Source of the DNA: Candidatus Woesearchaeota archaeon
GTDB lineage: Archaea > Nanobdellota > Nanobdellia > Woesearchaeales > ARS49
Direction of reading: 5' to 3'
NCBI GenBank assembly: GCA_002687275.1
Contig: NYZT01000007.1
Coordinates: forward strand, 1-39,614
Length of the DNA: 39,614 nucleotides
The notes under the pieces are model-generated. The model did not search any database and was not told where the DNA came from. It worked only from the letters and a program-made list of their open reading frames with translations. The stretch's first letter is position 1. Every line of letters begins with the position of its first letter. This document shows positions 1-39,614 of the stretch, one piece after another. The position numbers were made by a program, and so were the translations under genes.

Positions 1-1
1 C

Positions 2-1696
2 GTTGTGCGATTCTATCTTGGAGCCCAAAAGCTCGAAGTGAAGGATTCCAACGGTGAGGACCAAGCGTTCACGGTTGGTGGCATGACCATCAACAACGAG
101 CTGATCGAAGACGGCGACGTCAGAATCAGGTTGAGCGTGAACAGTGCTCGAGACCGAGTAACCATCCAGGATGTTGGTTACGCGCTTCGCGCAGATGCAT
201 TGGTGGGAGATCTATTCGTACCACCAGGTCACGGCGTCCGAGAATACTTAGATGAACCAGAAGGTATGCTTGCATCCACATGGGACATCAGGTACGAAGG
301 ATTGCTGGACACGGGTGTGACAACGTTGAAGTTCCACCCCATCGGCCGAGACGAGTACAAGTTGGAGTTCACCAACCAGGAAGGACTGAACTATGTGGTA
401 CCATTCTTGAGCACCCGACAAAACGGTGGCATGAGATATGGAGACTTCACGAGCGGAAACGCCAGGAACCTTGTGTTCATGGAAGCAAACCACTCTATCG
501 GAAGCCTACCACCTGACCTAGAAGAAGGCAACATCCACGTACAGGACTACTTTGTCTTGTCCGACATTGGAACAGCCCAACTTCTGGACAACAAGGATGG
601 TTCAGGAAGTCCAGTATTCGCAACCGGACAGTCAGATAACACAGCATTTAGCCGTGTACTGAAGTTCGAGAGCGTGGACTCAACGAACAACGTGCTAACC
701 TTTACGGACTTGGCAACAGGTACCAAACAGGTTACGTTCTCTGGAACAGATGGTACAGCCACGCTTATCGCGGGCGGTATCAGCTACGCTATCAGAGCGA
801 ACGAGACAACCAACGTCATTGCGATAGACCAGAACGCAGACGGAAAGGTTGGAGAGGTACAAGCAGCAGACACCAGAGGTGGCAACCAGACGGCTGTCAT
901 CGCAACCGAAGGTGGCGCATTGGTTGTTTTGGGACAAGAGAATCCCTACGACGACACCAGCGCAACTGGCGGACCAGGTGCCATGGTTGCTGTGAACCCA
1001 CAAGGTGTAGTGAACATAAGTATCATTACCCTTGCCAAACAGTTCGACGAAGCGAGCACTGACCAGACGGTCAAGATCGTGTTCCAGAACCGAACCAGCA
1101 ACAGAATCGGCATGCTGACGACCGACATCAAGAGCAACGACAACTTCTTGTCGCTAACGTTCTTGACGAGCGAGCCAGAAATTGCACAAGGTATGGACAC
1201 CTATGGTTCATTCTATGAACTGTTCGACCCACTAACGTCGGACACGCCAGAAGAATTGACCATTGAGTATCCGCTCAGCCAGCGTGGCGTTCAGATCTTC
1301 GTCACTGCAGGCAGCGTGCAAGCTGAAACTGTAGGCGGAGCAGTAACCGAAAAGGTTGTACCAATCCCCGTAGGTGTTGGTAAGCTCGCTAGCGAAGTTG
1401 GCGACGTGACCCTGTACAACGCAGTTGTGCTTGGTGGTCCATGTGCTAACGACGTAGCAGCAAGACTCATGGGAAACCCTGAGCCATGCTTCGCAAGCGT
1501 ACCAGAGAACAAGGCTTTGATCAAGCTTTACGAACACGCCAACGGAAACGTTGCTGTGCTAGTGGCAGGATTCAGTGCCTTGAACACTCGACAGGGTGCC
1601 CGTGCATTGTTAACCGGTGATATTGCCGGCGTCGATGCTAAGGAAGCAACCGTGTCAGGTACAACGGTGACGGACATTACGGTGCGAGCCGTATAA
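2..1696 (+). CDS. S-layer protein, C-terminal part (5' truncated)
   Basis: This is the main cell-surface lattice protein, cut by the window edge; the frame is open to the first base, so the GTG at 5 is probably an internal Val. What is seen: about 560 residues, rich in beta-forming and acidic residues, with few Cys. Near the C-terminus an LGGPCAN motif (Cys codon at 1441) is followed by a second Cys (PEPC, about 1486) and a segment with TRQGARALL. This C-terminal arrangement is typical of S-layer proteins from DPANN and related archaea (family knowledge), and a divergent copy occurs at the end of the 957-residue protein at 29766. A T-rich terminator follows. Codon use favours C-ending codons, as expected for a highly expressed gene. 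Confidence 0.85.
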   Translation, partial: VVRFYLGAQKLEVKDSNGEDQAFTVGGMTINNELIEDGDVRIRLSVNSARDRVTIQDVGYALRADALVGDLFVPPGHGVREYLDEPEGMLASTWDIRYEGLLDTGVTTLKFHPIGRDEYKLEFTNQEGLNYVVPFLSTRQNGGMRYGDFTSGNARNLVFMEANHSIGSLPPDLEEGNIHVQDYFVLSDIGTAQLLDNKDGSGSPVFATGQSDNTAFSRVLKFESVDSTNNVLTFTDLATGTKQVTFSGTDGTATLIAGGISYAIRANETTNVIAIDQNADGKVGEVQAADTRGGNQTAVIATEGGALVVLGQENPYDDTSATGGPGAMVAVNPQGVVNISIITLAKQFDEASTDQTVKIVFQNRTSNRIGMLTTDIKSNDNFLSLTFLTSEPEIAQGMDTYGSFYELFDPLTSDTPEELTIEYPLSQRGVQIFVTAGSVQAETVGGAVTEKVVPIPVGVGKLASEVGDVTLYNAVVLGGPCANDVAARLMGNPEPCFASVPENKALIKLYEHANGNVAVLVAGFSALNTRQGARALLTGDIAGVDAKEATVSGTTVTDITVRAV

Positions 1697-1722
1697 ATTT
1701 TTTATTTTATTTTTTTATTTTC
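1697..1722 (+). terminator. T-rich transcription terminator
   Basis: Immediately after the S-layer stop codon come long runs of T broken by single A residues. Archaeal RNA polymerase terminates at such oligo-T tracts without needing a stem-loop. No convincing hairpin is visible. Confidence 0.6.
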
Positions 1723-1733
1723 ATTATATACGG
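1721..1733 (+). promoter_or_regulatory. TATA box and strong Shine-Dalgarno for the 1755 gene
   Basis: ATTATATAC is centred about 27 bases before the ATG at 1755. In addition GAGGTGAT (1744-1751) is a near-perfect Shine-Dalgarno sequence three bases before the ATG, one of the few clear ones in this window. Confidence 0.5.
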
Positions 1734-1754
1734 TAAAAAAAACGAGGTGATACA

Positions 1755-2408
1755 ATGCTACAAAGAGTTGTAGACTCCATAGTAGGCCCAATAAGTGGTC
1801 TTGCAGGCGGTGTAACAAATGCATTGCCGGGCTTGATTGCAGCAATAGTTGTTCTAATAGTAGGTTATTTCGTAGCCCTGTTAGTTCGCTGGATCGTCCG
1901 ACAAGTGTTAAGTCGCATCAACCTGGATGGCTTTACCAAGCGCTCTGGAGCTGGAAAAGTGTTAGGAGACTTGAAAATAAGTTTCATCCTAGCGGAATTA
2001 AGTAGGTGGTATACATTTATATTATTCCTGCCCCCTGCTGCAGAAGTTATTAGCAGTCGACTAAGTTTGTTGAGTGAATTGTTGTATGGCATCGCGCGAT
2101 GGATCCCTAATTTTATCGCGGCAGTGTTGATTTTAATTGCTGGCTTGATCGCAGCAGAGTATTCTGCAGGCTTGATCGAAAGCACAAAGGCAAAGCACGG
2201 CAAGGGCGTAGCTGGATTAGCTAAGTTCGTCGTTGTGCTATTCACCTTATTGGTGGCCTTGAAACAGATCAACATTGATGTAAGCATTGCAGAAACGAGC
2301 TTTGTGATCGTTTTGGCAGGCATCATGGGAGCCATAGCAATTGGATTTGGTCTAGGATTGAAGGACCATGCCAGCGGCATCATCGGCGACTACAAAAAGC
2401 GGCTCTAA
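1755..2408 (+). CDS. Mechanosensitive-channel-like TM-helix-repeat membrane protein
   Basis: An integral membrane protein of 217 residues. Hydrophobic helices lie at about residues 25-47, 83-100, 112-133, 155-172 and 180-203. The first helix and its flank (PGLIAAIVVLIVGYFVA, then a basic turn with LSRINLDGF) match the conserved TM-helix repeat found in CmpX-type and MscS-related proteins. The soluble beta-domain of true MscS channels is absent, so an osmotic-release role is inference from the family. The start is fixed by the Shine-Dalgarno three bases upstream. T-rich DNA follows the stop, so it looks monocistronic. Confidence 0.7.
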   Translation: MLQRVVDSIVGPISGLAGGVTNALPGLIAAIVVLIVGYFVALLVRWIVRQVLSRINLDGFTKRSGAGKVLGDLKISFILAELSRWYTFILFLPPAAEVISSRLSLLSELLYGIARWIPNFIAAVLILIAGLIAAEYSAGLIESTKAKHGKGVAGLAKFVVVLFTLLVALKQINIDVSIAETSFVIVLAGIMGAIAIGFGLGLKDHASGIIGDYKKRL

Positions 2409-2415
2409 GCCGTAA

Positions 2416-2440
2416 TTTTTTACTTTTTTTTTCTTATTTT
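2416..2440 (+). terminator. T-rich transcription terminator
   Basis: Several oligo-T runs directly after the channel-like gene, the same design as after the S-layer gene. Confidence 0.55.
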
Positions 2441-2448
2441 CAGTAATG

Positions 2449-2458
2449 TTTTAATATC
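2449..2458 (+). promoter_or_regulatory. TATA box for the GINS gene
   Basis: TTTTAATATC is centred about 26 bases before the ATG at 2479, the spacing of a leaderless archaeal transcript. Confidence 0.5.
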
Positions 2459-2478
2459 CTATTCTTTCACTCCTTTCC

Positions 2479-3075
2479 ATGGCAGGGGATGTAGTCGTCA
2501 CGTTTGAGACCCTATTTGATCTAGCAAGAAAAGAAAAAGACACTCTAGAACTGCAAAAAATCGATCCTAGCTTCTTCCAGGAGGCAAGCACCTATCTTGC
2601 GGACAAGCAAAGAATGCTCACCAACGCTAATACTAAGAAAAGCCTGTTCTCAGAGCAAGAGTCAGAACAACTAACCACCCAGGTGGCAAACATCAAGAAA
2701 ATGCTACGAGACCTATACGATAGAAGACAGAAAAAAGTGCTCGAAATGGCGCTTTCTAAGGCTAAGACAGACGCTGTCATCAGCCTCCAAGCCATGCTGC
2801 CACCAGAAAAAGGACTGTATGAAGAGTTTTTGAAAATGCTCAAACAAGACCGAGAGGTCGTGCTAAACAAGCTACTCACGGGCACTCCTAGCCCTGCAAA
2901 AGAGGAGCATCCAGAACCAGAAGAAGGAGTCCTGCTAAAATTCGTCGAACACGTTGATTCCTTCGTTGGGAAGGAGCTAGAAGAATACGGACCCTACGAG
3001 GCAGACCAAACCGCCAAACTACCAGAAGAGGTAGCAAAAGTTTTAATTACTTCCGGCAAGGCAGTAGAAGCATGA
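2479..3075 (+). CDS. GINS complex subunit, Gins51 (Gins15) type
   Basis: GINS joins the MCM helicase and Cdc45/RecJ in the archaeal replicative CMG complex. The 198-residue protein has the Gins51/Sld5 domain order. A helical A domain spans about residues 1-125 and contains the conserved stretch LYDRRQKKVLEMAL. A small B domain lies near the C-terminus, with FVEHVDSFVGKELEEYGPY and LPEEVAKVLITSGKA. A charged linker of about 20 residues joins them. The A-then-B order separates Gins51 from Gins23. The stop overlaps the start of the next gene as ATGA, so the two are translationally coupled. Confidence 0.85.
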   Translation: MAGDVVVTFETLFDLARKEKDTLELQKIDPSFFQEASTYLADKQRMLTNANTKKSLFSEQESEQLTTQVANIKKMLRDLYDRRQKKVLEMALSKAKTDAVISLQAMLPPEKGLYEEFLKMLKQDREVVLNKLLTGTPSPAKEEHPEPEEGVLLKFVEHVDSFVGKELEEYGPYEADQTAKLPEEVAKVLITSGKAVEA

Positions 3076-3698
3076 AGCTAGTGGTGTTTGGCTGCAACGG
3101 CGTGTTGCTGCAGCATTCTATCGGAGCGTTCAAACTACTAGCAGAGATGGCAGGCCAAAGAGAACAAATGCTTGACCTGCACGAAGAGTATGAGAAAAGA
3201 AAACAAGAAGGACCGTATGGTCTAGTCCAACTTGCGCAATTGTTCAAAGGCGTGCCAGAAAACCAGCTGCGCGATTACGCAACAAGCATAGTCCAACAAA
3301 AACTACTGCCCCAAGCAAAGACAGTCATCGACCAACTCAAACGACAAGGCGTCCAGGTAGCCTGCTACTCCGCCAACCCAAAAATCGTGATGGACGCACT
3401 CCAACAAGAGCTCATGTTTGATGATTATTGTGGCAACCAACTAGAATTTGTCGACGGAAAGTGCACCAGACGATTGCTACTTCGCGTAGACAGGAACATC
3501 AAAGAGGCAAGGGTGGCGCAGTTCATGACAAAAAACAATCTGCTACCCCAAGACGTCATGATTGTCGGGCACACCATCTCTGACCTGCCCATGGCCAACC
3601 ACGGCCAGTTCTACGCCATCGACCCTCACGATGAGGGTGTGAGAGAACAAGCAAAAGAGGTTCTTAACTCGCTAAGCGACGTCCCCTTCCACGTCTAG
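3072..3698 (+). CDS. HAD-superfamily protein with degenerate catalytic motif
   Basis: A 208-residue Rossmann-like HAD protein with a helical cap, most like SerB-type phosphatases. Motif I, normally FDxDGVL, reads FGCNGVL: the nucleophile Asp is Gly and the acid/base Asp is Asn. Motif II keeps a Ser (CYSANP), a Lys for motif III is available (DRNIKEAR), and motif IV reads VGHTISDLPMA, keeping the distal Asp but losing the first. Phosphatase activity is therefore unlikely; a binding or structural role is inferred. It is coupled to the GINS gene by an ATGA overlap, suggesting a linked role, and it converges on the next gene with a 4-base stop-stop overlap (CTAG). Confidence 0.75.
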   Translation: MKLVVFGCNGVLLQHSIGAFKLLAEMAGQREQMLDLHEEYEKRKQEGPYGLVQLAQLFKGVPENQLRDYATSIVQQKLLPQAKTVIDQLKRQGVQVACYSANPKIVMDALQQELMFDDYCGNQLEFVDGKCTRRLLLRVDRNIKEARVAQFMTKNNLLPQDVMIVGHTISDLPMANHGQFYAIDPHDEGVREQAKEVLNSLSDVPFHV

Positions 3699-4015
3699 TC
3701 CCGCCAGATAATCCCGTCAACATCCGTGGCATCACACGCTTTCTCAAACGCAGGCATGACCTGGGAGATGGTTTTTTCTTTTACATCCCCTGACATGTGC
3801 GTGCCAGAATCTTCTCTTGTGGCAACAAACGAACTCTTCTCATGCTTCACGCTGGTGGAGCCTTTCTCATCCAATTCCTCAATCCCCTTCGTGCGCAAAA
3901 ACTCTGCCTCGTCCTTCGTCAGCGTTTCACCTGCAGCCTCAAAAAAGCACCGTGCAACCTCAACCAAATCCTCAGGGTTAAGTTCTCCCTTGTCATGCCA
4001 AATCGTGAAGCCCAT
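3695..4015 (-). CDS. Small protein of unknown function, paralog of the upstream gene
   Basis: A 106-residue soluble protein. The frame extends further upstream into the neighbouring gene, but I chose the ATG at 4015 because from there it aligns with its neighbour: MGFTIWHDK against MSFLIWHEK, then ARCFFEAAGETL against AYWFQAAGKAL, and the C-terminal DVDGIIWRD against ELDGILVA. The two are tandem paralogs with 37 bases between them. I recognise no family. It has no signal peptide, no membrane segment and no Cys pair, so it is probably a cytosolic alpha/beta protein. Confidence 0.6.
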   Translation of the reverse strand: MGFTIWHDKGELNPEDLVEVARCFFEAAGETLTKDEAEFLRTKGIEELDEKGSTSVKHEKSSFVATREDSGTHMSGDVKEKTISQVMPAFEKACDATDVDGIIWRD

Positions 4016-4052
4016 GCGGGTAAGAAAACGTTCGAACTTAAAAGAGTTCGTG

Positions 4053-4379
4053 CTACGCAACCAGGATGCCGTCCAGTTCAGCATCCTCTCTGCACAAATC
4101 ATGATAATTTTCTCGCACTTCCCTACTGGATCCGAATTGACCACACACTATGTAGCCCCACACATCCGTACCATAAGTCTTATCGCTGACACAAGCCACC
4201 ACCGTGCCGTGATTTACCGAGATAAATTCTCTGCTGCTTCCATCACCAAGCCTTTCTCTCAATCCTGATTCTAGTTCAGGGCTCAAGGCTTTTCCTGCAG
4301 CTTGGAACCAGTAAGCTACACACTGCACCACCTGCTCAACCGGTCGCGGATCTTTCTCGTGCCAAATCAAAAAACTCAT
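4053..4379 (-). CDS. Small protein of unknown function, tandem paralog
   Basis: A 108-residue soluble protein, first of a two-gene unit with the paralog at 3695-4015. The shared core is an N-terminal IWHEK segment, an amphipathic helix ending in AAGKAL, a middle section with FISVNHG (ISVNHGT against TSVKHEK in the paralog), and a C-terminal acidic-LDGI segment. GGTTTATATG on the minus strand at 4401-4410 sits 26 bases before the ATG, so the transcript is probably leaderless. The promoter lies back to back with that of the ribosomal-protein cluster. Function not recognised. Confidence 0.65.
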   Translation of the reverse strand: MSFLIWHEKDPRPVEQVVQCVAYWFQAAGKALSPELESGLRERLGDGSSREFISVNHGTVVACVSDKTYGTDVWGYIVCGQFGSSREVRENYHDLCREDAELDGILVA

Positions 4380-4400
4380 ACCCCTGCTAACACCGCCTCA

Positions 4401-4425
4401 CATATAAACCTTAAGCTTTTTAAAG
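4401..4425. promoter_or_regulatory. Back-to-back TATA boxes of a divergent gene pair
   Basis: Within the 66-base gap two TATA boxes lie 5 bases apart: minus-strand GGTTTATATG (4401-4410) for the gene starting at 4379 and plus-strand CTTTTTAAAG (4416-4425) for eL44 at 4446. Both are about 25 bases from their start codons. Confidence 0.55.
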
Positions 4426-4445
4426 CCAATACTGCTCTCAAAGTT

Positions 4446-4760
4446 ATGAAGATGCCTAAGAACAAGAAGAAGTACTGCCCTAAGTGCAAGAAGCACACTG
4501 ACCACAAAGTGTCAGAGGCCAAGAAAAAGACTCCAGGCAGCCGTCACACCCAGAGTCGTGGCAGCAAGAAGCGCGTACGCGCTCGAGGACTCATGAACAA
4601 GGGCAACCAAGGAAGAATATCACGAAGACCTGTAGGACAACGCGTCATGACAGGCAAAAAACAAACCAAAAAAAGCGATCTACGATACAGCTGCGGCACG
4701 TGCAAGCGCGTGACCGCACAGCGCACCGGATTTAGGGTGAAAAAGGTGGAGTTCCAATGA
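4446..4760 (+). CDS. rpl44e: 50S ribosomal protein eL44 (L44e)
   Basis: A zinc-binding large-subunit protein near the E site. The 104-residue product begins MKMPKNKKKYCPKCKKHT, the family N-terminus, with a first Cys pair (CPKC) and a second near the C-terminus (CGTC), together forming a C4 zinc site; the middle is strongly basic. The frame opens at 4302, but homology and the TATA box at 4416-4425 place the start at 4446. The stop overlaps the eS27 start (ATGA). It leads the conserved archaeal cluster eL44-eS27-aIF2a-Nop10-PAC2. Confidence 0.95.
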   Translation: MKMPKNKKKYCPKCKKHTDHKVSEAKKKTPGSRHTQSRGSKKRVRARGLMNKGNQGRISRRPVGQRVMTGKKQTKKSDLRYSCGTCKRVTAQRTGFRVKKVEFQ

Positions 4761-4933
4761 AAGAGACAAGCAACAAATTCGTCAAGGTTCGCTGCGCAAA
4801 GTGCAAGAACGAACAGATACTATTTGAAAGAGCCTCAACCAAAGTTAGCTGCCTGGTATGCAACGAAGAGCTCGCCGCACCCACGGGCGGTAAGACAGAG
4901 ATTAAGGGCAGAGTGCTGGAAGTTCTCGAATAG
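4757..4933 (+). CDS. rps27e: 30S ribosomal protein eS27 (S27e)
   Basis: A 58-residue zinc-ribbon protein of the small ribosomal subunit. It begins MKETSNKFVKVRCAKCKNEQ and has two Cys pairs (CAKC and CLVC) about 16 residues apart, holding one zinc. The C-terminal LAAPTGGKTEIKGRVLEVL is the typical S27e tail. The ATG overlaps the eL44 stop, so translation is coupled. The order eL44, eS27, aIF2 alpha is widely conserved in archaea, which supports the call. Confidence 0.95.
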   Translation: MKETSNKFVKVRCAKCKNEQILFERASTKVSCLVCNEELAAPTGGKTEIKGRVLEVLE

Positions 4934-4934
4934 G

Positions 4935-4943
4935 TTTATATAG
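4935..4943 (+). promoter_or_regulatory. TATA box for aIF2 alpha
   Basis: TTTATATAG directly after the eS27 stop, 25 bases from the ATG at 4964. It suggests an internal promoter within the cluster. Confidence 0.5.
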
Positions 4944-4963
4944 ACTCACTCTGTAGTTTTACT

Positions 4964-5731
4964 ATGCTTTTACAGCGAGAAGGATTCCCAGAAGAAGAAG
5001 AGTTTGTGCTCTGCACGGTAACCGGCATACAAACCCACAGCGTATTCTGCACCCTAGACGAGTACGGCGGCAGGACCGGCATGATCCACATCAGCGAGAT
5101 CGCTCCTGGGCGCATCCGCAACATAAGAGACCACGTCACCAAAGGAAAAAAGGTCGTTTGCAAAGTCATCAATATCAACCAGGAAAAAGGCTACATCGAC
5201 CTTAGCCTGCGCAGGGTGAGCGAGACACAAAAACGACAGAAAGCAAACAACATCAAACAAGAACAACTAGCCGAAAAAATCGTTGAGCAGTACGCCAGAA
5301 CGACCAAACAAGACGTCAAAAAAATCTACCAGCAGCTAACCAAAACCGTGCTAGCAAAATATCCTGGACTTTTCTTCGCCTTCCAAAGAGTTGCAAAAGA
5401 AGAGGCAACGTTAGAAAGTATGGGCGTTGAGAAAAAACTCGCCACCGCGCTAACCGAACAGATCCAACAACGAATAAAACCCGAAGAAAGAATCATCGAA
5501 GGAGACTTCGTGCTCACAAGCTACGCCCCAGACGGCGTGGAGTTGATCAAAAAGGCGTTGACCGACACCAAACTGGACGTTAGGTATCGAGGCGCGGGAA
5601 CCTATCATGTCGTCGTCAAAAGTGATGACTACAAAAAAGCAGAAAAGCAGTTGAAATCTGCAACAGAGGATCTCCTAAAATTTACCAAAAAGAACAAGAT
5701 CCAGGCAGAGTGGCGCAGATGGGAGGACTAA
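4964..5731 (+). CDS. eif2a: Translation initiation factor aIF2, subunit alpha
   Basis: The alpha subunit of the aIF2 heterotrimer that carries initiator tRNA to the ribosome. In 255 residues the three domains are visible: an N-terminal S1 OB-fold (about 10-85) with GMIHISEI and the ending YIDLSLRRV, a helical middle domain (about 90-170) with LAKYPGLFFAF, and a C-terminal alpha/beta domain (about 180-255) with ALTDTKLDVRYRGAGTYHVV. The length is normal for archaea. It has its own TATA box, and the last codons overlap the Nop10 start by 13 bases. Confidence 0.95.
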   Translation: MLLQREGFPEEEEFVLCTVTGIQTHSVFCTLDEYGGRTGMIHISEIAPGRIRNIRDHVTKGKKVVCKVININQEKGYIDLSLRRVSETQKRQKANNIKQEQLAEKIVEQYARTTKQDVKKIYQQLTKTVLAKYPGLFFAFQRVAKEEATLESMGVEKKLATALTEQIQQRIKPEERIIEGDFVLTSYAPDGVELIKKALTDTKLDVRYRGAGTYHVVVKSDDYKKAEKQLKSATEDLLKFTKKNKIQAEWRRWED

Positions 5732-5865
5732 CCATACGCCAGTGCCCGCAATGCGAAGCGTACACCCTAAAGCAAGACTGCTGCCAGCCCACGGTCACCG
5801 TGGTACCCGCTCGCTACTCCCCACAAAAGAACGCTAAGTATCGACAGATGGCAAGGAAAGAATAA
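5719..5865 (+). CDS. nop10: H/ACA RNP protein Nop10
   Basis: Nop10 supports Cbf5 in H/ACA pseudouridylation RNPs. The 48-residue product is inside the family's usual size. It starts MGGLTIRQCPQCEAYTLKQD and ends with the conserved PARYSPQKNAKYRQMA segment that contacts Cbf5. The N-terminal zinc ribbon has CPQC as first pair, but the second pair is adjacent (CC) rather than CxxC, so the zinc site is altered or lost. It overlaps the aIF2 alpha 3' end by 13 bases. Position between aIF2 alpha and the PAC2-family gene is the standard archaeal order. Confidence 0.92.
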   Translation: MGGLTIRQCPQCEAYTLKQDCCQPTVTVVPARYSPQKNAKYRQMARKE

Positions 5866-5870
5866 GCAAG

Positions 5871-5880
5871 CTTTTTATGC
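5871..5880 (+). promoter_or_regulatory. TATA box for the PAC2-family gene
   Basis: CTTTTTATGC is centred 26 bases before the ATG at 5902. Confidence 0.45.
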
Positions 5881-5901
5881 TCTCCCTCTTATATAGGGTA
5901 T

Positions 5902-6633
5902 ATGTGGAAGGTTTCTTTTACCCAAAAACCCAAGCTAGACAAACCCTTGCTAATCGAGGGATTGCCCGGCGTTGGCAACGTGGCAAAAATAGCTGCAGAC
6001 TTCCTAGCAGAACAGGTGGGAGCAGAACTATGTGCCACCTTCACAAGCGACCAGCTCCACCACGCAGTCTTTGTTAACGACAAGAACCTCGTCGAGCCAC
6101 CCGTGATAGAGCTCTACTGCAAGAAACGGCCAAAACAACAGGACCTATTGTTCTTGCTAGGAGACGTCCAACCTTTTGACGAGGTAGGAACGCTCTCACT
6201 AGGAGAAGCAGTGCTTAAGACATTCAAGCAATTTGGAGGGAGCCAAGTCGTAACCCTTGGTGGGGTGGCCACAGAACAAGAGCCCAAGCAACCAAAGGTG
6301 TACTGTACAGGAACCCAAAAAAAGATTGTTGGCGAATACGCAAAACTGACCGGTGTGACAAACAATCTTTACGGTGTTGTCGGCCCCATCGTTGGCATCA
6401 CTGGCGTTCTCTTAGGGCTAGCGGAAACAAAAAAGATCCCTGCCGTAACGCTACTCGCGGAAACACACGCCCACCCCGCAGCCCTCGGTGTTGCGGGCGG
6501 GAAAAAGCTAGTGGACGTGCTAGCAAAACGCCTAAAAATGTCTATCAACACGGGATTGCTAGCCGAAAGCTTTGAGCTCCCCAAGTTCGTCACCAATGTA
6601 AAGAACCCTGAAGAAAATCACTACATTGGCTAG
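5902..6633 (+). CDS. PAC2 family protein (proteasome assembly chaperone-like)
   Basis: A 243-residue cytosolic protein of the PAC2 family, related to eukaryotic proteasome assembly chaperone 2. The family signature is at the start (PLLIEGLPGVGNVAKIAADFL), followed by an alternating alpha/beta core with VVTLGGVAT and GPIVGITGVLLGLA, and PAVTLLAETHAHP before a C-terminal helix. Archaeal members usually follow Nop10, as here. A role in assembling the proteasome, whose alpha subunit is encoded at 35212, is inference from the family. The stop overlaps that of the convergent LivK-like gene by four bases (CTAG). Confidence 0.85.
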   Translation: MWKVSFTQKPKLDKPLLIEGLPGVGNVAKIAADFLAEQVGAELCATFTSDQLHHAVFVNDKNLVEPPVIELYCKKRPKQQDLLFLLGDVQPFDEVGTLSLGEAVLKTFKQFGGSQVVTLGGVATEQEPKQPKVYCTGTQKKIVGEYAKLTGVTNNLYGVVGPIVGITGVLLGLAETKKIPAVTLLAETHAHPAALGVAGGKKLVDVLAKRLKMSINTGLLAESFELPKFVTNVKNPEENHYIG

Positions 6634-7733
6634 CCAAGATCGTAATAGTTCCCGCTCACCAGGTCCAAGACGCCCTTTTCTGACACTTGCTTAGGACACA
6701 TCGGAAACACCATCTCTCCCTGGCTGTCCGCGCTGACCGTGCCGACAGTGCTCGCAAAGTCTTTCACCGTTGCCAGCCCGTCTCGGATCTCAGCGCGCTC
6801 GTTTCCTCGACGAGAAACAGCGTCTTTGATGACCATCACGCTGTCATAGCCAAACGTGGTGAAAAAGCCAGGATAGTGCTCATACTTTGCCATGAACTTC
6901 GCTAGGTACTCACCAGGCATGGCGTCCAGGCAGAACGCGCTCGTGTACGCTGCGACATCGTGCTTTGCCATGGCTGCAACACCGTTAGGCGTGGCAATCG
7001 TGCCTACCGCAAGCAAAGGAATGTCGAGCATGTCTAGTACGGCCATCTGGTCCATGGCGTTCGTGATCTGATTCTCGATGCCGATGATATACAACGCATC
7101 AGGCTGTGCTTGCTTGATCTTCAATAATGGTGTTGAGTAGTCCCATTCTGTGTAGGTTATGGCTTCTGCGGTTAGGATCTCACCGCCTTTTTTCTCAACA
7201 ATCTTTGTAAACACGTCACGATAGCTATGGCCAAATAACTCATCAACGTACAGGATGGCAATCCTCTTGAAGCCAAGCTTGTCCACTGCGTAGCCTGCAA
7301 TCACTGGGCTGTCAGAATCTGCGTTTGTAAACAAGCGAAAGATGTGGTCTCCTTCAGCAGGAATCTGACTGGCCGATGCAACTGTTGCCAGCAATGGCAC
7401 TTTCTGCTCCTGGGCTATTGGCGTTACCGAAAGCGTTGCGCTGGACTCTATAACCACATCTGGAGCAAACGTTGCCAGGAGACTATGCAAAGCAGCAACG
7501 GTGGCTGCCCTGTCTCCTCTACCATCCTCAAAGCGAATCTCTACTAACTTGCCATCAATGCCACCTTGGGCGTTGATCTCTTCTTGTGCCAACAACACGC
7601 CTTGCTGCACCTCCTCTCCAATGTAGGATGCAACCCCTGTCAACGGGGCGATCACGCCAATCTTGACGGTGTCTGCCTGTCCGCCGCAGCCAGCGATGAG
7701 CAGTAAGACTATGAATAATGATGCTTTTTTCAT
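6630..7733 (-). CDS. LivK-like branched-chain amino-acid/urea-type ABC substrate-binding lipoprotein
   Basis: A periplasmic-binding-type protein of 367 residues anchored by lipid. The N-terminus is a short basic start, a hydrophobic stretch and a lipobox ending in IAGC (Cys about residue 16). The mature part begins TVKIGVIAPLTGVASYIGEE, the hallmark of the LivK/AmiC family, with GGIDGKLVEIRFEDGRGD next, then two Rossmann-like lobes. The ligand could be an amino acid, amide or other small polar molecule. No permease or ATPase genes are nearby, so it may be an orphan receptor or use distant components. It is divergent from a TrmB regulator and shares its promoter core. Confidence 0.9.
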   Translation of the reverse strand: MKKASLFIVLLLIAGCGGQADTVKIGVIAPLTGVASYIGEEVQQGVLLAQEEINAQGGIDGKLVEIRFEDGRGDRAATVAALHSLLATFAPDVVIESSATLSVTPIAQEQKVPLLATVASASQIPAEGDHIFRLFTNADSDSPVIAGYAVDKLGFKRIAILYVDELFGHSYRDVFTKIVEKKGGEILTAEAITYTEWDYSTPLLKIKQAQPDALYIIGIENQITNAMDQMAVLDMLDIPLLAVGTIATPNGVAAMAKHDVAAYTSAFCLDAMPGEYLAKFMAKYEHYPGFFTTFGYDSVMVIKDAVSRRGNERAEIRDGLATVKDFASTVGTVSADSQGEMVFPMCPKQVSEKGVLDLVSGNYYDLG

Positions 7734-7753
7734 AATGTACTCTAAACAAACAC

Positions 7754-7767
7754 AATATTTAAGTATT
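7754..7767. promoter_or_regulatory. Near-palindromic TATA element shared by livK-like and trmB genes
   Basis: AATATTTAAGTATT reads nearly the same on both strands. It is about 28 bases from the LivK-like ATG (7733) and about 30 from the TrmB ATG (7791). It is the only good TATA-like sequence in the 57-base gap, so it probably serves both directions. Confidence 0.5.
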
Positions 7768-7790
7768 ATTCACCTCTCAAGGGGGTAGTA

Positions 7791-8522
7791 ATGGTTGCTG
7801 AGCTGTTAAAAGAGATAGGGCTAACAGAACGAGAGTCAAAGGTATACCTCTCCCTTCTAGACCTGGGAAGAAGCACCACCGGACCCCTAATCAAGGCAAG
7901 CGGCGTCCCCAACTCCAAAATCTACGAAATACTCTCCAGCCTACACAAAAAAGGACTCGTCACCTGGGTGATAGGAGGAAAAACAAAATTCTTCGAAGCT
8001 GCAGAGCCAAAAACACTCCTACGGTTGTTTGACCAAAAGCGAAGAACGCTAGCAAACATGCTGCCAGAACTCGAGGCAAGGAAGAGCAGGGCAAAAAGCC
8101 CACAATCCGTCTCCCTCTTCGAAGGCTTTCCTGCCATCCGCAACTTGTTCATCGATCTCGTCTCTCAAGCAGGCAACACCACGCTCTATGGTATTACGAC
8201 CGCAGACTGGATCGAAAACCAAATGGTGGGCGATTTTTACTCATGGTACGCAAACCTAAAACAAGAATACAACGTCACCAGCAGGCTTCTCGTGAGCAAG
8301 AAAAACTGGACCGCCTTCAAAAAACGCTACCACTCCATGAAGGCCTTGCCCTACTGGGAGGCTAGACCTAGCCGTGTCTCTTTCCCAGGGGATGTGGGCA
8401 TTACGGGGGATGACGTGCTCATAATCAACTGGGATGAGGTGCCAACCGCCATCCTCATCCAGAGCAAATGGCTTGCCAACCAATACATGCAGTTCTTCAA
8501 AGAGGCCTGGAGCCCGTCGTAA
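7791..8522 (+). CDS. TrmB-family transcriptional regulator
   Basis: A sugar-sensing-type archaeal regulator of 243 residues. An N-terminal winged helix-turn-helix (about 1-75) shows the family pattern LLKEIGLTERESKVYLSLLD, then SGVPNSKIYEILSSLHKKGL and a wing; a linker helix (about 78-105) leads to the ligand-binding region with VSLFEG and LYGITTADW. Divergent transcription from the LivK-like gene across a 57-base gap suggests it controls that gene and itself (inference). A G-rich GGGGGT lies about 5 bases before the ATG. Confidence 0.85.
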   Translation: MVAELLKEIGLTERESKVYLSLLDLGRSTTGPLIKASGVPNSKIYEILSSLHKKGLVTWVIGGKTKFFEAAEPKTLLRLFDQKRRTLANMLPELEARKSRAKSPQSVSLFEGFPAIRNLFIDLVSQAGNTTLYGITTADWIENQMVGDFYSWYANLKQEYNVTSRLLVSKKNWTAFKKRYHSMKALPYWEARPSRVSFPGDVGITGDDVLIINWDEVPTAILIQSKWLANQYMQFFKEAWSPS

Positions 8523-8524
8523 CC

Positions 8525-8535
8525 TTTTTATAAGC
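8525..8535 (+). promoter_or_regulatory. TATA box for the enolase-prs operon
   Basis: CTTTTTATAAG, 25 bases before the enolase ATG at 8555; it starts just after the trmB stop codon. Confidence 0.55.
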
Positions 8536-8554
8536 CGTCATCTGCCGACGAGAT

Positions 8555-9760
8555 ATGCGTATCACCAAGGTGAAGGCTCGCCAAGTCTTCGACAGTCGAG
8601 GCACACCAACCGTAGAGGCAGAAGTGCACGTGGGCAGCACCGTGGCAAGCGCCATCGTACCCTCTGGAGCCTCAACAGGCATCCATGAAAGCCTAGAATT
8701 ACGAGACGGCGGCACCGCCTACCATGGCAAAGGTGTCACCAAGGCAGTAGCCAACGCAAACGCCGTAGGCAGAAAACTAGTCGGCCACAAGTACACCCAA
8801 AAAGATTTTGACGGCTATCTAGAGCGTCTCGAAGGGGATAGGCATAAACATCTCTTCGGAGCCAACGCCGACCTCGCCCTCAGCATGGCCTACTGCAGAG
8901 CCATGGCACAATACCATCACGTTCCATTGTACAGGCACGTTGCAAGCTTGTGCGGGAAAAAGAGGATACAGTTGCCGGTCCCGGCCATGAACATGATCAA
9001 TGGTGGCATGCATGCCGGGACACGGCTTGATTTCCAAGAATGCCTACTCTACCCTAAAGGAAGAAGCTTTGCAGACATGATGCGAACAGGCGTAGAAATC
9101 TACTGGGACATGAAAGCAGCATTAAAGAAAAAGTACGGGCCGCTAGCCACCAACGTAGGAGATGAGGGAGGATTCGCACCACCCTTTGACATGATCGAAA
9201 AAGCGCTGCTATTCCTTGACGGCGTTGTTAAAGGCAGAGCAAAGATCGGCCTAGACGTGGCAGCATCAAGCTTCTACAAGAACGGCAGCTACAAGCTCTG
9301 CGGAAAGAAGACAGACACCGCACAACTCCTACGACTGCACGAACGCATCATCAACCGGTTCAAGTTGGCCAGCGTCGAGGATCCCTTCCAAGAAGAAGAC
9401 TTCGTCAGCTTTGGGCAGTTGCTAGCAAAAGTCAGAAACAAATGTCTCATCGTAGGCGATGACCTACTCGTCACCCAAACCGACCGCATCCAGTGGGCTA
9501 TTGACCAAAACTCATGCAATTGTTTACTGCTAAAACTAAATCAGGTAGGCACGGTGTCCGAAGCCATCGACGCAGGACTACTAGCGCAAGAAAACGGCTG
9601 GAAAGTCATGGTCTCCCACAGAAGCGGAGACACTGAGGATCCCTTTATCGCAGACTTTGCCTGCGGAATAGGTGCAGACTTCATAAAGAGTGGCGCTCCT
9701 TGCAGGAGTGAGCGAGTAGCAAAGTATAATAGGCTGCTACGCATTGAGGAAGAAATATGA
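8555..9760 (+). CDS. eno: Enolase (phosphopyruvate hydratase)
   Basis: Interconverts 2-phosphoglycerate and phosphoenolpyruvate in glycolysis and gluconeogenesis. At 401 residues it is slightly short for the family. Conserved elements are all present: VFDSRGTPTVE and VPSGASTG at the N-terminus, NGGMHAG followed by QE, GDEGGFAP with the catalytic Glu, the metal ligands in IGLDVAAS, SVEDPF and VGDDLLVT, the catalytic Lys in LLKLNQVGT, and SHRSGDTED. It is leaderless by its TATA box and overlaps the PRPP synthetase start as ATGA. It pairs functionally with the phosphoglycerate mutase at 12081. Confidence 0.95.
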   Translation: MRITKVKARQVFDSRGTPTVEAEVHVGSTVASAIVPSGASTGIHESLELRDGGTAYHGKGVTKAVANANAVGRKLVGHKYTQKDFDGYLERLEGDRHKHLFGANADLALSMAYCRAMAQYHHVPLYRHVASLCGKKRIQLPVPAMNMINGGMHAGTRLDFQECLLYPKGRSFADMMRTGVEIYWDMKAALKKKYGPLATNVGDEGGFAPPFDMIEKALLFLDGVVKGRAKIGLDVAASSFYKNGSYKLCGKKTDTAQLLRLHERIINRFKLASVEDPFQEEDFVSFGQLLAKVRNKCLIVGDDLLVTQTDRIQWAIDQNSCNCLLLKLNQVGTVSEAIDAGLLAQENGWKVMVSHRSGDTEDPFIADFACGIGADFIKSGAPCRSERVAKYNRLLRIEEEI

Positions 9761-10620
9761 TAGTAATAGGCGGAAGCAACTCACAAGATCTCGCACGCAA
9801 GGTAGCCAGAAAGCTCAAGGCAAACTATCGCGACCTTGTCGTAAGAAAGTTTCCAGACGGAGAACTCTATCTCAGATTGCCACCAAAAGTCAAGGGCCAG
9901 CGTGTCGTTATCGTGAACACCATGCACCCAAACCCTAACGATGCCCTGATCGAGCTATTCCTGTCATGGCACACAGCCAAGGAAATGGGGGCAAAAAAGG
10001 TATCTATCGTTGTTCCCTACATGGGCTACCTGCGACAGGACAAACGCTTCCATCCAGGAGAAAGTTTGAGTAATCATTTAGTGGCCAGTCTGCTCTCACC
10101 AGACTTTTGTCTTACACTTGACCCCCACCTCCACAGAATCCATTCTCTGAAAGAGATCTTCAAAACCAAGGCAAAACATGTTACCGCAAATGACGTTTTG
10201 GGGGACTACATCAAGAAAAACATGAAAGGTGCAATCATTGTCGGCCCGGATGGTGAGAGCTTCCAGTGGGCAGACCACATCGCCAAGCGAATAGGCCATC
10301 ATGCTATTGTGCTCAAAAAGAAGCGTTTCTCGTCGAGAAAAGTGAAGATAGTGGTGCATTCAGACGTACCACTAGAAGGCAAAACCGTGGTGTTGGTGGA
10401 CGACATCATTAGTTCAGGCCACACCATGCTCGAGCCCATCAAACAGTTCAAAAAAATGGGCGTCAAGAACATCTACTGCATGTGCGTCCATGGTGTTTTT
10501 GCAGAGGGCGCACTCAAAAAAATACAAAAGCTCGGCGCAAAGGTGTTGTCAACGAACTCGGTTAACAATCCGGTGGCAAAAATAGATGTTTCTTCACTTA
10601 TAGCCGAGCAGTTACGTTAG
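9757..10620 (+). CDS. prs: Ribose-phosphate pyrophosphokinase (PRPP synthetase)
   Basis: Makes PRPP from ribose 5-phosphate and ATP for nucleotide and His/Trp synthesis. The 287-residue length is typical of archaeal enzymes. Seen motifs are KFPDGELYLRLP near the N-terminus, the flexible region with YLRQDKRFHPGES, TLDPHLHRI with metal-binding His, and the PRPP loop VVLVDDIISSGHTM. Two phosphoribosyltransferase-fold halves are evident. It is translationally coupled to enolase. A following promoter drives the next gene. Confidence 0.95.
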   Translation: MIVIGGSNSQDLARKVARKLKANYRDLVVRKFPDGELYLRLPPKVKGQRVVIVNTMHPNPNDALIELFLSWHTAKEMGAKKVSIVVPYMGYLRQDKRFHPGESLSNHLVASLLSPDFCLTLDPHLHRIHSLKEIFKTKAKHVTANDVLGDYIKKNMKGAIIVGPDGESFQWADHIAKRIGHHAIVLKKKRFSSRKVKIVVHSDVPLEGKTVVLVDDIISSGHTMLEPIKQFKKMGVKNIYCMCVHGVFAEGALKKIQKLGAKVLSTNSVNNPVAKIDVSSLIAEQLR

Positions 10621-10632
10621 ACTATACAAATA

Positions 10633-10642
10633 CTTTTATAGG
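10633..10642 (+). promoter_or_regulatory. TATA box for the epimerase gene
   Basis: CTTTTATAGG is centred about 25 bases before the ATG at 10662. Confidence 0.5.
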
Positions 10643-10661
10643 GCGCTCTTACCATTAAAAA

Positions 10662-11438
10662 ATGCGCAAACTGGTTATTACAGGCGCTAGCGGTTCCGTT
10701 GGCAAGGCACTTCTTTCTGGACTATGCGATAATTTTGATGTCGTATCTTTATCCTTACAGGAAAAAAATGGGGGTGCAGACCTTGACCGGCTTGCAAAAG
10801 AACTCCAAGGCGTGTACGGCGTCGTGCACTGTGCTTGGAACACACGCGTGTCAAACTCCCATAGTCTTCTTGGAGATTACCAAAACGTAGTCATGTCTTC
10901 TAAACTTATCTATTCTGCACACGCAAGCCGTGTGAGCCGTTTTGTTTTCGTGAGCACCGTCCACCGTCAACCTTTCGGGCTATGGCCATCCATGGAAGAC
11001 CAGTACGAAGAGGAAGTCATGCTTGCTGACAAGATATATGCTCCTCCGAGACGAAGATACGGAGCAGAAAAGCTGTGTGTGGAGCACGAGGTGGAAATGG
11101 CAGCAAGAATGGGGGCATTTTACGCCATGAACGTGGGATTGGGGGGACATAACGGATCAAACGTGCCTATACGAAACAATTGGCAGTCTCGCGTGTGGTT
11201 AAGTAGAAACGACTGGGTCTCTTTGGTACGAACATTCATGAATGAAACTCCTCCTGTACGTTGCTTCTCTATGTACGCCACCTCGAACAATGAGGATCCT
11301 GTGGTTTGCAATGAAACTCCTATTGGCTGGGAGCCTAAGAGTTGCGCTCCGTCTGACATCGCTCGAAACCAAGTTCAAGAGGGTCTAATCGCCCTTGATG
11401 AACTCTGGAGCCCGAACACAAATTCGCAACCCTTATAA
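10662..11438 (+). CDS. NAD-dependent epimerase/dehydratase family protein (extended SDR)
   Basis: A 258-residue Rossmann-fold oxidoreductase. The NAD loop is KLVITGASGSVGKAL at residues 3-17, the strand-four region FVFVSTV precedes the active site, and the Tyr-Lys pair is in RYGAEKL. The overall pattern, including the segment around GLGGHNGSNVPIR, is closest to UDP-sugar epimerases or uronate dehydrogenases; the exact substrate cannot be told. A cupin gene follows whose promoter lies in the last codons of this gene, suggesting linked sugar metabolism. Confidence 0.8.
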   Translation: MRKLVITGASGSVGKALLSGLCDNFDVVSLSLQEKNGGADLDRLAKELQGVYGVVHCAWNTRVSNSHSLLGDYQNVVMSSKLIYSAHASRVSRFVFVSTVHRQPFGLWPSMEDQYEEEVMLADKIYAPPRRRYGAEKLCVEHEVEMAARMGAFYAMNVGLGGHNGSNVPIRNNWQSRVWLSRNDWVSLVRTFMNETPPVRCFSMYATSNNEDPVVCNETPIGWEPKSCAPSDIARNQVQEGLIALDELWSPNTNSQPL

Positions 11439-11439
11439 G
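11431..11439 (+). promoter_or_regulatory. TATA box for the cupin gene, inside the epimerase 3' end
   Basis: CCTTATAAG overlaps the epimerase stop codon and sits 26 bases before the ATG at 11461, which selects that ATG over the earlier in-frame ATG at 11395. Confidence 0.5.
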
Positions 11440-11460
11440 TCAGACTCGTGGCAAATTCTT

Positions 11461-11850
11461 ATGAAGCCAGAAGAACACCCTAAAGGTTGGGGTAAGGAAA
11501 TGTGGATCGCCAACAACAAGTATTGCGGCAAGAAAATGGTCCTCCTAAAAGGAAAAAAGTGTTCGGTGCACTATCACAAGAACAAGGACGAAACGTTCTT
11601 CATCCAGTCTGGAAAGATGGAGTGTCGCTTATGGCTAGAAGGCTATCCTGGAGAAGAAAAGAAACTCGTACTCGAGGCTAACGACTCTGTACATATCGAG
11701 CCAGGAATGATCCACCAGTTCTTTGGCTTAGAAGAGACAGAATTTTTTGAGTTCTCCACCCATCACGAAGAGGAAGATTCATATCGACTAGCACCGGGTG
11801 ATAGCCAGACGTCTGGCATGCAGGAGTTTGTCAAGGCAGAGGCGCCTTAG
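11461..11850 (+). CDS. Cupin-domain protein, sugar-isomerase-like
   Basis: A 129-residue single-domain cupin. The first cupin motif, CSVHYHKNKDETFFIQSG, supplies two His and one Glu for a metal; the second, VHIEPGMIHQFFGL, supplies the last His. The opening GWGKEMWIANNKYCGKKM resembles cupins found with nucleotide-sugar genes and related to phosphomannose or glucose-6-phosphate isomerases, so a sugar-phosphate isomerase role is plausible but unproven. The start at 11461 is chosen from the TATA spacing and because upstream residues overlap the epimerase and look non-homologous. The stop overlaps the next gene's by four bases. Confidence 0.75.
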   Translation: MKPEEHPKGWGKEMWIANNKYCGKKMVLLKGKKCSVHYHKNKDETFFIQSGKMECRLWLEGYPGEEKKLVLEANDSVHIEPGMIHQFFGLEETEFFEFSTHHEEEDSYRLAPGDSQTSGMQEFVKAEAP

Positions 11851-12041
11851 TCTTCCTCAACGTTGAGCGTGAGCTCGTGGCCCTTTGCATTCCTTGTGAA
11901 CTCAGCAGGGTTCTTGCTGAGCCCTTTCATGGATGCTCTGTTGAGCTCTATCGTCCAAACTTTTCCGCCTGCGCCTTCTACCGTAAGCCGGAGACTCTCT
12001 CCACCAACTGCAGAGAGTATCTTTCCTGTAATAGCTACCAT
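11847..12041 (-). CDS. Small beta-rich protein of unknown function
   Basis: A 64-residue protein with an alternating beta pattern (ITGKILSAVGGESLRLTVEG, then VWTIELNR, ending HELTLNVEED). It may be a small OB- or SH3-like barrel; no family is recognised. Support for being real: a minus-strand TATA box (CATTTTTATG, 12064-12073) 27 bases before the ATG, and a 4-base stop-stop overlap with the cupin gene, the pattern shared by other genes here. It is monocistronic. Confidence 0.6.
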   Translation of the reverse strand: MVAITGKILSAVGGESLRLTVEGAGGKVWTIELNRASMKGLSKNPAEFTRNAKGHELTLNVEED

Positions 12042-12080
12042 GCAAAGTCTAGAACTGTTCGTGCATAAAAATGTTGTGGC

Positions 12081-12746
12081 TTAGTAATATTTCCGCAGAG
12101 GGTTCTTCTTGTTTGCCGCGTATAGGATGTTCTTTGGTTTTCTGACAGATTTCCACTTTATTTTTGGTAGGGGCAGGCCTTTGGTTCGTACGTGGTAGAT
12201 CATGGCTCTGTCTTGTGGGTTCTCCAGTTTCATCTCTTTCTTGATGCTTAGCCTTTCGAAATGCCTGCGTATGGGACGCATGCTGTTACCATGACAGCTG
12301 ATGGCCACGGTCATCTTGTACTTTCGCAGCAATGGAAGAAGTTGTTTTAGGAAGTTTAGCGTGCGCCCGTGAACCATTTTTACGCTTTCGCCGAACTCGG
12401 GCACGGTTGCGTACCCTCGTCGTACTTTCTGGACCAGGTGTGGGTTGGCTTTGATGAATTTTGCGTGCTTTTGCCCTTGGAACACGCCGTAGCAGCGTTC
12501 TATGATTCTGTCGTCAACAAACACCGGAATTTTTCGTTTGCCCAGCACGATCCTGAGCGTCTGTGCCGATCTTTTTTGCGAGCTCTCAAAACCAATATCG
12601 ATGGTGTAGTCCTTCAATTGCTTCTTGGTGTGCAACGCTTCTTTCTTGCCCTTGGCGGTTAGTGGAGGGTCGCGCCAGCCAGAGAACTGTTTCTTTTGGT
12701 TGTCTGTGCTTTGTGCGTGCCGGAACACTAAGAGTGTGGAGTTCAT
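12081..12746 (-). CDS. gpmA: Phosphoglycerate mutase, histidine-phosphatase type (dPGM-like)
   Basis: Interconverts 3- and 2-phosphoglycerate through a phosphohistidine. The 221-residue protein has the catalytic RHAQSTDN at about residue 9, FSGWRDPPLTAKGKKEA, the second active-site region IIERCYGVFQGQ, GESVKMVHGR, and the second His in ISCHGNSMRP. The canonical RHGES is RHAQS here. It is somewhat shorter than bacterial GpmA. It follows glycogen synthase with an ATGA overlap, tying storage sugar to lower glycolysis. Confidence 0.85.
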   Translation of the reverse strand: MNSTLLVFRHAQSTDNQKKQFSGWRDPPLTAKGKKEALHTKKQLKDYTIDIGFESSQKRSAQTLRIVLGKRKIPVFVDDRIIERCYGVFQGQKHAKFIKANPHLVQKVRRGYATVPEFGESVKMVHGRTLNFLKQLLPLLRKYKMTVAISCHGNSMRPIRRHFERLSIKKEMKLENPQDRAMIYHVRTKGLPLPKIKWKSVRKPKNILYAANKKNPLRKYY

Positions 12747-14521
12747 TTTAGTGCTAAGTTGTGTGCCTTTACATAGTTTTCTATGAATTCTTTCCAGTCT
12801 GCTGTTGCTGCTATTCTTTTTGCGGTTTGCTTGTTCTCCACGCGTTCGTGCTTGGGGAATTTGCGGAAGCGGTACATGATGCCGGAAAGGTCTTTGGTGA
12901 CTTGCTTATCTTTTTTGCCTAACCGGGGAATGACGAACACGCCAGGGTAGGGTCCTTGTTTGCACTCTTTGCATAGGTATCTTCCAAAGCCGCTGAGGTC
13001 GGTGGTCACTGAACTAACTCCTAGGGCTGCTGCCTCTAGGGGTGTGTAGCCCCAGGGTTCGTAGTAAGAAGGGAACACGCCTAGGTGGGAGCCCTGCATG
13101 GTTTCGTAATAGTCTGTATCGAGCAGCCCGTCTGCCCCGCTCAGGAAGATGGGGTAGTAGATGATTTTGACGGGGTCTGCTTTTGCGTTGGTTAATCCTA
13201 CTTGTTTGCACGCTTGCATTATGGGGTCTTGGTCCTCGTCGTACAGCTCGTGTGTGCTCAGGGGAGGTTTTCCTTTGCGTAAGAACGCGAGTGTTTTCCT
13301 CTTGAGCTCGTTTAGGGAGTCTTCATCAAATAGGCTTCCCTTGTTGATCTCTTTTTGTGAGATTATGAGTTCGATGATTCTTCGTTGGATCTTGTCGTGC
13401 CTTCCCTCGACGCTGTCTTTGAGGTCGTCAAAGAGTGTTTTGCTTTCTAGGATTTCGGGTCGTACGTTCTTGACGTTTCCTGGAACAAAGATGAACGCGA
13501 TCACAGGGTCTTTTCTGCCTTCTTTTTTCATTCTTTGATTCAATTGCGCCAGGGCTTGGATGTAGACGTCCACGCCTTTTGTGTGGAATTCTGGTCTTCC
13601 TGCTATGAAGTACATGAGCGCGTTGCTCAGGTCCATGGTGTAGTAGGGAAAGAAGTACGGGATGAGGAAGCTCTTGATTTTTTCGCGCAACTTTGCATGG
13701 TCTTCGCTGGCCTGCTCGAATGTCGGAAACTTTTCCATGTCTAGCCCGTTGAACAATAGCACGGGTGGCCTTACGCCGAGTAGTTTTTTGGCTTCCATGC
13801 CCGTAATCTCACTCACGGTGGTGAAGACGTTTGCCTGGCTCGCGCAGATCCTTTCCACTTGGTATTTGGGCCACCCTCCTGGTCGCGCTCTCGCTTCCTT
13901 TTCTGCGTCAATGACTTTTTCGTAGATGTTGGTGCCCTCTGATGCCAGACTTCTGCCAAGCATGGTGGCATGTGTCGTGAAGACGGTTCTTACCGTGCCG
14001 TGCTTTTTGAGGTACAACACCGTTCCGCCACATAGCCATTCGTGGCAGTGCGCGACTGCTTTTTTCTTTCCTGCCTGGTCTGCTAGGGCTTGGATGACTT
14101 TTCCTGCTGCGTAAGAAAAGACTAAGGGTTCGTCAAAATCGTTAAAGTCGGTTCCAAGAGTGTCGAGTTGGTACTCGTCCCATAGCTGTCCTTTGATTGC
14201 GTTGGCGTTTTTTGCGTACGCAGAAAAATCTATTAGTAACGTTGGTGGGCTACCCTTTACCAGCCAGGTTCCGAAATGGAGTTGGATGCCTTCTTTGGCG
14301 AGCTGGCCACAGACGCCTTTGAGTTCTTTTGGGACGGGTCTTTCCTCAAACACCCCTTGGGTCTTGGCAGGAAACCACGGGCCCACGAGCAGGAAGTTAT
14401 CGCCGTACTGTTCCATCATGCTGCGTGCTTTGCTACTAACGACGGTGTAGATGCCGCCTACCTTGTTGCACACTTCCCAGCTTACTTCGTAGACTGCGTC
14501 TGCTTTCGGTTCCACGCCCAC
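12743..14521 (-). CDS. Glycogen synthase, eukaryotic-type (GT3 family)
   Basis: Transfers glucose from a nucleotide sugar to glycogen. The 592-residue protein starts with the GT3 hallmark EVSWEVCNKVGGIYTVVSSK, has CHEWLCGG and TTHATMLGR in the first Rossmann domain, and FPSYYEPWGYTPLEAAALG with TTDLSGFGRYL in the second. These match animal and fungal glycogen synthases rather than bacterial GlgA (GT5). The GTG at 14521 opens the frame; GTG at 14515 fits the TATA box at about 14541 better. Upstream, 32 bases away, is a Cys-rich lipoprotein gene; downstream it is coupled to phosphoglycerate mutase. Confidence 0.93.
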   Translation of the reverse strand: MGVEPKADAVYEVSWEVCNKVGGIYTVVSSKARSMMEQYGDNFLLVGPWFPAKTQGVFEERPVPKELKGVCGQLAKEGIQLHFGTWLVKGSPPTLLIDFSAYAKNANAIKGQLWDEYQLDTLGTDFNDFDEPLVFSYAAGKVIQALADQAGKKKAVAHCHEWLCGGTVLYLKKHGTVRTVFTTHATMLGRSLASEGTNIYEKVIDAEKEARARPGGWPKYQVERICASQANVFTTVSEITGMEAKKLLGVRPPVLLFNGLDMEKFPTFEQASEDHAKLREKIKSFLIPYFFPYYTMDLSNALMYFIAGRPEFHTKGVDVYIQALAQLNQRMKKEGRKDPVIAFIFVPGNVKNVRPEILESKTLFDDLKDSVEGRHDKIQRRIIELIISQKEINKGSLFDEDSLNELKRKTLAFLRKGKPPLSTHELYDEDQDPIMQACKQVGLTNAKADPVKIIYYPIFLSGADGLLDTDYYETMQGSHLGVFPSYYEPWGYTPLEAAALGVSSVTTDLSGFGRYLCKECKQGPYPGVFVIPRLGKKDKQVTKDLSGIMYRFRKFPKHERVENKQTAKRIAATADWKEFIENYVKAHNLALK

Positions 14522-14553
14522 ATAACGTGTTGGCGTTTAATAATAGTTCCACA

Positions 14554-15705
14554 CTACGCCTGAGTGGTGCTGTTTCTTGGCGTGCAGAACTGGCCCAGAT
14601 TCTCACTAAAGTGATCGTTGCCTCTTATCGCGACGTTTTTTCCAACCATGACTAGGCGTACATGGGTGTGGTTGAGGTCCTGTCTGCCTACCTCGATAAC
14701 CACGTTGTTAATACCTGGATGGATGGTGTAGTCTTTTTTCCTTACCAGAAGACTGTCCACGTAGAACTCGTAGTTTACCTCAACCTTTTCTTCATACGTG
14801 CTGTTCGTGCCAAAGAACAGCCACCATCTTGTCCTGCAGCTAACGTTCTGGTTCTCGTACTCGTCAGCGATCACAAGAGGTTCGATGAGCTGGATTTCTG
14901 GGTCTTCCTTGCAGTCATTATCATTGTCCTCGTTGCAATCTACAGGGCATATGCGATCGTCGTCCCTGCACTCGTCCTGTAACAAGCTCACACAGCGACA
15001 GTTAGAGACGCACTCTCTTCCTTCGTAGCGTCCTTCGCAAAATTTGGTGCGGACGACGCCGCTGTCACAATCAGCATCGGTTCTGCATGCCACCTCTGGT
15101 CCGCAGTCGTGATCATTATCTACCGTACAGCTTGGCGTGCAGTATCCGTCGCCATGCTGGCAGGTCGTGATGGGCAGGTGCTGGCATAGTTTTGTTACAT
15201 CAACGCAGATGTCCTTTGTGCTTGCCTTGCCATCATCACAATCGTCCTTTGTGTCGCAACTTTCTAGGTTAAGACAAGGTTCTAGACAGCAGAACTTGGT
15301 GTCTGCTGCAAGCACAGGTATGCTCTTGCACTCGCGGAATTCTTTGCACGCGTGACCGCCAACATCCTTACACGGTTTTAGGATGCACTCTCCATCAACG
15401 CACTTGCTGTTCTTAGCACACGTTACGTCTTCACAAAGGTCAACGCCCTTGTCCACGCAGTCCACGCTGCAGCAGGGCTCTCCTTGGACAGGATTGCTGC
15501 CGGGGCACTTCTCTGTGGGCTTGCACAGCTTTCCACCTAAGGTTTCACACACGTAGGGGACACACTGTCCCATGCCGTCATTCTCAAGGCATCGCTCTCC
15601 TTCCCCACAAGCTAGCTGCGAGCAGGGCACCTGCGTTGCAGGACCCATGTTAACCGTAACACAGCCTACCAGGACCACCAAGCAGAGTGCTGTAAGACTG
15701 CGCAT
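14554..15705 (-). CDS. Cys-rich secreted lipoprotein
   Basis: A 383-residue exported protein: a short hydrophobic N-terminus with lipobox LVGC (Cys about 15), then about 240 residues crowded with Cys pairs, likely disulfides. Two copies of a DGxC...C..DND.DC-type motif are seen (YCTPSCTVDNDHDC and ICPVDCNEDNDNDC), a repeat type common in surface proteins of DPANN archaea. The last 110 residues (from about 275) are a Cys-poor beta domain with WWLFFGTN and GINNVVIEVGRQDLNHTHV, perhaps Ig-like. It precedes glycogen synthase by 32 bases. A role in attachment or envelope structure is inference. Confidence 0.75.
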   Translation of the reverse strand: MRSLTALCLVVLVGCVTVNMGPATQVPCSQLACGEGERCLENDGMGQCVPYVCETLGGKLCKPTEKCPGSNPVQGEPCCSVDCVDKGVDLCEDVTCAKNSKCVDGECILKPCKDVGGHACKEFRECKSIPVLAADTKFCCLEPCLNLESCDTKDDCDDGKASTKDICVDVTKLCQHLPITTCQHGDGYCTPSCTVDNDHDCGPEVACRTDADCDSGVVRTKFCEGRYEGRECVSNCRCVSLLQDECRDDDRICPVDCNEDNDNDCKEDPEIQLIEPLVIADEYENQNVSCRTRWWLFFGTNSTYEEKVEVNYEFYVDSLLVRKKDYTIHPGINNVVIEVGRQDLNHTHVRLVMVGKNVAIRGNDHFSENLGQFCTPRNSTTQA

Positions 15706-15723
15706 ACCTGGCAGGAAACAGGT

Positions 15724-15738
15724 TATTCTTTAAAAAAC
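15724..15738 (-). promoter_or_regulatory. TATA box for the Cys-rich lipoprotein gene
   Basis: Minus-strand GTTTTTTAAAGAATA, about 26 bases before the ATG at 15705. Confidence 0.45.
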
Positions 15739-15794
15739 TAGAGGTGGACGCCAGGTACCGAACCCTTAAAAAAGCACGAGTGTATCAACACACA

Positions 15795-16721
15795 GTGCAA
15801 AAGATAGTAACTATTGGCGGGGGGACAGGACAGTTCCAAATCCTAAGAGGGTTGAAGAATTACGAGTGTAGTGTCACCGCCATCGTTAACATGAGCGATG
15901 ACGGCAAGAGTAGCGGTAGGCTCAGAGACGAATATGGCGTCCTGCCACCTGGTGATGTGAGGCAGTGCATGGTTGCCCTGGCAGACGACGAGCACGCGCA
16001 AATACTACGAGATCTGTTTAATTTTAGATTCAAAGATGGCCATTCATTAGGAAACCTTATCATAACCGCCCTAGCCGAAATCACCGGTAGCAGTGCCGAA
16101 GGCATCAAGGAGGCAGCCAAGCTCATCAAGGTCAAGGGCAGGGTGCTGCCGGTAACTGCAGACTCGTTTAAGCTCTCTGCAACAACCAAAGATGGTAGAA
16201 CGCTGGCGGGCCAAGACAAGGTATCCTATCCCAAGGGTGAACATACTAAGATTACGCAGCTCATGCTAGAGCCAGAGGCGTTCTTGTTCAAGGATGCTGG
16301 CGAGGCCATTCGCAAGGCAGACAAGATAGTTATCTGTCCTGGAGATTTGTATGGGAGCATCTTACCTAACTTCTGCATCCAGGGCATGAAGAAAGCCCTA
16401 AAGAACAGCACTGCCACCAAGATTTACGTTTGCAACATGTTCACCAAAGAAGGAAATTTCAATTTCAAGGCGTCCGATTTTGTCAAAGAGGTAGAAAAGT
16501 ACACAGGTTGCAAGATGGACCATATCATAATAAGCCAAGACAAGCCTGACCAAGAGATTCTGGACAAATACTTCTCTGAGCATTCAAAGTTAGTGGAGGA
16601 TGACATGGGTGACGACAAGAGAGTGCTACGCGAAGACCTGTCAAAGGTCTACCCCTCTGAAGCCAAGACCATCCTCCGCCACGTCCCCGAGAAGATCGGA
16701 AGAGCTATTGTTTCGTTGTAA
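15795..16721 (+). CDS. YvcK-like protein (CofD/YvcK superfamily)
   Basis: Bacterial YvcK (gluconeogenesis factor) binds UDP-sugars and is needed for growth on gluconeogenic carbon; CofD relatives make the F420 precursor. The sequence fits YvcK: KIVTIGGGTGQFQILRGLKNY at the N-terminus, NMSDDGKSSGRLRDEYGVLPPGDVRQCMVAL, HSLGNLIITALAEI, and ICPGDLYGSILPN. The frame opens with a GTG at 15744. I prefer the GTG at 15795, since the family starts right at this motif and CCCTTAAAAAAGC (15764-15776) lies about 25 bases upstream. The neighbouring glycogen synthase and phosphoglycerate mutase make a sugar-metabolism role consistent. Confidence 0.85.
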   Translation: MQKIVTIGGGTGQFQILRGLKNYECSVTAIVNMSDDGKSSGRLRDEYGVLPPGDVRQCMVALADDEHAQILRDLFNFRFKDGHSLGNLIITALAEITGSSAEGIKEAAKLIKVKGRVLPVTADSFKLSATTKDGRTLAGQDKVSYPKGEHTKITQLMLEPEAFLFKDAGEAIRKADKIVICPGDLYGSILPNFCIQGMKKALKNSTATKIYVCNMFTKEGNFNFKASDFVKEVEKYTGCKMDHIIISQDKPDQEILDKYFSEHSKLVEDDMGDDKRVLREDLSKVYPSEAKTILRHVPEKIGRAIVSL

Positions 16722-16740
16722 CGAAAAGTAAAAATCACTT

Positions 16741-16752
16741 GATTGTTTACTT
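16741..16752 (+). repeat. GATTGTTTACTT element, copy 1
   Basis: An exact 12-base match to the element at 17151, with a one-base variant at 17205. It lies just past the 3' end of the YvcK-like gene. Confidence 0.5.
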
Positions 16753-16765
16753 TCAATGGTCTCAA

Positions 16766-17092
16766 TCATAGGAAAGGAGCCGACAACATTAAACTGAAGA
16801 AGCAATGTGCTATCAAACAAAGCACGGTTAGGATCAGTACAGAAACGTTTGTGATCCCTGCTCCGTTCTTGATGCTTTTAATACTCTCCACCAATACCTT
16901 CCCTAGTGTTAAAAACCCGCCAGCAACATACACAAAGATGGTGAGCTTTGCCTTTAAAATTGAAGTGGGGGGACCTCCCCCGATAACTCCTTCAAAGACA
17001 GAAGGCGCTGCACTTAAACACAGGACGTAAAACAAACAAAAAACCACAACACTTTTGGTCAAACCACTCCTGTTGTTCCAAATTTCGAACAT
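16766..17092 (-). CDS. Small integral membrane protein, unknown function
   Basis: A 108-residue protein with three predicted membrane helices, at about residues 14-36, 47-67 and 82-103, joined by a Gly/Pro loop (EGVIGGGPPTS). No family recognised. I prefer this strand over an overlapping plus-strand frame (16743-17030) because hydrophobicity is organised in clean helices and a minus-strand TATA-like GAATTATTATAGC is about 26 bases before the ATG. The region is more AT-rich than its neighbours. Divergent from the peroxiredoxin gene. Confidence 0.5.
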   Translation of the reverse strand: MFEIWNNRSGLTKSVVVFCLFYVLCLSAAPSVFEGVIGGGPPTSILKAKLTIFVYVAGGFLTLGKVLVESIKSIKNGAGITNVSVLILTVLCLIAHCFFSLMLSAPFL

Positions 17093-17138
17093 ACTATGAT
17101 TGTTATGCCTATGCTATAATAATTCTACCTTTAAGTAC

Positions 17139-17158
17139 AAACAATCCTCTGATTGTTT
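17139..17158. promoter_or_regulatory. Inverted repeat, possible operator
   Basis: AAACAATC-CTCT-GATTGTTT: a perfect 8-base inverted repeat with a 4-base spacer in the divergent gap between the small membrane protein and the peroxiredoxin. Its right arm begins the second GATTGTTTACTT copy (17151-17162). This form suits a dimeric repressor; no regulator is identified. Confidence 0.45.
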
Positions 17159-17204
17159 ACTTCTGCGCTTCTAAGACTATCTGCTACGTGTTATTTGGGG
17201 GAGG

Positions 17205-17223
17205 GATTGTTTATTTAGTAAAC
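17205..17223. promoter_or_regulatory. Third GATTGTTTA element with inverted half-site, upstream of peroxiredoxin TATA
   Basis: GATTGTTTATTT (17205-17216) followed by AGTAAAC makes GTTTA-TTTAG-TAAAC, a perfect 5-base inverted repeat. It ends a few bases before the TATA box CCTTTTTATTTC (17228-17239), a position where a bound protein could affect TBP/TFB loading. Confidence 0.4.
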
Positions 17224-17227
17224 CTAA

Positions 17228-17239
17228 CCTTTTTATTTC
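17228..17239 (+). promoter_or_regulatory. TATA box for the peroxiredoxin gene
   Basis: CCTTTTTATTTC is centred 26 bases before the ATG at 17260, supporting that start over the in-frame start at 17188. Confidence 0.5.
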
Positions 17240-17259
17240 ATGCACGAACGCGTTTTTCT

Positions 17260-17817
17260 ATGATTGGGAGCCAGGTGCCAGACATCGAGGTGGAGGGGTT
17301 TCATGATGAGACAACAAAGAAAATAAACCTTCGTGACTACAAAGGCCAGTGGTTGATCGTCGTGTTCTACCCTGCAGACTTCACGTTTGTCTGTCCTACC
17401 GAGTTGGAAGAACTAGCTAATCTCTACGATCAGTTCAAGCAGGAAGGCGCAGAGATTGCCTCGGTGTCAACAGATACTGTGTTTGTCCACAAGGCCTGGC
17501 ACGACCATTCGGATGCTATCAAAAAGATTCGCTATCCCATGCTTGCAGATCCTACTGGCAAACTATGCAAGGCTTTTGGCACGTACCTAGACGATGAGGG
17601 ACTAGCCCTGCGCGGCAGCTTTATCGTTGACCCTGACGGTGTTATCAAGGCAATGGAGTTGCATGACAACAGCCTTGGCAGGAGCGCTGAGGAACTGTTG
17701 CGCAAGCTCAAGGCTGCAAAGTTTGTGCGAGAGAATCCTGGCCAGGTCTGCCCTGCCAACTGGCAGCCAGGAAAGAACACGCTCAAACCAGGACTAGATT
17801 TAGTTGGCAAGATTTAG
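17260..17817 (+). CDS. ahpC: Peroxiredoxin, AhpC/2-Cys type
   Basis: Reduces hydrogen peroxide and organic peroxides. The 185-residue product starts MIGSQVPDIEVEGFHD. The peroxidatic Cys is in PADFTFVCPTELEEL, WHDHSDAIKKIRYPMLAD is the family middle region, and the resolving Cys is in GQVCPANW near the C-terminus, so it is a typical 2-Cys enzyme. No AhpF or thioredoxin reductase is nearby, so its reductant is encoded elsewhere. Repeated GATTGTTTA elements upstream may be redox-control sites (inference). Its 3' end overlaps the convergent methyltransferase by 18 bases. Confidence 0.93.
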   Translation: MIGSQVPDIEVEGFHDETTKKINLRDYKGQWLIVVFYPADFTFVCPTELEELANLYDQFKQEGAEIASVSTDTVFVHKAWHDHSDAIKKIRYPMLADPTGKLCKAFGTYLDDEGLALRGSFIVDPDGVIKAMELHDNSLGRSAEELLRKLKAAKFVRENPGQVCPANWQPGKNTLKPGLDLVGKI

Positions 17818-18522
17818 TACGTAGAACCTACGATAAGATTTTTTCGGATCAAACCTTCCGCCGCTCCTTGTTCCGTGTACTGACAATATGTTGAAACCCT
17901 TGAACATCCTCTCCATTGTTTTAGGATCAACAATGAGCTCTTCGTAGTGTTCATGGAAATCCTTTTTTCCGTTAACATACCCGTACCAGTCAGCCACCCA
18001 CTTGTTCCCTCTTTTGTGGTCTTCGAACACTACCTCTAGTTTTCCTTTGGGAATCTTGTACGCGTGCTTGCCGGTCGTGTTGTTGTTTTCTTTGATCTCT
18101 ACTGCATGGTTGGGGATGTCAATCAAAAACAGACCTCCTGGGTTGAGGTGGCGTTGGACGTTGTTGATGGTTTTTTGGATCGCTTTTGCGTTGGGCAGCA
18201 ACACGAGTCCTGAGTTGAGCACGAGTATCGCGTCGTACTTTTGCGGAAGCTTGAACGTGGTCATGTCTTTCTGGAACACCCTAACACCTTTGATTTTCTT
18301 TGCGTGCTTGAGCATGGGTGCGCTGATGTCCAGCCCGTGAATATCAAACCTTTGCTTCTTTAGCGGTGCTAGGTAGAGTCCGCTTCCGCAGCCAAGTTCT
18401 AGCACTGTCTTTACCTTGTGTTGTTTGAGTATTTTTGCAACAAAGGCTGCGTGCTTGGCAAAGGTCTTCTTACCAAGAATGACGTCATAGTACGCGCTTC
18501 CTCCAGAAAAGTCGTTTTTCAT
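17800..18522 (-). CDS. Class I SAM-dependent methyltransferase
   Basis: A 240-residue methyltransferase. Motif I is TVLELGCGSGLYL, motif II is FDIHGLDISAPMLKHA, then DAILVLNSGLVLL and HLNPGGLFLIDIPN, the standard order of a class I fold; a beta-rich C-terminal part follows (WYGYVNGKKDFHEHYEEL). The substrate is unknown. The frame runs further upstream, but the ATG at 18522 (MKNDFSGGSAYYD) is chosen because upstream residues lie within the ATPase gene in another frame, and this ATG overlaps the ATPase stop as ATGA. Confidence 0.85.
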   Translation of the reverse strand: MKNDFSGGSAYYDVILGKKTFAKHAAFVAKILKQHKVKTVLELGCGSGLYLAPLKKQRFDIHGLDISAPMLKHAKKIKGVRVFQKDMTTFKLPQKYDAILVLNSGLVLLPNAKAIQKTINNVQRHLNPGGLFLIDIPNHAVEIKENNNTTGKHAYKIPKGKLEVVFEDHKRGNKWVADWYGYVNGKKDFHEHYEELIVDPKTMERMFKGFNILSVHGTRSGGRFDPKKSYRRFYVLNLAN

Positions 18523-21077
18523 GCTTTCTTGAACACCTTGACGAGCTCTCCGATGACCAGGATGCTTGCGCCTACAAGGATGCACCACACCCAGTCCATG
18601 AGTCCGAGAGGTATTGCGTTGAACCACTGGTTGAGCGGGCTGTAGATGACCAACACTTGCAACAAGACGCTTGCTAGCAAGGCCCACCAGATCCACTTGT
18701 TGTTCCGTAACACAAATGTGCTGTGTGCGCTGCTTCTTTGGTTTAGGACATTAAACAGTTGGAACATGACGAGTGTGGTGAAGGCCATGGTTTGGGCGTA
18801 GGCAAGGTCGGTTTCTGGGTGGGCGTAGGTAAACATGCCTAGCGTGCCTACCGCCATCAACACGCCTACGAGTAGTGTGTAGATGCTGTTGTGCTTTGTG
18901 AGTACGCCTTCCTTTGGGTTGCGTGGGGGGCGTTCCATGTTTTTTGGCTCTGCGTGTTCCAGCCCGAGGGCGAGGGCTGGCGCGCCGTCTGTGACCAGAT
19001 TAATCCAGAGTATTTGCATTGCTGTTACAGGCATTTTCATGCCAAACGGAATGCTCAAGAACACGGTTAGTAGTTCGCCAATGTTGGAACTGACGAGATA
19101 CATGACGAACTTGCGGATGTTGTCAAAGATTCTTCTGCCTTCTTCTACGGCTCCAACGATGCTGGCGAAGTTGTCATCTGCTAGCACCATGTCTGAGGCG
19201 TCGCGGGCGACGTCTGTGCCTGACTTGCCCATGGCGATGCCGATGTCTGCTCGTTTTAGTGCGGGAGCGTCGTTTATGCCGTCTCCGGTCATGGCCACCA
19301 CGTGGCCCTTCCTTTCTAGGGCGGCAACGATGTGTAGTTTTTGTGCTGGTTCTATCCTTGCATACACGGTGATGTCTTTGTGGGCGTGCTTGTCTAGGTC
19401 TTTGCCCTCGACCGCGTTGCCTTTTAGGCCTAGCTGGTGTGCTACTGCTATCGCGGTGGACATGTGATCTCCGGTAATCATGATGACTTTGATGCCTGCG
19501 CTTTGGCACTTTTTGATGGCGTCCCTTGCCTCTTTTCTTGGCGGGTCGATCATGGCTTGTAAGCCCACGAACACCATGCTGTCTTCTTCTGTGCCGTACG
19601 AGAATGCTAGCACACGTAGTGCTTGGTCGGCGAACTTTTCTGCTTGCTTGATAATTTTTGTTCTTGCATCGGGGGTGAGGTTCATCACGCGACCGTTTGT
19701 CCAGATGCGTGAGCACTTTCTGACTAGGACTTCTGGTGCGCCTTTTGTGTACATCATGGTCTTGCCTTCCATGACGTGCACGGTGCTCATCATTTTCCTT
19801 TCTGAGGTAAATTCTATCTCGTCTTTTCTTGGATACTGTCTTTGTAGTTGATCGTAGTGCAGGCCTGCCTTTCTCGCGCTTACTAACAGGGCTCCTTCGG
19901 TGGGGTCTCCGACGATCTTCGTGACGCCTTCTTCTTTGTGGAGTGTGGCGTTGTTGTTCATGGCGCCTATGCGCAGCAATAGGGCAAACTTTTTGGGATC
20001 CTTGGAGTACTTGCCATCTTCATCATAGCCACTGCCTGACACGTTGACCACTTCGTTGTTGACGTAGAGATTCTTGACGGTCATCTCGTTGTGGGTGAGC
20101 GTTCCTGTTTTATCAGAGCAAATGACTGTGCATGCTCCTAGGGTTTCTACGCTGGGCATGGTGCGGATGAGGGCGCTTCTTCTGGCCATGTGTTGCACCC
20201 CTAGGCCCATGGTCATGGTCACCACTGCGGGTAGTCCTTCGGGTATGGCTGCGACGGCTAGGGCTATGGCGAGTAGTAGCACGTCAAACCAGGGTCTGCC
20301 GGTGGCAACGCCGTGCGCGAAAATAAGAGCTGCTAGCACGAGTACGGTGATGCCTAGCCATTTGGCTAGCTGGCTGATGTGTTCTTCTAAGGGTGTGGCC
20401 TCGTCTTTTGTCTGTTGTAGCAAGGACGCTACCTTGCCTATCTGGGTGCGCATGCCGGTGTTGACAACCACAGCATTTGCTTTGCCCATGGTGACAGAGG
20501 TGCCAGCAAACACCATGTTGGTTCTATCCGCAACAGTTGCTTTGACGGGTACCTCGCCTAGTTTTTTGGTGGTAGAATCGCTCTCTCCGGTGAGTGCGCT
20601 TTCCATAGCTTGCAAGTGTTGGCACGTGACTAGCCTTGCGTCTGCTGCAATGTTGGTGCCGGTTTCTAGCACGAGGATGTCGCCGGGTACGACTTCTACG
20701 GCAGGTATTTCTTGTTGTTCGCCGTTTCTGATGACGACTGCTTTTGGTGCCATCCTTCCTTTCAATTTTTCTATGGCTTGTTCTGCTTTGTACTCTTGGA
20801 CAAAGCCGAAGGCAGCGTTGAGGACGAGGATGAGGCCTATGGTGTACGCACTTGTCGTTTCGTGCATGAAAAAGCTCACGAGTCCTGCAACGATGAGTAT
20901 CCATACTAGCGGGGACTTGAACTGTTCGAACAGGAGCGCGAAAACGCCGGGTGGTTTTTCTACCTGGAGTTCGTTCCTGCCCTCTCTGAGTCTTCTGGTT
21001 GCTTCTTGGGCAGAGAGTCCTCTCTCAGACGTGTGCAAGTGCTCTAGAACTTCTTTGATACCCCTATCATGGAACAT
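18519..21077 (-). CDS. P-type Ca2+-transporting ATPase (P2A type)
   Basis: An 852-residue cation pump of the SERCA/PMR1 group. Seen in order: an N-terminal cation-ATPase region (RGLSAQEATRRLREGRNEL), the actuator motif ALTGES, TM4 AAIPEGLPAVVTM, the phosphorylation site CSDKTGTLTHNEM, the nucleotide domain with KGAPEVL, the hinge MTGDGINDAPALK, TM5 SSNIGELLTVFLS and TM6 WINLVTDGAPALALG. The TM4 Glu, TM5 Asn and Glu, and TM6 Asn and Asp agree with Ca2+ coordination, so Ca2+ export is likely. A leaderless TATA (GTCTTAAAAACAC) lies at about 21105. It is coupled to the methyltransferase. Confidence 0.93.
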   Translation of the reverse strand: MFHDRGIKEVLEHLHTSERGLSAQEATRRLREGRNELQVEKPPGVFALLFEQFKSPLVWILIVAGLVSFFMHETTSAYTIGLILVLNAAFGFVQEYKAEQAIEKLKGRMAPKAVVIRNGEQQEIPAVEVVPGDILVLETGTNIAADARLVTCQHLQAMESALTGESDSTTKKLGEVPVKATVADRTNMVFAGTSVTMGKANAVVVNTGMRTQIGKVASLLQQTKDEATPLEEHISQLAKWLGITVLVLAALIFAHGVATGRPWFDVLLLAIALAVAAIPEGLPAVVTMTMGLGVQHMARRSALIRTMPSVETLGACTVICSDKTGTLTHNEMTVKNLYVNNEVVNVSGSGYDEDGKYSKDPKKFALLLRIGAMNNNATLHKEEGVTKIVGDPTEGALLVSARKAGLHYDQLQRQYPRKDEIEFTSERKMMSTVHVMEGKTMMYTKGAPEVLVRKCSRIWTNGRVMNLTPDARTKIIKQAEKFADQALRVLAFSYGTEEDSMVFVGLQAMIDPPRKEARDAIKKCQSAGIKVIMITGDHMSTAIAVAHQLGLKGNAVEGKDLDKHAHKDITVYARIEPAQKLHIVAALERKGHVVAMTGDGINDAPALKRADIGIAMGKSGTDVARDASDMVLADDNFASIVGAVEEGRRIFDNIRKFVMYLVSSNIGELLTVFLSIPFGMKMPVTAMQILWINLVTDGAPALALGLEHAEPKNMERPPRNPKEGVLTKHNSIYTLLVGVLMAVGTLGMFTYAHPETDLAYAQTMAFTTLVMFQLFNVLNQRSSAHSTFVLRNNKWIWWALLASVLLQVLVIYSPLNQWFNAIPLGLMDWVWCILVGASILVIGELVKVFKKA

Positions 21078-21117
21078 ACATGCCGACAGTCACTCGTGTT
21101 TTTAAGACTATCGGGAT

Positions 21118-21420
21118 TTACTCCAGGCCAAGTCGGTCTGAAATCTCTTGCTGGATCTTTTCTTGCACTTGATTGACTCTCAGGGTGCCGTCTGCGACCA
21201 TTACTTTTTGTCTTCCGTTCGTATGTTCGGACACTAGGGTGGTGGATCGAGGCACTTCGTCTTTCTCATGTGGTGGATCTTTGTGTGTGATGCGGTACAC
21301 CCACACTATTGTCCCGTCTTGGTACGGCCCTAGTCCTTCACTGTCCATGTAGTGGTAGTGTTCTTGGAGAAATGATCCCAACCACTTTAGAGGTCCTGGA
21401 CCTTCGTACACGGTTTCCAT
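21118..21420 (-). CDS. Protein of unknown function coupled to a beta-barrel-like gene
   Basis: A 100-residue soluble protein beginning METVYEGPGPLKWLGSFLQ, with a Trp/Tyr-rich first half (GTIVWVYRITHKD) and a charged helical end (VQEKIQQEISDRLGLE). No signal peptide or Cys. I recognise no family. The start overlaps the preceding stop (TGATG), so it is translated together with the exported protein upstream and may act on it (inference). Confidence 0.65.
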   Translation of the reverse strand: METVYEGPGPLKWLGSFLQEHYHYMDSEGLGPYQDGTIVWVYRITHKDPPHEKDEVPRSTTLVSEHTNGRQKVMVADGTLRVNQVQEKIQQEISDRLGLE

Positions 21421-22103
21421 CAGAAGTTGTACCTCAGTATTACTTGTCCTAGATAGCCGCCGTCGATGTCTTTGTTGATGCGGAACTCGGCGTGAGGCTT
21501 GCCTTTGACTGGGAAGTATTTGCGTAGCACGCCTATGGCTGCTCGCTTGTTCTCTCCCTTGACGTGCGTGTTTCTGAAACCAACGCCTGCCTCCCAGGTC
21601 TTGGAAAGCTTGCCACCCACCACAAGGCTTGTCTTGTAGGAGTTGGGTGCTCTGAGACCTTTGTCTGGCAGTGGAAAGTTACCTTGGACGGCGACGTCTG
21701 CCTCGAACTTGTCGTCTAGGAAAGTTTTGGTTGCAAACAAGCCTGCTCTGACTGTGGTTCTTTCTGAGCTAACCTTGCCTGTTGGTAGTGTTGCGCCGGC
21801 AAAGCTGTTGTAGTGGAAGCTGCCATGATCGCCTCTTGGTCCTGCGATGACGGTAAGATCGCCTGTGCCTTCCTTGTCCTTGGCCCACACATATGGTTGG
21901 CTGACAACGACCCATTTGTTCTTGTCCCAGTACTTGATCGCGATGTTCGTGCTGGTGCTTTTCTTGTCCACGTTGTGGGTGGTCACGTTCTGTAGTTGGA
22001 GATTCGTTGGTCCTTTCTGTCCTATGCGTAGGCCGTCTGCAGCTAGAGGTGTAGCCATGAGCGCTGCCATGGCTAGGTTTTTTGCTTTGTTGATGAGTTT
22101 CAT
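21420..22103 (-). CDS. Secreted protein resembling an outer-membrane beta-barrel
   Basis: A 227-residue exported protein. A signal peptide covers about residues 1-22 (basic start, AMAALMATPLAA). The rest alternates polar and non-polar residues in strand-length units with Gly/aromatic borders. The segment from GTGDLTVIAGPRG to FAGATLPTGK strongly recalls bacterial porin-like barrels of the phenol-degradation MetA (PF13557) type, where GDL and LPTG are hallmarks. The last residues, GQVILRYNF, have the terminal aromatic pattern of barrel proteins. This is surprising in an archaeon; homology is judged by eye only. Divergent from a TrmB regulator and coupled to the 100-residue protein. Confidence 0.6.
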   Translation of the reverse strand: MKLINKAKNLAMAALMATPLAADGLRIGQKGPTNLQLQNVTTHNVDKKSTSTNIAIKYWDKNKWVVVSQPYVWAKDKEGTGDLTVIAGPRGDHGSFHYNSFAGATLPTGKVSSERTTVRAGLFATKTFLDDKFEADVAVQGNFPLPDKGLRAPNSYKTSLVVGGKLSKTWEAGVGFRNTHVKGENKRAAIGVLRKYFPVKGKPHAEFRINKDIDGGYLGQVILRYNF

Positions 22104-22157
22104 GCTGTTTCAGAATCACTAGTAAGTTATAACCTTTCGTGGTATCATAACAACACC

Positions 22158-22169
22158 ATATTTATATAC
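22158..22169 (+). promoter_or_regulatory. TATA box for the second trmB gene
   Basis: ATATTTATATAC is centred 26 bases before the ATG at 22190. The 86-base divergent gap also carries a minus-strand GGTTATAACTT for the barrel-like gene. Confidence 0.5.
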
Positions 22170-22189
22170 TTGGCCTGGCTAGTATAGCT

Positions 22190-22927
22190 ATGCGCTTGGG
22201 TATGTTAAGAGAGTTAGGACTCTCTGACGGAGAGATCAAGGTGTATGGTGCCTTGCTAGACATAGGGCAGTCCCCGCTAAACCGCATCCATGAAAAGACA
22301 GGAATTGAAAGAAGAAACATCTATGACATTCTGAACAAGCTTATCGAGCGCGGCCTGGTTTCGTATGTTACCGAAAACAGGCGAAGGTTGTTCCAGCTGG
22401 CCAACCCTGGCCGATTGGTTGGGTATGTGGATGAAAAAATGTTGGATCTGGAACGCACAAAGAAGGATGTACAAACGTTAGTTCCAGAAATAACAAAAAA
22501 GTTCAACGCAGAAAAGCCCGCTATTGATGCTGAGTTGTTCACGAGCGAGGAAGGGGTTAAAGCGGTCTGGGAGGCGTGCCTGGACCACAAAAAGATCTAC
22601 TTCATTGCAGCAGGCAGGTACTGGCCCATCCACAAGCCACACTATTTTGCGAGTTGGATGCGTCGTAGGCTAGCCAAAAAAATACCGCTGTTTAATCTCT
22701 TGCGTCAGGAGAACGTTAAGGATTTCAAACCTTATCCTTTGGAAAAGGTGCGTTTCCTCCCTAAGGCGTTCAGCGGCCACCCTAACGTCATCTTCTTGTA
22801 TGGGGATTATGTGGCCAACGTCATGTTGCATGACCAACCGTTCGCTTTTGTCATAAGAAACAAACAGATTGCTGAGAACTACAAAAAGTATTTTGATTTC
22901 TTATGGAAGCAGTCTACCGCACCGTGA
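22190..22927 (+). CDS. TrmB-family transcriptional regulator, second copy
   Basis: A 245-residue paralog of the regulator at 7791. The winged helix region is MLRELGLSDGEIKVYGALLDIG with IERRNIYDILNKLIERGLVSY, then a coiled linker (about 85-110) and a ligand-sensing region with FTSEEGVKAVWEACL and FIAAGRYWP. The C-terminal effector part differs from the first copy, suggesting a different ligand. By position it could control the divergent barrel-like operon (inference). Its 3' end overlaps the convergent lipoprotein gene by 14 bases. Confidence 0.85.
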   Translation: MRLGMLRELGLSDGEIKVYGALLDIGQSPLNRIHEKTGIERRNIYDILNKLIERGLVSYVTENRRRLFQLANPGRLVGYVDEKMLDLERTKKDVQTLVPEITKKFNAEKPAIDAELFTSEEGVKAVWEACLDHKKIYFIAAGRYWPIHKPHYFASWMRRRLAKKIPLFNLLRQENVKDFKPYPLEKVRFLPKAFSGHPNVIFLYGDYVANVMLHDQPFAFVIRNKQIAENYKKYFDFLWKQSTAP

Positions 22928-23861
22928 GCTTTCCCATGAGGCGGTTTTCTTTGCCTTTGCAGGTGCTATCACAACGCAGCTCAAACGTGCCCTTCTTGTC
23001 AGCCGTGAACTCTACGGTTTGAGACTGTCGGGGTTGCAAGTCGACATGCAAGTCGTATCCTTCGAGATCGATGCCGTAGACTTCGTCAAAGCTAGTGAAG
23101 TAGAGTTGGATGTACTGGCCCTCGCGCGCGGTCAGCTTGACAGGGCTCATGCGATAGGATATAACTGTGATCTTTGTCACGCGAGGTCGCTCTCCAAGTG
23201 TGGTGGTGAGTTTTTCTCTTAGGATTTCGGGTTCTGGCACGGTGACGCTGTCTAATCGCACGTTATCTCCTTCCACGATGATTCGGCTCGTTCTGGGTAT
23301 GGTCAGTCCTGGACCTGTGACACCGTGCTCGTTCATGCCTATTTTCAACACTTCCCCTTTGGCGCCTGTTGTTGAGATCTGTCTGCTGCTTTGCAGGGTC
23401 ACCTTTGCGTTGGAGATTTCATACACTCTAAACACAGGGGCAAACACTAGCCTGTTCGCATCGAACGTGCTCTCGTGCTTAAGAAGTTCTAGCACGATGA
23501 CGGTGTCCTCATGGTTGCGTATGGTGAAGGGGTGGACGATCTTTACTGTTTGCGAAGGCATGACGGTCTTTCTTCCTCCCACAAACACCTCGCCAAACTC
23601 TAGCGTTAGCGCGTTGAGGACTTGCCCTTCGCCGCGTAGCGTTCCTAAGAGTGTTGGCTGGACGGCGGTGTACGTTATAGGGACGTCCTCCACAAGAATG
23701 TCGTCCAGGGTTATCTTGTTAATTTCGACAGAGACGCCTTCGGGTGATTGCAACACGACGTGTAGGTTTCCTTCGGGGATCTGTGGTTCGGGGGTGCCAT
23801 AATCCACCACTTCTGGTGCAGCACAGGCAACCAGCAACAACAAGAGTAGGGCGCGTTTCAC
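22914..23861 (-). CDS. Lipoprotein with C-terminal cupredoxin-like domain
   Basis: A 315-residue exported protein. The N-terminal hydrophobic run ends in the lipobox LVAC (Cys about 13). The next 130 residues have the look of a DUF4382-type beta sandwich (VMPSQTVKIVHPFTI, then LVFAPVFRVYEI). The last 100 resemble the CuA/cupredoxin fold of cytochrome oxidase subunit II: QTVEFTADKKGTFELRC, then CDSTCKGKENRLMGKL. The Cys-x3-Cys and Met are kept, but the expected His between them is absent, so copper binding is doubtful. A TATA box (AGCTTATAAAGAG, about 23881-23892) gives its own promoter. Confidence 0.7.
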   Translation of the reverse strand: MKRALLLLLLVACAAPEVVDYGTPEPQIPEGNLHVVLQSPEGVSVEINKITLDDILVEDVPITYTAVQPTLLGTLRGEGQVLNALTLEFGEVFVGGRKTVMPSQTVKIVHPFTIRNHEDTVIVLELLKHESTFDANRLVFAPVFRVYEISNAKVTLQSSRQISTTGAKGEVLKIGMNEHGVTGPGLTIPRTSRIIVEGDNVRLDSVTVPEPEILREKLTTTLGERPRVTKITVISYRMSPVKLTAREGQYIQLYFTSFDEVYGIDLEGYDLHVDLQPRQSQTVEFTADKKGTFELRCDSTCKGKENRLMGKLTVR

Positions 23862-23883
23862 ACGTCGAGAGTACGCACGCTCT

Positions 23884-24624
23884 TTATAAGCTTTTGCGGT
23901 AGATATAGAGTCCTGCTAGGAACACAGGAATGGTCAGCCATTGTCCCATGGTCAGGGGCCCGATCATGCCTAGTTGGACGTCTGGTTGGCGGACAAACTC
24001 TACCAAGAAACGGAACACGCTGTACAGCATCATGAACACTGCTAGCCTATTGTTCTTGGTCTTTAGCAACACCAAAAAAATGAACAGGTTGTAGCCTACT
24101 TCGTACAGTTGCGAGGGGTGTCTTGCTCCCTCCACCCCTGGAAAGAAAACCGCCCATGCAACATCTGAGACACGACCATACAGCTCTCCGTTGATGAAAT
24201 TGCCCATTCTGCCTAGGGCTTGGGCAAGGCTTAAGGGGACTACGACGACATGGGCGAGCTTCCAAAAGCGAATGTCGTACTTTTTGCACACCCACCAGGT
24301 GGCGAGTATCGCGCCTACCAGCCCGCCATGGAAGCTGAGTCCTCCTTGCCAGACCGCGGCAACCTTCAACGGGTTAGATATATAGTATGAAAGGTTGTAG
24401 AAGATAACATAGAATAGCCGTGCGCCAACAACGATTGATAACGTTAGCCACAGCATGACGTCCTCAACCTGTTTTGGGGTAAGGTCTAGTTCCTTATCCT
24501 TGACTGCTTTTTTCAAAAAATACTGGACTATGAAAAATGCCAGCACCCACATAACGCCATACCAGCGAATCTGGAAAAAACCAAGATTCAGGGCTACAGG
24601 GTCAAGCGCGTGCGTCCATGCCAT
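23884..24624 (-). CDS. lgt: Prolipoprotein diacylglyceryl transferase (bacterial-type Lgt)
   Basis: Transfers diacylglycerol from a phospholipid to the lipobox Cys of exported prolipoproteins. The 246-residue protein has about seven membrane helices and the full Lgt signature: WQGGLSFHGGLVGAI with the essential His, LGRMGNFINGELYGR with the key Arg, Asn and Glu, and GARHPSQLYE. Most archaea lack Lgt, so transfer from bacteria is likely (inference). Candidate substrates in this window are the proteins at 6630, 14554 and 22914. A TATA box AGCTTTTATACG lies about 26 bases before the start; it is 7 bases after the preceding gene. Confidence 0.93.
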   Translation of the reverse strand: MAWTHALDPVALNLGFFQIRWYGVMWVLAFFIVQYFLKKAVKDKELDLTPKQVEDVMLWLTLSIVVGARLFYVIFYNLSYYISNPLKVAAVWQGGLSFHGGLVGAILATWWVCKKYDIRFWKLAHVVVVPLSLAQALGRMGNFINGELYGRVSDVAWAVFFPGVEGARHPSQLYEVGYNLFIFLVLLKTKNNRLAVFMMLYSVFRFLVEFVRQPDVQLGMIGPLTMGQWLTIPVFLAGLYIYRKSL

Positions 24625-24631
24625 ACGCGAC

Positions 24632-25342
24632 CTAAGAAGTTAGTCGTATAAAAGCTATGCGGTGCCAGCTCAACAACACGAGCACCAAAGGAATGCCAAG
24701 TAAGAGATAGTACGGCGGGGGAAGCAAGCGTAGCACAAAGCGAACGTTCAACGCCACCACGGCGATAACCAGGCCTGCGACGCCCCAGCGCTTCCAGTGC
24801 CTCCATGATTGGTGCTTTGCGTGCACAAAGGCGGCGTAGGCAAACGCGACCAACACTATTATGATGATCCAGTACGCCCAAGAGTAGATGTTGGTTAGCG
24901 ATTGCTTGGCAACCTGCTCTAGAACGTGATGGCGCAGGCTGAAGTATTCATTAGCCAAGTAGGCCAGGCAGTACACAAGATAGTATGGAAGCAGGAGCTT
25001 GGTGAATTGTTTTACATAACCGATGCTGACGCCTTTGCCGGTCATGCCCTTGGCCAGCCACCACGCCACGCCCTGGCCTAGCGCAGCCAAGATAAAGACT
25101 GCGATGGCTAGCACGAGGTAGACAGAAATCGCCTGGCCAACATACTGCGAGCCAAACAAGGTTACTTTTTGTTGGGCCATGTCCTGATAGATCAGGATGG
25201 CGTACTCCACGAGCTTATCCGTTAGTGGCTTTGTTAAGAAGCCAAGCACGAACAGGAAGGCAAGATCAACAAGCATGCTCACTACAAACAATGGCTGCCA
25301 GATGTCTTTGACACTTCTTACGGTGGTATTGAGCCAGTTCAT
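24632..25342 (-). CDS. Polytopic membrane protein of unknown function
   Basis: A 236-residue membrane protein with helices at about residues 17-37, 70-93, 112-130, 150-172, 185-203 and 207-227, and a short basic cytoplasmic loop (KHQSWRHWKRWG). No recognised family. Its ATG overlaps the stop of a 34-residue membrane protein, which in turn overlaps a 92-residue one, so the three are co-translated and may form a complex. Lgt follows seven bases later with its own TATA box. Confidence 0.75.
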   Translation of the reverse strand: MNWLNTTVRSVKDIWQPLFVVSMLVDLAFLFVLGFLTKPLTDKLVEYAILIYQDMAQQKVTLFGSQYVGQAISVYLVLAIAVFILAALGQGVAWWLAKGMTGKGVSIGYVKQFTKLLLPYYLVYCLAYLANEYFSLRHHVLEQVAKQSLTNIYSWAYWIIIIVLVAFAYAAFVHAKHQSWRHWKRWGVAGLVIAVVALNVRFVLRLLPPPYYLLLGIPLVLVLLSWHRIAFIRLTS

Positions 25343-25443
25343 GGTACGGGTGTAGGGAAAATGGCATCTACGTTAGCAACGATCAATGCCAAGATAATAA
25401 TAAGAATAAAAAGAAGAATAACAAAAAAAAGATCTTTGTTCAT
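25339..25443 (-). CDS. 34-residue single-span membrane protein
   Basis: A very small gene: MNKDLFFVILLFILII opens a nearly uninterrupted hydrophobic helix (about residues 5-23), followed by ANVDAIFPTPVP. Its ATG overlaps the stop of the 92-residue gene, and its stop overlaps the ATG of the 236-residue gene, both as ATGA. This double coupling is strong evidence that it is translated. It is probably a small subunit or helper of the larger membrane protein. No family recognised. Confidence 0.65.
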   Translation of the reverse strand: MNKDLFFVILLFILIIILALIVANVDAIFPTPVP

Positions 25444-25718
25444 CCTGCACGCGTGGTGCCGACGACCTGATTGGAAGCATCAGCGCTGTTGATTCTTGCT
25501 TGCGTCACGGTGTCGTCGTACGCATACCGAACAGGAGGAGTTCCTTCCCGAACGTTGCCGCCGTCTTGGACCATGAAGTCGCTTGATACAATTTTCCTCT
25601 CAGCGAATTGCCCTGTGGCCATGCCTCCGCGGAACAACAGCACCAAACCAACGATGGCCATGATGGCGACTATTCCTAGGATCACATACGCTACTGCGGC
25701 AGTTTCTTTCTTTTCCAT
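25440..25718 (-). CDS. Small single-span membrane protein
   Basis: A 92-residue protein with a short charged start (MEKKETAAV), one hydrophobic helix (about 8-29), then a polar extracellular-looking tail of about 60 residues containing MATGQF and a Thr/Asn-rich end. The start is set by a good Shine-Dalgarno (CGAGGTGG, minus strand, 25723-25730) and a TATA box further upstream (GATTTTTATACAC, 25751-25763). It is first in the coupled unit with the 34- and 236-residue membrane proteins. Function unknown. Confidence 0.7.
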   Translation of the reverse strand: MEKKETAAVAYVILGIVAIMAIVGLVLLFRGGMATGQFAERKIVSSDFMVQDGGNVREGTPPVRYAYDDTVTQARINSADASNQVVGTTRAG

Positions 25719-25785
25719 TATACCACCTCGTTACTCGAAAGTCAGGGTTCGTGTATAAAAATCTTTTGTTCTTGAGACCAACAAT

Positions 25786-25797
25786 GCTTAAATATTG
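25786..25797 (+). promoter_or_regulatory. TATA box for the zinc-ribbon microprotein
   Basis: GCTTAAATATTG is centred 25 bases before the ATG at 25817. Confidence 0.45.
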
Positions 25798-25816
25798 CTT
25801 AGTCTTAATTCCTTGA

Positions 25817-25963
25817 ATGAAGAAGGTGTTCCGGTGCTCAAGTTGCAACTGGCGCTTCCATAGTGGCCATGCCCCTCGCCTGTGTCCTTACTGTGGCAAG
25901 GAAGAGACCATAGTGGCTGCGTCTGTCCACAGCGCGGATGATTTAATCAGCGACGCTGAGTAA
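25817..25963 (+). CDS. Zinc-ribbon microprotein
   Basis: A 48-residue protein: MKKVFRCSSCNWRFHSGHAP, then LCPYCGKEE and an acidic tail (SADDLISDAE). Two Cys pairs (CSSC and CPYC) 12 residues apart form a rubredoxin- or zinc-ribbon-type metal site. A leaderless promoter spacing and a complete metal motif support it as real. Such small ribbons often serve as RNA- or protein-binding helpers; the target is unknown. The last 17 bases overlap the convergent gene at 25947. Confidence 0.7.
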   Translation: MKKVFRCSSCNWRFHSGHAPRLCPYCGKEETIVAASVHSADDLISDAE

Positions 25964-26477
25964 ACAATTTTCTTGCTATAGCTAGCCTGTCCCTCTTTGT
26001 GGGCTCCTCTTGGACGGTCTTGCCAAGATAGCCCTGCAGCTCCCATTGCGAGACTCCGACAAGTTTTGCTGTACGCGCCACGCTCAGGCCGTGGGTGTGA
26101 AATTTGTAGCCCTTTTTCACTCTCGCCTGGTCTAGGGCCTCTTGGGTGTACATGTTTACCTTGTTGTCTGTTTTCCTCAAGACCTGCATGATGTGTCGTA
26201 GTTCTTTCTCGTACTGGCTGTGCTTTCCTTGCTCTACCGCTCTTATGGCCTTGTCTAGCTCTATGTTTATCGGCAGACACTTGTCCTTGCATCTTGCCGC
26301 AACCTTGCCTATGGCGTACAGCACGATGGCGGTGTGCACTGCATGGTTGTCCTGGAACACGCTGGCGTTGTGGACTACTTGGTTGCTAATAACGCTTAGG
26401 TTCTCGTAATCTTGAGCTTTCACCGCTCTAGCCGCACGTTTTAACACGACTAGCAGGTCGCTATGGCGGGAGTCCAT
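25947..26477 (-). CDS. Helical protein with C-terminal helix-turn-helix, unknown function
   Basis: A 176-residue mostly helical cytosolic protein. Residues 1-115 look like a helical bundle (SVISNQVVHNASVFQDNHAV and HTAIVLYAIGKV). The C-terminal part HGLSVARTAKLVGVSQWELQ has the spacing of a helix-turn-helix, suggesting DNA binding, then a basic tail. I do not recognise a named family. A minus-strand TATA box (GGATTATATATCTC, about 26498-26510) is 26 bases before the ATG. Confidence 0.7.
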   Translation of the reverse strand: MDSRHSDLLVVLKRAARAVKAQDYENLSVISNQVVHNASVFQDNHAVHTAIVLYAIGKVAARCKDKCLPINIELDKAIRAVEQGKHSQYEKELRHIMQVLRKTDNKVNMYTQEALDQARVKKGYKFHTHGLSVARTAKLVGVSQWELQGYLGKTVQEEPTKRDRLAIARKLFTQRR

Positions 26478-26569
26478 GGCGTTGTCTTAGGGTTGAGATA
26501 TATAATCCTTGCGACAACATCTGGAGGTAAGCTCCCCCGACTAGTATACTAAAACCTATACTTTCAAAT

Positions 26570-29341
26570 ATGAGTTTGTTTTTTCGCGCGTGTATGCAAG
26601 AGCGTGCATGGCAGATTGGACTAGCAGTGGTTGCCTTGGTCACCATGCTGCTGGGTCCTTCTGACTTTACTGGCCTCAGTGTTGCCCCGCCTTTCTGCGA
26701 GTCAGATGCAGAATGTATGAAGATGGGCGCAGGAGATATATGCCGCGAAAAAATGTGCGCGTTCTCTAAAAGTGGTTTGAAGATCATCCAAGACCAAGTT
26801 GTTTGCAGATTCCATAACAGTGGCGACAAAGAAAAATGCCACTCCAGCAACAAACACGGCGATTACTCGTGTGTGAATAAAGGTAAAAAGTTCTGCGAGG
26901 CTAACGTACGAGGTCGCTACGGCGACGCTCTTACGTGGAAGAGTTCGTGCGGAGGCACGGCATATTCTACGGTAGGTAAGGGCGGCGAGGTCGTGTTTAA
27001 CTGCAAACCGGCTGTTAAGTCCGAGGTCGTGCGGTGCGTGTTTAAGGGTTCTAAAGATTACGATAAGTGTCGTGGCATCGTGAAAGGTACGAAGTCTTCT
27101 TTCGGTTGTGGTGGCAAGAGAGAGTGTGAGACCAAGACAAAAGGCAAAAAAGGCGAGGTGGTACGCTGGGAAAGTTCTTGTGGCGGCAAAGGCAAGACGG
27201 TTATCGACGGTCGTGACGAGAAGGTCGTGTTCCGGTGCAAAGAATCTGTGCCTGGATGCAAAAGCGACAAGGATTGTGATAAGGGGGATGTGTGTGAGAA
27301 TGGCAAGTGCGTGGGCACGGTAGATCCTGTTGTCTCTGACGTCGTGCATTGTATTTTCAATAATAACGCAGGTGAGAAGTGCTACACCCAGAGCTCTGCC
27401 GGTGACTATTCTTGTGTGGATCAAACTAATAACGCAATGTGTAAGGCAAAAGTGAAGGGATTTCTTGACGAAAAGCTTACGTGGAAGAGCTCGTGTGGAG
27501 GGTATGCTTATACTGTTGTAGGAAAAGGTGGCGAGGCTGAGTTTGATTGCTCAGGCGAGAAGTATTGCACTAGTGACCGGGACTGCCCTATCTTGGTGTG
27601 CATCAAAGAGCCATGCCCTGTTTCAAAATGCAAAAAGGGTTCTTGCGTGGTGGAGAAGCCACTTGAGCCGCAGTGCAAGAATGATGGTGACTGTCCGGCC
27701 GCGCCCTGTATGATCGGGCATGAATGCCCTATGCCTAAATGCAAAAAGGGTAAGTGTGTTGTTGAGAAGCAGCCGCAGTGTAAGAATGATGGTGACTGTC
27801 CGCCTCCGCCGTGCATGACTGTGATAGGTGCTAAGTGTCCTGTTTCTGAGTGCAAGAACGGTAAGTGTGTTGTTGAGGAGCAGCCGCAGTGTAAGAATGA
27901 TGGTGACTGTCCGCCTCCGCCGTGCATGGCGGTGGTAGGTGCTAAGTGTCCTGTTTCTGAGTGCAGACAGGGTTCTTGTGTTGCAAAGCCTCCGAAACCA
28001 GAACTACTCTTGACGATCACTGTTGAGGACAATTCTCCTGCTAACACCGTGGTGTTTGCCCAGGACATCTTTGAGCATCTCACCAGAAAAGGGCTATCGC
28101 CAGGCCCCATCAAACTGTACAGCGAGCTTACCAACCTAGACCAAGCGCTCATCGTTCCCCTAGACAGAACACCCTCCTCCGGTAAACGTTCGGGTTATAT
28201 CTCCATAGGCGACAGCGCCTCTTCAGAGTACGCAGTGTTTGCAGCCGACCTAGCAATAGCCCTGAAGAACAAGGGCCACTTCAAAGTGGTGCATGCTTCT
28301 GAGATCAAGGACCTTCTCAAGCCCGAATGCAGAGATAACAGTGACTGTCTGCAGCCCAAGTGCAAACCAGGCGTCCCCTGTCCGTCTTCTGTTTGTAAAA
28401 GCGGTAAGTGTGTCCTGGAGGAACCCATCGTTATTGACATAAGCGAGACAGCGACCTGTGTGTTTAAGGATTCTAAGGGTCCTAGAGAAAAATGTTACGT
28501 GGACGCACAAACTCCTGTGCAAGCTAAAACAGGATGTAATATCCTAACAGGAACGAGTGATCGTTGCTCTGTGAAAGTATTAGGCGCTAAGGGGAAAACG
28601 CTACACTGGAAGGCCAGCTGTAGTGGTAGAGGAAAGACAGTCATTGACGGCCAGGACGAAACTATGACATTCGACTGCTCAAAGTGTGAATCTCACGAAG
28701 ATTGTAGGAATGCAGGAAAAGGCTTCGTGTGTCAACACGGCGAGTGCGTGAATCCACTAAAAACTCCTGTGAGAGAAACAGTCAAGTGCAACTTTGAGAA
28801 TAGCAGTGGAGGAGACCGATGCTACACGCGAACCACCCAAGGAGAGTTCGGCTGCATTGCGGGAAATAGTAGCGCATCGTGCAAGGCCTCTGTCGGCGGT
28901 CTAGAAAACGAAGAGGTCACGTGGAAGAGCTCCTGTGGCCAGTACCAGTACACCATAATGGATGGAGAGTCCGAAAACGTTAGCTTCCAATGCTACTTTG
29001 AGGGTCCCCTACCAGGACCTGACGATCCTATCAGCACAGAACCCGAGGAGCCCGCGGATCCCATCATCTACCCCCATAAAGATCCAGACCCAGCCTCAGA
29101 ACCCATAGTCAGCCCTCGACCAAGGTGCGACGGCTGTGTGGTAAATGGAAGATGCCTGCCTGTAGGCGTGCGTGATGGAGGCAATTTCTGCACCACCGAA
29201 GGCGAATTCAGGCCTCAAAAACCTGCCAACGTGAGATGTGACAACAGCTTTGAGTGCGACTCTAACCTGTGCACGAGCGGATCATGCATGGATTCTGGCG
29301 TGTTCAAGAAACTGTTACGCTGGTTAGGACTGGTAGGTTAG
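26570..29341 (+). CDS. Giant Cys-rich modular surface protein (923 residues)
   Basis: Exported and probably anchored by an N-terminal helix (about residues 13-32, WQIGLAVVALVTMLLG). Five copies of a module of about 65-75 residues follow, each starting CxF and ending with W-K/E-S/A-SC, a Gly-rich turn and F-x-C. By DNA they lie near 26797-27003, 27022-27240, 27340-27552, 28450-28680 and 28783-28995. Between the third and fourth are four CxxDGDC-like units (27564-27990), a Cys-poor S-layer-like segment (28002-28318) with YISIGDSASSEYAVFAADL, and a fifth unit. A Pro/Asp/Glu-rich linker precedes the Cys-rich C-terminus. Likely adhesion or host contact (inference). TATA-like GTATACTAAAACC lies near 26541. 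Confidence 0.75.
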   Translation: MSLFFRACMQERAWQIGLAVVALVTMLLGPSDFTGLSVAPPFCESDAECMKMGAGDICREKMCAFSKSGLKIIQDQVVCRFHNSGDKEKCHSSNKHGDYSCVNKGKKFCEANVRGRYGDALTWKSSCGGTAYSTVGKGGEVVFNCKPAVKSEVVRCVFKGSKDYDKCRGIVKGTKSSFGCGGKRECETKTKGKKGEVVRWESSCGGKGKTVIDGRDEKVVFRCKESVPGCKSDKDCDKGDVCENGKCVGTVDPVVSDVVHCIFNNNAGEKCYTQSSAGDYSCVDQTNNAMCKAKVKGFLDEKLTWKSSCGGYAYTVVGKGGEAEFDCSGEKYCTSDRDCPILVCIKEPCPVSKCKKGSCVVEKPLEPQCKNDGDCPAAPCMIGHECPMPKCKKGKCVVEKQPQCKNDGDCPPPPCMTVIGAKCPVSECKNGKCVVEEQPQCKNDGDCPPPPCMAVVGAKCPVSECRQGSCVAKPPKPELLLTITVEDNSPANTVVFAQDIFEHLTRKGLSPGPIKLYSELTNLDQALIVPLDRTPSSGKRSGYISIGDSASSEYAVFAADLAIALKNKGHFKVVHASEIKDLLKPECRDNSDCLQPKCKPGVPCPSSVCKSGKCVLEEPIVIDISETATCVFKDSKGPREKCYVDAQTPVQAKTGCNILTGTSDRCSVKVLGAKGKTLHWKASCSGRGKTVIDGQDETMTFDCSKCESHEDCRNAGKGFVCQHGECVNPLKTPVRETVKCNFENSSGGDRCYTRTTQGEFGCIAGNSSASCKASVGGLENEEVTWKSSCGQYQYTIMDGESENVSFQCYFEGPLPGPDDPISTEPEEPADPIIYPHKDPDPASEPIVSPRPRCDGCVVNGRCLPVGVRDGGNFCTTEGEFRPQKPANVRCDNSFECDSNLCTSGSCMDSGVFKKLLRWLGLVG
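27667..27990 (+). repeat. Tandem repeat coding four-Cys units
   Basis: Units beginning GCCGCAGTG (or GCCGCAGTGC), AAGAATGATGGTGACTGTCC recur at 27667, 27772 and 27883, spaced 105 and 111 bases (35 and 37 codons). The second and third are almost identical at DNA level across about 100 bases, so this duplication is recent or homogenised. Confidence 0.8.
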
Positions 29342-29688
29342 CGGTACTGTGCAGGAAACGGAACGTTATATTCTTGGTACCATTGACGCACTTCTGCATC
29401 TTGGGTGATGGCTTTAAGGAAGTCTCCGGTGGTGAATGCATGAGACTGAGAAATCTCTCTGAAAAAGTCGATCTGTAGTCTCTGCAGCGCGCCAGCACGT
29501 CTTTGCTTGAGCATGTCGCGTAAGGAAGGTTTGGCCGTGTCTACGAGTTCTTTCACGGCCATCTGTCCTAGAAGGCCTAAGGGTCTTGCTGGCAAAAACT
29601 GGCAGTCGTCCAATTCGGCTTTTTGTTCAGAAGTAAACCGGTCAGCTCCGGTTATTCGGTCTACTTCTGCCATGGTAAGAGATATCAT
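29338..29688 (-). CDS. Soluble protein of unknown function
   Basis: A 116-residue helical, charged protein (MISLTMAEVDRITGADRFTS, then ALQRLQIDFFREISQSHAF). No signal, Cys pair or family recognised. The frame opens at 29766, but the minus-strand TATA (GGCTTTTTAAAG, 29709-29720) centred 26 bases upstream selects the ATG at 29688. It lies between the two giant surface genes, on the opposite strand. Its stop overlaps the 923-residue gene's stop by four bases. Confidence 0.6.
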   Translation of the reverse strand: MISLTMAEVDRITGADRFTSEQKAELDDCQFLPARPLGLLGQMAVKELVDTAKPSLRDMLKQRRAGALQRLQIDFFREISQSHAFTTGDFLKAITQDAEVRQWYQEYNVPFPAQYR

Positions 29689-29732
29689 ACTCCTACAAGT
29701 CACACGCCCTTTAAAAAGCCCACCACCTGTAT

Positions 29733-29744
29733 GTTTTATATACG
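29733..29744 (+). promoter_or_regulatory. TATA box for the 957-residue surface protein
   Basis: GTTTTATATACG is centred about 27 bases before the ATG at 29766. Confidence 0.5.
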
Positions 29745-29765
29745 CATACCGGTTTCTGCGCATCA

Positions 29766-32639
29766 ATGACCCAGCATCAGACGCCTTTTGCAGTAACCGC
29801 GCTGGTCAGTCTTGTCGCGCTGGCAGGTCTGTACAGCCTGGTAAACCCTGTTCCTACGGGCTTGCAAGGCTTAGACTTGGATCTGGACTTGGACCTGGAT
29901 TTAGACCTGGATTTAGACCTAGACTCAGAACTAGCAGGGACAAAGGCTGACACGGACTCGTGTACGCTGACTGCTGCAGACTGCCCAGAACTGTGCGCCA
30001 TGTGCGATTCAGAATCAACAGGAGGTGGCTGTGTCAGTGGAGTGGATGCTGGCTCTTGCTCTTGTAAGCAACCTCCGCTCTGTATTCCTAAAGTCAAAGA
30101 TCAGGTTGATCTCAACAAGGAAGTCCTTATCACGAAAAAGACCGAGACTAAAGAAAAAGCGATGCCGCCGCCTTACGAAGACTGCAACACGTGCAACGCG
30201 TGCGGACCGGGCATGGAAGGAGGAGGGTGTTCGAGATTTGATCCCGTGGCTCAAGCGTGTACGATTCCTCCACCTTGCGTTCCTTCACGATGCGGCCTGA
30301 CCGATCGCGACTGCCCTGCCTACTGTCAAGACTGCCCTCCAGGATTCATGAGTGGCGGTTGTGTCAAAGGCGTGGACAAGCGAACGTGTGCGTGTAAAGA
30401 ACCCTCACCATGCTTTGACGAGAGAACAAAAGAAGAAAAGCGGTGCAGGCCTGCAGGAGGCATCTGGCGACGATTTATTGATGACTGCACAGACACGTGT
30501 GACCATGCTCAAGGGCTGCGAACCGGTTGTGCGTTTGGTATAACAAAAGGTTGCGATTGTGGCAGGAACAAGTGCTGGACAGGCTTCCAGTGCGAGCCTA
30601 ACGGCATGCCCAAGAAATCAACCATCCCGTGCAACGATGACCGAGACTGCCCAGTATTATCCTGCGTGCAAGCTCCCTGCCCCTTCCACGTGTGCAGAAA
30701 CGGGTATTGTGAGGTCACCAACAGACCGCTAGACCCTCCTAAGAATGCGTGTGAACGTGAAGGGTACAAGTGTACCTCGCCGATAAGAGGTTGCGGCCAT
30801 TACGGGTCGTACACGCTAGCCTGTGGTGGCGGCGCCCAGTGCTGTGAAGACATCCCCCGATGCGGAGACGGCGTGTGCTTCCGGCATGACACGCCGGGCT
30901 ATGGCGAGGACTCTGAAAAATGTCCACAGGACTGCCCATACATCCATCCAAAGAGACAATTCACGATAAAGGGAAAGATATTCTCTGCAGAGACAGCCAA
31001 GCCACTCTCTGGCGTCACCATCTTCACTAAGAGCATAGACGGAAGATCCGTTGATCCTATCAAAACCAAATCTGATGGGTCCTTCTCCTATATGGTGGAC
31101 GAGCTGACCATGATGCACCTGTCTTCCCGTTGCCTGGACCAGATTGCCGTGCACTTCAGCGGAGACAAGGCGGAGTGGAACGATGGTCTGTGCATGAACG
31201 ACGGACACACCGTCCATTCTGATAATGAGTTTGACCTGGGCTCGATCAACGTGCGACAGGCCACAAGCATCGGCCTGTACACTGACGAGCCGGCTTCCTT
31301 TGAGATCAACGTGGATCCGAACGCAGAGTGTTCTGATCGGGGAGGGGCAGGCAATGGAAGAAAGAAGAACGTGCACCGCCTCAACCAAGTTATTCTTCCT
31401 GGCCGCGACATCCGGCTACAGTTGCGTACTGCTGACGACGAGCGCGTGAAAAGCCCGGTGTACTCGGTTCCCCGTGATATTGGTTGCAACCAACTTTCTG
31501 CAAGCTACATCCTGGACGTGTGGACCTTTGACATCTGCGGCAACAACCAGTGTGGGGCTGGCGAAGATCGCATCTGTCCGGAGGATTGTGAAATGGAGAT
31601 AGTCCTCCCTGTTGAGACTAAGAGGCCGCCCTCACCCCTAAATCACGTGCTGGATCGCATCATTCAAAATCCTGCAGAGTACAAGATCATCCTGCCATCG
31701 GGAACAGGCATGACCTCGGTCATCAAAGCCGCCTCTGACGTGGCTGCCCAGCTAGACATCGTCAACACCGCGATGGACACGGACAAAACGCCCAATATTG
31801 AGAACACCGCAATCGTGCTCAGCGTGTATGACAAGAAAAATCACGAAGCATCTAACAAGCTAGCAAAACTGTCTTTGACCGGAAACAGGCTGACGGCAGA
31901 CGTCCAAAAGGTGGTTGTGGAATTGCTGGACAAGGGCAGAACCGTGGTGTACGGGGACAATCATGACAATCTGGTGGTGCTAGCCTCAAGCACGTCTCGA
32001 CTTGCCTCTGTGGTGAGGAAACTCTCTCCCTTAATCAGAAACAAGAATTATCCAGGAAGCGCGATAGAGCTCAAAGGTAGCAAGTTTGTACCTATAGAGA
32101 TCGTTGAAGAAGCAGAAGAGGAAGAAGAGGCAGACGATGACGTGGATGATCCTGTGGACCCTCAGTTCATTCTTGACTTTGTAAAGAAGGCCATCAAAGA
32201 AAAGTATCCTGTTGTTATTGGCAGCAAGGCGTCTTCTGCTGACAACATCGCAGCCATTGACATTCGCGGCAAGTTCAAGCTTCCGCTAAAAACAGACGCT
32301 AGTTTCATCACAAAAAATCCCGGCATTCTCCTGGGCGGACCTTGTAGTAACCGTGCCACAGCTAACGTGGCCGACCTCCCCTTCCGTGGTGGCAGGGCGC
32401 ATGCCGACTGTGCCAAGGACTTCAAGGCAGACCTGAGAGTTATAATCTTGAAGGATAATCACTTGGTTATCATGGGTACTACTGCGTTTGACACGAGGAT
32501 GGCTGCAAAGGCAGCGGTCTCTGACGAGACCACGATTAAAGATGTTTTCGCTACGTCAGATAGTGTCCTCGTAACGGGTACAAGCTTTGACGATCTTGCT
32601 GTGGTTGACGTGGCAAGCATGTTCGCTAGTCAACCGTAA
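29766..32639 (+). CDS. Giant Cys-rich surface protein with S-layer-like C-terminus (957 residues)
   Basis: An exported protein: N-terminal hydrophobic helix (about 9-27), then nine Leu-Asp pairs (about 36-53), then Cys-rich segments (about 65-400) including C-x-DDRDCP, CGDGVC with CPQDCP, and GxCVxGVD repeats. Residues about 400-455 (FTIKGKIFSAETAKPLSGVT and SDGSFSYMV) fit a carboxypeptidase-regulatory-like beta domain. A second CGNNQC/CPEDC motif follows at about 595-615. The C-terminal third has S-layer character: a strongly acidic stretch, then ILLGGPCSNRATANV and a TAFDTRMAAKAAV ending, matching the C-terminal pattern of the S-layer protein at 2-1696. It may be built into the lattice as a projecting adhesin (inference). 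Confidence 0.75.
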   Translation: MTQHQTPFAVTALVSLVALAGLYSLVNPVPTGLQGLDLDLDLDLDLDLDLDLDSELAGTKADTDSCTLTAADCPELCAMCDSESTGGGCVSGVDAGSCSCKQPPLCIPKVKDQVDLNKEVLITKKTETKEKAMPPPYEDCNTCNACGPGMEGGGCSRFDPVAQACTIPPPCVPSRCGLTDRDCPAYCQDCPPGFMSGGCVKGVDKRTCACKEPSPCFDERTKEEKRCRPAGGIWRRFIDDCTDTCDHAQGLRTGCAFGITKGCDCGRNKCWTGFQCEPNGMPKKSTIPCNDDRDCPVLSCVQAPCPFHVCRNGYCEVTNRPLDPPKNACEREGYKCTSPIRGCGHYGSYTLACGGGAQCCEDIPRCGDGVCFRHDTPGYGEDSEKCPQDCPYIHPKRQFTIKGKIFSAETAKPLSGVTIFTKSIDGRSVDPIKTKSDGSFSYMVDELTMMHLSSRCLDQIAVHFSGDKAEWNDGLCMNDGHTVHSDNEFDLGSINVRQATSIGLYTDEPASFEINVDPNAECSDRGGAGNGRKKNVHRLNQVILPGRDIRLQLRTADDERVKSPVYSVPRDIGCNQLSASYILDVWTFDICGNNQCGAGEDRICPEDCEMEIVLPVETKRPPSPLNHVLDRIIQNPAEYKIILPSGTGMTSVIKAASDVAAQLDIVNTAMDTDKTPNIENTAIVLSVYDKKNHEASNKLAKLSLTGNRLTADVQKVVVELLDKGRTVVYGDNHDNLVVLASSTSRLASVVRKLSPLIRNKNYPGSAIELKGSKFVPIEIVEEAEEEEEADDDVDDPVDPQFILDFVKKAIKEKYPVVIGSKASSADNIAAIDIRGKFKLPLKTDASFITKNPGILLGGPCSNRATANVADLPFRGGRAHADCAKDFKADLRVIILKDNHLVIMGTTAFDTRMAAKAAVSDETTIKDVFATSDSVLVTGTSFDDLAVVDVASMFASQP
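29871..29924 (+). repeat. (Leu-Asp)9 coding repeat
   Basis: Nine consecutive TTR/CTN-GAY hexamers encode alternating Leu and Asp directly after the membrane anchor. Codons vary among copies (TTA, TTG, CTG, CTA; GAC, GAT), indicating selection on protein sequence rather than very recent slippage. Confidence 0.9.
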
Positions 32640-32901
32640 ACAGTTCGCTGTCTCTCTGTACGTTCAGAAATCCTAGTCTAGCACCGCAGTCCAGCCAGCC
32701 GTGTGCGTAGTTCAGGGCTGCGAACGCGTTAACGATGTCGTCTTTGTCTTTGAACCATTGCGCGTCGTCAACATAGCGTGCCGCCATGTCTAGAATGATC
32801 TTGCTCTCTTTGTTTTTTTCAGAATGGGTCTTGGCTTTGGCCAGGGCTGCGCGAGTTACTTGGAAATACTTGTCAAGTTTTTCTTGGGTTATCTCATGCA
32901 T
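32626..32901 (-). CDS. DUF357 family protein
   Basis: A 91-residue archaeal helical protein of the DUF357 family, function unknown. The signature ILDMAARYVDDAQWF and NAFAALNYAHGWLDCGARLG is fully present. The frame runs to a TTG at 32913, but the ATG at 32901 (MHEITQEKLDKYF) fits the family start and overlaps the 3' end of the Rpo6 gene by 8 bases. It ends the superoperon, and its 3' end overlaps that of the giant surface gene by 14 bases. Confidence 0.85.
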   Translation of the reverse strand: MHEITQEKLDKYFQVTRAALAKAKTHSEKNKESKIILDMAARYVDDAQWFKDKDDIVNAFAALNYAHGWLDCGARLGFLNVQRDSELFTVD

Positions 32902-33073
32902 GCCGTACTGCAATAGGAAGCACGCCTTTTTCGTTTTCGGCTAGCGCTATCTTGATAGGGTTGAAAGCCATGCTTTCGAGTTCCTTGTCAGACAGTTTGA
33001 CAAGGAAGGGTGCGCCCATTGCTATCTGTAAGGCTCGACTTCCTATGATGCGTGCGAGTTCGTACTTGTTCAT
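32894..33073 (-). CDS. rpoK: DNA-directed RNA polymerase subunit Rpo6 (RpoK)
   Basis: The archaeal equivalent of RPB6 and bacterial omega, which stabilises the largest subunit. The 59-residue product carries the family core YELARIIGSRALQIAMGAP, a short loop, then NPIKIALAENEKGVLPIAVR. The length is normal for archaea with little N-terminal extension. The ATG overlaps the rrp42 stop (ATGA), and the DUF357 start lies within its last codons. Its position behind the exosome genes makes it part of the superoperon. Confidence 0.93.
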   Translation of the reverse strand: MNKYELARIIGSRALQIAMGAPFLVKLSDKELESMAFNPIKIALAENEKGVLPIAVRHA

Positions 33074-33831
33074 AGTGCTTTTCTCAGTTCTGGTGCTTTC
33101 TTGAGTGCAATGCCTACCATGGTGTCAACGTCCTGTGGTGTCAGGGGTCCGGGACCGCCTTTTTGGAGCGCCACCACGGTGTTCTCTCTTGTAACCGAGA
33201 TGGTTAGGCGCGAGTCTGCGAACTGTTGTTCTTGTATGGTTGGGTCCACGAATAGGTGTGGTCCTACTTTGTACACCGTCACGGGTAGCGGGTCTCTGTC
33301 TATAGGGATGCCTTTGTCTGATTTTTTGTCGTAGTTGACCACGCCGTCCTCGAGTTCTGGGAACTTTGCGTTTTGCAAGGCTGCCATGCTGCCGAGTCCG
33401 ATGGCGTCAAACATGCCGCCATCATCGTTCACCGTGCACGCGTCTACCATGACGTTCCATACGAGTTCGCCCTTTTCCACGCAGAGGTTCTTGACGTCGA
33501 TGGATTTGCTTTCGCGAATGCCTCGGTCGGTGACTCTGGATAGTTCGATGCCTTCCTCTGTTGGTGGGCCAGGTTCGTGCCTATCTCCGGATAGGGGTAG
33601 TAACTCGACGTTCACCATAAGATTTCCTTCTTCTGGTGTGTCAGAGTATGGCTTTTCGCAGCCCATTTTCACGCCTACGATGACATCGGTTTTTCCGATG
33701 GTGACGCGAGCGCTGCCTTCAGCGCTGTGGGATACGTCTTTTTCTACTTTGATTGGTCTGTACTCGTCTAGTTTGCGTCCGTCATAACGAACGCCTTTTG
33801 CGAGTGCTTTGAGTAAGTGTTCTCGGTTCAT
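33070..33831 (-). CDS. rrp42: Exosome subunit Rrp42
   Basis: The non-catalytic RNase PH-fold subunit that pairs with Rrp41 in the archaeal exosome ring. In 253 residues: GVRYDGRKLDEYRPIKVE, EGSARVTIGKTDVIVGVK, VELLPLSGDRHEPGPP and a C-terminal segment with LTISVTRENTVVALQKGG. It lacks the catalytic residues found in Rrp41, as expected. Its start overlaps the rrp41 stop and its stop overlaps the rpo6 start, both as ATGA. Confidence 0.95.
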   Translation of the reverse strand: MNREHLLKALAKGVRYDGRKLDEYRPIKVEKDVSHSAEGSARVTIGKTDVIVGVKMGCEKPYSDTPEEGNLMVNVELLPLSGDRHEPGPPTEEGIELSRVTDRGIRESKSIDVKNLCVEKGELVWNVMVDACTVNDDGGMFDAIGLGSMAALQNAKFPELEDGVVNYDKKSDKGIPIDRDPLPVTVYKVGPHLFVDPTIQEQQFADSRLTISVTRENTVVALQKGGPGPLTPQDVDTMVGIALKKAPELRKAL

Positions 33832-34538
33832 GCTGTCTCCTTAAAGCTTTCTTTGAGAGCTTGTTGTTGTACTTTGAAGATGTCTCCTGCCACTTTGGTT
33901 CCGAGCTCGATAATTTTCTTGAGCTCTTCTTGGGTTACCTCTCCATCTAGTTGTAGCAACGTGACCTCTCCGGTGGAGGGTACGATGGCGAGGGGGATGT
34001 CTGTGCTTCCGCCTTCTCCTTCGTAGGCCTCTTCGTCGTAGTTCACGTCTGCAACAATTTGGTTTCCTACCTTGCCTAGAGCGACTGATGCAACGAGATC
34101 TTTCATCTCGTAACCTGCATGCGCTAGTGCAATGGCTGCCGCGGTGATGCCTGCACACCTTGTGCCTGCGTCTGTTTGTGGCAGCTCAACATGGACTTCG
34201 ATCATTGCGTTAGGGAAGTCCGATAGATTGATGACTGGCCGTAAGGCTTTCTCCATGATCATGCTGATCTCTTTGCTTCTTCTTCCGCCGCCAGGACGTA
34301 CTCTGTCTCCGTGTCCGGAGAAGGGCATCATGTTGTAGTGGCAGCGTAACAATCCTTGGGTGGGGTCCTGCATGAATCGTGGTCGGACCTCTCTTGGGCC
34401 GCGTATTGCTGCGATGGCCACGGTGTTTCCGATCTTGAACATGGCGCTTCCTTGTGCGCTTGGCACGACGCCTACCTTGGCTTCCATTTTTCTTAGTTCT
34501 TCGAACTGTCGTCCGTCAAACCTTTTAGTGTAACTCAT
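33828..34538 (-). CDS. rrp41: Exosome catalytic subunit Rrp41
   Basis: The phosphorolytic RNase PH-fold subunit that degrades RNA from the 3' end and adds poly(A)-rich tails. In 236 residues: KRFDGRQFEELRKMEAKVGV, AAIRGPREVRPR, RRSKEISMIM with phosphate-binding Arg, QTDAGTRCAGITAA, and an active-site acidic region ADVNYDEEAYEGEGGSTDIP. The length is typical. It overlaps rrp4 upstream and rrp42 downstream by four bases each. Confidence 0.95.
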   Translation of the reverse strand: MSYTKRFDGRQFEELRKMEAKVGVVPSAQGSAMFKIGNTVAIAAIRGPREVRPRFMQDPTQGLLRCHYNMMPFSGHGDRVRPGGGRRSKEISMIMEKALRPVINLSDFPNAMIEVHVELPQTDAGTRCAGITAAAIALAHAGYEMKDLVASVALGKVGNQIVADVNYDEEAYEGEGGSTDIPLAIVPSTGEVTLLQLDGEVTQEELKKIIELGTKVAGDIFKVQQQALKESFKETA

Positions 34539-35209
34539 TTGAAACTCTCCTTGACTTTTTCTGTCAATCCTGGAAGGTGTGCCTTTTCCTCAATCATGCG
34601 AATGGCGCCTTCCACTTTTGGATCTTTTTCTGGGTCTGCTTTGATCCACACGAGACCGTTTTGGCCTACCTGGATGTCCGCGCCCGTCCCTTCTTTGATG
34701 AGGGAGATCATGCTGCCTTCCTTGCCTATGATTCTTGGCACTTTGGCAGGGTTGACTTTGATGACTCTGCCGCCTATTAGCTTTCGCAGGCCTGGTCCTT
34801 TCATGCTGACGTCGATGAGCTTCTGGCTGGTCACTTTGGTTATCTTGCAGATTACCCAGTCGTCAATGTCAAAGTATTGCTTGAGGTCTGCTCCTCTTGG
34901 GATGAAGTCAGAGGTTGCCTCTGCGAGTCCTAGCACGGCGCTGTATGCGCTGTTGGTATCTAGTCTCCATCCTGTCATGAGTATGTCTTTGACTCTTGCA
35001 ATGATGCGATCGTTAACTTGGTGTACGTAGGGTCCTGCCAGCGGTGTTAGCTTGATGACTTTTCCCTCGACGCCCATTAATCCTAGCCTTGCGGCTCTTA
35101 CGTTGTCTCCTTCTCTATATGTTCCGTTACCAGGGACAAAGCCCATGCCTGTTGCGAGGATCTCGCCAGGCACGACCACGTCTCTGTTTTTTACTGATAC
35201 TTTTTCCAT
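34535..35209 (-). CDS. rrp4: Exosome RNA-binding subunit Rrp4
   Basis: The cap protein that guides RNA into the exosome ring. The 224 residues hold an N-terminal domain (PGEILATGMGFVPGNGTYRE), an S1 domain (about 65-140, VHQVNDRIIARVKDI), and a KH domain (about 145-210) with PAKVPRIIGKEGSMISLI. All three domains are in the family order. The start lies two bases after the proteasome alpha stop; the stop overlaps the rrp41 ATG. Confidence 0.95.
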   Translation of the reverse strand: MEKVSVKNRDVVVPGEILATGMGFVPGNGTYREGDNVRAARLGLMGVEGKVIKLTPLAGPYVHQVNDRIIARVKDILMTGWRLDTNSAYSAVLGLAEATSDFIPRGADLKQYFDIDDWVICKITKVTSQKLIDVSMKGPGLRKLIGGRVIKVNPAKVPRIIGKEGSMISLIKEGTGADIQVGQNGLVWIKADPEKDPKVEGAIRMIEEKAHLPGLTEKVKESFK

Positions 35210-35211
35210 GG

Positions 35212-35940
35212 TTATTTCTTCTTCAGCGCCTTTTCTATGTCGTCAGGGCTGAGTTTGGTGAATTTTCTGTCACTTTTTCTTATGCATGCGGCTTCTATGC
35301 GCTCAAGGTTGAGTCGCTTTTCTAGGAGCTTGTTCAGAGCGCGCATTGCTATGCCAAGTCCTTCTTCGATGGTTATTTTTTCGTTGTACTCTTTTTGGAG
35401 TATCTCTTCGATTTCTGCTTCTCCCTCGCCAATCACTGTTGCTTTGTATTGGAAGAAGATGCCTGTGGGGTCTGTCTCGAACAGGCGTGCCTCGCCGTCT
35501 GGATCGACGCCACCTAGGATGACGCTTACGCCGAACGGTCTTAGGCCTCCACTCTGGGTGCAGATCTGCATGAGATTGCAGATTTCTTTAACCACAGACA
35601 CAGAATCAATTTCTGAGTCGAACTGGACGCGGTGTTGTTGCGCTTTGACCTGGGCTCGTTCGATGAGCACTCGTGCATCGCTGAGGATGCCTGATGCTGC
35701 CGCGCCTAGGTGTTCGTCTATCTCAAAGACCTTTTCTACGCTTTCGGGTATGACGAATTTGTCAACTATTCTTTTGTCTGCCACGAACAGGATGCCGTCA
35801 GAACAAACCATGCCTAGCGTGGTGCTTCCTTGCTTGACGGTTTTCTTTGCGTACTCTACTTGTAGGAGTCTGCCGTCTGGGCTGAACATGGTGATGGCAC
35901 GGTCGTACCCCATGAGTTGGTGTGGCATTGGTTGTTGCAT
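35212..35940 (-). CDS. psmA: Proteasome subunit alpha
   Basis: Forms the outer rings of the archaeal 20S proteasome. The 242-residue product begins MQQPMPHQLMGYDRAITMFS, followed by the alpha signature PDGRLLQVEYAKKTVKQGST; TTLGMVCSDGILFVADKR and RPFGVSVILGGVD are core strands. The frame runs to 36180, but that extension lies in the pop5 gene in another frame; the ATG at 35940 overlaps the pop5 stop by one base (TAATG). SBDS, often located between psmA and rrp4, is absent here. Confidence 0.95.
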   Translation of the reverse strand: MQQPMPHQLMGYDRAITMFSPDGRLLQVEYAKKTVKQGSTTLGMVCSDGILFVADKRIVDKFVIPESVEKVFEIDEHLGAAASGILSDARVLIERAQVKAQQHRVQFDSEIDSVSVVKEICNLMQICTQSGGLRPFGVSVILGGVDPDGEARLFETDPTGIFFQYKATVIGEGEAEIEEILQKEYNEKITIEEGLGIAMRALNKLLEKRLNLERIEAACIRKSDRKFTKLSPDDIEKALKKK

Positions 35941-36266
35941 TATAGGATCTCCTTCATGTTTTTGATCATTCCACTTGTTCTTATCGTGTTGATGGTGCTT
36001 GGTTGGTTGTTGATGCTTGTCACAAAGCTGGTGTCTGCTATGAGGTTGGTGACGTGTTTGTGACTCACGCGGAGTATGCCTTTCTGGCTTTTTTGGTTCC
36101 ATGCTGGCATGCTTAACTCTTGTCTTGCCAGTCCTTGGACTCCTTCTTGCTCCAACACTGATTGTTGGATGGCTTGCCATACTTGTTTTTGCTGTGCAGG
36201 CCTTCCTAGCACCTCAAAAGCAACGTAGCGCCTTTTGCTTCGTAACGTTGGTAACAACGGTTTCAT
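35940..36266 (-). CDS. rnp2: Ribonuclease P protein component 2 (Pop5)
   Basis: A protein subunit of archaeal RNase P, which matures tRNA 5' ends. The 108 residues start MKPLLPTLRSKRRYVAFEVL, the Pop5 opening, have GILRVSHKHVTNLIADTSFV in the middle and TINTIRTSGMIKNMKE at the end, all family features. It heads the superoperon. Its promoter and first codons lie in a repeat that recurs at 37563-37694; a minus-strand TATA (GGTTTTTAAATGAAC, 36331-36345) leaves a leader of about 45 bases. Confidence 0.88.
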   Translation of the reverse strand: MKPLLPTLRSKRRYVAFEVLGRPAQQKQVWQAIQQSVLEQEGVQGLARQELSMPAWNQKSQKGILRVSHKHVTNLIADTSFVTSINNQPSTINTIRTSGMIKNMKEIL

Positions 36267-36378
36267 AGTGTGTTACGAGAAAAAAGTCTTTTTCTGTCTC
36301 GCTTCTCTCTCTTCACTGAAAGAAACAGCGGTTCATTTAAAAACCTTACGTTCGGGGGTTTGTTTAAAAATAAGGGGC
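36234..36378. repeat. Direct repeat copy A (pop5 start and promoter)
   Basis: About 145 bases, closely matching 37563-37694 in the same orientation. It contains the first eleven pop5 codons, the leader with a stem AGAAAAA-AGTC-TTTTTCT, and an intact TATA box. Compared with copy B it carries two extra 9-base blocks (near 36247-36256 and 36301-36309) and several base changes. Confidence 0.9.
36331..36345 (-). promoter_or_regulatory. TATA box of the pop5-exosome superoperon
   Basis: Minus-strand GGTTTTTAAATGAAC. The matching place in repeat copy B (37641-37656) reads GGTTCTTAGATGAACC, which no longer fits a TATA box. Confidence 0.5.
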
Positions 36379-36483
36379 AAACGCCTGTACAAAGGACTAA
36401 CCTATCTGTTGGCGAAATACCAACTCTTAACACTCATAAAAAAGATATATTCTGAAGACTAAATGGGGTTGAATTTAGGAAGA

Positions 36484-36495
36484 TTTAAATATAAG
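36484..36495 (+). promoter_or_regulatory. TATA box for the (DPxP)-repeat surface protein
   Basis: TTTAAATATAAG is centred 27 bases before the ATG at 36517, which selects that start over the in-frame ATG at 36463. Confidence 0.5.
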
Positions 36496-36516
36496 TTTTT
36501 TTTAAGAAACACGTTT

Positions 36517-37557
36517 ATGACAAAAGAAAATAGTTTTATGGTTATCGCTGTTGTTTTTATTGTAGGTGTTGCCATAGGCGCAGGTCTTAATGGTGGTGGT
36601 TTTGTTGGTAATGTAGGATCTGCTCTTCCTACTACTGATCCTATACCCGATCCTTTGCCGGATCCTATACCTGATCCTATACCTGACCCTGTGCCTGACC
36701 CAGTACCGGACCCTGTACCCGATCCTATACCTGATCCTGTACCTGAAGGGGATTCAACAAATCAAGTTGGCGATCCTCAACTTTGTCTAGAAGGAGAATA
36801 TGAGGTCATGCGAGATGGAATTGTAGAAAAATGTTTTTCTGGTTTTGCAAGCCTCCAAGAGTATGTTGAGGCTGAATCTCCTAGATTACAATTTTGTAAC
36901 GGCGCTGATCCCGACGCTAACCTTGGTTACGAATCATACTGGGTGTATCAACAAGCTGGAGGCACTCTTAACCAGGGAAATATATGTGTAAAATCTTCAG
37001 AAAGAACGTGTAACAACGATGGCGTATGTGCAAAATTCGAAGGAACTGAAAATGCGGCTAGTTGTCCAAATGATTGTAAGTTATCATGTGTAGAACATGA
37101 AGTAAAGGCATCCTGTGAAGATTATGGAAATGGAAATCCTTGTAGTGATCCATCAACACGAGGTAATTGTACAACTACCGACAAATATGGAATTGGTGGT
37201 GAAGAATGCTGTATAATGCAACCACATTGTGGGGATGGAGACTGTAATAGTGCAAATAATGTAGAAAGTGAATATTCTTGTCCGGACGATTGCCCTCGTG
37301 TTCGTAGAGAAAAATGTAATTCTCCCTTAGGGGATCGTCAGTGGGATTATTTATGCACGTCTGGACAAGAACTCTGTGATTGCTACTCTTTATCAGAGGT
37401 GCAGGCTATAATTCAGGGATCACCAAGTCTAAAGACAGCTAATTTTCCTTATGAAGGGACGTGTGATGAGACGACTACCCTTGACATCCCTGGTTTGCCT
37501 TCGAGTAGGTACAATATGAAATGTGTTGACTACGCAAAGGTATTAGCTATTCAGTAA
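36517..37557 (+). CDS. Cys-rich surface protein with (Asp-Pro-x-Pro) repeats, in AT-rich cassette
   Basis: A 346-residue exported protein: anchor helix at about residues 8-25 (MVIAVVFIVGVAIGAG), nine Asp-Pro-x-Pro tetrapeptides as a rigid spacer (about 41-76), then Cys-rich segments including CNNDGVC with CPNDC and CGDGDC with CPDDCP, motifs also in the 957-residue protein. No enzyme domain is seen. Codons are A/T-ending, unlike the flanking genes, and the gene lies between two direct repeats, so it probably arrived by transfer. Function is likely surface attachment or variation (inference). Confidence 0.75.
   Translation: MTKENSFMVIAVVFIVGVAIGAGLNGGGFVGNVGSALPTTDPIPDPLPDPIPDPIPDPVPDPVPDPVPDPIPDPVPEGDSTNQVGDPQLCLEGEYEVMRDGIVEKCFSGFASLQEYVEAESPRLQFCNGADPDANLGYESYWVYQQAGGTLNQGNICVKSSERTCNNDGVCAKFEGTENAASCPNDCKLSCVEHEVKASCEDYGNGNPCSDPSTRGNCTTTDKYGIGGEECCIMQPHCGDGDCNSANNVESEYSCPDDCPRVRREKCNSPLGDRQWDYLCTSGQELCDCYSLSEVQAIIQGSPSLKTANFPYEGTCDETTTLDIPGLPSSRYNMKCVDYAKVLAIQ
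36637..36744 (+). repeat. Nine 12-base repeats coding Asp-Pro-x-Pro
   Basis: Consecutive GAY-CCN-RTN/TTG-CCN units, such as GATCCTATACCT, encode DPIP, DPLP or DPVP. Exact identity among some units points to slippage-prone DNA and possible length variation. Confidence 0.9.
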
Positions 37558-37562
37558 GTGAC

Positions 37563-37586
37563 TTTGCTTCGTAACGTCGGTTTCAT
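37563..37586 (-). pseudogene. Remnant of the pop5 5' end
   Basis: The minus strand from the ATG at 37586 reads MKPTLRSK, equal to the true Pop5 start except for a 3-codon deletion, then departs and stops at 37551. It is a non-functional stub left by the duplication or insertion. Confidence 0.7.
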
Positions 37587-37694
37587 AGTGTGTTAAGAGA
37601 AAAAAGTCTTTTTCTGTCTCTCTTCAATGAAAGAAACAGCGGTTCATCTAAGAACCTTACGTTCGGGGGTTTGTTTAAAAAGAAGAGGCGCAAG
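37563..37694. repeat. Direct repeat copy B
   Basis: The second copy of the pop5 upstream region, same orientation as 36234-36378. Blocks such as TTTCATAGTGTGTTA and ACCTTACGTTCGGGGGTTTG are identical. Its TATA site is degraded, and its pop5 start is orphaned. Confidence 0.9.
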
Positions 37695-37703
37695 GTTTTT
37701 ATG
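37694..37703 (+). promoter_or_regulatory. TATA box for the 37725 gene
   Basis: GGTTTTTATG is centred 26 bases before the ATG at 37725. Confidence 0.45.
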
Positions 37704-37724
37704 ATACGGGTTTATTGTAGAAGT

Positions 37725-38135
37725 ATGTTTAAAGCTAGCTACCTGCGCCTTCAGCCAGGAGATGAGGCTCTTGCAGTAGAGCGTTGGTATTTTACCCAAG
37801 ATGGCAAGCGTAAGGTGGGCGGTCTGAATCCAAACCCACAAGATGCCATTCCTGTCAAGGTGCTGGCTACTGATCTTGATCATACTGAGTTTGTCCATTT
37901 CAAAGGCCAAGATCTTTACGTTGGGTTCCGAGGAACTCTAGTTGAGTATCTTGCTGACAGTCCTGATTGGGGCTTTAAGGCAGGCGATGTTGAGGTTATT
38001 CCGGACCATTTTGGTGGTTTTGCCTCGCACAACGGCTACGCGCCTAACCCTGCGAACCTTCCTGAAGATTTCACGTATGCGGTGTTCTTGACGTTGTGTG
38101 CGCAAAGAATGGGAAAAGTTAATAACCTCTTTTGA
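37725..38135 (+). CDS. Protein of unknown function
   Basis: A 136-residue soluble protein beginning MFKASYLRLQPGDEALAVER, with alternating beta segments (TEFVHFKGQDLYVGFRGTLV) and a helical end. No family recognised. The frame opens at 37590 in the repeat, but the TATA spacing supports the ATG at 37725 over one at 37701. Codon use returns to the window's usual style, so it marks the right edge of the inserted segment. The next gene follows after 12 bases. Confidence 0.6.
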   Translation: MFKASYLRLQPGDEALAVERWYFTQDGKRKVGGLNPNPQDAIPVKVLATDLDHTEFVHFKGQDLYVGFRGTLVEYLADSPDWGFKAGDVEVIPDHFGGFASHNGYAPNPANLPEDFTYAVFLTLCAQRMGKVNNLF

Positions 38136-38147
38136 ATTCCTTCTTGC

Positions 38148-38363
38148 ATGGAACTGTACGAGCAAGCCATGACGTGGATGGCGCAGAATCCTTTGCCAGT
38201 ATGGAAGGCAGCGTGTGTTACCGCGTACACATGCCTCGCTGCTGCCCTAATTGCGGATGGCTACTACGCATGGCAGGAAGCAAAAAATCTTTCTGACAGC
38301 GACCTCGAAGCAATGATGCCAGATATAGAGGATGGCGACGGTGACTGGACCCTTTTGGCCTAG
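38148..38363 (+). CDS. Small single-span membrane protein
   Basis: A 71-residue protein with one hydrophobic helix (about 19-36, AACVTAYTCLAAALIADG) and a strongly acidic tail (DLEAMMPDIEDGDGDW). It lies 12 bases after the 37725 gene, so probably in one operon. Unknown family. The stop overlaps the secE stop by four bases (CTAG), the pattern shown by other convergent pairs here. Confidence 0.55.
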   Translation: MELYEQAMTWMAQNPLPVWKAACVTAYTCLAAALIADGYYAWQEAKNLSDSDLEAMMPDIEDGDGDWTLLA

Positions 38364-38650
38364 AACAATAACTGATGCAGCATGTGGATGACGAATCCTA
38401 TGACTCCGATGATGGCCATGCCTGCTCCGCTGACCTTGACGATCATGGTGAAGCTTTCCTTGTCTGGCTTTTTGGTTACTTTGAGAACGCGCTTGCACTC
38501 GTTCCAGTAACTCTTCAAAAATCGTATTCCTGCCCTGATTCTTTGTGATATTGATGGCTTTGGCTCGGAAGGTTGCTCAACCTTCTTGGGTTCTTCTGAC
38601 TCAGCCTTCTCTTCCTTAGATTCTGGTTTTTCTTCCGGTGCTTCTTCCAT
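38360..38650 (-). CDS. secE: Protein translocase subunit SecE (Sec61 gamma)
   Basis: A single-span essential part of the SecYE translocon. The 96 residues have an unusual acidic Glu/Lys/Pro-rich N-terminal extension (about 1-32), then the amphipathic helix and conserved SYWNECKRVLKVTKKPDKE, and a C-terminal membrane helix (about 68-92). Archaeal SecE is typically about 60 residues, so the extension is extra. It follows ftsZ, a classic archaeal arrangement, and has its own TATA box (CTTTAAATAC, minus strand, 38671-38680). Confidence 0.92.
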   Translation of the reverse strand: MEEAPEEKPESKEEKAESEEPKKVEQPSEPKPSISQRIRAGIRFLKSYWNECKRVLKVTKKPDKESFTMIVKVSGAGMAIIGVIGFVIHMLHQLLF

Positions 38651-38670
38651 AGAGGGACTGTCTGCAGGCG

Positions 38671-38680
38671 GTATTTAAAG
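38671..38680 (-). promoter_or_regulatory. TATA box for secE
   Basis: Minus-strand CTTTAAATAC is centred 26 bases before the ATG at 38650 and lies just past the ftsZ stop. Confidence 0.5.
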
Positions 38681-38684
38681 TTTG

Positions 38685-39614
38685 CTAGTCCACGAAATCA
38701 ATGCCTAGATCTGCACTGATTCCCTTTCGTTCTTCGTCTTTGGTTGTTTTGCCTGCGCCGAATATCTGAGAACTCTTTACTCCTGTTACGATGAGCATGA
38801 CGCGGATGGTTTTTCCTAAGTCTTCATACACTTGGGCGCCCCATATGACGCGGGCGTCTTCTGATAATCGTTCGGTGATGGTTTCTACCACTTGTCTTGC
38901 TTCGTTGAGCGTCATGTCTTTGCTTCCTGACACGTTGATTAATGCGCCAGTAGCGCCGACGATGTCTGCGTCTAGCAAGGGGTTGTTGACGGCTTTTTCT
39001 ACGGCCTCGACAGCTCGCTGCTCAGAGTCGCTCTCCCCAACACCTATTAATGCTACGCCGCCGTTGCTCATGACTGCTCTTATGTCTGCAAAGTCTAGGT
39101 TTACTAGTCCGGTTCTTGTCACTAGTTCGGCTATGCCTTTGACGCTGTTCGTGAGTATTTCGTCTGCCACTTTGAAGGCTGTTTGTAGTGGGATCTCTGG
39201 CGCTATCTCTAACAACTTGTCGTTTGGGACAACGATGAGGGTGTCAACGATCTGTTCTAATTTTTCTAACCCTCCTAGAGCGTTTTCGTATCTTTTGTTG
39301 CCTTCCATGGTGAAGGGCATGGTGACGATGCCTACTGTCAACGCGCCTAATTTTTTGGCTACCTCTGCAACAACTGGGCTTGCTCCTGTGCCTGTGCCTC
39401 CGCCTAGGCCGCACGTGATGAACACCATGTCTGCGCCTTCTAGGGCTTTTTTGATGTCTTGTTCGTTTTCTTTTGCTGCTTCCTCGCCTACTTTCGGGTA
39501 GCTGCCTGCCCCTAGTCCTTTGGTGGTGTCTTTGCCCACGAGTATCTTGGTGTCTGCTTTGGTGTATAGGAGGTCTTGGGCGTCGGTGTTTATTGCGATG
39601 GTGGCTGCGCCTTC
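38685..39614 (-). CDS. ftsZ: Cell division protein FtsZ (5' end outside window)
   Basis: The tubulin-like GTPase that forms the division ring. The reading frame is open to the window end, giving 309 residues; about the first 60-70 are missing. The visible part starts EGAATIAINTDAQDLLY, includes the tubulin signature GLGGGTGTGASP, the T7 loop region NLDFADIRAVM, and ends KGISADLGIDFVD, a common archaeal FtsZ tail. An in-frame GTG at 39539 is an internal Val, not the start. Which FtsZ paralog (1 or 2) cannot be fixed, but secE linkage is usual for FtsZ1. Confidence 0.95.
   Translation of the reverse strand, partial: EGAATIAINTDAQDLLYTKADTKILVGKDTTKGLGAGSYPKVGEEAAKENEQDIKKALEGADMVFITCGLGGGTGTGASPVVAEVAKKLGALTVGIVTMPFTMEGNKRYENALGGLEKLEQIVDTLIVVPNDKLLEIAPEIPLQTAFKVADEILTNSVKGIAELVTRTGLVNLDFADIRAVMSNGGVALIGVGESDSEQRAVEAVEKAVNNPLLDADIVGATGALINVSGSKDMTLNEARQVVETITERLSEDARVIWGAQVYEDLGKTIRVMLIVTGVKSSQIFGAGKTTKDEERKGISADLGIDFVD

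Follow-up and report, generated by a model that had tools for sequence, protein, structure and literature searches.

A Predicted Exported β-Barrel Protein Related to COG4313 Channels and Its TrmB-family Partner Gene in Woesearchaeota

The 39,614-nucleotide stretch of Candidatus Woesearchaeota archaeon DNA analyzed here, referred to below as the window, is contig C7 of a 1.09-Mb genome with a completeness of 89.5%. One of its genes is predicted to encode a conserved, exported all-β protein (hereafter the window protein), and it is highly probable that this protein is a barrel of COG4313 ancestry. The fuller account that we favor, in which a barrel of COG4313 descent is controlled by the TrmB-family regulator and handles hydrophobic molecules in an extracellular lipid layer, appears to us about evenly balanced between being right and wrong. 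A regulated and widespread barrel family in small archaea that have no detectable assembly machine would mean an unrecognized outer layer, barrels placed in the membranes of others, or secreted folds put to a new use, and each of these three outcomes bears on how these archaea acquire lipids and interact with partners. The features of the locus are collected in Table 1.

Table 1. Features of the barrel locus, with positions numbered along the window
Feature	Position	Strand	Basis or detail
Exported COG4313-like β-barrel protein gene (predicted)	21420..22103	-	227 aa, ATG start; sister-species conservation, distant homology
Putative signal peptide, residues 1-22, cleavage ...LAA↓DGL	22038..22103	-	Assigned by eye; fast-evolving
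Mature N terminus DGLRIGQKGPTNLQL, family pattern D-x-x-x-x-G-x-R-G-P-x-x-x-Q; candidate lumen plug	21993..22037	-	19-sequence alignment
Residues 81-110, G-D82-L-T84 ... P107-T108-G109-K, matching Pput2725 cluster residues	21774..21863	-	Alignment against the published residue list
Last strand GYLGQVILRYNF, outer-membrane-type C-terminal signature	21423..21458	-	Signature test
Small ORF downstream of the barrel gene	21118..21420	-	Its ATG overlaps the barrel stop codon (TGATG)
Putative TATA-like box GTTATAAC of the barrel gene, 23 nt before its start codon	22126..22133	-	Sequence reading
Operator-like inverted repeat TGGTATCATAACAACACCA, 19 bp, between the divergent promoters	22140..22158	.	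Unique in the genome
Putative TATA-like box TTTATATA of the regulator gene, about 22 nt before its start codon, adjoining the operator-like repeat	22161..22168	+	Sequence reading
TrmB-family regulator gene, divergent from the barrel gene	22190..22927	+	PF01978 52.7 bits, cut-off 25.6

The barrel gene and its relatives

A sister species of the same genus, a Woesearchaeota MAG that comes from the eastern tropical North Pacific, has an ortholog of the barrel gene with 73% identity and the same flanking genes. Comparison of the mature regions of the two orthologs by the Nei-Gojobori method gave a dN of 0.146 and a dS of 1.06 (dN/dS about 0.14), and the syntenic ortholog together with this low ratio indicates that the open reading frame is a real gene under purifying selection. 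The signal segment showed a pN of 0.38 versus 0.13 in the mature part. The initial annotation had assigned a signal peptide to the protein, and this assignment agrees with inspection of the sequence, which has a signal-like N terminus ending in LAA↓D, and with the conserved Sec-type cleavage motifs A-x-A↓D of the relatives, e.g. AQA↓D and ANA↓D. Five barrels that form part of a second subgroup (L018, L020, L022, L023 and L026) carry an N-terminal extension of about 50 residues before A-x-A↓D, longer than an ordinary signal peptide. The small open reading frame downstream of the barrel gene was rejected as a part of the module; among the compared loci it is present only in this genus.

A profile made from two sequences retrieved four remote homologues belonging to other families of the order, and iteration of the profile search extended the family to 22 and then to 25 of the 353 genomes of the order (21 of 220 genera), mostly with one copy per genome, and to one further genome in another order of the class. 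Scans of IMG/VR returned no relatives of the barrel protein, and the PHROGs and plasmid searches gave no match. Two early matches, a weak one to NCBIfam asnS and the first one obtained with phmmer (a pilin), were dismissed as chance.

The initial annotation had also likened the protein to PF13557 barrels. No direct match of the window protein to PF13557 was obtained (Pfam cut-off, 22 bits), its sole Pfam signal being a weak one to the barrel domain YaiO (E 0.049), whereas the likeness was borne out by its relatives. PF13557 was found above the cut-off in three loci of the order, L007 (37.9 bits), L030 (43.7 bits) and L032 (22.6 bits; the same gene as L024, which scores 24.3 bits), and in L073 from the other order (29.3 bits). 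The L007 protein, retrieved by the two-sequence profile with an E-value of 7e-15, shows 26% identity with the window protein (alignment A3). Moreover, a profile of the window group aligned with a profile of the PF13557-like group (L019, L024 and L030, signal peptides removed) with a score of 88 over 205 columns; the controls scored at most 19 in 60 column shuffles and 13 when reversed. This profile-profile comparison ties the window protein to the PF13557 homologues; having no match of its own and being shorter, it counts as a remote relative and not as a filed member of PF13557.

Strand pattern and likeness to solved outer-membrane channels

Family profiles were compared with the 177,635 distinct sequences of a PDB target set. 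The best match of profile A5 was 4RL8, a COG4313 outer-membrane channel, with an E-value of 0.0035 (next match, E 0.49). Profile A4, from which the PF13557-like group had been left out, had three matches in all, two to CymA (E 0.044 and 0.05) and one to EspP (E 0.14). Profile A7, made from the window's own subgroup plus L073, and the six-sequence profile A3 matched nothing in this set. The A5 and A4 searches were thus both led by outer-membrane barrels, and the β-sandwich devoid of barrel matches that had been named as the outcome contrary to a barrel was not seen. The similarity to the barrel domains of CymA and EspP (PDB 4d51, 4d5b and 2qom), which belong to families different from that of the window protein, is weak, covers the barrel region and has borderline E-values; a DALI search in the Pput2725 paper gave EspP as the fold closest to Pput2725.

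The COG4313/PF13557 channels, among them Pput2725 (PDB 4RL8), TcpY and SphA, share with the window protein profile-level similarity and export. They differ from it in being bacterial and in their mature length of 270-320 aa, compared with about 205 aa for the window protein, which is archaeal, lacks a detectable Omp85 and has a TrmB-family regulator. The solved structure of Pput2725 shows a barrel of 12 strands whose lumen is plugged, with detergent bound, and a lateral cluster of conserved residues, Asp92, Thr94, Pro119, Thr120, Gly121, Tyr123, Asn130, Asn134 and Asn166, was proposed to be an exit for hydrophobic molecules. In the alignment of A5 with 4RL8, in which the chain numbering is that of the paper plus one, residues D82, T84, P107, T108 and G109 of the window protein correspond to Asp92, Thr94, Pro119, Thr120 and Gly121, and hence the Asp-x-Thr and Pro-Thr-Gly motifs of the GDL...LPTG segment singled out by the initial annotation (in full, GTGDLTV...TLPTG) fall on the lateral cluster of a solved COG4313 channel. 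The remaining four of the nine cluster residues (Tyr123, Asn130, Asn134 and Asn166) are lost in the window protein, and some loops are trimmed relative to the COG4313 channel.

The N termini are also alike. In Pput2725, about 14 N-terminal residues, with a conserved Gly6, plug the lumen, and the window protein likewise has a short N-terminal segment with a conserved glycine before the first strand. Provided that cleavage follows residue 22, this glycine occupies mature position 6; it is one of three residues of this region (G28, P32 and Q36) that are invariant in the alignment of 19 sequences, and the RGP-Q segment is conserved. The segment is thereby a candidate lumen plug, although the likeness in Gly6 is suggestive only.

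The family alignment showed an elevated hydrophobic periodicity at 180 degrees (z 2.3), with no such elevation at 100 degrees (z -1.5), and about 12 short strands could be traced by eye (residues 35-45, 48-60, 63-75, 81-94, 96-109, 116-128, 132-146, 152-167, 169-181, 185-198, 203-213 and 215-227). The protein ends in VILRYNF, i.e. with the C-terminal aromatic strand of outer-membrane β-barrels. A strict form of this signature, with F, W or Y as last residue, hydrophobic residues at -3 and -5 and a hydrophobic residue or Ala at -7, was found in only 2 of the 1101 ORFs of the genome, the barrel protein being the sole exported-looking one, and a C-terminal Phe is present in 12 of 22 barrel-family members as against 2.9% of the genome ORFs. 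Two further statements made from the sequence at the outset, those of an alternating strand pattern and of a barrel-like LRYNF end, are therefore upheld, the former by a periodicity above chance and the latter by the rarity of the strict signature in the genome and the frequency of the final F in the family. An AlphaFold model of the barrel protein from two sequences was uninformative (pLDDT 32), so that the closed barrel is predicted from homology; the strand number and the plug are likewise predictions from sequence.

The missing direct family match of the window protein and the lack of a usable structure model would also fit an unrelated β-sandwich or repeat protein that resembles barrels by chance. 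Such a look-alike is nevertheless very improbable given the four relatives above the PF13557 cut-off, a profile match far above that of the shuffles, and outer-membrane barrels leading two of three family-profile PDB searches (A5 and A4, with A7 matching nothing). Alternatively, a barrel-derived fold could now act extracellularly, either as an adhesin or by binding hydrophobic molecules in soluble or surface-attached form, in keeping with a protein shorter than the COG4313 channels, with partly trimmed loops and four of nine lateral-cluster residues lost, in a cell that has no known outer membrane and in which Omp85 was not found. Across the family, however, the C-terminal strand has stayed of membrane type and the hydrophobic alternation has been retained, and we consider such a conversion quite unlikely.

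The divergent TrmB-family gene and the intergenic repeat

The gene divergent from the barrel gene encodes a regulator assigned to the TrmB family by its N-terminal winged helix, which scored above the PF01978 cut-off; no effector-binding domain was recognized in it by Pfam. A divergent TrmB-family gene lies upstream of the barrel gene, within 2.4 kb, in 21 of 22 loci, and the remaining locus has a contig end nearby. The same pair was present in L030, L032 and L073, which were examined apart, and no other cluster of neighboring genes occurred in more than 5 of the 22 barrel loci. Because the surroundings are several and unrelated, it is the barrel-TrmB pair itself that appears to be kept. This TrmB-family archaeal regulator is thus paired with a barrel gene and not with a sugar transporter, and sphA, too, has been described as controlled by a neighbor-numbered transcription factor (SphR, PA5324/PA5325).

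Bacterial contamination of the assembly, which the bacterial type of the protein might suggest, was rejected and has a negligible chance of being correct, since the gene order is identical in two independently assembled species, barrel genes are embedded in contigs as long as 1.0 Mb and 1.47 Mb in other genomes of the order and in a two-contig genome of 0.8 Mb of another order, and the TrmB partner adjoins the barrel gene in nearly all loci. The window contig is archaeal by content, with exosome Rrp4/Rrp41/Rrp42-like, proteasome alpha-like and L44e-like genes.

A search of the genome that allowed up to 3 mismatches recovered the operator-like repeat only at its site between the two genes, which suggests that the regulator acts purely locally. 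A similar repeat occupies the same intergenic position in L003, L061, L065, L066 and L067, and the conserved inverted repeat of the window's group, TGGTGTTGTTATGATACCA when read toward the barrel gene, is flanked by the two TATA-like boxes. That this repeat overlaps the promoter side of the regulator gene suggests self-repression plus control of the barrel gene; the regulator would bind the 19-bp repeat and switch both the barrel gene and its own.

Other gene arrangements with TrmB-family members were observed. In L028, a TrmB-family gene stands beside a gene (1698-2798, reverse strand) for a different exported, strand-rich protein of 367 aa that ends in VVVDLDYKF and has no Pfam match, possibly a second barrel type with the same regulatory pairing. 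The TrmB gene is preceded by two conserved small genes in L054, L058, L059, L068 and L070, and one of these small genes matches a nucleotidyltransferase domain at a sub-threshold score. The window itself contains a second divergent pair (6630-8522), made up of a TrmB-like regulator (7791-8522, forward strand) and a lipobox substrate-binding protein (6630-7733, reverse strand).

Possible site of action and lipid context

β-Barrels of this type are a hallmark of bacterial and organelle outer membranes, and no outer membrane is known from archaea of this kind. The absence of a Bam system expected by the initial annotation accords with the searches for Omp85/BamA (PF01103), which was above the cut-off in none of 28 barrel-bearing genomes: 27 of them gave nothing at E-values up to 1, and the 10.5 bits obtained in G203 fell short of the cut-off of 24, which 7 of 14 controls did pass. 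Similarly, PF13505 (OMP_b-brl) was above the cut-off in none of 23 barrel-bearing genomes, with a sub-threshold score of 16.1 bits in G328. Because neither Omp85 nor PF13505 was above its cut-off in these genomes, it is unlikely that they have a general outer membrane served by the usual assembly line.

The archaeon might still own a second, outer lipid layer in which the barrel, inserted without Bam, serves as a specialized channel, a reading that the genuine barrel ancestry and Sec export favor and that recalls the double-membrane archaea discussed in passages of the literature (PMC4243693). We regard it as unlikely in view of the single barrel candidate that the C-terminal signature singles out in the genome and of the negative OMP_b-brl and Omp85 searches; in addition, a family that is present in about 7% of the order's genomes and mostly has a single copy in each would be odd for a basic part of the envelope. 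As Omp85 was not found and this is the sole barrel candidate seen in the genome, delivery outside the cell is likelier than a general archaeal outer membrane.

In the account that we favor, that of a barrel delivered outside the cell, the protein would be exported by Sec and cleaved after LAA, and its short conserved N terminus would plug a barrel of about 12 short strands, the last one of outer-membrane type. The barrel would then reach a lipid layer outside the cell, either the envelope of a partner or vesicles, where hydrophobic or amphipathic molecules would pass or partition through its wall as in the bacterial COG4313 channels. That the barrel serves hydrophobic molecules has a chance only a little short of even, and its residence in a foreign membrane is somewhat doubtful. 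A more specific proposal, that host-dependent archaea without a Bam system of their own export the TrmB-controlled barrel, which inserts into a diderm bacterial partner's envelope or vesicles and so moves lipids or other hydrophobic molecules to the archaeon, is speculative and, as a whole, unlikely. PopA of Bdellovibrio, a porin-like barrel, was reported to be moved from the predator into the membrane of another cell (PMC12228718); it has 16 strands and is oligomeric, and it is likened to the window protein as a functional precedent only. No description of such a barrel family in Woesearchaeota was found in the literature searched, the nearest being one sentence in which the PopA authors mention a possible distant relative in the DPANN Altiarchaeales (PMC12228718).

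Genes for lipid synthesis were also searched. GGGP synthase and HMG-CoA reductase were not found by Pfam in the source or the sister genome, and crude motif scans of the genome did not clearly reveal UbiA, CDP-alcohol transferase or UPP synthase; judging from this gene content, the usual route to archaeal lipids is probably closed to the source archaeon. The apparent lack of the first two enzymes makes a dependence on outside lipids possible, and uptake of host lipids has been documented for a DPANN symbiont. Synthesis by another route is possible as well, since MEP-pathway and bacterial-type fatty-acid genes were described in Woesearchaeota in a paper on DPANN archaea of oxygen-deficient zones. 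A correlation between the barrel and the missing lipid-synthesis genes was sought and not found: most barrel-free relatives also miss GGGP synthase and HMG-CoA reductase, so that the link of the barrel to lipids is not specific and represents an opportunity, not proof.

The window also encodes a bacterial-type prolipoprotein diacylglyceryl transferase, Lgt (23884-24624, reverse strand; PF01790, 246 bits), with a sister copy in L003 (3481-4221), and about 30 lipobox-like ORFs are present in the genome. The membrane lipids of the source archaeon deserve attention because bacterial Lgt uses phosphatidylglycerol. Finally, two regions of the window (29766-32639 and 36463-37557) encode large exported proteins that are rich in Cys and carry, close to the N terminus, stretches of near-perfect Leu-Asp and Pro-Asp-Pro dipeptide repeats.
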